Part shown: positions 1 through 41,064 of the stretch, one piece after another
How the letters are laid out: each line of letters opens with the position of its first letter
Position numbering within the stretch: position 1 is the first letter of the stretch
NCBI GenBank assembly: GCA_017609105.1
Contig: JAFCEQ010000006.1
Location: 1 to 41,064 of the forward strand
Length of the DNA: 41,064 nucleotides
Origin: Candidatus Parvarchaeota archaeon
Lineage (GTDB): Archaea > Nanobdellota > Nanobdellia > JAFCGN01
Direction: 5' to 3'
Position numbers and translations under genes: made by a program
The notes under the pieces: generated by a model
What the model was told of the DNA's origin: nothing
What the model saw: the letters and a program-made list of their open reading frames with translations, nothing else
Database searches by the model: none

Positions 1-91
1 AAAAAAATAATTACTAAAAAAATAATGATTATTTTTTTTTAATGAAAAGACATTAATAATGGTAAAAACATGAAAAAAATAGGATAAAAAC

Positions 92-562
92 ATGAAAAAC
101 AAGAAAACAGAACTCAAGGAATTAAAAAAACTCAAAGAATTAAAAGAAGTTGAAGAAATAATAAAAGAAATAACCTTGTTCACGAGTGAAACAAAAAACT
201 TAGAATACGCGCTTGACGAGAAAAACAAAATGAATACTAAAACATTCGATAACATAATTTACGAAATCGCTGAAGAACTCACGAGAACAATAAACACGCA
301 AACAAAAGAAACGAGTTTATACGTTGAAGAAGAAACAAATAAAATCCTAAATGAAATCATTCTTCACACTGTAGAACAAAGAAACCTGGAGAAATTATTA
401 AAAGAATTACACGAGCCTGCAATAATAAAACCAATAAACACGAAAAACAAGAGAGAATACTATCAAACAATAAAAAACACGATTAATAATATTGCAAGAA
501 GAATAAGTCAAAAATACTTAATACAAGAATGGAAAAAAAATTACACAAAAAATGAATTCTAA
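92..562 (+). CDS. hypothetical charged, helix-rich (coiled-coil-like) protein, 156 aa
   Basis: Complete ORF with Lys/Glu-rich heptad-like N-terminus; no recognised family. Confidence 0.6.
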   Translation: MKNKKTELKELKKLKELKEVEEIIKEITLFTSETKNLEYALDEKNKMNTKTFDNIIYEIAEELTRTINTQTKETSLYVEEETNKILNEIILHTVEQRNLEKLLKELHEPAIIKPINTKNKREYYQTIKNTINNIARRISQKYLIQEWKKNYTKNEF

Positions 563-640
563 AAAAAAAGATTTTTTAATGAAAAACACAAGCACAAAAT
601 TTTCTTAATCAAAAAGAATTAATGAGCCAATAAATTAAAA

Positions 641-720
641 TTCTTAATCACAAATAATAATTTAAAAATTCTTAATCATAATTAATAAAAAAAATTGTTA
701 ATCACAAGTAATAATTTATA
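641..720. repeat. three imperfect tandem units (~26-28 bp) around TTAATCAYAA
   Basis: ttcttaatcacaaataataattt (641), ttcttaatcataattaata (669), ttgttaatcacaagtaataattt (695). Confidence 0.6.
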
Positions 721-724
721 TAAG
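714..724 (+). promoter_or_regulatory. putative archaeal TATA box for the giant surface-protein gene
   Basis: atttatataag about 30 nt upstream of ATG 750; matches TTTAWATA. Confidence 0.5.
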
Positions 725-749
725 TTTTAAAATTATAATAAAAAGAATA

Positions 750-3700
750 ATGAACAAGAAAAAATTAATAGTGCTAACATTATTTTTTTTTATTATAACC
801 ATAAACATAAGATTATCTAAGGCAACTCCTCTGAGTTGTGAGATAAGAAACACTTGTTATTCAAACGAGACCTGCATTTTCAGCATGAAAAAAACAACTA
901 ATTCACATATTGGCATGTGCGGTTATTATGATAATCAAATGTGCTGCAATGATTTAATCAGCATGGAATTACTAGATAATAATACTCCTACAAACGGGAA
1001 TAAGATTTTAAGCACTTACAGACAAAATAACTCGCACGTTAGCGCACCTGACTTAGCGAATTACAATATTGTTGCATTATGCGGGTTGCATTGTGAGATA
1101 AGAAACACTTGTTATGATAATGAAACAGAAGTTATTGACTTACACAAGCTCATAGGAGGTTCAGTAAGGAATTCTCATATCTCTCTTCCAGGAACAACAC
1201 CAATCAAATTATGCTGTTATAATGATGGTTCTTGCACAACAAGCATTGACAGCATAACCACTGACCCAATATATTATAAGGAGAGTGAAGGAAAAAATTA
1301 TACAACAAGTCCTTTCACATTAATAGCTAATGTTAGTGATGCAGTAGGATTAATAAGCGATTCTTGCATGTACACAACAAATAATACTGATTGGATCAGT
1401 ATGACTCAAACTAATCTTAATACAACGCACGCGATTTGCACTGCAGAACTAACAGGAGTGAATGATGAAACACTAAGCATTTACGTTCAAGTAAACGGAA
1501 CTGACGGTAGAACAGGAAGAAACACAGAACCCTTTAACATCACTATTGATAGTAATCCGCCGAACATTAATGAAATCCTAATTAATGACTCTCTTGTAGC
1601 GCAACAAGATAATCTGAACTTCACAATAATTGATTATCCGAGCGTTGGTTTAAAAGACGCGTGGTACTCCATTAATAATGGAATAACAAATCATACTTTC
1701 ACCACTCTTGACAACATCTTACACGAGATTAATTTATCAACATTCAACAGAGGATACGTGTGGATTGATGTTTGGGCAAGAGATTATCTTGATAATACTC
1801 AACACAAAAGATTCAAGTATGATATTGGTTTAAGAGCAAGGTTTAACATAACAAACGTGAACATGAGCGAAGTGAATAACACAAGATTCTTCATATTAAA
1901 CCCGAACTCAAGCTTCACTAACATTCTTAACATAAGGAATTACGGGAGGATAGGTGATTCAACAAGAACTTTTAACAATGTTTTCAGCGTAAACGAGAAA
2001 GTTGATGTTTACTTCACAATACCAACAGAACAAGGTTTATTAAAAGCAAGAATTAAAGGAGTGAACATAACAGGAGAGAACATACCAATAAGGTTCATAG
2101 GAAGCAATGAATACAATGGTTATAATCCAATTCAAAGCCCGATAAGCGATTTACTAATGATTGACCCTGATTACATGAATTACGATGGTTTTGATTTTTA
2201 CATTCCTTACAATTCCTCAAGAATGATGCCAACCACTTTCCTACACTGCCAGGATTTTGATTTCGTGAACAATAATTGCACTCAATGGAGTATTGAAAGA
2301 ATAGATGAAAGCACTTACTTAAGTAATGCTACTAAAATAGGAAGAAAAACAAATTTAAAATGCATTCCCTTCACTAATTACCAGGATTTCAGTCCTGATA
2401 GTTTAAAAATGTACGCGGTTTCAAGAAATGATTTCAGATTCAATGTCTTCGATGATTTTGAATACAAAATAAATGATTGGACTGGAATAAACAATATTTC
2501 TTATGAAACAAATACTTCAACATCCAAATCAGGTTATTGGAGTTTAGGAGTGCAATACACTAATACTAATCAATGGGTTGAAAAAAAAGTTAATGTTAAT
2601 ACGAGTGAATACCCTTACCTGGGTTTTGCTTACAAAGTAAATGATAACACTAAATTTAATTTAAGAATAATAACTATTAATAATGAAACCCTAATTTATA
2701 ATGGAACAAGCATAACAGGAGATTACTCCCTGCCTAACTTCATTCCTGATGATTCCTGGCACTTCATTTTAATTAATTTAAACAAGGACTTACTGAACAA
2801 GGGTTTAAGCACAATAATAACAAAAATTGATTTCGGAGCTGAGGACTCCTTAAATAATACTTCATTCTTTATTGATGACTTACTCATCTCTAATGTACGA
2901 CCAGGAGGAGCTGGAAGAGTATTATACTTCAATGATTTTGAATCAATAACAGGAATCCTGAAAGATTGGAATGAATTCATTACAAACACTTTATCCTTTA
3001 GCACTGATTCAAACACAGGATATTATTCCATGAAAGTCACATGCCAGGACAAAACTTGTTCCATAATAAAAAACTTGCATTATAATGTAGGGGATTATCC
3101 AAGAATCCTTTTTTCATACAAGATGCCTTCAAGCGTTGCAACATCTTTCCGCGTGTTAGTAGAAAAAGACGGTATTCCATACATTTTTTGTTATGACATG
3201 GGAGCTGGTTGCGGTTCAAATGATTACCCCATAATAGCTTCTTCACAAGTTCAAAGAGATAATCAATGGCATTTTGTTGAATTGGATTTAGGGAATTCAA
3301 TAATTAATGCAGGACTTGAAAATCCTTTCTCAACCTATGTTCAAAGCTTTAAATTTTCTAATACAGGACTTATTGACATGACAGGACAATACTACTTAAT
3401 AGATACTTTCTCAATACTACCAGGTAATAAAGGAGCGTGCATTGATTGCGATATTAATGTGAACACTACAATAACTTCTTTAAGCGACGGAACCACGAGC
3501 GCAATACTAGCAATGACTGATGGGGTTAATTCTGAAAAGTATCTTCGTTTACCGAAAGAAGCAGAGATAATAAGTGCTTTAATTGATTACGAATCCTTTA
3601 AGGATGCTACAACAATCACTTCAACAAACATAATTGAAAGCACTAATGATTTAACAAGCACTACTAATTCAATCACGGATTTATTTGTTAAGGATTATAT

Positions 3701-6700
3701 TTATTCTCTTGATCCTGCTAACAAAAAAATTCATAAATATTATTTAAACACTACTTTCATTCAAGACATTTCTTTAAGAACAAGCACTGACATAAACCCA
3801 ATTGGTTTTTTTGTTAATGATTCAGAATGGTTTTTTGTTTCAAACATGAATTACACGAGCACTACTCCAACAGGCAATGTAATAGTCATAACTCCTGAAG
3901 GAAGAATAAATAACATTATTAATGGATTCGCTCATCCTTTTGATGTTATAGAAAAAAGTGGAAAACTTTATGTTTCTGACAGTAAAACTGGAATGATAAG
4001 AGTTCTTTGGTTAAACGGAACAAGCATTACTAACATAACAGGATTAGAAATTCCAAAATACTTATTCTTAGATGATAATAATTTCTTATTTGTTACTGAT
4101 AATAATGGTGTGAAAATTTATAATCAAGATTTAATTTTAATCAAAAAAATTAATAATATAGGAGAAAATTACCAAATTTCTCATGCTGAAGGCATTGCAT
4201 TAGATTCAAATGATAATCTTATTATAGGAGATCCAGGCAATAATAAGATTCAAGTATTCAGGAAAGACGGAACTTATTTAACAAGCATTAATGATTTAAC
4301 TAATCCATATGCTGTGGCAGTTGATTCAAACAATAATGTTTATATTTCTGATTCTGGAACAGGGAAAATAATTATTTACCCTTCCTTAACAGCGAGCACA
4401 ACACTTGATTTAGGAGGAGATTCATCTTCTTTAATAACTACTGACGGTGTTAAAGACGTTTCTCTTGAATTACAATCCTTAATTAATACTTGTTCTTGCA
4501 CTGATTGCGTGCAAGAAGATAATAATTGCCTTGTGCCTCTAAAGTTTTCAAGCGATGGCATAGTAAAAATAAACAAGATTAATATCTTGTTCAAAGGAGA
4601 AGGCTCAAACTTCAAAATTGATTTTATTTATGATTTTGAAGACGGTTATGCTGGGTGGAGAGGCAATGATTCATATGTTAGGTTATCTCCTGTAAGTTAT
4701 GATGGCAAAGCAGGGCTTGAAGTTAAATCAAAAACAGGTTATGATAAAATACTATCATTCACATCTTTACCAACGTTTATTGACACTAATGACAAGTCCT
4801 ACATTAATTTCGCTTATAAAGTGCCGTCAGACTCAAACTTTAACTTAATCCTAACAATTGACGGAAGCAATTACTTTGTTAAAGGAACTGATTCTGTTAT
4901 TGATGGAGCAATAAGTATTGGTGACATACCTGATTTCGTTGCTGACAATACTTGGAGGATTGCTTCAATTAATATTGATTCCTTATTAGATGCTGTTTTA
5001 GGAGACACCACTCATTTATTGCAAAAAATTTCTTTCGGAAAACCATCAGGAGTTAATACAAATACTCTGAAAGTTTTTTTTATTGATGAAATAAGTTTAA
5101 CTAATAAAGGAATAAGTGATTGCCCTTTCAAACAAGAAAACGCGGAATTCGTTTTTAGTGCAAGAACTTTGGATGGTGGAACGCAAGCAGAACTCCTCCC
5201 GGATTTAAGCGTAAGCAGTGATGGAATAAGCACTAATGAATCCGAGCCTGAAGCAGGAGTTCTAACAAAACTTAATATTGTTGTGTCAAATAATGGTGAT
5301 GACGTAGCGCACAACGTGAACGTAACTTGTGAGAAAGACGAAGTGCTCGTGGATTATAATGATTCCTTAACTACTTTATCTGTTGGAAGCGCAACTGTTT
5401 CATGCGAGTTCACACCTTCTTATGGGAATCAAACAATAAGGGTTAATGTTACTACAACAGATAATGAAACTAACTTAGATGATAATAGTGCTGAGAAGAT
5501 TGTGAGAGGATATGATAAAACACCGCCAACAGTGATTATTAATTTACCTGAAAACAATTCATGGTATTACTCGCCAACAACTCTTAATTATGAAGTTATT
5601 GATAATTTAGATAGTTTGCTTGATTGCAAATACGTTCTCAACACTACTTTCATTACTAATTCAGGTTCAATCATAAACAATACTGAAGACGTGGAGTCCA
5701 TGATTACAAGAGGAACACCGCAAGGAGGTTATAATATTGTGTATGTTAATTGTACTGATGATGATGAGAACACAGGAAAAAGCGATGAAATATATTTTTA
5801 TGTTTACTGCACTCATTCAACTGATTGTGAGGAAGGTACTGCATGCATTAAATTAGATGTTGGTTCTAAATGCTTAACTTGTAATTCAACTTATTTATGG
5901 AATGTTTGCGCAAACATAACTCTCGGGGATTATTCTTTAACAGATGTTGCGAGCATGTGTTGGAATGACACGCGAGGATTATCTTGCTTGCCAACAATAA
6001 ACGTGACTAATGAAGTTAATTATCCAAAAATTTATCAGAACGGTTATGACAGAACAAATAAGTACATTGACATAAACGATACTTTTTCATTAAATAATTC
6101 TTTAATGACAAGAGTCGGGTTATTCCAACCATACCTTAGAATGGCTTGCTATGACGCGAACTGCCAATTCTCCAATAATGAATTAACAGCGATTTATTCA
6201 ACTCCAACAAGCGTTAGTTTAACAGCAAGAGGTAATGCATCAACTAATAATCAATGCGGTTTATGGAGATTATATAATATGTTAGATTCAACACCTCAAT
6301 TTTATGAATTAAACGGAACTGGTTTAAAAGCAGGAGCTCAGAACGCTACTAAAGCAAATGTTACTGTAGATGATTTAATAATAAGTGAAGCAGCTGATAT
6401 TTGGGTTCAAGGTTCTTCAACAAGTGTTAATTTAAATGTTAAAACAGATTATTGCACTATGAATACAACAAGGGAACACACGATTGAATGTTATCTTGAT
6501 TGCGATCCTCAAGACGCTGATAATAGCGGGGGGTGCAGTAAGATATTAGGAAGCAGCTCTAATCACGGGAATTATGCTATTCTTTCAGGAATAACAAACG
6601 GCACTCACATTCTAACAATAAATAATATTACTGAAGCAGATTATCACACTGTTTATTGCGTTGCTAATGATGATGATTTCAATGTTTTAGACACTGACAC

Positions 6701-7775
6701 TCAAATGATTTATGAAAATTTTAGTACAAGTGTTTTCATTAATACAGAAGTTTTAACACCTCAACCAATTGAGGAGAAAGGAGATGTTCAAATCCAAATT
6801 AATGCAAGCGATGTTGTTGATAAAAATAATATTGAATTCATTGAATTAAGAGTTAATTCAAGCGCTGGCGACATATTTTATGATAACTTAACAACTAGTG
6901 TGAACGGTGATTGTTATTCAGTGAACGCAACAACTTATTCATGTAATATTGTTCTTTCAAAACTAAATTCAGGAGTTTACACTATTTATTCAAGAGCAGT
7001 GAATAACGCTCTCTTCTCAGGAACTGATGAGGACTTATTTAGTGTTATGGGTTTATTCTGCTCATTAAATGTGAAAAATAATACAATACAAGGTGTTGAG
7101 GACACAGCGAAAATCACTGTTAATAGGATTCCTTCAGGCGATGTAAATGATTTCTCAATTTATTTTTACATAGATGAGGGATTAATTGGAACAACCATGA
7201 GCGATGAGAACGGTTACGCTGAAATTGATTACACAACACCAATAGCAGGCATTCATAATTACACTGTGACTTGTAATAAATCAGTATTAAATGATACTGA
7301 AACTAAGTGGATAAGCACTGTTACAACAAGATTAAGCGTGACACCTGATTCACAAGTTTTTGGTTTAGGAGATACTGGAATGAATGCTTATGAATACGTG
7401 ATTGAGAATCCAAGCAATGCAGAACAAGAATACACTTTGTACGTGAGTTCAAGTAAATCACCTGTTAGGTTCAGCGCTAATAGTAAAACAACTTATAATC
7501 TTCTTGTCCCGCCTTACAATAATAAAACAGGTTTTCTTGACTTGCTTCCAACAAGAATCGGGGATGACATAATACACGTTTATTACAAGAACGATAATTC
7601 AGAGCTTGATTCAATTATTAGTGAGGACAAGCACATATTAGTTGAATCACGAGTAAGAGCAGTAAGTGACTCTAACTTACTTTCAATACAAATAACACCA
7701 GGCATTAAAAACTTTCAAGTATTATTGCTTTTCTTGTTTGCTGCAGGAATTTATTTCAAAAGAATTAATGATTGA
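750..7775 (+). CDS. giant secreted multidomain surface protein, 2341 aa: signal peptide, duplicated Cys-rich N-terminal module, jelly-roll/LamG-like modules, NHL-type beta-propeller, CARDB-like domain, C-terminal hydrophobic anchor
   Basis: Signal MNKKKLIVLTLFFFIITINI; repeated CEIRNTCY; NHL-like blades (GIALDSNDNLIIGDPGNNKIQVFRKDG, AVAVDSNNNVYISDSGTGKI); CARDB-like PDLSVSSDGIS...; many N-X-S/T sequons; C-terminal FQVLLLFLFAAGIYFKR. Confidence 0.9.
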   Translation: MNKKKLIVLTLFFFIITINIRLSKATPLSCEIRNTCYSNETCIFSMKKTTNSHIGMCGYYDNQMCCNDLISMELLDNNTPTNGNKILSTYRQNNSHVSAPDLANYNIVALCGLHCEIRNTCYDNETEVIDLHKLIGGSVRNSHISLPGTTPIKLCCYNDGSCTTSIDSITTDPIYYKESEGKNYTTSPFTLIANVSDAVGLISDSCMYTTNNTDWISMTQTNLNTTHAICTAELTGVNDETLSIYVQVNGTDGRTGRNTEPFNITIDSNPPNINEILINDSLVAQQDNLNFTIIDYPSVGLKDAWYSINNGITNHTFTTLDNILHEINLSTFNRGYVWIDVWARDYLDNTQHKRFKYDIGLRARFNITNVNMSEVNNTRFFILNPNSSFTNILNIRNYGRIGDSTRTFNNVFSVNEKVDVYFTIPTEQGLLKARIKGVNITGENIPIRFIGSNEYNGYNPIQSPISDLLMIDPDYMNYDGFDFYIPYNSSRMMPTTFLHCQDFDFVNNNCTQWSIERIDESTYLSNATKIGRKTNLKCIPFTNYQDFSPDSLKMYAVSRNDFRFNVFDDFEYKINDWTGINNISYETNTSTSKSGYWSLGVQYTNTNQWVEKKVNVNTSEYPYLGFAYKVNDNTKFNLRIITINNETLIYNGTSITGDYSLPNFIPDDSWHFILINLNKDLLNKGLSTIITKIDFGAEDSLNNTSFFIDDLLISNVRPGGAGRVLYFNDFESITGILKDWNEFITNTLSFSTDSNTGYYSMKVTCQDKTCSIIKNLHYNVGDYPRILFSYKMPSSVATSFRVLVEKDGIPYIFCYDMGAGCGSNDYPIIASSQVQRDNQWHFVELDLGNSIINAGLENPFSTYVQSFKFSNTGLIDMTGQYYLIDTFSILPGNKGACIDCDINVNTTITSLSDGTTSAILAMTDGVNSEKYLRLPKEAEIISALIDYESFKDATTITSTNIIESTNDLTSTTNSITDLFVKDYIYSLDPANKKIHKYYLNTTFIQDISLRTSTDINPIGFFVNDSEWFFVSNMNYTSTTPTGNVIVITPEGRINNIINGFAHPFDVIEKSGKLYVSDSKTGMIRVLWLNGTSITNITGLEIPKYLFLDDNNFLFVTDNNGVKIYNQDLILIKKINNIGENYQISHAEGIALDSNDNLIIGDPGNNKIQVFRKDGTYLTSINDLTNPYAVAVDSNNNVYISDSGTGKIIIYPSLTASTTLDLGGDSSSLITTDGVKDVSLELQSLINTCSCTDCVQEDNNCLVPLKFSSDGIVKINKINILFKGEGSNFKIDFIYDFEDGYAGWRGNDSYVRLSPVSYDGKAGLEVKSKTGYDKILSFTSLPTFIDTNDKSYINFAYKVPSDSNFNLILTIDGSNYFVKGTDSVIDGAISIGDIPDFVADNTWRIASINIDSLLDAVLGDTTHLLQKISFGKPSGVNTNTLKVFFIDEISLTNKGISDCPFKQENAEFVFSARTLDGGTQAELLPDLSVSSDGISTNESEPEAGVLTKLNIVVSNNGDDVAHNVNVTCEKDEVLVDYNDSLTTLSVGSATVSCEFTPSYGNQTIRVNVTTTDNETNLDDNSAEKIVRGYDKTPPTVIINLPENNSWYYSPTTLNYEVIDNLDSLLDCKYVLNTTFITNSGSIINNTEDVESMITRGTPQGGYNIVYVNCTDDDENTGKSDEIYFYVYCTHSTDCEEGTACIKLDVGSKCLTCNSTYLWNVCANITLGDYSLTDVASMCWNDTRGLSCLPTINVTNEVNYPKIYQNGYDRTNKYIDINDTFSLNNSLMTRVGLFQPYLRMACYDANCQFSNNELTAIYSTPTSVSLTARGNASTNNQCGLWRLYNMLDSTPQFYELNGTGLKAGAQNATKANVTVDDLIISEAADIWVQGSSTSVNLNVKTDYCTMNTTREHTIECYLDCDPQDADNSGGCSKILGSSSNHGNYAILSGITNGTHILTINNITEADYHTVYCVANDDDFNVLDTDTQMIYENFSTSVFINTEVLTPQPIEEKGDVQIQINASDVVDKNNIEFIELRVNSSAGDIFYDNLTTSVNGDCYSVNATTYSCNIVLSKLNSGVYTIYSRAVNNALFSGTDEDLFSVMGLFCSLNVKNNTIQGVEDTAKITVNRIPSGDVNDFSIYFYIDEGLIGTTMSDENGYAEIDYTTPIAGIHNYTVTCNKSVLNDTETKWISTVTTRLSVTPDSQVFGLGDTGMNAYEYVIENPSNAEQEYTLYVSSSKSPVRFSANSKTTYNLLVPPYNNKTGFLDLLPTRIGDDIIHVYYKNDNSELDSIISEDKHILVESRVRAVSDSNLLSIQITPGIKNFQVLLLFLFAAGIYFKRIND

Positions 7776-7827
7776 AATCAATGATTACATTACTAGCTTG
7801 ATTATGATAAATAAGGGGGTGGATCCT

Positions 7828-8256
7828 TCATAAATCCTTTTTATCCTTAACGCCTATTTTTAGTTTCAAATAATTTTCTAAAATAAAAGGATTGCATTCT
7901 CGTAATTCTTCTGAAAGACATTTAATAGCATCAACAAGATTAAGTTCTGAACCCTCATCAACTATTATTTTCTTTCCTTCTATTGAATACTTAATAATTC
8001 TTTTGTTTAAAAAATAATTTAATGGATTCCTCATTCTTATTTCAATCTCCTTAACTCTTCCAGTATCCATATTAACTTCTCTGTAAATTGGAATCTCTTC
8101 TCCATCAATCAATTTTTTTAGCATTGAACCAGCTAAATTATTAAACCATTTCTTTAATCCTAATTCAGTGTAATAAACTATTGCTGTCTCACTTAATTTT
8201 TTAACACGTGATGGCACGAGTTCTAATTCATATGATAACAATTTTTTCACCTTCAA
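7828..8256 (-). CDS. hypothetical protein, 142 aa
   Basis: Complete ORF; shares a motif (REVNMDTG) with the neighbouring 8268-8633 product (REINVDNG). Confidence 0.7.
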   Translation of the reverse strand: MKVKKLLSYELELVPSRVKKLSETAIVYYTELGLKKWFNNLAGSMLKKLIDGEEIPIYREVNMDTGRVKEIEIRMRNPLNYFLNKRIIKYSIEGKKIIVDEGSELNLVDAIKCLSEELRECNPFILENYLKLKIGVKDKKDL

Positions 8257-8267
8257 AAAAAAACATT

Positions 8268-8633
8268 TTATAATTTATTCGCCTCTGCTTCCAACCTATT
8301 CTTTGAGAAATTCTCTTCCAAAACACGAACTAACTCGCTTTCTTTCTTAATCTTTAATTCCTTGCTTTTCTCCTTATTCCTAACAATATTAATTGAATAA
8401 GCTTTTTTGTTTTTTGAAACATAAAGTTCAATTGAGTCCCCGTTATCAACATTAATTTCTCTTAATATATAATCTCCTTCTTTTTTAACAACACTCATGA
8501 TTTTCTGAGCTAAATCATTATAAGACTTGCTTTCATTATCCTCAAAATCCCTATTATATTTTAGCGCTTCTTTTTTAGGTCCTCTTCCTTCTACACTAAA
8601 AACATAATGCTTTTTTTTATTTGCTAAACTCAA
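8268..8633 (-). CDS. hypothetical protein, 121 aa
   Basis: Complete ORF directly upstream of its putative paralog. Confidence 0.7.
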   Translation of the reverse strand: MSLANKKKHYVFSVEGRGPKKEALKYNRDFEDNESKSYNDLAQKIMSVVKKEGDYILREINVDNGDSIELYVSKNKKAYSINIVRNKEKSKELKIKKESELVRVLEENFSKNRLEAEANKL

Positions 8634-8705
8634 ATAAACCCCCTTAAATTAATAACAAGATTTACTATTTTTAAATTTTTATCCAAAAAAAATTTTTAAA
8701 AAAAG

Positions 8706-8789
8706 CGCCAGGGACGAGATTCGAACTCGCGCCTCCAAAAGGAGAACAGCTTAGCAGGCTGCCGCGTTAGACCACTCCGCCACCCTGGC
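8706..8789 (-). tRNA. tRNA-Ser (GCT anticodon), type II variable arm, CCA not encoded
   Basis: Reverse complement gccagggtggcggagtggtctaacgcggcagcctGCTaagctgttctccttttggaggcgcgagttcgaatctcgtccctggcg; acceptor GCCAGGG/CCCTGGC. Confidence 0.93.
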
Positions 8790-8927
8790 ACTTTTAATTA
8801 AAGCATAAATGCTTCTCCTTTCATAGAATTCTTAATTATTTAAAAACATTTTCTTAATTATTTATTTTTTTTAAAACATTTTCTTTAACTTAAGTATTTT
8901 ATTTGTAAACAAATCAGGATGATTGAC

Positions 8928-9017
8928 ATGAGAGATAAGAAAATAAGCGCGATTAACATTATTTTAAGAATACTTTTATTTTCAATACTTTTAATTTTGT
9001 GTATAACTCTTATATGA
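8928..9017 (+). CDS. possible 29-aa hydrophobic microprotein (MRDKKISAINIILRILLFSILLILCITLI)
   Basis: Short ORF with one hydrophobic helix and an upstream AGGATG; unsupported otherwise. Confidence 0.25.
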   Translation: MRDKKISAINIILRILLFSILLILCITLI

Positions 9018-9090
9018 GTAGGCAGGTCAGCCATGTTATTTTAAAAGACAATTAATTATTAATAATATTACTCTTTTTTTGCTTACTTTT

Positions 9091-10881
9091 TTATTTATTT
9101 CCCCAAAAAGGGTTTTTCTTTTGTTTAATCTTAAGGATTTCTCTCATTACTTCTTTTTCTTCTTCTTTTAAGAAAAATTTTAATTTCGTTTTCAATATTT
9201 CATAATCCTTCTCACTTATGTTTGAATAAAGAATCTCATTTTCATTTATGGTTTTCCCGAAAACAGCATTATCAATGCTTAAAGCAACCCTGCTTCCTTT
9301 TGTTGCTTTTTTTATGGATTTGCCGTTTTCTTGAATATTAAGCGCTTTACCTACAACAACGTTTTCTTTATTTATTAATTCATAATTTGTTTTCAAATTC
9401 CCTTCAAGCACTTCAACCCCTACAATGCATGGCTTTGATTGCCTGAAAAGAAATCCAGGCAGGATTTTGATTTTAACAGGAAGCACTGTTTTTTTTAATT
9501 CGCTTTCTTTTCTTTCTAAAATCATTTTTTCTTTCCATTCCTCATATTCTTCAAGAAGCCTGTAAATCACATTACTTTTAATAATCTTGATTTTTTCTTG
9601 AGAAGCAAATTCTTCTATTGTTTTATTTATTTTAACATTAAAAGCGAATATGACTCCAAGGAATTCGTCTTTTTCTTTGTTTGTTTTCGCGTGCATCACA
9701 TCTTTTTTATTCACGCTTCCAATATCCGCTTTGCTAACAGGAATATTCTTGTTTTTAAATAATTTTATTAAAGCTTCTAAGCTTCCAAGAGTATCTGCTT
9801 TTAAAGTAATTCCTTTATTCTCTGTTTCAAATTTTATTTTCGCAATATTCTTTTTTAATCTCTCTTCTATAATACTTAATTCTTTTTCATTTCTCGTGGC
9901 TTCAAAAGGCATTCCAGGAAGAACTTCTTCTAAATTTGGCGCTACAATCTTTATGCCCGCAGCTGCAACAATTTTTTTAACACGCTTGAACTTAGTTTTT
10001 TTCTCTCTAATTTCTTCTAAAGGAGCTGGTTTAAGCAATGCTTTTATCTTAGTTCTTATTAAACCATTTCTTCCTACAAGCACTAAGTAATCATTAACTT
10101 GAAGCACGCCATCATAAAGAATAACATCTAATGTTTTTCCAAGCCCAACACTGTTTTTTATTTCAAGAACACTTCCCTTTCCATTACCTTTAACATCAAG
10201 TTTAAGATTTTCCTCTAAATATTTTTGCGTTAATCCTGTTAAAACCATTAATAATTCTGATAATCCTTCTCCTGTTTCAGCGCTTACAGGAATTATAGCA
10301 ACTTCCTTAGTGTAATCATTAACTAAATTAAACATATTACTACTGAAACCAAGATTGCTTAAATCACCCATTATGTTATAAATCCTATTATAGAGTTCTT
10401 CTTTTGCTTTACTTGCTTGTTTTTCTAAGGATTTCAAGAAAGAAGTTTCATTAAAGGATTTCCAAAAAGGCACTAAGTCAATTTTGTTAGCAGCAATAAT
10501 GAAAGGAACTTTGAACGCTTTTAAGATTTCAATCGCTTCTTTTGTTTGAGGTTGAACGCCTGCATTAACATCAATAACAAGCACTGCAATATCAGCAATG
10601 CTGCCTCCTCTCTCCCTTAAACTTGTGAAAGCTTCATGCCCTGGAGTATCAATTGTTAGGATTCCAGGAATAGTAATCTTGTTTTTTAAGGATTCAAATA
10701 ATGAACCGCAAATTTTTTTTATTCTCTCAATAGGTATTTCACTTGCGCCAATATGCTGGGTTATGTGCTCGGCTTCATGCTTTCCAACAAAGGTTTCCCT
10801 AATCTTATCTAATAAACTTGTTTTTCCACTGTCTACATGCCCAAGCATGGTTATTATTGGAAAGCGTATCATAAAACCCAC
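9091..10881 (-). CDS. infB: translation initiation factor aIF5B (IF-2); true start may be M4
   Basis: GHVDSGKTSLLDKI, DTPGHEAFT, NKIDL GTPase motifs; archaeal IF2/eIF5B domain layout. Confidence 0.96.
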   Translation of the reverse strand: MGFMIRFPIITMLGHVDSGKTSLLDKIRETFVGKHEAEHITQHIGASEIPIERIKKICGSLFESLKNKITIPGILTIDTPGHEAFTSLRERGGSIADIAVLVIDVNAGVQPQTKEAIEILKAFKVPFIIAANKIDLVPFWKSFNETSFLKSLEKQASKAKEELYNRIYNIMGDLSNLGFSSNMFNLVNDYTKEVAIIPVSAETGEGLSELLMVLTGLTQKYLEENLKLDVKGNGKGSVLEIKNSVGLGKTLDVILYDGVLQVNDYLVLVGRNGLIRTKIKALLKPAPLEEIREKKTKFKRVKKIVAAAGIKIVAPNLEEVLPGMPFEATRNEKELSIIEERLKKNIAKIKFETENKGITLKADTLGSLEALIKLFKNKNIPVSKADIGSVNKKDVMHAKTNKEKDEFLGVIFAFNVKINKTIEEFASQEKIKIIKSNVIYRLLEEYEEWKEKMILERKESELKKTVLPVKIKILPGFLFRQSKPCIVGVEVLEGNLKTNYELINKENVVVGKALNIQENGKSIKKATKGSRVALSIDNAVFGKTINENEILYSNISEKDYEILKTKLKFFLKEEEKEVMREILKIKQKKNPFWGNK

Positions 10882-10943
10882 CTTTCATTAAGAACAATAA
10901 TAAAATTATGTGTTTAAAAAGATTAAGAAAAAAAATAATTTTT

Positions 10944-11417
10944 TTATCTTTTACCTATTACATGTTTTTCATCACTGCGTTCATATTCTTTTAATTCATC
11001 TTCCTTAAACCACAAGCGTAATTCTTTTTCAGCATCACTTTCATTAGCGCTTGCGTGCACTAAATTCCTGCCTTCAATTAATGAGTGAGCGAAATCACCT
11101 CTAATAGTTCCTGGAAGCGCTTCATCAGGACGAGTGCTTCCCACAATTTTTCGCACTACTTTAATAGCGTTTCTGCCTTCAAGTGCTATTGCAACAATAG
11201 GTCCTTCAGTAATCATTGTTAATAATTCATTAAAGAAAGGCTTGTTAACGTGTTCTGAGTAATGTTCTTTCGCGAAATCTTTATCAACCCACACCATTTT
11301 CATTCCAACAATTTTTAATCCTCTTTGCTCAAACCTTTTAATTATCTCCCCAATTAATCCTCTTTCAACACCATCAGGTTTTATTAATACTAAACTTTTT
11401 TGAATCATAATACTCAC
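10944..11417 (-). CDS. ndk: nucleoside diphosphate kinase
   Basis: LVLIKPDGVERGLIGEII...GSTRPDEALPGTIRGDFA...NLVHASANESDAEKEL. Confidence 0.96.
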   Translation of the reverse strand: MSIMIQKSLVLIKPDGVERGLIGEIIKRFEQRGLKIVGMKMVWVDKDFAKEHYSEHVNKPFFNELLTMITEGPIVAIALEGRNAIKVVRKIVGSTRPDEALPGTIRGDFAHSLIEGRNLVHASANESDAEKELRLWFKEDELKEYERSDEKHVIGKR

Positions 11418-11467
11418 CTTTTATTCAATAAAAAAAAGAATTTTTATTTATAAGTATTTATTAATTA

Positions 11468-11695
11468 TTAAGGCTCGTAAGCTTCTACTTCATAATCATT
11501 GCCAGCAATTTTTTTAACTCTTTCAACAACTTCTTTAAAATCCTCAGAATTATTAACATCAACAATTATCTCTACTTCTTCACTCGTGAATATTAATGGT
11601 TTCGCCCATTCTAATTCCTTGTTTAATTTTTTTTCAAGAGCACGCGTATTCTTATTACTTATTCTTTTTGAAAGAACAACCATTTTTTCTGCCAT
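11468..11695 (-). CDS. hypothetical 75-aa protein inside the ribosomal/NDK cluster
   Basis: Complete ORF between L24e and ndk in the same orientation. Confidence 0.7.
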   Translation of the reverse strand: MAEKMVVLSKRISNKNTRALEKKLNKELEWAKPLIFTSEEVEIIVDVNNSEDFKEVVERVKKIAGNDYEVEAYEP

Positions 11696-11746
11696 ATTAC
11701 TTACCTCAATAAATTAATAAAAAAAATGTATTTAAAAAAGTTAGGA

Positions 11747-11926
11747 TTATTTTTCCTTTATTTTCTTTTTTTTCACAACCCATTTTGTTTTATTAGGATT
11801 TCTTTTAAGCTTAAGCATGTTCTTCTCGCACTTGCTCTTACAGAAATAAAATACTTTACCGTCCTTGCGAACCACTATTTTTCCTGTTCCTTTCACAATT
11901 TCTTCACCACAAAAACTGCATTTCAT
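11747..11926 (-). CDS. rpl24e: ribosomal protein L24e, 59 aa (absent from ORF track)
   Basis: Translated by eye: [59 protein letters not shown]; two CxxC/CxxxC half-sites; 4-nt overlap with S28e stop. Confidence 0.93.
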
Positions 11927-12201
11927 CTTCTCCTGCCTCCTTTAAGAGATGCTGCTTCAAGAACTGTTTCTTTAAGCATTAAAATATCTCCAATCCTAAC
12001 AGGGCCTTTCACATTCCTTCTTAAAACCTTGTTCTTATCTTCTCCTTCAAGAATTTTTACTCTAACCTGGGTTGCTTCTCCCCTAACCCCTGTTCTACCA
12101 ACTATTTCCACTACTTCTGAAGGTGTTGCTTCGCCTTCCATCTCATTTGCGAAAGCCCCTTCATCAGTTTTTAATTCTTTTTTTTGTTTTGTTTTTGCCA
12201 T
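11923..12201 (-). CDS. rps28e: ribosomal protein S28e, with N-terminal extension
   Basis: [49 protein letters not shown]. Confidence 0.95.
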
Positions 12202-12212
12202 TATTCACACCT

Positions 12213-12533
12213 TTATTTTTTGGTGCTTATTTCTTTCAATAAGTTCTTGCCTTCTCCAGCATCAATAATTGCTAAAGCACTGCAAGGAACGCTTAAACCG
12301 CAAGCTTTTCCAAGATCATTCTTGCTTCCTACATTAGCGTAAGGTATTTTTTTTTCATCGCATAATAAAGGCAAATGCATTACAATTTCTTTTGGACTTA
12401 CATCCTCTGCTATTGCAACAAAAACAGCTTTCCCTCTTTCAACAGCTTTTGTTGTTTCATTTATTCCTTTTCTTATTTTTCCTGTGCTATTAGCGATTTC
12501 AATTAATTCTAAAACTTTTTTTTCTTCAACCAT
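12213..12533 (-). CDS. rpl7ae: ribosomal protein L7Ae (K-turn binding)
   Basis: [48 protein letters not shown]. Confidence 0.97.
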
Positions 12534-12675
12534 TTTATAATCACCTCATATCATTGGCTTTTAAATTAATCAATGAATAAATAATTGCTTAATATTCATG
12601 TATTTAAGGATTACTAAAAAAGATTTTATTAATTAAAAAATTTTTTTTCCTTAAACTATTATTCCTCAAACTTGC

Positions 12676-13350
12676 TTAAATTTCTATTATTTCACCGTGC
12701 TTGCCCACGTTCTTGATTTTTGTTTTTCCTAATTTATCTTCTAAACCCTCAAATTCATGTATGTGCCCGCAAAAAACGAAATCTGGTTTGAATTTTTTCA
12801 CAATCTTAGTTATGATTTTGTTTTCCTCCCATTCCATCATTCCAAGAGCTTTTGTTTTCCTTGTTACAGGCGAGAAGTGCGCAATAAGTATTTTGTGCTT
12901 TGAATCCTTTATTCTTTCATATGACTTGTTTAAAATATCTTCTAAGTGCTTGCTATTTATTGTTAGTGAATTATCGCTTCCAATACCAAAAAACCCTACA
13001 TCCTTAAATTTTATTGAATAACCATGAAGATTATAAACTCCAGGAGTGTATAATTGAACTAAGAAATCTGTTGTAGCAACATTTTCATGATTTCCAGGAA
13101 CAATAAGCACTTTTTTATTTATTTTTTTAAAAGGCCCTATCATCCCTTCTAATCCTTCACCAAAATATGTTATGTCTCCGCAAAGCACAACTAAATCAAC
13201 TTTTTCTTTTTTAGCTTTCTTCACTAATTTTTCAACAGCACTTACATCGCCGTGCAAATCACTTGCAACTAAAATTTTTAATTTTTTTTTCTCTTTATTA
13301 AAGGATTTTCTTTTTTTCAAAAAAAAATTCACCTCCTTGTTCAACAACAC
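12676..13350 (-). CDS. metallophosphoesterase
   Basis: ASDLHGD, LCGDITYFG, VPGNHEN, FCGHIHEFEG. Confidence 0.92.
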   Translation of the reverse strand: MLLNKEVNFFLKKRKSFNKEKKKLKILVASDLHGDVSAVEKLVKKAKKEKVDLVVLCGDITYFGEGLEGMIGPFKKINKKVLIVPGNHENVATTDFLVQLYTPGVYNLHGYSIKFKDVGFFGIGSDNSLTINSKHLEDILNKSYERIKDSKHKILIAHFSPVTRKTKALGMMEWEENKIITKIVKKFKPDFVFCGHIHEFEGLEDKLGKTKIKNVGKHGEIIEI

Positions 13351-15041
13351 TTAATGAACAAGTTTTCATTTTCTTTCTTACAAAAACCATATCTCTCAAA
13401 TTGAACTACTTCTCCAACACTAACCTTGCTAATATTAACTTCTCCAACACCACTTATTATTTTTAAAGAATTCTTATTTAATCTTTTATTAACATATAAG
13501 AATCCTGGTTCAATCACTTTTATTTTAATATTTGAGTTTGAAGGCACCCACTGAATCTTCTGCAATCCCTTGCTATGCTCTAATGATTGATTCTTGCTTA
13601 AAACAGAATTTATTGCATCCTTAGTTATGTTTAATATTTTAATATTATAAGCGTCTTTAAGCCGCACTTCTTTTCTTTCCTCAAAATATTTTAAATCATT
13701 CTTGCTTACGAAGAGTTCGTCATTAATGTTTATTATTCTCTTCTCATTTTTTTCAGGATGTAATTTTGCTATAATCTTCTGGGGTTTTAAATTGCTTACA
13801 AATAATTTTATTGGGTTTGGAACAAAAAAATACCTGTCTGCTTTTTTATCAATTATTTTTCTATTAATGTTTAATAAAACGCTTAAATCAATCTCTCCTT
13901 CTGTTTTACTGATCCCGCTTTCAATAACAAATTCTTTTATTGCTTCTCTAAGTATTCCTCTCTTTCTTAATGCTTTAATAGTAACTAATCGTGGGTCATC
14001 CCAACCACTCACGATTTTTTTTTCAATTAATTCTCTTATCTCTCTTCCTTTTGTAGTGCTTCCATTAATATTGAATCTTGCTAATTCATAAATTCTTGGT
14101 TGTTTTAATTTTAAATAATACCTGATTAATTCTTGTAATTCTTTCCGTAATTCAAACTCCTTGCTCCTATACCTATGAGTTATTTTAGCGTCTTCAATTG
14201 ATGTTGGGAAATCATAAGTAGGGTAAACCTTGTGATTCACTCCTGTTCTAGGATGTTTTTCATTAATTATTCTTGCTATTGCAGGATCTCTCATTACTGT
14301 GTTCTTGCTTCCCATATCTCCTTTAAGCCTTAATATTGCATCTCCTTCTTTAAAATCAGAGAACATTTTCTTCCATAATTCAAGATTCTTCTTAACACTA
14401 TTATTCCTGCAAGAACATTCTTTTTTATTCCACCTGTTCTCACTTATTGTTTCCTTATCACAAGTGCATACATAAGCATTTTTTTCTATTATTAGTTTTT
14501 CCATTAATTCATGATAATAATTGAAATTCTCGCTTATGCAATAAATCTTATCAGGAGGAGCAAGCCATTTAACATCTTCAATAATGCTTTCATAAAATTC
14601 TTTTTTAGCTTCTCTCGGGTTTGAATCCTCAATTCTTAGAATGAATTTTCCATCATATTTTTTGGCAAGCGCGTAATTAATCATTATTGCTTTCGCATGC
14701 CCTAAATGAAGATGCTTGCTTGGGTTAGGTGGGAAAGCAGTAATTACTCCTCCCATCACAGCACCTTCTAAATCAGGTAATTCGTACTTCTGTTTTTTCT
14801 TTTTTTCAACAAGCATTTCAGGAAATAAATCTTCTAATTCCTTTCTTTGTTCTTCAAGAGATAAAGAATTAATTCTTGAACAAGCATCCTTAACTTTTTT
14901 AATAATCTTTTTTATGTTCTTTTTTTCTTCAGGGAATTCATGAATAATTTTAGGAATCACTGCTTTTTCACTGCATTTTCCTTTAAAATCAAGAGCGTTT
15001 TTCAAACAATACTTCTTTATTGCTTCATCTAATTCTTTCAT
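13341..15041 (-). CDS. gltX: glutamyl-tRNA synthetase (archaeal type)
   Basis: FPPNPSKHLHLGHAKA (HIGH), RIEDSNP, FNINGSTTKGREI (divergent KMSKS region), GWDDPRLVTIKALRKRGI. Confidence 0.94.
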   Translation of the reverse strand: MKELDEAIKKYCLKNALDFKGKCSEKAVIPKIIHEFPEEKKNIKKIIKKVKDACSRINSLSLEEQRKELEDLFPEMLVEKKKKQKYELPDLEGAVMGGVITAFPPNPSKHLHLGHAKAIMINYALAKKYDGKFILRIEDSNPREAKKEFYESIIEDVKWLAPPDKIYCISENFNYYHELMEKLIIEKNAYVCTCDKETISENRWNKKECSCRNNSVKKNLELWKKMFSDFKEGDAILRLKGDMGSKNTVMRDPAIARIINEKHPRTGVNHKVYPTYDFPTSIEDAKITHRYRSKEFELRKELQELIRYYLKLKQPRIYELARFNINGSTTKGREIRELIEKKIVSGWDDPRLVTIKALRKRGILREAIKEFVIESGISKTEGEIDLSVLLNINRKIIDKKADRYFFVPNPIKLFVSNLKPQKIIAKLHPEKNEKRIININDELFVSKNDLKYFEERKEVRLKDAYNIKILNITKDAINSVLSKNQSLEHSKGLQKIQWVPSNSNIKIKVIEPGFLYVNKRLNKNSLKIISGVGEVNISKVSVGEVVQFERYGFCKKENENLFIKCC

Positions 15042-15105
15042 GAATATTATTAATGAAAAACCTTTCTTTTAAAGTTTAGGTTATGCTTAAATTCAGTTCA
15101 ACATT

Positions 15106-16458
15106 TTATTTTACGAGCACGATTGATTGCCCGTCTTGAAGGATATGCGATGTCTTACCTAATTCATAACCTTCTTCACTTGCTAAATTCACACCGCTCG
15201 CAAGCTTAACCATTCCTCCGTGCGTTGGTATGTAATGTTTTGGTTTAAGCAATTCAATCATCTCTCTTTGATCTTCTCTCCCAGCATGCCCGCTCACATG
15301 CACGTCAGTAATTATCCTAACTCCTTTATTCTTTAATTTCCTTTCTAACTCAGCTCTTTGCGCAATATTTATTGGAGAAGGAATTGTTTTTGAAGAAAAA
15401 ATAACAGCGTCTTTGGGTAAGAGATTTAATTCAAATTCATTTCTTGATATGCGCGTGAGCACTGCATTCGGTTCTCCTTGATTTCCTGTGCAAATAATTA
15501 AATAATCTTTTCTGTTCTTGTTTATTCTTCTCATAACCCTGTTAATGTTTTTTTCTCCTCTAACAATCATAGCTTCCTTGCTGAAATTCACAACACCTAT
15601 TTTTTCAGCAGAACGAATATAATTACTCATGCTTGTTCCTAAAATCACTGGCTTCCTGTTTATTTTTTTTGCAATGTCTAGAATTGTTTTTATTCTTTCA
15701 ATATGGCTTGCAAAAGTAGTTGTGATTAAAAGATTCTCTTTTGTATCCACTCCTGGAAGGATATCAAGAAACATTGAACGCACTGTTGACTCGCTGAAAG
15801 TCTTGCTTTCATCCTCAATTCTTGTGGAATCAGTTATGAGCGCGAGCACGCCTTTTTTTTTCAATTTTTTTAATCTTGCGTAATCAGTTCTTTTCTCAAT
15901 AATTGGGTTCTCATCAAACCGCCAATCATTCGCGTAAACAATTATGCCATCAGGCGTGTGAACAGCAATAATCACTGTTTGAATCGTGCTATGAGTTACG
16001 TGAATAAACTCAACATTAATGTTCTTGCTTACTTCATACATGTTCCCTGCTTTCATTTTAATTAAGCGAGGTAAAGCTTCTTTTCTCTCACTTGCTAATT
16101 TTTTTATTACTTCTATAGTAAAAGGAGTGGCAATAACAGGACACTTATATTTTCCTGCTAAAGCAGGTATTGCAGCGCAATGATCAAGATGCGCGTGAGT
16201 TGAAAAAATTGCTTTAACTTGTTTTCCATGATTCTTATAGAATTGCCTGTCATCAGGAACAATCTCATATTGATAAAGCGCTTCAACAGGCAAAGAAGCA
16301 GCGTTCTCTTCTCCTTCATAACTCATTATTTTTTCCATCCAAAAACCACAGTCAAGCACGATTATCTCATCATTGTATTGAACAGCAGTCATGTTTTTTC
16401 CTATTTGAGAATAACCTCCTATTGCATAAATTTTTAACATAATATTTTCACCTTTCAC
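15106..16458 (-). CDS. rnj: archaeal RNase J-type metallo-beta-lactamase ribonuclease; likely start M7 (16440)
   Basis: GGYSQIGKNMTAV, STHAHLDHCAAIPAL, VSGHAGREDQREMIELLKPKHYIPTHG. Confidence 0.93.
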   Translation of the reverse strand: MKGENIMLKIYAIGGYSQIGKNMTAVQYNDEIIVLDCGFWMEKIMSYEGEENAASLPVEALYQYEIVPDDRQFYKNHGKQVKAIFSTHAHLDHCAAIPALAGKYKCPVIATPFTIEVIKKLASERKEALPRLIKMKAGNMYEVSKNINVEFIHVTHSTIQTVIIAVHTPDGIIVYANDWRFDENPIIEKRTDYARLKKLKKKGVLALITDSTRIEDESKTFSESTVRSMFLDILPGVDTKENLLITTTFASHIERIKTILDIAKKINRKPVILGTSMSNYIRSAEKIGVVNFSKEAMIVRGEKNINRVMRRINKNRKDYLIICTGNQGEPNAVLTRISRNEFELNLLPKDAVIFSSKTIPSPINIAQRAELERKLKNKGVRIITDVHVSGHAGREDQREMIELLKPKHYIPTHGGMVKLASGVNLASEEGYELGKTSHILQDGQSIVLVK

Positions 16459-16567
16459 CTTTTTTTCATAATCTTTTTTTTAATACTTTCTAAAACAAAT
16501 ACTTTTTCAAAAAAAAACATTTATCATATTTTTTTGGTTTGAAATAATTTTTTTTAGAAACCAAACT

Positions 16568-17668
16568 TTATTTTGTTAATTTTTTTGTTAAAGTATTTTG
16601 TGATATTTGTATTAATTTTTTTTCAATATTTATTGGGAGTTTAAGAAATTCAGGATTTATAAAACCTCTTATTATTAAACTCTTAGCTTCTTTCTCGTTT
16701 AATCCTCTTGTCATTAAGTAATTAATTTCTTTTTGATTTATTTTTCCTAAGCTCGCTTCATGACTTAATTCTGCTTTATTATTTTGTGCGTCTAATTCAG
16801 GAATTGCATGAATGCTAGTGTTCTTATGCAAGATGATGCCATGGCATTCCATGTGTCCTTTGCTCTTGTTTTTTCCGTTTAACCTTCCTCTTACTATTGT
16901 TTTTGAATCCTTGCTTCCAATAACTCTTGAATTAATTTCTCCTCTTGAATTCAATCCAAGGAGTTCAATTGTTGTTCCAACATCAATATTGCTTTTTTCT
17001 TTTGCAAAAATTATGCTATTACTAATGCTTCTTGAATTCTTTCCCTTACAATAAATTATTGGGTTCATCTTAATGTCTTTAACTTTTTCTAAACAAACAT
17101 AATTATTAACAAACTCACTATTTTCTTTTAATTCAATTCTTGTTATTGGTCTCACTATTGCATCTTCTTTCCATGAATGAATCATTGTAAAATTTAGTTT
17201 AGCGTTTTTTTCTAAAAAAATCTCTGTTAATCCAATGTGTTTCACATTATTAACATAATCATGTTCTGAACACCCAGTTATTATTTTTGCTTCGCTTCCT
17301 TCTTCTGCAATAATGAGGTTATGAACTTTTTGTTCATAATTATCTGAACTTATGAGCAAGCAAGAATTAATAGGAAAACTTATTTTTGCATTTTTTTTTA
17401 TCCAAATAAAATACCCGCCGTTTAAGTTTTCATAAACTTTTTTTGTTAAATTACTCTCATTTTTTTTAATTAATTTCCAGAAATATTTTTTTATCCAAGA
17501 ATATTTTTTTAACGCTTCTCTAATATCCATGATAATTGCTTTATTCTTAAGAGCTTCATTTATTAAATTTAAAATAACTTTTTCATTTTCTAATATGTAA
17601 TTAGAGTTTTTTTCACTTATTCCAACCTTGTTTAAAGTGTTTTCTATTCTTTTATCACATTCTTGCAA
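16568..17668 (-). CDS. sufB: SufB/SufD-family Fe-S scaffold protein
   Basis: GHMECHGIILHKNTSIHAIPELDAQNNKAELSHEASLGKINQKEINYLMTRGLNEKEA. Confidence 0.93.
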   Translation of the reverse strand: MQECDKRIENTLNKVGISEKNSNYILENEKVILNLINEALKNKAIIMDIREALKKYSWIKKYFWKLIKKNESNLTKKVYENLNGGYFIWIKKNAKISFPINSCLLISSDNYEQKVHNLIIAEEGSEAKIITGCSEHDYVNNVKHIGLTEIFLEKNAKLNFTMIHSWKEDAIVRPITRIELKENSEFVNNYVCLEKVKDIKMNPIIYCKGKNSRSISNSIIFAKEKSNIDVGTTIELLGLNSRGEINSRVIGSKDSKTIVRGRLNGKNKSKGHMECHGIILHKNTSIHAIPELDAQNNKAELSHEASLGKINQKEINYLMTRGLNEKEAKSLIIRGFINPEFLKLPINIEKKLIQISQNTLTKKLTK

Positions 17669-18369
17669 TTAACACACCCTTCGTAACCCTTTTTTTTAAT
17701 ATCTTTAAGAATTTTTTTCACATTACCATGACAAATAATTCTTCCGTTAAGCATTACAAAACCTTTTCTTGCTTTTAAGTATTTTAAAATCTCTCCTTGA
17801 TGAGTGATGATTATAGCACTCGTCTTGTTTTCTTTAACGTACTCGTTTATTTTTTTTCCTAAAAATCTCATGCTTTCAACATCAACTCCTGAATCAGGTT
17901 CATCTATTAAAAGCAGTTTTGGCTTCATTAATAATAATTGAAGGATTTCAGCTCTTTTTTTTTCACCACCACTGAAATTCAAGTTCAAATCTCTTTCAAG
18001 AAAATTATTTAACTTAAATTCTTTTGCAACTTCTTGAAACTCTTTTTTTTCTGAACAAATTTTTAAGATTTCTTTTAATTTCACTCCTTTTATTTCAGGA
18101 GGGTTTTGAAAAGCAAGAGCAATTCCTTCTTTTTGAATTTCATTTGGTTTCTTATTAGTTATTTCTTTATTATTAAAAATTATTTTCCCGCTTATTTTTT
18201 TATAATTCGGAAGCCCAATAATGCTTTTTAGTAATGATGTTTTCCCGCTTCCATTAGGACCGAATAAAACAGTAATTTCATTAGGATTAATTTTTAAATT
18301 CAAATCATTTATTATTTTTTTTTCATTTACTTTAACGCTTAAATTATTAATTTTTAACAAGCTCATCAC
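17644..18369 (-). CDS. sufC: SufC Fe-S assembly ATPase
   Basis: GPNGSGKTSLLKSI Walker A, NFSGGEKKRAEILQ signature, LLLIDEPDSGVDVESM Walker B. Confidence 0.95.
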   Translation of the reverse strand: MMSLLKINNLSVKVNEKKIINDLNLKINPNEITVLFGPNGSGKTSLLKSIIGLPNYKKISGKIIFNNKEITNKKPNEIQKEGIALAFQNPPEIKGVKLKEILKICSEKKEFQEVAKEFKLNNFLERDLNLNFSGGEKKRAEILQLLLMKPKLLLIDEPDSGVDVESMRFLGKKINEYVKENKTSAIIITHQGEILKYLKARKGFVMLNGRIICHGNVKKILKDIKKKGYEGCVNCKNVIKE

Positions 18370-18700
18370 TAATTCTTAATTTAACACCTATTTTAATGTT
18401 TTCATTCATGTTTTTTGAAATAAAAATTTTTTCAGGAACTTCAATTAACCATTTTGAGTTTTCACAACACCAAGTTCTTAATTGAAAAGGCCTGCAATAA
18501 TCAATTCTTAATACTTTCTTATTTTCATCAAGCCATATAGCGTAAATTGGGAAGAAAACAAACCAAGTGTGAATGCAATTCTTATGAGATTTTAATTTAA
18601 AAATAAGGATTTTTTCTTGTTTAAAACAAAACATTAAACCTTTTATTTGTTGAAAAATGTTTTTTAATAATTTTCCCTTAATTTCAACGCTTTTCTTCAT
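18347..18700 (-). CDS. DUF192-family protein
   Basis: THWF-like region CIHTWFVFFPIYAIWLDENKKVLRIDYCRPFQLRTWCCENSKWLIEVP typical of DUF192. Confidence 0.75.
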   Translation of the reverse strand: MKKSVEIKGKLLKNIFQQIKGLMFCFKQEKILIFKLKSHKNCIHTWFVFFPIYAIWLDENKKVLRIDYCRPFQLRTWCCENSKWLIEVPEKIFISKNMNENIKIGVKLRISDELVKN

Positions 18701-18746
18701 TTATTAATTAGAACGGATTTTAATTTAAATTATTATCCTTAACTAA

Positions 18747-19565
18747 TTATGTTCTTCTGAATACAATGCTCGCGTACCCAACGCAATTACTCCACTCATG
18801 ATTTACATCTCCGCTCGTGTAATAATTTAATAATTCTCCTTTAACATGATTGTTTGAACACGCTTTCATGAATAATAGTATTGCTTTGTTCCCGCAAATT
18901 GTTGAATTAGTTTTCATTAAAAATTTTTTAAATCCTTGAATATTAAAATTTATTATTTCATTAATGGCTTTCTTATCAAGCTCGTACAAATTTTTTTTAA
19001 CATTTTTCGTGAAAGGAGGATTACCGTAATAATGATAATTTTTTCCGTAATGAGTGAAATCACTGCTTATAATAAAACCCGCATTCTTTATTTTATTTAA
19101 TGCTTTAACTTGTTTTTCAGTGAAAACCCCTGTTTGAATTGCAATAATCCTTGCATTTGGTTTTGTTATTTGCAAGAAAGGCAGGATTACTTCAATTGAA
19201 TGCTCCATTGAATGAGATTCATTATTCACTGGGAAAACTTTTTTTAGTTTTTCTAAAACTGTTTTATCTGTTTTAATAATTCCTAGTGGTGTGAGAAAAT
19301 CTTGAGAGCATAAACAAGTTTTACTATTAGTATGGTTTGTTCCTAAAATAACATAGGTTTTAAAATCTTTTAATGCTTTGAATGAGAACGCCATGCCTTT
19401 ACCAGCATAATAATACCCAGCGTGAGGTGTTATAACAGCAAATCCTTTTGGAATTCTTTTCTTGAATCTTGTTTGATTAAGGAGTTCTTCTATGTTTTCT
19501 TTTAGAATCTTAGGATTGCTCGGGTAAAACATTCCATTAGCAATAGGAGTTCTGATACCTTCCAT
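18747..19565 (-). CDS. MEMO1-family protein
   Basis: PHAGYYYAGKGMAFSFKAL, VILGTNHT, SSDFTHYG. Confidence 0.95.
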   Translation of the reverse strand: MEGIRTPIANGMFYPSNPKILKENIEELLNQTRFKKRIPKGFAVITPHAGYYYAGKGMAFSFKALKDFKTYVILGTNHTNSKTCLCSQDFLTPLGIIKTDKTVLEKLKKVFPVNNESHSMEHSIEVILPFLQITKPNARIIAIQTGVFTEKQVKALNKIKNAGFIISSDFTHYGKNYHYYGNPPFTKNVKKNLYELDKKAINEIINFNIQGFKKFLMKTNSTICGNKAILLFMKACSNNHVKGELLNYYTSGDVNHEWSNCVGYASIVFRRT

Positions 19566-19675
19566 TACTTATAATATAAGAGATTTGTTTGTTTAAATTT
19601 TGCTAATAACAATTTTTTAACTGATAATCTAATGAAGAATTAAAATAAGATTAAGAATAATTAGTGATTATTCCT

Positions 19676-20263
19676 TTATTTTTGGAATTCACTTAATTCT
19701 ATTTTTAATTCTTTTCCCTTGCTCTTTAAGTATTCTCTTGCAAGAAGATAGAACACTAATCCAACACTTTTTTTGCTTTTATTATTGCAAGGAATAACTA
19801 AATCAGTATTAACTAAAGTATTATTCGTATTATTTAAAGTTATGATTGGTATTCCTATTTTTAGAGCGTCATGAATTGCGTTCTTGTCATTCCATTGATC
19901 GCATACAATCAAGATTTTTGGTTCTGTGTATTCCTCTCCATAACTTGGATTAGTCATTTTACCTGGAAGATATCTTCCAATTACAACATTAACGCCAGTG
20001 GCTTTTCCGAACATTTTAACTGCTTTCACTACATTCTCTTTTTTTCCTACAACCATTATTTCGTTTGGTTCAAATTTTTCAAGCATTCTTGCAGCTATTC
20101 TTATTCTCTCATCTATTTTTTGAACATTAAGAACAGCGAGTCCGTCAGTTCTTATCTTATATATGAATTCTTTCATATACTTTGTTTTATATTTTGTTCC
20201 TATATGAATTCCTGAAACAAGGTATGTGTCTAAATCAATTAATGTTTTTTCTTTTTCTTTCAT
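19676..20263 (-). CDS. rps2: ribosomal protein S2
   Basis: GIHIGTKYKTKYMKEFIYKIRTDGLAVLNVQKIDERI...VIPCNNKSKKSVGLVFYLLAREYL. Confidence 0.95.
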   Translation of the reverse strand: MKEKEKTLIDLDTYLVSGIHIGTKYKTKYMKEFIYKIRTDGLAVLNVQKIDERIRIAARMLEKFEPNEIMVVGKKENVVKAVKMFGKATGVNVVIGRYLPGKMTNPSYGEEYTEPKILIVCDQWNDKNAIHDALKIGIPIITLNNTNNTLVNTDLVIPCNNKSKKSVGLVFYLLAREYLKSKGKELKIELSEFQK

Positions 20264-20273
20264 TAAGTTTCAC

Positions 20274-21509
20274 CTATTCATTTCGCAAAAGCGCGTTTAT
20301 CTTACTTATTCTTTCGCCATTCACAATGCCTATTTTAATGTAAGGCAATTTTTGCGCTAAACCAATATGAGCGATTGTATCATCATTGGTTTCTTTTGAC
20401 CTATGACTAATCACTGAATTGTATTTATATTTTTTCGCTATTTTAATAGTTTCGAATGTATTTTTAAGATTTCCGATTTGGTTTGGCTTTATTATTATTG
20501 AATTACAAGCACTTATTTTAATTCCTCTTTTTAATCTCTCAGCACTTGTTACGAACAAGTCATCTCCTACAATCATTGCTTTAGTTTTTTTTGTTAATCT
20601 AGCGTGATTCATGAAATCTTCTTCATTAAAAGGGTCTTCCACGTATCTTAGTTTATATTTTTTAATAAGTGTTCTTATTAACTCATACTGTTCTTCAGAA
20701 TCATAGGATTCCTTGTTTTTCTCGCTTATTTTAGAATGATAGTAATATCTTCCGTTTTTGTAAAAATTGCTTGAAGCAACATCCACGCCCATGAATATTT
20801 TTTCTTTATAATTAGCTCTTACTTTTGCTATGGCTTTTCCAAGAAGTTCAAAAGCTTTAACATTATTAATAGGAGCAACCCATCCTCCTTCAAAATCAAC
20901 ACCGCTTACAATTCCTTCTTTAATTAGTTCGTTCTTTAATGCAGAATGCACTTTCTTATTAATTATTATTTTTTTTTCAAAAGTGCGTGCATTATTGAAG
21001 ACAAGGAATTCTTGAATATCAGGGAAAACAAGTTTTTCTTTTGGGTAATCTAAGTGAACGCTTCCTCCTATTATCTTGCTTATTGGAGTGATTTTGTGTT
21101 TGAAAAATCTTTTTTCAGGATTAAGAATCTTCCATTTTGGAACTTCATTCTCCTTGCTTAAAGCATCAATTAGAGCATAACTCGTGCTGAGAGTGATGTC
21201 AGCACCTAATGGTGAGAGAATTCTTTCAATCTCAAATATGTTTTCTAAGGAATCAATTTTTTTATTAATTAATTTTTTGCTTAAAATAAGATTAAATTCT
21301 TTTATTGTTTTATTCCTGTTTTTTATGAATTCTTTTGCTTCATGTTTTCCAGTGCTTGTTCCTTTCGGCGCACTTCCTCTTCCGAGAATTCCTTTTTCTG
21401 TTTTTATTTCAACTTCTATTGTTAAATCCGCATGAGAATTAAATATTGTGCGGGCTTTAATGTTTTTTATTTTCATTGTGCTTCTCAAAAAAATAATTAC
21501 TTTATGCAT
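20274..21509 (-). CDS. eno: divergent enolase; likely start M12 (21476)
   Basis: APKGTSTGKHEAKEF, IQEFLVF, EGGWVAP, GVDVASSNFY, YVEDPF, VGDDLFVT, IIIKPNQIG, ISHRSKET. Confidence 0.93.
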   Translation of the reverse strand: MHKVIIFLRSTMKIKNIKARTIFNSHADLTIEVEIKTEKGILGRGSAPKGTSTGKHEAKEFIKNRNKTIKEFNLILSKKLINKKIDSLENIFEIERILSPLGADITLSTSYALIDALSKENEVPKWKILNPEKRFFKHKITPISKIIGGSVHLDYPKEKLVFPDIQEFLVFNNARTFEKKIIINKKVHSALKNELIKEGIVSGVDFEGGWVAPINNVKAFELLGKAIAKVRANYKEKIFMGVDVASSNFYKNGRYYYHSKISEKNKESYDSEEQYELIRTLIKKYKLRYVEDPFNEEDFMNHARLTKKTKAMIVGDDLFVTSAERLKRGIKISACNSIIIKPNQIGNLKNTFETIKIAKKYKYNSVISHRSKETNDDTIAHIGLAQKLPYIKIGIVNGERISKINALLRNE

Positions 21510-21568
21510 ATATGTGTTTTTTGTATAACCTTTGTTTTAAGCAATTTCTTTTATCAAAACTTTTTTGT

Positions 21569-21730
21569 TTAATGCTTTACGCCAATCTTAAGAACTCCTT
21601 TTTCAAATTCTTTTTTCGCAATTTTTATTGTATCATATAATTCTTTTGATTTAATTAATTTAGGAGCGCCCATGCGAAGTTGAAGGGCTCTTGCACCTAT
21701 TATTCTTGCTTTTTCAAATTTGTTATACAT
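21569..21730 (-). CDS. rpoK: RNA polymerase subunit K, 53 aa (absent from ORF track)
   Basis: Translated by eye: MYNKFEKARIIGARALQLRMGAPKLIKSKELYDTIKIAKKEFEKGVLKIGVKH; adjacent to eno-S2 as in other archaea. Confidence 0.93.
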   Translation of the reverse strand: MYNKFEKARIIGARALQLRMGAPKLIKSKELYDTIKIAKKEFEKGVLKIGVKH

Positions 21731-21779
21731 TTTAATTCTCCTCTCCACACTTTTTATTTTTAAATTTATTGTTTTCTTT

Positions 21780-22562
21780 TTATATTTTGTTTAATAATTT
21801 TTGTAATTCTTTGTTTTTCTTTATAGCTAATTTAAGGCATTTTGAGAATTCTTCAGGAGTGAAAGCTCCTTTACCTCCTTTTTGCATTGAATGCACGTAA
21901 TCACCAGCGCATCCAAAAGTTATTCTTGCGTCAGCAAGTTCTTCTTCCTTTTTTTCTGCATCCACTAAGAATAAATCATTGATTTTAAAAATCGTGCAAG
22001 CTGTTGGCGTGCAGTTTAAAGGAATGTTTTTCTTTGAATGCTCTTTAAATAATACGTTTCCTTCTTTGTCAAGTTTTGGTATTTTTGCTTTTTTTAAAGC
22101 AATCATTGCTCCAAGAACGCTTGCGTCAATAAGATTGCCGTCATTGTTTATTACATAAATATCAATGAATACCATCCAAACTTTTTCTCCTTTTTCAATG
22201 CATAATTTTTTTGTGTCAATCGCATGACTCTCCCTAATCGTTCTATCCACTACTCTTGCAAGTTCAATTGCTTCTTCTTTTGGCGGGCCAGGCTCAAATT
22301 CAGGATCTGCTATTGGCGCAAATTCTGCTGTAACCATCATAACACCTTCATCAGGGGAATCAGCATAAGGTGTTGCAGTATTCATTTTAACGCCAACTAT
22401 TACTTCTGTTTTTCCTATTTTCACTCTTGCACTGCCTTCAGCATTCACGCTTACTGGTTCTTGAATTATTATTTCTCTATAAGAATCTTTATTCTTTCTT
22501 TCTGTTAATCTTCCTCCTTGTTCGTATAAATCTATAATAAATTTTTTGTCATAATCTTTCAT
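21780..22562 (-). CDS. rrp42: exosome subunit Rrp42 (RNase PH family)
   Basis: GSARVKIGKTEVIVGVKMNTATPYADSPDEGVMMVTAEFAPIADPEFEPGPP. Confidence 0.95.
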   Translation of the reverse strand: MKDYDKKFIIDLYEQGGRLTERKNKDSYREIIIQEPVSVNAEGSARVKIGKTEVIVGVKMNTATPYADSPDEGVMMVTAEFAPIADPEFEPGPPKEEAIELARVVDRTIRESHAIDTKKLCIEKGEKVWMVFIDIYVINNDGNLIDASVLGAMIALKKAKIPKLDKEGNVLFKEHSKKNIPLNCTPTACTIFKINDLFLVDAEKKEEELADARITFGCAGDYVHSMQKGGKGAFTPEEFSKCLKLAIKKNKELQKLLNKI

Positions 22563-23953
22563 TTTTTATTCGCCTCCAATTCATCCGCTAATTTCTTAGC
22601 TTTTTTTTCACATTTTTTTGTTATAATTCCTAAATCAACTGTTTTTTTCAAATCTTCTTCATCAATTTTTTCTCGTTTACCATTTTTTTCAATAACATCA
22701 ATTTCTAAATCATTGCATCTTGCAAAAAATGGGAAAACCTCTATTTTGCTTGTTATTGAAAAATATTTTCCTTTTAATTCTCCTTGAGAATTGTAATATG
22801 AGTGTTCTATGAATTCTTTGTCCTTCTCAATTGTTGTTAAAATATAATCTTCTAATTCTTTTTTTATGTTTAAACCATCGTAAACTCCTTCAAACTTCAC
22901 TACTCTCTTAATTACTATTCTCTTCTTTTTTAAGTCAAGTTCTTGAATTTTTCCTTTTATAATAATATCCTTATTATTGCTCTTTTTTTGAATTAGTTTA
23001 TAAAACCTTCCTACTTTTGGGTTTCTTTTGAAAATTGTTTTTTCAAAAGTATTAATTATTTTTTTCTTATCTAATTTTTCACTTAATAAGTCTTCACAAA
23101 AATCAACGAGATTCTGGTATCCTGCTGTTTTATAGGAATGATGTTCTTCTATTGTTGGAACAATTTCTCCTCTAAGTTTATCAAGCTCTTCTTTAGAATC
23201 TTTTCCAAATTCAATAAACCAAGTAATTAGTCCTTTGTTTAATTCTTCTGGCTTAGTATTTTTTTCGTGTTTTTTTATTATCCTTTCTTCTAATTTTAAA
23301 AGAGAATTTATTTCTTCTTCTAATTCTTTCTCGCTTTTATTTTCAGCAAGTGATTTCCAAAGTATTCCCCAACCCTTTTCTTTAACTTTATCAGATAATT
23401 TGCTTAAAACATTAATTTCTTCTTTTTTCCTGAAATGTTTGCTAACTTTTGTGAAACCATCTTTTATTAAAATCAGGTTTTTTCCAAAAAGCCTTATATT
23501 GCTTGAGAGAATGTAATTATTTTTTGTTTCTCCTTTTATTTGTACAAGAACTTTTTCTCCTTCTCGCAAATAACCCCAATAATTTTTTAAAGATAGTAAA
23601 CCGAGTTTTTCTTTTCCAATATCCACGTAAATCTCTTTGTTTTTTTGATCCACTTCTTTTATGAATCCTGTGAAAATATTTCCTATTTCTATTTTTTTGT
23701 AAAGACTATCTTCAAATTTTTTCTTTAAAAGAGAAACAATTTCTTCTGCATCCTCACCGTGCACTGTTATCCCGTTTGAATCTTCTTTGTCGTAAATGAG
23801 GTTATCTGCTTGTTCAATGTTTTTTGTTTTATTAAATCTTTTTAACTGCTCTTCACTCATACAACTAATCTCAAAACCGTTTTTGCTGAGATAATTTGTT
23901 ATTGCCGTGGAGTAAATCCCTCTTATTTTAACAGTTCTACTATTATTACTCAT
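22559..23953 (-). CDS. FAU-1-like RNA-binding/ribonuclease E/G-like protein with S1-like and DUF402 regions
   Basis: N-terminal VKIRGIYSTAITNYLSKNGFEI resembles FAU-1; S1-like GNIFTGFIKEVDQKNKEIYVDIGKEKLGLL; C-terminal DUF402-like region. Confidence 0.8.
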   Translation of the reverse strand: MSNNSRTVKIRGIYSTAITNYLSKNGFEISCMSEEQLKRFNKTKNIEQADNLIYDKEDSNGITVHGEDAEEIVSLLKKKFEDSLYKKIEIGNIFTGFIKEVDQKNKEIYVDIGKEKLGLLSLKNYWGYLREGEKVLVQIKGETKNNYILSSNIRLFGKNLILIKDGFTKVSKHFRKKEEINVLSKLSDKVKEKGWGILWKSLAENKSEKELEEEINSLLKLEERIIKKHEKNTKPEELNKGLITWFIEFGKDSKEELDKLRGEIVPTIEEHHSYKTAGYQNLVDFCEDLLSEKLDKKKIINTFEKTIFKRNPKVGRFYKLIQKKSNNKDIIIKGKIQELDLKKKRIVIKRVVKFEGVYDGLNIKKELEDYILTTIEKDKEFIEHSYYNSQGELKGKYFSITSKIEVFPFFARCNDLEIDVIEKNGKREKIDEEDLKKTVDLGIITKKCEKKAKKLADELEANKK

Positions 23954-23968
23954 TTTTTTTGCTCCTCC

Positions 23969-24688
23969 TTATTCATTAAGAACTTCATTCACTTTGTATT
24001 TTTTTTTAAGAGCTGCTTTTTGGATTTCATATATTTTTTTAGCTCCTTTTATTCCTTCTTTTATTGCTTTAACTAAATCTTCATCCTTTATTTTCCCATC
24101 TAATTGGAGCAATGTTAGTTTGTTTTCAACAGGAGAATAAGCGATTGGAATATCTGTTGCTCCTCCCGGGCCATCATAATCTTCTTCTTCTTTATTAATA
24201 TCAATGCATATTTTATCCCCGATTTTTCCTACTGCCACTGCTGCAACTAAATCTTTCATTGGGATTCCTGCATCAGCTAATGCCATTGAAGCAGCGCAGA
24301 TTGCAGCGCATCTTGTTCCAGCATCTGCTTGCGGGATTTCAATAAACACGTCCACAATTAGTTTTGGGAAGTCATTAAGCAAGCAAACAGGTTCTAAAGC
24401 AGAGGCAATTACTAATCCTAATTCTTGCGAACGCCTGCTTGGACCAGGCCTTGCTCTTTCATTCACACTAAAACTAATCATATCATACCTGCATCTTAAA
24501 GTTCCTTTTTTTGGATTTTGAAGAAATTTTGGATGCATTTCTTTTGGACCGTAAACGCCTGCAATTGCTTCTGTTTTTCCAATCTTGAAGCGAGCGCTAC
24601 CATCAGCATTAGGAATGATTCCAACTTCTGCTTCAATTTTTCTTAATTCATCAAATTTTCTTCCGTCAAATCTTTTTTTATACACCAT
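23969..24688 (-). CDS. rrp41: exosome subunit Rrp41 (catalytic RNase PH)
   Basis: RFDGRKFDELRKIEAEVGIIPNADGSARFKIGKTEAIAGVYGPKEMHPKF, RPGPSRRSQELG. Confidence 0.96.
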   Translation of the reverse strand: MVYKKRFDGRKFDELRKIEAEVGIIPNADGSARFKIGKTEAIAGVYGPKEMHPKFLQNPKKGTLRCRYDMISFSVNERARPGPSRRSQELGLVIASALEPVCLLNDFPKLIVDVFIEIPQADAGTRCAAICAASMALADAGIPMKDLVAAVAVGKIGDKICIDINKEEEDYDGPGGATDIPIAYSPVENKLTLLQLDGKIKDEDLVKAIKEGIKGAKKIYEIQKAALKKKYKVNEVLNE

Positions 24689-24706
24689 TATTCATCACCT
24701 TTTATT

Positions 24707-25411
24707 TTAATTCTTCACAGGTTTTATCTTACTATTTTTTTCAAGCATTTCTTTTATTGTATCAGTTAAACCCTTCACATGTCCTTTTTCATTTATTAAC
24801 TCAATTGCTTTTTTTGCTCGCAAAATGTCTGAAGCTTCTCCATTTATCCAAACCCATCCATTCTGCCCTACAATTATTTCAGTATTAGTTAATTCTTTTA
24901 TCATGGAAATCATACTGCCTTTCTTCCCTATCACTCTTGGCACTTTATTATAGTCAATCTTAACTATTAATCCTCCTTTTATTTTTCTTAATCCAGGACC
25001 CTTACAAGTTATTTGCAATGAACCTGTTGATGTAAAATTCAATATTCTTCCAATTAATTTATCACCAACATTGAAGTACTTGCTTAAATCTTCGTCCTTT
25101 CTTATGTAAGTGTTTGTGCCTTCACTTAATGGCAGGTTTGCTATGAATGGCGCGCCAATATCAACTTGCCATGAACTAAAACCTACTTCACTGATTTCTC
25201 CAACAATTAAATCCTCTTTTTGCGGTATGTATTTTCCTGATAAAGGTATTATTTTAATAACAGAACCTTTTACATCAACTAAACCAAGTCTGTTGGAATA
25301 AATTTTTTCATTTTTTCTGTAAGTGTTTTTTCCAGCAATGAATTCCATTCCTTCTGCTAATAAGTCTCCAGGAAGTGCTACTTCCCTGGAAGCAATAATT
25401 AATTTACTCAT
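24707..25411 (-). CDS. rrp4: exosome subunit Rrp4 (S1 + KH)
   Basis: VALPGDLLAEG, VGDKLIGRILNF, VPRVIGKKGSMISMIKELTNTEIIVGQNGWVWING. Confidence 0.95.
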   Translation of the reverse strand: MSKLIIASREVALPGDLLAEGMEFIAGKNTYRKNEKIYSNRLGLVDVKGSVIKIIPLSGKYIPQKEDLIVGEISEVGFSSWQVDIGAPFIANLPLSEGTNTYIRKDEDLSKYFNVGDKLIGRILNFTSTGSLQITCKGPGLRKIKGGLIVKIDYNKVPRVIGKKGSMISMIKELTNTEIIVGQNGWVWINGEASDILRAKKAIELINEKGHVKGLTDTIKEMLEKNSKIKPVKN

Positions 25412-25438
25412 AATCTTTTCACCTCTAATTTAATATTT

Positions 25439-26128
25439 TTAATTTAATATTTTTATATCTGCAGTCCCCTGACTTAAGCGATTTATTTCATCAATAATAT
25501 CATTGATTATGCCAGCAGGAATTTTAAGCTTGCATAACCATGAACCATTATTTAACCACATATTATTTATTATTGTTGCTTTTTTTGAAATAACTCCATA
25601 CGCTTTTGCACTGTATTCAGGGGGAAAAATTACTTCTAATTCTTTTTCTTCAATCCTTAATGGAAGAACAGGCCTTAATTTTTCAATAAGTTCTTTGCTC
25701 TGCTCTTCTACATTCTTGAAAGGATTAATATGAAATTTTACTTCCTCCATAGCAAGCTCAATTCTTTGCGGAGGCACAGGATTATTTGTTCTTGAATCTA
25801 TTGCATTCCTGCTAATAAGAGTAATAATTTTTTTCTTCTTCTCTTCAATTAATTTATTCTTATATTCTTGAGTTAATTGCACTTCACCTTCTTTTATGAT
25901 TTTTTCAGCAATTCTGTTAACATCATCTGTTCCAAAGAATTCTTCAACATTAGGTGCTAAAAGCCCTTTTCTTGCGTCCTTAAAAATTTGAGGCACAGCA
26001 AGAACTTCTTCCATGCTTACTTCCTCGCCTTTCTTTAGTGCTAAAGCTTTTTCGCAATCAACAAGCACTTCAAAAATTGATTCACTGTCCTTTAATCTTG
26101 CAATAACGGCTTTGTCCACGCTCACCAT
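25439..26128 (-). CDS. SBDS/Sdo1 ribosome maturation protein
   Basis: FEVLVDCEKALALKKGEEVSMEEVLAVPQIFKDARKG...PPQRIELAMEEVKFHINPFKN. Confidence 0.96.
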   Translation of the reverse strand: MVSVDKAVIARLKDSESIFEVLVDCEKALALKKGEEVSMEEVLAVPQIFKDARKGLLAPNVEEFFGTDDVNRIAEKIIKEGEVQLTQEYKNKLIEEKKKKIITLISRNAIDSRTNNPVPPQRIELAMEEVKFHINPFKNVEEQSKELIEKLRPVLPLRIEEKELEVIFPPEYSAKAYGVISKKATIINNMWLNNGSWLCKLKIPAGIINDIIDEINRLSQGTADIKILN

Positions 26129-26134
26129 ACTTAT

Positions 26135-26845
26135 CTACTTCCAATAATTTGATAATTCTTGATATGTTAGTTTTTTATATTTTTTGTCTGAGGACACTAT
26201 TGCTGCTTCAATTCTTGATGAATCAAATTTAGAACCTAAAACTTTTTTTAATGAATTCATAGCTAATTTAATTCCTTGTTCTATGCTCATATTATCTTTA
26301 TAATTCTTTTTCAAGTAATCATTAATCATTTCACTTCCTTCTCCGATTCCCGTAGCCTTATATTCAAAATAAATCCCGCTTGGTTCTGTAACAAATAAAT
26401 GAGGTCCTCCGTCAAATCCAGCGATTAATAAACTCACGCCGAAAGGTCTTGTTCCAGCGTACTGCGTGTACGCTTGTTTAAAATTACAAATGCTTTTCAC
26501 AACACTCCACACATCTATTGATTCACCATATGTTAACTTGTGTTTTTGTGCTTCTTCTTGAGCTCTTTCTATAAGCATTCTTCCATCACTTATTAATCCA
26601 CTCATTGTTGCACCAATATGCTCGTCTATTTGAAAAATTTTTTCAACACTCTTTACAACAATAAGAGGATCTATTATTCTTTTATCTGCTATGAGCACAA
26701 CACTGTCTTTGCAAACAACTCCAACAGCAGGCGTGCCTTGACTAACTGTTTTTCTTGCGTACTCAACTTGCAGTAATCTTCCGTCAGGACTGAAAACAGT
26801 TATTGCTCTGTCATAACCCATTAATTCTTGTGGCATTTGACTCAT
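26135..26845 (-). CDS. psmA: proteasome alpha subunit
   Basis: GYDRAITVFSPDGRLLQVEYARKTVSQGTPAVGV. Confidence 0.97.
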   Translation of the reverse strand: MSQMPQELMGYDRAITVFSPDGRLLQVEYARKTVSQGTPAVGVVCKDSVVLIADKRIIDPLIVVKSVEKIFQIDEHIGATMSGLISDGRMLIERAQEEAQKHKLTYGESIDVWSVVKSICNFKQAYTQYAGTRPFGVSLLIAGFDGGPHLFVTEPSGIYFEYKATGIGEGSEMINDYLKKNYKDNMSIEQGIKLAMNSLKKVLGSKFDSSRIEAAIVSSDKKYKKLTYQELSNYWK

Positions 26846-26846
26846 T

Positions 26847-27176
26847 TTATTTCACCCTTAATTTTTTTATTATTCCAGAAACTTTTGGAATATGAATTGT
26901 TATTTCTTGATTATTAATTTTTTTTATTAAACCAAGTGATACTTTTAATTCATCAACATATTTATTATTAACTCTTATGATACCCTCTTTTTTTTCCTTA
27001 TTAAACTTTTCTCTTAAGAATTGCACTCCTGCTTTTGCCATCCCATAATCTCCTAAAAAATTATGACATTCTTTAAGAATTGCTTTTTCAACGTCTATTT
27101 CTTTAATTCTCGCGTTTTCAGGAAGAATCACGAACTTAACATACCTTTTTTTTTCTCTATGAGATGGTTTAATCAT
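26847..27176 (-). CDS. rnp2: RNase P protein Pop5/Rnp2
   Basis: Position in exosome/proteasome operon plus KKRYVKFVILPEN... and LGDYGMAKAGVQFLREKFNKEKKEGIIRVNNKYVDELKVSLGLI. Confidence 0.85.
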   Translation of the reverse strand: MIKPSHREKKRYVKFVILPENARIKEIDVEKAILKECHNFLGDYGMAKAGVQFLREKFNKEKKEGIIRVNNKYVDELKVSLGLIKKINNQEITIHIPKVSGIIKKLRVK

Positions 27177-27273
27177 GTTTAATTATAAAAAAAAACTAAA
27201 TAAAAATTTATCTTATTTGTTTTAACTAAAAAAATTTTTTTTATCTTAATTTAATCAAGTTATAAGATTCCTT

Positions 27274-28182
27274 TTATCTTAGATAATAAAGATTTTTTTT
27301 CTTCTTTAACTCCTTTTTTTTCACTGCTTTCTCTTCCCCTGCTTTCTTCGCTTTCTTCTCTGTTGTTTTCTTCTCTGTTTTTTTCTTTGCTTTGCTTTGC
27401 TTTTTACTACTTTGCTTTGCTTTCTTTTCTGTTGCTCCTTTTACTGCTTTCTTTTTTGCTGTTGCTTTTTTCGTTCCGCTTTTCTTTGCTGTTTTTTTCT
27501 CTGCTTTTTTCATTGCTTTCTTTTTTGCTGTTGCTTTTTTTGCTGTTTTCTTTGTTTTGCTTTGTTTTTCCGCGCTTTTCTTTGCTTTTTTTTCTCCAAC
27601 TAATTTTTTTATTTCTTTTTTCTTTTTTGCTATAATTTTTTCTTCTCTTTTTTTCTTGAATTCTTCTAATTCTTTTATTTCATCGTAAAGCTCTCCTATT
27701 TTCTTGTTTAACATTGTTTCATCAATATTTTTTTCCATGCCAACAAGATGCATTCCGCAACTAAAACATTCAAAATTGTTTTCAATTGCTTCTCCGAAAT
27801 TCATTTTTATTCCGCAGGATTCGCAAATAAAATCTTGATTTCTATTTTCTTCTGTTTTAATGTTTTCTAAATGCGTTATCTCGTTTTTCTTTTTTTTAAT
27901 GAGTGTTTCTATTATTTTATCTAAATGCAGTTTCCATGAGTAAATCCACCATCCTTTCTTATTATCTCTTTCTTTAGTGTAACTCACAATTTTTTTTTCA
28001 TAAAGCTTGTAAAGAAGGCTTCTAACAAAATTAACTTCTAATTTTAAGGAACTGCTTATCTTGAATTCATCAAGAATTGCTTTGTTTGTTAAGAGTTTAA
28101 CAACTCTCATGCCATGAAAACCAGCAATTTCTTCAATTAATTGCTGAACATCTTCTCTTTCAACAAAATTTTTTTTATTCAT
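27274..28182 (-). CDS. tfe: transcription initiation factor TFE-alpha with long Lys/Ala-rich C-terminal tail
   Basis: Winged helix EVNFVRSLLYKLYEKKIVSYTKERDNKKGWWIYSWKL, zinc ribbon CESCGIKMNFGEAIENNFECFSCG; then KKATAKKKAMKKAEKKTAKKSGTKK... Confidence 0.93.
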   Translation of the reverse strand: MNKKNFVEREDVQQLIEEIAGFHGMRVVKLLTNKAILDEFKISSSLKLEVNFVRSLLYKLYEKKIVSYTKERDNKKGWWIYSWKLHLDKIIETLIKKKKNEITHLENIKTEENRNQDFICESCGIKMNFGEAIENNFECFSCGMHLVGMEKNIDETMLNKKIGELYDEIKELEEFKKKREEKIIAKKKKEIKKLVGEKKAKKSAEKQSKTKKTAKKATAKKKAMKKAEKKTAKKSGTKKATAKKKAVKGATEKKAKQSSKKQSKAKKKTEKKTTEKKAKKAGEEKAVKKKELKKKKNLYYLR

Positions 28183-28226
28183 CTTATTACTTTGATTAAT
28201 TAGTATTTATTAAATTTTTTGCCTCT

Positions 28227-28291
28227 GCCCTTACTAAAAGAACATATAATAATTTAATACTGGTTGCTGCCTTTACTGAAAGAACATATTA
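28227..28291. repeat. two imperfect direct repeats, 42-bp period
   Basis: gcccttactaaaagaacatataa (28227-28249) and gcctttactgaaagaacatatta (28269-28291). Confidence 0.7.
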
Positions 28292-28368
28292 AAGTTATTA
28301 GTTATTACAGCTGCGAGAGTTTTTTTGAGGGAGGTATTGGAACCGTAGGTTCTTACAGAGGTTCTTAC

Positions 28369-29520
28369 TTAGTTAAAGAACGGTAGGATGAAGTTAAGCA
28401 GGAGTAAGAGGAAGGAGAACGTGAATATGGAGCTTATGATTTTGTTTAGTTTGTTCTCGTTTTTGAAGAAGTATGCCATGAAGTTGTAGATTATTTGCCC
28501 GCCGTCCGCGAACCATATTGGAAGCAAGTTAATCATTCCTATGGCGAAGTTCAAGTTAATTAGCCAACCAAATAAGCCTGATAACCATATTAGTATGGAG
28601 TAAAGCCATTTCGGAGCCCAACTTTCTTTTTTGTGTTCAAATGATTGTTTGTGCGTTATTCCCATGTATGGCATGCTCTTATTTGTGGGTGATTCAGTTA
28701 GTGTTAAATTATAGTTTTTTCCGTTAGTTGTTGTTAGAGTAATGTGGTCGTTTGGTTTTAATTTTTGCAAGTAGTTAATGAAGTCTTCTGTTGTGTTTAA
28801 TTGCGTGTTATTTATTTTGTTTATGATGATTCCTTCTGTTAATCCTGCTTTTTCTGCAGGATAATTTGGGATCACGCTTACTATTTTGATTCCATTATAT
28901 TCAATGATTGTTGTGAGTAATGGTGTGAGAGTCCATGAGATTAAGAAGATTAAAAGAAAGGATAATGCAATGTTAGAGATTGGGCCTGCGCTTGCAATTC
29001 TTAATCTTGAGAGTTTGCTTGCTTTCATCATTGATTTTGTGTCAAATTCCACGAATGCGCTGAAGATTATTGCTAATAAGCCGAAACCGCTTGATTTAAC
29101 TTTTACTTTTTCCACCATTCCTGTTATTCCATGACTGAATTCGTGGACAACGCTTAAAATAAAGATTGAGATTATTCCATACCATAATGGGATGAAAACA
29201 GGGCTTCCAGGTATTTTAACGCCAGGTATTACTAAGCCTACTCCAGCGTTTGCTTCAGGAGTGGTTAGTAATGCAATTAATGATTGAATTAAGAAGTATA
29301 TTACGAAAATCATTCCAATAAGTGCGAAAGGTATTGATATTGTGCTGAACATCTTCCAAAAAAAAGAGTATTTAGAAAGTTTTTTCATAAATTTAAGCGG
29401 TTTTTTTGTTTTAAAAGCAATAAATATTTTTTCCATAACAGTGATTTTTTTTCTGTTCTTATACACTAAGAGCGCGATTAAGAGGTAGAAAGTGATTGTG
29501 AAGATTGTTTGAGTGTTCAT
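28369..29520 (-). CDS. site-2 protease (M50) with PDZ domain
   Basis: VHEFSHG metal motif, KAGLTEGIIINKINNTQLN PDZ, NLLPIWFADGGQ. Confidence 0.94.
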   Translation of the reverse strand: MNTQTIFTITFYLLIALLVYKNRKKITVMEKIFIAFKTKKPLKFMKKLSKYSFFWKMFSTISIPFALIGMIFVIYFLIQSLIALLTTPEANAGVGLVIPGVKIPGSPVFIPLWYGIISIFILSVVHEFSHGITGMVEKVKVKSSGFGLLAIIFSAFVEFDTKSMMKASKLSRLRIASAGPISNIALSFLLIFLISWTLTPLLTTIIEYNGIKIVSVIPNYPAEKAGLTEGIIINKINNTQLNTTEDFINYLQKLKPNDHITLTTTNGKNYNLTLTESPTNKSMPYMGITHKQSFEHKKESWAPKWLYSILIWLSGLFGWLINLNFAIGMINLLPIWFADGGQIIYNFMAYFFKNENKLNKIISSIFTFSFLLLLLNFILPFFN

Positions 29521-29633
29521 AGTGTTTAATACATTAATTAAAAGGTTTTAACTTTTTTGCTGTGAATAATATTTTTTTTGTTGAAAAAGTTTTGTCGGGA
29601 ACTTTTTTAAATTAAGGTTTCCCTAATAATTGT

Positions 29634-30284
29634 ATGATTCCAAAAACGATTAAAGAATATTATGAAGAACTTTATTCAAAAGAATTTGAATCAAAGGTTT
29701 TAAGTGTTGATGGAGAAAAAATTGTGCTTGATAAAACCCTTTTTTATCCTGGCGGGGGCGGGCAAGCATGCGATGTTGGATGGATTAATGGGTTTGAGGT
29801 TTATTTTGTGAGTGTTAATGATGGCGTGATTTATCATCATGTGAGAGAACATGATTTAAGAGAGGGGGAGGTAGTAAAGGGAGTTATAAATTGGGATAGG
29901 AGGTATGAGTTAATGAAACTTCATTCAGCAGCGCATATTGTTTATTATAAGTTTGTTGAAGTTTTTTTTAATGGTGATTACAAGAAAGCAAAGGTTATTG
30001 GCAGTAATGTTAGTGTTGGGAAAGCAAGGATTGATTTTGCGCTTGAAGAAAGTGTTGGTGAGAAACTTAAGGAGGTTGAAGAATTAGTTAATGAATTCAT
30101 TAAGGAAGGGCATGAAATATTAACAAGGTCTGTTGGTGGTGGGAGAAGAGTATGGGTTTGTGAGGATTATGAGATGCCGTGCGGTGGCACGCATGTTAAG
30201 AATACGAGAGAAATTATTGGAGTGAAGTTAAAAAGAAAGAATTTGGGCGCGGGAAAGGAAAGAGTGGAGATAAAACTCGCGTGA
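29634..30284 (+). CDS. alaX: AlaX alanyl-tRNA editing protein
   Basis: FYPGGGGQACDVG, LHSAAHIVYYKF, MPCGGTHVKNTREIIG. Confidence 0.93.
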   Translation: MIPKTIKEYYEELYSKEFESKVLSVDGEKIVLDKTLFYPGGGGQACDVGWINGFEVYFVSVNDGVIYHHVREHDLREGEVVKGVINWDRRYELMKLHSAAHIVYYKFVEVFFNGDYKKAKVIGSNVSVGKARIDFALEESVGEKLKEVEELVNEFIKEGHEILTRSVGGGRRVWVCEDYEMPCGGTHVKNTREIIGVKLKRKNLGAGKERVEIKLA

Positions 30285-30301
30285 TTTTAGAGTTGATTAT
30301 T

Positions 30302-31909
30302 ATGAGTGATAAGGAATTAAAAAAAGAGGCAATAACTTTTTGGGCTGAGGATATTGCTTCTGAAATAATTAATAGACAAGAGTATAAGTATGTTAATAAG
30401 AAGATTAAGAAACCAAAAGAATTTGTTGTTAAGACGAGTGCGAGTTTAAGCGGTGTTCTTCATATTGGAAGATTAAGTGATACAATAAGGAGTGAAACAG
30501 TTTATAGGGCTTTAAAGAATTTAGGAGTGAAAGCAAGAATTATTTGGGTTGCTGAGGATATGGATCCTTTGAGGAAGATTCCGAAAGGCGTTCCAAAAAC
30601 TTTTGAAAAATATCTTGGATGCCCTGTTAGTGATATACCAGATCCTTTTGGGTGTCATGAGAATTATGCTGAGCACTTTAAAGCAGAATATTTTAAGGTT
30701 ATTGATGAGTTTGTTTATGAGAAATTACCTAAGTATTCTATGAGGGAGGAGTATAAGAAAGGAAGTTTTAATGAGTTTATAAAAAAAATTCTTGAACAAC
30801 AAGATCTTGCGATTGAAATTCAAAACAAGTACAGGACTGAATCATTAAAAAAAGGTTATTCTAATTGGAAGCCTATATGCGAGAATTGCGGTAAAATAAT
30901 TACTCCGAGGGTTACAAGAGTAGAGAACGGGCTTGTTCATTATGAGTGTAAGGATTATTCTTTTGCAAAAACAAGAGTTAAGGGGTGCGGGTATAAAGGA
31001 AGTATTAATCCTTTGAAGGGAGGAGGAAAATTAATGTGGAAAGGTGAGTGGGCAGCACAATGGGCAAGATGGAAGGTTTCAACAGAAGGTGCTGGTGTGG
31101 AGTACTCTGTTCCTTTAAGCGCGTGGTGGGTTAATGCTGAGATTGTTGAAAAAATATTTGATTATCCAATGCCTGTTCCAATATTTTACGGGCACTTATT
31201 TATTGATGGTAAGAAAATGAGTGCGAGTTTAGGAAACGTTGTTTTCCCTCATGAATTTCTTAAGTGTTCGCGACCTGAGCTTTTAAAATTCTTGTATAAT
31301 AAACGTCTTCTTAAGACCAGGAGTTTTAGTTGGAAGGATTTAGCGAAATTACATGATGATTTTGATAAGCATGCGAGAGTGTATTATGGGGTTGAGGAAG
31401 GAGATACTTTGAAAGAAACAGGGCATATGAAAAAATTGTATTCTTATTCATCTCTTAAAAAAGTTCTTCCAATAATTCCAATAACTTATTCTTATGCAGC
31501 AACGCTTGCGCAAATTTACGGAAGTAATAAAGAAGAAATAATAAAGGCGTTGAAAGCAACAGGACATTATAATAAGAAGGTGGAGGACTTAATTTTTGAG
31601 AGAATTAGAATGGCAAAGAATTGGGTTGAAAATTATGAAATCCCTGATGAAATTAATTTTGTTCTTGTTAAGATTATTTTAAGTAAAGAAGAAAAAAATG
31701 TTGTTAATGATTTCATTAATGTTTTAGAGAAAAGCAAGGATTATGAAATATTTCAAAAAAGAGTTTATTCTTTAGCAAAAAATATTGGTATGAAAAAATT
31801 TTTCCAAATAATGTATAAAGCATTATTTAATAAGGAAAAAGGCCCGAAACTTGCGATTTTTGCATGGAATAATAAGAAAAAAGTTTTAGAACATTTAAAG
31901 AAGTATTAA
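30302..31909 (+). CDS. lysS: lysyl-tRNA synthetase, class I (ORF-track GTG start 30281; M8 at 30302 preferred)
   Basis: SGVLHIGRLSDTIRSE, EDMDPLRKIPKGVP, KKMSASLGN. Confidence 0.95.
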   Translation: MSDKELKKEAITFWAEDIASEIINRQEYKYVNKKIKKPKEFVVKTSASLSGVLHIGRLSDTIRSETVYRALKNLGVKARIIWVAEDMDPLRKIPKGVPKTFEKYLGCPVSDIPDPFGCHENYAEHFKAEYFKVIDEFVYEKLPKYSMREEYKKGSFNEFIKKILEQQDLAIEIQNKYRTESLKKGYSNWKPICENCGKIITPRVTRVENGLVHYECKDYSFAKTRVKGCGYKGSINPLKGGGKLMWKGEWAAQWARWKVSTEGAGVEYSVPLSAWWVNAEIVEKIFDYPMPVPIFYGHLFIDGKKMSASLGNVVFPHEFLKCSRPELLKFLYNKRLLKTRSFSWKDLAKLHDDFDKHARVYYGVEEGDTLKETGHMKKLYSYSSLKKVLPIIPITYSYAATLAQIYGSNKEEIIKALKATGHYNKKVEDLIFERIRMAKNWVENYEIPDEINFVLVKIILSKEEKNVVNDFINVLEKSKDYEIFQKRVYSLAKNIGMKKFFQIMYKALFNKEKGPKLAIFAWNNKKKVLEHLKKY

Positions 31910-31993
31910 AAAAGAATTTATTTTTTAGAGTTAGTTGTGTTCAAAAAAACTTTTTTGATTTAGTGAGCGCTCATAACAATTTTTTTTATTGCT

Positions 31994-32164
31994 TTAACCT
32001 TTTCTTTCCTTGTTCTTCGGTCTTAATGCTTTGCTGCCGCACTTCCTGCATTTAGCTTTTCCTAGTTTAATTTTTTGATTATCTGTTTTGAGCGTGCTCT
32101 TACACTTACGACACACAAAAACTCTATGAAATATTCTTCTTTCAGCTTCAGGGAATTTTGCCAT
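31994..32164 (-). CDS. rpl40e: ribosomal protein L40e, 56 aa (absent from ORF track)
   Basis: Translated by eye: [56 protein letters not shown]; CxxC pairs. Confidence 0.93.
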
Positions 32165-32170
32165 AATACG

Positions 32171-34150
32171 TTATTTGTAAATTATTGTGTTTAAAAAGTT
32201 TTTTATATTATTGATTAAGTGCTTGATTCTTATCTTAAAACTCATGAAACCGCTTGCACTTCTTGTTAAATAATAATATTCGTTTTCTTCAAATCTTGTG
32301 CCATGATCATCAACACAAGTAAGATTTGCGTTAATTAAGATGTTCTCAGGGCTTGTTTCATAATAATCGAATACGCAATTCGCAATACTATCATTTTTTA
32401 AAGAAAAAACTTTTGTAATGCTTCCTGAAGTTAGAATTAGTGTTTTATTCTTGCAATCCCCGTTTATTTTAATCATGAAATTAGTGGGTTCATCGTTGTA
32501 AAAAGTTTTATTCCCAACATACTCTAAACTCAAGTTTGGTTTTTCAGCTTTTATTATTTCTGTTGTGAATGAATTATTCTCTATGAAAATTTTTAATTTA
32601 TGCCTTCCTTTAGGCGGGGATTCCAAGCTCTCATTAATGAATTTTTCTTCATTTATTAGAACTCTTGGCACTTCCACTATTCTCGTATAATTAAGATAAG
32701 AAATATTTATTTTCAAATTCTCTAAAATCTTATTCCCAGCATTCCTGAAACTGAAAGACAAATTAAAAGTATTATTATAAATTACTCGCGGGATTATTCT
32801 GAAATCACTTACTTCAATTCCAGTCCGATACTTTAATTCTTGAAGACTTATTTTTGACATAGCTTCCTCAAATGATTGCTCGCCTTTAATTGGATAAATA
32901 TTAATGCTTGCATTAACATCCTTGCTACCGAAAGCAATTATTTTAACAAGTGTGGGGTAATAATATTTTTTTTCAAAATTATTTCTTGTTTTAAAAACAT
33001 AATATTTTGTTGTGTTTTTTAATGGCTGTAAGAATAAATAATCATTTGAACTATCATTAATGAGTTCAATTCTTTCATTATTATAATAAACTTCAATTGT
33101 TGTTAAAACAAAAGCATTCAAAGTATTTTGAGCATTAATCGTTAAAACCAAGTATTCATTCTCCCCTGCTTTTTCTTTATCAAAACTTGCTTTAATCTTA
33201 ATTAAGTCTTGACTGTCATTCTCATAAGAAATTATTCTTAGTGTTTCATCAGAGTTTTCAATAATTGCTTCGCCATTAATTGTTGTGAAAACTATTTTAA
33301 AAGGATTGAATGAAGGATTTTCTGAGAAAAAAGTTGTAATATGAGTGCTATCAACAAAACCGTACTCCCCGTAAGTTGGATCAAAATCCACCCATTCACC
33401 GCCAATTAATGCTTGCACCCAAGCATGAGGCCCCATAACAGTTTTATTAGAAGCGTAACCAGCCACATACCTTGAAGGAATTCCAACAGCTCTTGTTAAT
33501 GCTAAGAACATGGTGCTGAACTCATCACAAACTCCTTTCTTATTTTTCAATATTTCAGAAGAATTCAAAACACTTTCAGCATAATCATGATTCTCATCTT
33601 TTATTGTGTATTTTATGTTTTTATTCACCCATTCAGCAATCATAGCAGAAGCTTCTAAAGTAGTGTTCGCACCGCTCGTTATTTTTGAAGCAAGTTTTTT
33701 AATATCCTCATTAATTACTATTTTTTCACTTTCATTAAGGTAAATAAAATAAGAATCATTTATTTTTTCAGGAAAAAAAGGATTATTTTTTATTCCTCTC
33801 AAACTCTTTTCTGACTTAAAACTACAATTTAAATAAAAATTAATATCATCTGAAATATGAGTTAAGTTTTTTTGAGCAAACCTTCCGTTCTCATTTTCAC
33901 TAAAATAATCAAAATTAGATGAAGGGAACTCACAATTTTCAGGAAGAGAATGAAAAGTGATATTCGCGCTTAATAATTTATTAGTAAGTTTTATTTTTCC
34001 TGTCCAAGAATAATTTATGCTTGAAGAAGTTGTTTTCAAAGGATAATAAATTTCTAAACCAATAACAAGATTAAAGGATGTTATTAAAATTAAGGAAAAC
34101 ATTAATGGTTTCATTATTTTTTTTGTTATAATCTTGTTAAAAAACTTCAT
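32171..34150 (-). CDS. secreted/membrane transglutaminase-like protease-fold protein, 659 aa
   Basis: N-terminal hydrophobic segment; NKKGVCDEFSTMFLALTRAVGIPSRYVAGY...GPHAWVQALIGGEWVDFDPTYGEYG (C-H-D). Confidence 0.9.
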   Translation of the reverse strand: MKFFNKIITKKIMKPLMFSLILITSFNLVIGLEIYYPLKTTSSSINYSWTGKIKLTNKLLSANITFHSLPENCEFPSSNFDYFSENENGRFAQKNLTHISDDINFYLNCSFKSEKSLRGIKNNPFFPEKINDSYFIYLNESEKIVINEDIKKLASKITSGANTTLEASAMIAEWVNKNIKYTIKDENHDYAESVLNSSEILKNKKGVCDEFSTMFLALTRAVGIPSRYVAGYASNKTVMGPHAWVQALIGGEWVDFDPTYGEYGFVDSTHITTFFSENPSFNPFKIVFTTINGEAIIENSDETLRIISYENDSQDLIKIKASFDKEKAGENEYLVLTINAQNTLNAFVLTTIEVYYNNERIELINDSSNDYLFLQPLKNTTKYYVFKTRNNFEKKYYYPTLVKIIAFGSKDVNASINIYPIKGEQSFEEAMSKISLQELKYRTGIEVSDFRIIPRVIYNNTFNLSFSFRNAGNKILENLKINISYLNYTRIVEVPRVLINEEKFINESLESPPKGRHKLKIFIENNSFTTEIIKAEKPNLSLEYVGNKTFYNDEPTNFMIKINGDCKNKTLILTSGSITKVFSLKNDSIANCVFDYYETSPENILINANLTCVDDHGTRFEENEYYYLTRSASGFMSFKIRIKHLINNIKNFLNTIIYK

Positions 34151-34210
34151 TAATACATTAGATAAAAATTTAATACTAAATAATTTATTATTATATTTTA
34201 GTGGTAAGCA

Positions 34211-34723
34211 ATGATTGATTATTATTTTGAAGAAACAACAAGAGAAATCATAGAATTTGCGAGAAAATTAAAATTAGAGATTAAAGAAGCAAGAATGATT
34301 AAAGCAAGAGATATTAAAGAATTAAAAAAGAAAGTTAAACAATTAAAAGAAAAAACTCTTTTTTTATCTTCAACTAATTATAAATTAAATCGTTATGCTG
34401 TTGAGAATAAGTTAGTGAATGGTTTAATTAATATAGAGCTTCATCCAAAACCAGATTTCACTCATTTCCGCAGAGCAGGGCTTGATGATGTTCTTGCAAA
34501 GTTCATGAAAGAAAACAATGTCATGTACGTTATTAATTTTAATCTTTTATTAAATCCTCCGCAAAATTTTGAAAAGTTTTTAATTCTTGGAAGAATGTTA
34601 CAGAATTATCGTATTGCTAAAATAAATGAAACTGAAGTAAAAGTAGTGAGTGGAGCAGAAAAAATACTTGAATTAAAAAGCAAAGAAGTTCTTAAAGCAT
34701 TTGAGAGAATATTAAAAAAATAA
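34211..34723 (+). CDS. rnp3: RNase P protein Rpp30/Rnp3
   Basis: PHP/TIM-like; NPPQNFEKFLILGRMLQNYRIAKI...VVSGAEKILELKS; INIELHPKPDFTHFRRAGLDDVLAKFM. Confidence 0.85.
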   Translation: MIDYYFEETTREIIEFARKLKLEIKEARMIKARDIKELKKKVKQLKEKTLFLSSTNYKLNRYAVENKLVNGLINIELHPKPDFTHFRRAGLDDVLAKFMKENNVMYVINFNLLLNPPQNFEKFLILGRMLQNYRIAKINETEVKVVSGAEKILELKSKEVLKAFERILKK

Positions 34724-34844
34724 AAAGAACAGGTTAAAAAAAGCATTTCTGAACAAGTTATAGAAGAAAAAAAACTTAACCGCAAAGTTGAAAACAGAAA
34801 AAACTCTTAAATAATTTAATACAAACACGTAAAGGTGATTAAAA

Positions 34845-35072
34845 ATAGTTAAATTTGAGACAATAGAATCAAAAGAATTTAAGTACGGCAGAAACAATTT
34901 TATTGAAATAAGCAGAAAAAAAGTTGTTGATGTCGAGAATGAAAATGAGTTTCTTCAAATAAGCAAGGGATTCTATGACCAACAAGAAAATAAGAGATAC
35001 AAAGGAGGGGTTGGCTTGCCAGACAATCCTGAATTAAAAGCATTTCTTATTGAAGCACTTAGAGAACTATGA
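34845..35072 (+). CDS. small conserved-looking protein, apparent AUA start, 75 aa (absent from ORF track)
   Basis: Frame read by eye: (ATA)VKFETIESKEFKYGRNNFIEISRKKVVDVENENEFLQISKGFYDQQENKRYKGGVGLPDNPELKAFLIEALREL; SD-like AAAGGTGAT 5 nt upstream; in-frame TGA at 34836; no ATG/GTG and only a late TTG. Confidence 0.7.
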   Translation: MVKFETIESKEFKYGRNNFIEISRKKVVDVENENEFLQISKGFYDQQENKRYKGGVGLPDNPELKAFLIEALREL

Positions 35073-35136
35073 ACAAATAATTAAGAACAAGTTTTTTATT
35101 TTTTTTATAAATTTTTTTTTAATAATTTTTAGAATT

Positions 35137-35248
35137 AATAAGAAGAAGAGTCTTGCGAACCAACCAATCAAGTTTCCCTGAGAGGCATATCACAAAAACG
35201 ACTTCCGAGGAAATCATTTTTGCTAGGTTTTCGCACTCTTCTCTTATT
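35137..35248 (-). ncRNA. candidate structured RNA of unassigned family
   Basis: Terminal helix AATAAG-(bulge)-AGAAGAGT-(bulge)-GCGAA paired with TTCGC-ACTCTTCT-CTTATT; internal hairpin 35193-35222 whose A.C mismatches on + become G.U pairs on -. Confidence 0.5.
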
Positions 35249-35384
35249 AAAAAGAGTGATTTATATATAGTAATTCCATGTTTTTAAAGGTTATTAACCA
35301 AATTTTTTAACAAGATTTCATTCAATGCATTTACTGCCTTTCTTATCAAAAAACCTTAAAACTTTTCATTGCATAAATTAAAGC

Positions 35385-35705
35385 ATGACAAAACTTTCTT
35401 TTTCTGGAGAACGAATTGATGATTTTGAATTTAATAGGGTTCAACAAAAAATAATTAGTAAGATGAAAAGATTAAGCGATTTATTTAAAGATGTTGAAGA
35501 AATAAAATGCCATTTCAAGAACATACATTCTTCTGAAGAACATGATGGCAAAGTAGAGATATCTGTTAAACTTAAGAGCAAGAAAATTAATGAAACATTT
35601 AAGGCAATGGGATTTCAACCGCAATACGTTATTGACGAGATACTTAATGATGTTGAGAGGTTCGCTCTTGACCGAAAAGTTCAGTTTCCGCAAAAAAAGC
35701 GTTAG
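35385..35705 (+). CDS. hypothetical 106-aa protein, possibly HPF/RaiA-like fold
   Basis: Complete ORF; IKCHFKNIHSSEEHDGKVEISVKLKSKKINETFKAMGFQPQYVIDEILNDVERFAL has beta-beta-alpha layout. Confidence 0.6.
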   Translation: MTKLSFSGERIDDFEFNRVQQKIISKMKRLSDLFKDVEEIKCHFKNIHSSEEHDGKVEISVKLKSKKINETFKAMGFQPQYVIDEILNDVERFALDRKVQFPQKKR

Positions 35706-35735
35706 TGAATAGTTTATTTATTAAAAAAAAATTAG

Positions 35736-35808
35736 TAGTCCCGCCAGGATTCGAACCTGGGTCACCTGCTCCAAAGGCAGGTATCCTTGACCGCTAGACG
35801 ACGGGACT
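35736..35808 (-). tRNA. tRNA-Gln (TTG anticodon)
   Basis: agtcccgtcgtctagcggtcaaggatacctgccttTGgagcaggtgacccaggttcgaatcctggcgggact; acceptor AGTCCCG/CGGGACT; loop CTTTGGA. Confidence 0.93.
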
Positions 35809-35918
35809 GTTAAAAGTATTGCTTAAAATAAAGAATATTAAATTCTTTTTAAATTTTGTGAAAATAAAAAAAATTTTTAAAATTAATTATTAAACAATTC
35901 ATTAATCAATTTCTTGAT

Positions 35919-37475
35919 TTATAATTTTTTAATCATGTAATTATCTTTTAATTCATACCCTTGTTTTCTATAATACTCTCTTACTCCCACACCACTAATC
36001 ACTCTTAATTCCTTATAACCTTTTTTTCTCGCAATTTCTTCTGCTTTTCTTAATAATTTCCTCCCATAACCCTTGTTTTGAAAAGAACCTTCACTAAAAT
36101 TTTTGCTTAAAGGCAGTGCAAAACCATAAGAATGCAATTCCCTGATTATTGCTGTTCTACTCAATCTTAACCTGCAGAATGATAAGAGCGCGTCATTATT
36201 CTCATCGTCAATAGAAATAAAATATTCTTCGCCATTGCTTGCAGAGTATTTTGTTATATTCAATTTTTCTTTAATCTTTCTTGTTATATTAACATGACCT
36301 ATTTCTCTGCAACGAATACAATTGCATTTTAAACCCTTCTTCTTCAATTCCTTCCAAACAATTTCTCTTAAATTACCTGTTTTTATGTTTCCTTCTGTTG
36401 TGCTAAGAGGAATATCTCTTAACACTCTTTTAATCCTGCACCATTTTGGAATTCTTGGCTTTGCTTGAGTAAGAACTTTAATAACGTACTCATCATTGAT
36501 TGGCACGTACTCTCCTTTAACAAATTCTTCATAAAGTTTGGTGTTTTTAACAAGCATTGTTGGATATATTTTTAACCCGTCAGGCATGAAAGAAGAATTA
36601 TTAAAAAGGGTTTCAATCATTTGAACATCCTTCTTAATTCTTTCATTAATGCTTAACTTTTTTTTGAATGGCAAGCCAAGCATTATATGAAAATCAATTT
36701 TGAATCCAGCGTTTCTTAAGAGTTCAACAATTTTTATTGTTTCATTCACTCCATGACCCCTGCTCACTTTTTCAAGCACTTCATCATACACGCTTTGAAC
36801 TCCAAGTTCAATTCTTGTCACGCCATACTCAAGAAATCTTTTAATCTCAGTTTCATTTATTGTATCAGGCCTGGTTTCAATTACAAGAGCAACGCACCTA
36901 TGCTTTGAATTCTCATTTTCTTTAATAACTTCTTTAAGGTTTTTACGCTCTTTTTTCTTCTCTGGATAATCATTCAATGCTTGGTAAGCGTCTCTAATAA
37001 AATCATTTTGGTATTCAATATTAAGAGAATTAAAAGTCCCGCCCATTATAATAAGCTCAATTTTTTCAGGAACATGCCCTGTTAAATAATATTGCTTCAA
37101 CCTATTCTGAACTTGCTTATAAGCATCAAAATCATTAAAAATTGCTCTCATAGTTGCAGGTTCATTACCAGTATATGAGGGAGGGGTTTTCTTATTAATC
37201 ATGCTTTCAGGACAATAAGAACATCTGCCATGAGGACACTTATGAGGTTTGCACATAATAGCAATAACATTCACTCCTGATTTACTCCTAACAGGCTTTG
37301 TTTTAAGTAAATTAAGAACTTTTTCTGTGTGATACTTTTTAGGTATTTTTTTCAAGATTTCACAATTATTCGGAGTTCTTTTAACACCTAAACTCATTTT
37401 TTCTTTTTGAAGTTCTTTAAGAGTTCTTATTTCTCCATTAATAATTTTTTTTGCTATTAGAGATGCTTTGCTCAT
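35919..37475 (-). CDS. elp3: Elp3 tRNA uridine-34 modification enzyme (radical SAM + GNAT)
   Basis: CKPHKCPHGRCSYCPES cluster motif; LIIMGGTFNSL; GNAT FQNKGYGRKLLRKAEEIARKKGYKELRVISGVGVREYYRKQGYEL. Confidence 0.96.
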   Translation of the reverse strand: MSKASLIAKKIINGEIRTLKELQKEKMSLGVKRTPNNCEILKKIPKKYHTEKVLNLLKTKPVRSKSGVNVIAIMCKPHKCPHGRCSYCPESMINKKTPPSYTGNEPATMRAIFNDFDAYKQVQNRLKQYYLTGHVPEKIELIIMGGTFNSLNIEYQNDFIRDAYQALNDYPEKKKERKNLKEVIKENENSKHRCVALVIETRPDTINETEIKRFLEYGVTRIELGVQSVYDEVLEKVSRGHGVNETIKIVELLRNAGFKIDFHIMLGLPFKKKLSINERIKKDVQMIETLFNNSSFMPDGLKIYPTMLVKNTKLYEEFVKGEYVPINDEYVIKVLTQAKPRIPKWCRIKRVLRDIPLSTTEGNIKTGNLREIVWKELKKKGLKCNCIRCREIGHVNITRKIKEKLNITKYSASNGEEYFISIDDENNDALLSFCRLRLSRTAIIRELHSYGFALPLSKNFSEGSFQNKGYGRKLLRKAEEIARKKGYKELRVISGVGVREYYRKQGYELKDNYMIKKL

Positions 37476-37586
37476 AATTTCTTCAATTCTTGTTTTATTT
37501 TAAAAAGATTCTCTTTTATAAAAAATTTTTTTAGAATAATTTTAGAATAATGTATAAAAACAAGTAATTCGTTCTTTAATAAAAAA

Positions 37587-38162
37587 ATGAGCGAAAAAGA
37601 AGTTATGGAACAAATAGAGAATTTGATTAAAGGCAAGACAAAGAAAAGCAGGAATACAAAAAAGAATACTAAAAAAAGTTTTAGAACCATGAATCCTGTT
37701 CTCTCATTTAATCTTTTTTTAAAAAAAGTTTTTTCATATTTAATTGACTTCATGATTTTCTATTTTGTTTTCTATTTTGTTTTCACACTTATTTTCAGTT
37801 CATTAACAGGAATGTTTTCAACATCCTTAAATTATTCAGAACTAAATTATTACTTAGAAAATAATACTGAATTTCTTACAGCGTCTTTAACCTCTTTTTT
37901 TGGAGGAATGTGCATATTCCTGTTTTATTTAGTTCTTTTTGAATACTATAATAATCAAACTCTTGGACAAAAAACAATGCACCTCATTGTTAAGACAGGA
38001 GAAAAAAGAAAGAACCTTCATCAATTAATTATTAGGAATTTAACTAAAACTTTTTTAATGCCTTTCTTATTAATTGATTTAATTAGTGTTTTTTTCACAA
38101 ACAAGAATCAAAGATTAACTGAAATAATAAGCAATACTTATGTTGAGGAGGAAAGAAAATGA
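37587..38162 (+). CDS. RDD-family membrane protein
   Basis: FSYLIDFMIFYFVFYFVF...NNQTLGQKTMHLIVKTGEKRKNLHQLIIRNLTKTFLM. Confidence 0.8.
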   Translation: MSEKEVMEQIENLIKGKTKKSRNTKKNTKKSFRTMNPVLSFNLFLKKVFSYLIDFMIFYFVFYFVFTLIFSSLTGMFSTSLNYSELNYYLENNTEFLTASLTSFFGGMCIFLFYLVLFEYYNNQTLGQKTMHLIVKTGEKRKNLHQLIIRNLTKTFLMPFLLIDLISVFFTNKNQRLTEIISNTYVEEERK

Positions 38163-39013
38163 AAAAAGAAATTAAATTATTTTTAACTGTTTTAATATTC
38201 TCTTCATTGCTTTCATTCTTGCTTGCAAGTTATTTTTCTTTTCAAAAAGGAAATACAGCTATAATCCCTATTGAAGGAGAGATAGGCGTTAGTTCTAATG
38301 TTTTCTCTTCAGCTATCACGAGTGATAGCATTATTTCTTCAATAAAAAAAGCAGAAACAAATCCTAACATAAAAGTAATTGTTTTCAGAATAAATTCTGG
38401 CGGTGGAAGCGCTGTTGCTTCACAAGAAATTGTTAGTGCAATAAAAGAAATGAATAAGACAAGCATTGCTTGGATAAGGGATGTTGGAGCTTCAGGAGCG
38501 TATTGGATTGCAAGTGCTACAGATTACATTATTTGCAATAATCTTTCAATTACAGGAAGTGTTGGAGTTACAATGTCATATCTTGAATTTAGCAAATTAT
38601 TTGATAAATACGGTGTGACTCTTGTTGAATTAGCAACGCCAGAACACAAAGAAATTGCTTCTCCTTACAAGAACCTAACAGAATATGAAAGGATTTCTTT
38701 GCAAAAAATGATAAATCAAACATACGAGTTTTTGGTTGAAGATATTGCTGAAAACAGGAATATGAGTGTTGAAGAATTAAAAACTAAAAGCGATGGCGGC
38801 ATGATTTTTTTAGGAGTTGATGCTAAAGAAAGAGGATTAATTGATTATCTTGGCGGAGAGAAAGAATTAGAAGAATTAATTAAAGAAAAAACAAATCTTA
38901 CGGAAATCAGATTTGTTATTATAGGAAAGAAGTCAATAATAGAAAGCCTGGCTTCACAACTTTTATCAAAATTAAATATTTTCACAAAACAATCAGTTTT
39001 TTTAAGAACATAA
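38159..39013 (+). CDS. sppA: signal peptide peptidase SppA (S49)
   Basis: VIVFRINSGGGSAVASQEI, DVGASGAYWIASATDYIICN, SITGSVGVTM; 4-nt overlap with RDD gene. Confidence 0.94.
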   Translation: MKKEIKLFLTVLIFSSLLSFLLASYFSFQKGNTAIIPIEGEIGVSSNVFSSAITSDSIISSIKKAETNPNIKVIVFRINSGGGSAVASQEIVSAIKEMNKTSIAWIRDVGASGAYWIASATDYIICNNLSITGSVGVTMSYLEFSKLFDKYGVTLVELATPEHKEIASPYKNLTEYERISLQKMINQTYEFLVEDIAENRNMSVEELKTKSDGGMIFLGVDAKERGLIDYLGGEKELEELIKEKTNLTEIRFVIIGKKSIIESLASQLLSKLNIFTKQSVFLRT

Positions 39014-39047
39014 AATCTTAAAAAAAATTTTAAAAAATTAAAAAAAA

Positions 39048-39839
39048 TCAGCGTATTAATTTTTCTTCAAGCAATTTTTGGAAAGAAGACCCAAGAGAAC
39101 TGCTTTTTAACCAAATACCCAGGTCATAGTTTTCATGCACGTCTTCATCATTTTTTGGCATAAATACTAATTCATTATTATCAGCTATAAGGAATCTTGA
39201 ATTTAATTCAGGAACATCGTGTATTTCAGCTATTTTGCTTAATTTATCAATTACTCCTTTGTTTTTATCACTAATCTTGGTTATAATCTTTATTTTAACT
39301 CCTCTCTTATTTGCTTCATCCAATGCGTTTTTTATAGCATCATATTTTTTTACAATTCCTGTTTCATTTGTTGTTATTATAATAGAATTTTTTGCATTGT
39401 TAATTATTGAGTTTATTTGCTTGTAAATGTTTTTTCTTCCTCTTATTGCTGTTGTTAAATCAGAAGAATTTATGTACTCAACTCCTTTGTTGTAAAGGTC
39501 TTCAAGTGTTTTTATTAAATTGCTGCTTTTCATTTCTTCAATTCTTTTAATTTTTTTTTCTGTTTCAGCTTTTAAATTGTTTTTTATTCTCTCAATAACT
39601 TCTGATGGTGGTAATGCCATGTACTTAACAGGTTTGCCAAGTTTCATTAAAACAAATCCTTTTTTTTCTAAAGATTCAAGAATATCATATGCTCTGCTTC
39701 TTGGGACATTCGCAATATCACTTAATTCTCCTGCACTGCTAACGCCTCTTGAAAGTAAACTAACCCATATCCTAACTTCATAAAGATTTAAATTAAATTC
39801 TCTTCTCAATTTTGCCAAAGTATTTTCATCAAGCAACAT
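39048..39839 (-). CDS. TrmB-family transcriptional regulator
   Basis: LNLYEVRIWVSLLSRGVSSAGELSDIANVPRSRAYDILESLEKKGFVLMKLGKPVKYMALPP; PLD-like effector domain. Confidence 0.9.
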   Translation of the reverse strand: MLLDENTLAKLRREFNLNLYEVRIWVSLLSRGVSSAGELSDIANVPRSRAYDILESLEKKGFVLMKLGKPVKYMALPPSEVIERIKNNLKAETEKKIKRIEEMKSSNLIKTLEDLYNKGVEYINSSDLTTAIRGRKNIYKQINSIINNAKNSIIITTNETGIVKKYDAIKNALDEANKRGVKIKIITKISDKNKGVIDKLSKIAEIHDVPELNSRFLIADNNELVFMPKNDEDVHENYDLGIWLKSSSLGSSFQKLLEEKLIR

Positions 39840-39971
39840 TCTTATTCACCATCAAGTTGTTATTTAAACATTTATTATTTAAATAAACTACTACCCTTTT
39901 TAAATTTTTAATTACTATTTAGTAACAATATACTCCTTTTAAAGGTTTTGGTGAATTTATAATAAAATAAA

Positions 39972-39998
39972 AAAATAAGGCGTTCGAAAATCGAACGC
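39972..39998 (-). terminator. hairpin plus U-tract, probable terminator of the HAD gene
   Basis: Minus strand GCGTTCGA-TTT-TCGAACGC followed by CTTATTTTTTTATTTTATT, downstream of the 40112 stop. Confidence 0.55.
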
Positions 39999-40111
39999 AT
40001 TATGTGTTTTTTTAGGGGGAATTAATTCTTTACTTTTCATTTTTATAAACTTTTTGCAGAAAAAGAGGAATTCTTACAAGAAAATAAGATAAAATTCAGA
40101 ATTAAAGAGAT

Positions 40112-40876
40112 TCATACAAGGTTAATTAAAAAATATCGATTATTATATTTTTTGAGAAACTCTTTTTTGATTTCTCTTGTTTTTTTATCCTCCTTTCTTT
40201 CAAATTCCCATGTCACAAAAGGTATTTCAATCCCTCCAATCCCTGCTTCCAACGCTGGCTTTATGTCACTTGAAAAAGAATTCCCAACAGAATATGTTTT
40301 TTCTGTTTCAAGTTCTAAATCAATTATTAATTCTTCAAATGTTTTTTTGTCTTTATCTTCGACAATATACATTTTTTCAAACCATTTATTTAAATTTAAA
40401 GCATTTATCTTGTTTTTTTGCACTGTTTTGTCCCCTTTTGTTAAAAGAATGAGATTGCAGTCTTTTTCTAATAAAAAATCTAAAGTTTCCTTTGCACCAT
40501 GCATAAAATCGTTTTTGTATTGTTTTTTATCAAATGCTTTCATACCAATAGCGTATAATTTTTTTAATAATTTTTCATTAGGTTCTATTCCTGCTTCCTT
40601 GCAAAGAAATGTGTAAGTTATCTGCAAACTTGAAGGAAATCTTTGGCAATTAAAATAAAGTGCATCAAAAGTCATACCAAAAATTTCTCCACCCTTTACT
40701 CTTGTAGAACTAATTTTATTAATAATCTCAAGTATTTTTTCATAATGGAATTTTTGTTTTATTTCAGGTATTTTTAGCATCTTATCAACAAAATTTTTTT
40801 TTGGCAGCCAATAATCATTCGTGCTTACTCTTATGGTTTCATCAAGGTCAAAAATAAATGATTTTTTATAATACAT
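40112..40876 (-). CDS. HAD-family hydrolase
   Basis: FIFDLDETIRVS, LILLTKGDKTVQKNKI, YSVGNSFSSDIKPALEAGIGGIEIPF. Confidence 0.93.
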   Translation of the reverse strand: MYYKKSFIFDLDETIRVSTNDYWLPKKNFVDKMLKIPEIKQKFHYEKILEIINKISSTRVKGGEIFGMTFDALYFNCQRFPSSLQITYTFLCKEAGIEPNEKLLKKLYAIGMKAFDKKQYKNDFMHGAKETLDFLLEKDCNLILLTKGDKTVQKNKINALNLNKWFEKMYIVEDKDKKTFEELIIDLELETEKTYSVGNSFSSDIKPALEAGIGGIEIPFVTWEFERKEDKKTREIKKEFLKKYNNRYFLINLV

Positions 40877-41064
40877 ACAAAAGTAAAATTAAACACATTT
40901 TTTAAATTATTATGTTCTTTAAACAATATAATTTGATTTATATTTTCCTCAAAATCTCTTAAAAATAGCAATAAAGTATTTAAATTAGAAGTATCTAAAT
41001 TATTTTGGGCATAATAAATTAATCAAAATTGTAAGTTATCAAACACAATTTGGGCATATGTGTT

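Follow-up and report, generated by a model that had tools for sequence, protein, structure and literature searches.

The stretch of DNA analyzed here (the window) comprises 41,064 nt of contig JAFCEQ010000006.1, from a Candidatus Parvarchaeota archaeon whose genome (G000) is represented by 688 kb in 49 contigs at 92% completeness. A preliminary description, made from the letters of this stretch, had proposed an unassigned structured RNA in the block 35137-35248, between two small hypothetical genes, and both of the directly flanking genes did prove to be without assignment. On one side, a 106-aa gene on the plus strand (35385-35705), divergent from the RNA, has no relative in Pfam or the PDB; on the other, an open frame of ~74 codons (~34848-35072, plus strand) matches no family. 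The weak matches of the 106-aa gene within the class include the C-terminal part of an apparent CBS-domain protein (L053). The ~74-codon frame has no ATG, GTG or TTG at its apparent beginning, and toward its 3′ end it is conserved in the sister species described below. Beyond it lies a plus-strand gene (34211-34723) for RNase P protein component 3 (p30 type), recognized by NCBIfam NF046108 at 3.4e-14, below the curated cut-off; this gene is missed by Pfam and is present in 42 of 55 relatives. The same window also carries an L7Ae family gene (PF01248, 5.3e-30) on the minus strand at 12240-12518.

The folded body occupies 35138-35247 and, read on the minus strand, corresponds to an RNA of ~120 nt. 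The end pairings of the preliminary description (AATAAG/CTTATT, AGAAGAGT/ACTCTTCT and GCGAA/TTCGC) and its inner hairpin were all found where it had placed them. The block stands out in composition, with a G+C content of 37-42% against 8-28% just outside it (minima of 8% and 18% on its two sides), and it is present as a single full-length copy in its own genome. Folding of both strands, which the preliminary description had suggested as a check, bore out its choice of strand: for 35130-35256 read on minus, the folding energy is -47.5 kcal/mol, compared with a mean of -24.8 over 200 shuffles, none of them as stable (z -6.87), whereas the plus strand reaches -33.6 kcal/mol (z -4.20). The minus-strand fold contains, besides the hairpin already noted, a second internal arm capped by a GAAA tetraloop, so that the whole forms a three-way junction of a closing stem and two arms (Table 1). 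It is this GAAA-loop arm (P4), rather than the hairpin picked out in the preliminary description (P3), that is the most conserved part of the element. We note also that the P1/P2 boundary (35152-35161 with 35226-35234, minus strand) resembles a relaxed bulge-helix-bulge, a type of substrate of the archaeal splicing endonuclease.

Table 1. Features of the minus-strand element and its inferred transcription unit (positions in the window)
Feature	Position	Strand	Remarks
P1 closing stem, 5′ strand	35235-35247	-	pairs with 35138-35151; in the sister species, three pairs changed on both sides and two on one side, all still paired
P1 closing stem, 3′ strand	35138-35151	-	pyrimidine-rich
AAG bulge between P1 and P2	35152-35154	-	invariant in both species; unpaired in both folds
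P2, 5′ strand, GCGA-AA-ACC	35226-35234	-	predicted in both folds; invariant
P2, 3′ strand, GGU-UCGC	35155-35161	-	predicted in both folds; invariant
P3 hairpin, CAAAAAUGAUUUCCUCGGAAGUCGUUUUUG	35193-35222	-	13 bp; minus-strand pairing survives changes of U-G to C-G and of C-G to U-G
P4 arm, GCC-UC-UCAGG-GAAA-CUUGA-UU-GGY, GNRA tetraloop	35163-35186	-	23 of 24 nt shared by the two species
Inferred transcript, ~122 nt	35137-35258	-	5′ end from box-A spacing
Candidate promoter box A, CTTTAAAAAC (CTTAAAAAC in the sister species)	35280-35289	-	conserved in both genomes

Conservation in relatives, whose absence the preliminary description had named beforehand as grounds for abandoning its candidate, was found in one further genome from the genus (G001; Candidatus Parvarchaeota archaeon Meg22_810_Bin_165, JAFCGN010000006.1). 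There the element recurs at 86% identity as a syntenic ortholog (L002:1505-1622) with its structure conserved, including the three-way junction, and the two genomes share the gene order RNase P protein component 3 (p30), small unassigned gene, RNA, 106-aa gene, tRNA-Gln, Elp3. The sister element also folds better on the minus strand (z -5.89, with none of 200 shuffles folding as well) than on the plus strand (z -2.28). Identity, taken over 40 columns at a time, is highest in the P4 region (0.97) and drops to ~0.4-0.6 in the non-coding flanks on both sides.

The differences between the two species respect the fold. Of the 41 consensus pairs, three have both partners replaced and five only one, and all 41 remain paired in both species; the sole change in P4 converts a G-U pair to G-C. 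The 11 substitutions at paired columns thus break no pair, where 4.75 breaks are expected when 11 substitutions are placed randomly on paired columns having the same starting base (simulated P of 5e-5, 1 of 20,000 trials), a test that rests on two sequences, so that its power to detect covariation is almost nil, and on a consensus structure derived from those same two sequences. P2 and most of P4 show no variation in this comparison; being invariant, P2 is neutral with respect to covariation. Read as plus-strand RNA, the consensus pairs contain four mismatches in the window and six in the sister species, and several of the changes retain an RNA wobble pair yet break the DNA palindrome. These pairing results support a minus-strand RNA, and the base-pair-preserving evolution that serves as a criterion for an autonomous structured ncRNA gene is present within the two sequences. 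A small coding gene was considered as well and rejected: the window has an open plus-strand frame of ~50 codons, which an indel of 2 nt puts out of register in the sister species, so that no reading frame is conserved across the element.

As far as sampled, the element seems to be confined to one DPANN genus. Searches with a covariance model across 282 genomes of the class and 377 of the phylum returned only the two genus members, under the stricter filters used for such large runs and with a model built from two close sequences. A pattern search with the 23-nt core, allowing three mismatches, found nothing outside these two members among 378 class genomes, and at up to three mismatches it found no second site on either strand of the two genomes themselves. 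Among the three genomes that represent the order, the covariance model likewise found nothing in the same-order genome G002 (87% complete), in which the p30 gene is followed by an apparent Pop5 and a proteasome subunit. Blastn against 55 relatives detected no distant homologs, an unfiltered covariance model found none in 28 p30-gene neighborhoods, and viral contigs contained none; a gapped pattern run across genome contigs gave 17 matches, of which that in the sister genome alone looked real. Two covariance-model matches in other genomes (G223 and G052, E 0.03-0.07) lacked the core motif and were taken as noise. The lack of a homolog in the 282 class genomes, the 377 phylum genomes or G002 argues against a role that is both general and essential.

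The element also resembles no RNA family that we could name. At the gathering threshold no family of Rfam 15 matches it, in keeping with the preliminary description's opinion that it is not a tRNA, 5S rRNA, SRP RNA or RNase P RNA and with its proposal of an Rfam covariance-model search as a check; more permissive scans of both species gave sub-threshold noise alone. The models for archaeal RNase P RNA (RF00373) and archaeal SRP RNA (RF01857) have no match in the window over their gathering scores, and the true copies lie at G000:C19:3174-3491 (113.8 bits) and G000:C3:6088-6361 (145.6 bits), respectively. The idea of a minimal RNase P or SRP RNA, prompted by the proximity of the gene for RNase P protein 3, was dropped because these normal copies sit elsewhere. 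Two tRNA genes were matched in the window, neither of them at the element, and the search for tRNA and 5S rRNA gave nothing there. The sole family matched weakly over its full length on the RNA strand in both species was LOOT RNA (RF03000), at 20.2 bits in the window and 17.3 bits in the sister against a gathering score of 46.4 bits; with E-values of 0.098 and 0.49 (351-base searches) and many non-standard pairs in the alignment, it was taken as chance. A Y-RNA-like RNA was ruled out because no protein with the TROVE domain (PF05731) of a Y RNA partner occurs in G000, G001 or G002. We found no account of the element in the literature on structured RNAs in Parvarchaeota and DPANN archaea.

The surroundings of the element suggest how it might be transcribed. 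Its candidate box A (CTTTAAAAAC in the window, CTTAAAAAC in the sister species) is of the TTTAAA type and lies ~30 nt before the CACUC/UACUC that we take as the 5′ end, and the same spacing from box to 5′ end is seen in the same genome at the genes for RNase P RNA (CTTAAATA) and SRP RNA (CTTTAATAA). For comparison, Nanoarchaeum equitans is reported to have TTTAAA as its box A, located ~26 nt upstream of starts, and T-stretches as terminators (PMC3491384). Ahead of coding genes, the same type of box shows only a weak enrichment, at about -35 to -28, so the support for a promoter of the RNA's own is moderate. On the distal side, the P1 3′ strand continues in the sister species into a T-tract (CTCTTTTCTTTTTATTTTT; TTTTCTTTTTATTTTT) that could serve as a transcription terminator; the window species has a weak T-run there. 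Because of the box-A spacing and the pyrimidine-rich 3′ side of P1 with its T-tract, the box A would probably drive a minus-strand transcript from 35258 to ~35137, ending at that side of P1. The resulting leader CACUCUUUUU (window 35234-35258, minus strand) can pair with GAGAAGAGUG over 10 bp (9 bp in the sister), which would exclude P1; since the same pairing was reached by 145 of 5000 shuffled leaders (~3%) and by 160 of 3000 random stretches of the window, we do not claim a strand-exchange switch between leader and P1.

Taken together, that a structured RNA of the minus strand exists here seems to us very probable, as the preliminary description had proposed; the fold beats shuffles, and no credible Rfam family accounts for it. 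What kind of RNA it is can be stated with less assurance, and we lean slightly toward an autonomous gene, present once and restricted to the genus, for a structured ncRNA of ~120 nt that acts in trans and is of the ribonucleoprotein RNA type. The element is divergent from the 106-aa gene and convergent with its neighbor on the other side, with no sense-strand gene close downstream; given such neighbors it is not the leader of any sense-strand gene and should act in trans. P4 is likely to be the functional core, judging from its conservation. In the mechanism we propose, the variable P1 and P3 would form a scaffold, and the invariant junction, the AAG bulge and the GAAA-capped P4 would present a contact surface for a protein or another RNA. 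Variable outer stems that keep their pairs around an invariant core are typical of RNAs that contact protein or fold on themselves, and this arrangement of variable stems around the junction, bulge and P4 makes a small ribonucleoprotein the likeliest working form, in which the RNA probably presents the invariant arm. A further step, that this is a new class of ribonucleoprotein-type RNA in one genus of genome-reduced DPANN archaea, whose arm binds a dedicated partner in a housekeeping or host-interaction role, is tentative, and we regard it as doubtful.

The genomes of DPANN archaea are very small, and these archaea usually rely on other cells. A structured RNA gene that two such species retain at the same site, with its pairing under constraint, and that is lacking in the sampled relatives outside the genus, is a candidate for a lineage-specific RNA function; with its strand, ends and core arm, the element offers a defined, testable target, and it shows that RNAs of these lineages escape curated RNA libraries. 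It is new as a sequence family, and its kind, the orphan lineage-specific ncRNA, is already known: it resembles the lineage-restricted orphan structured ncRNAs that comparative genomics has brought to light (Weinberg et al. 2010, PMC2864571; intergenic ncRNAs of Pyrococcus abyssi, PMC3124441) in its intergenic position, conserved secondary structure and lineage restriction. It differs from those orphan ncRNAs in having no sequence or fold match in Rfam 15 and in being predicted from two genomes.

Among the other explanations, a base-pairing regulatory sRNA, which would expose a short seed to mRNAs and use its structure for stability alone, seems to us unlikely. Many archaeal sRNAs are intergenic, autonomous and lineage-restricted, and the element looks the same in all three respects; its invariant residues, however, are mostly paired (in P2 and P4) or held in the GNRA loop, leaving no open seed, and the core's want of a second site in the two genomes, noted above, also speaks against this use.

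More improbable still is an aberrant guide RNA for modification, of the H/ACA or C/D type. The element shares with archaeal H/ACA guide RNAs a size class and a host that encodes Cbf5 and L7Ae, and some archaeal H/ACA RNAs are themselves atypical (PMC7991803). Yet the ACA box, under a definition that took no atypical variant box, is absent from the minus strand of 35137-35258, as are box C (RUGAUGA) and box D (CUGA) from these 122 nt, and neither species' fold shows the kink-turn or K-loop (tandem G.A beside a 3-nt bulge) above an open pseudouridylation pocket by which PMC7991803 defines the H/ACA type.

Little probability attaches to a processing substrate, in which the tRNA splicing endonuclease would cleave a relaxed bulge-helix-bulge and so release or circularize an inner P3-P4 RNA. 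The 4-bp GCGA/UCGC helix, with AAG bulged on one strand and AA on the other and with no difference between the two species, would fit; against it, the bulges measure 3 + 2 nt and not 3 + 3, there are no exons to join, and the site does not vary between species.

We give equally little credence to a plus-strand cis element, namely a 5′ UTR leader of the 106-aa gene, which begins 137 nt downstream of the element and for which the plus-strand fold in the window, itself better than shuffles, might be cited: the plus-strand fold is weak in the sister, the conserved structure contains the four and six plus-strand mismatches given above, and the stretch from RNA to gene is poorly conserved (0.38-0.68). 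Least probable is that there is no RNA at all and that a DNA inverted repeat or the remnant of a convergent terminator happens to fold well, for although inverted repeats are numerous in AT-rich genomes and the outer P1 is a low-complexity purine/pyrimidine stretch, P4, the most conserved part, is not of low complexity, no shuffle folds as well in either species, and several changes keep an RNA wobble pair at the cost of the DNA palindrome.
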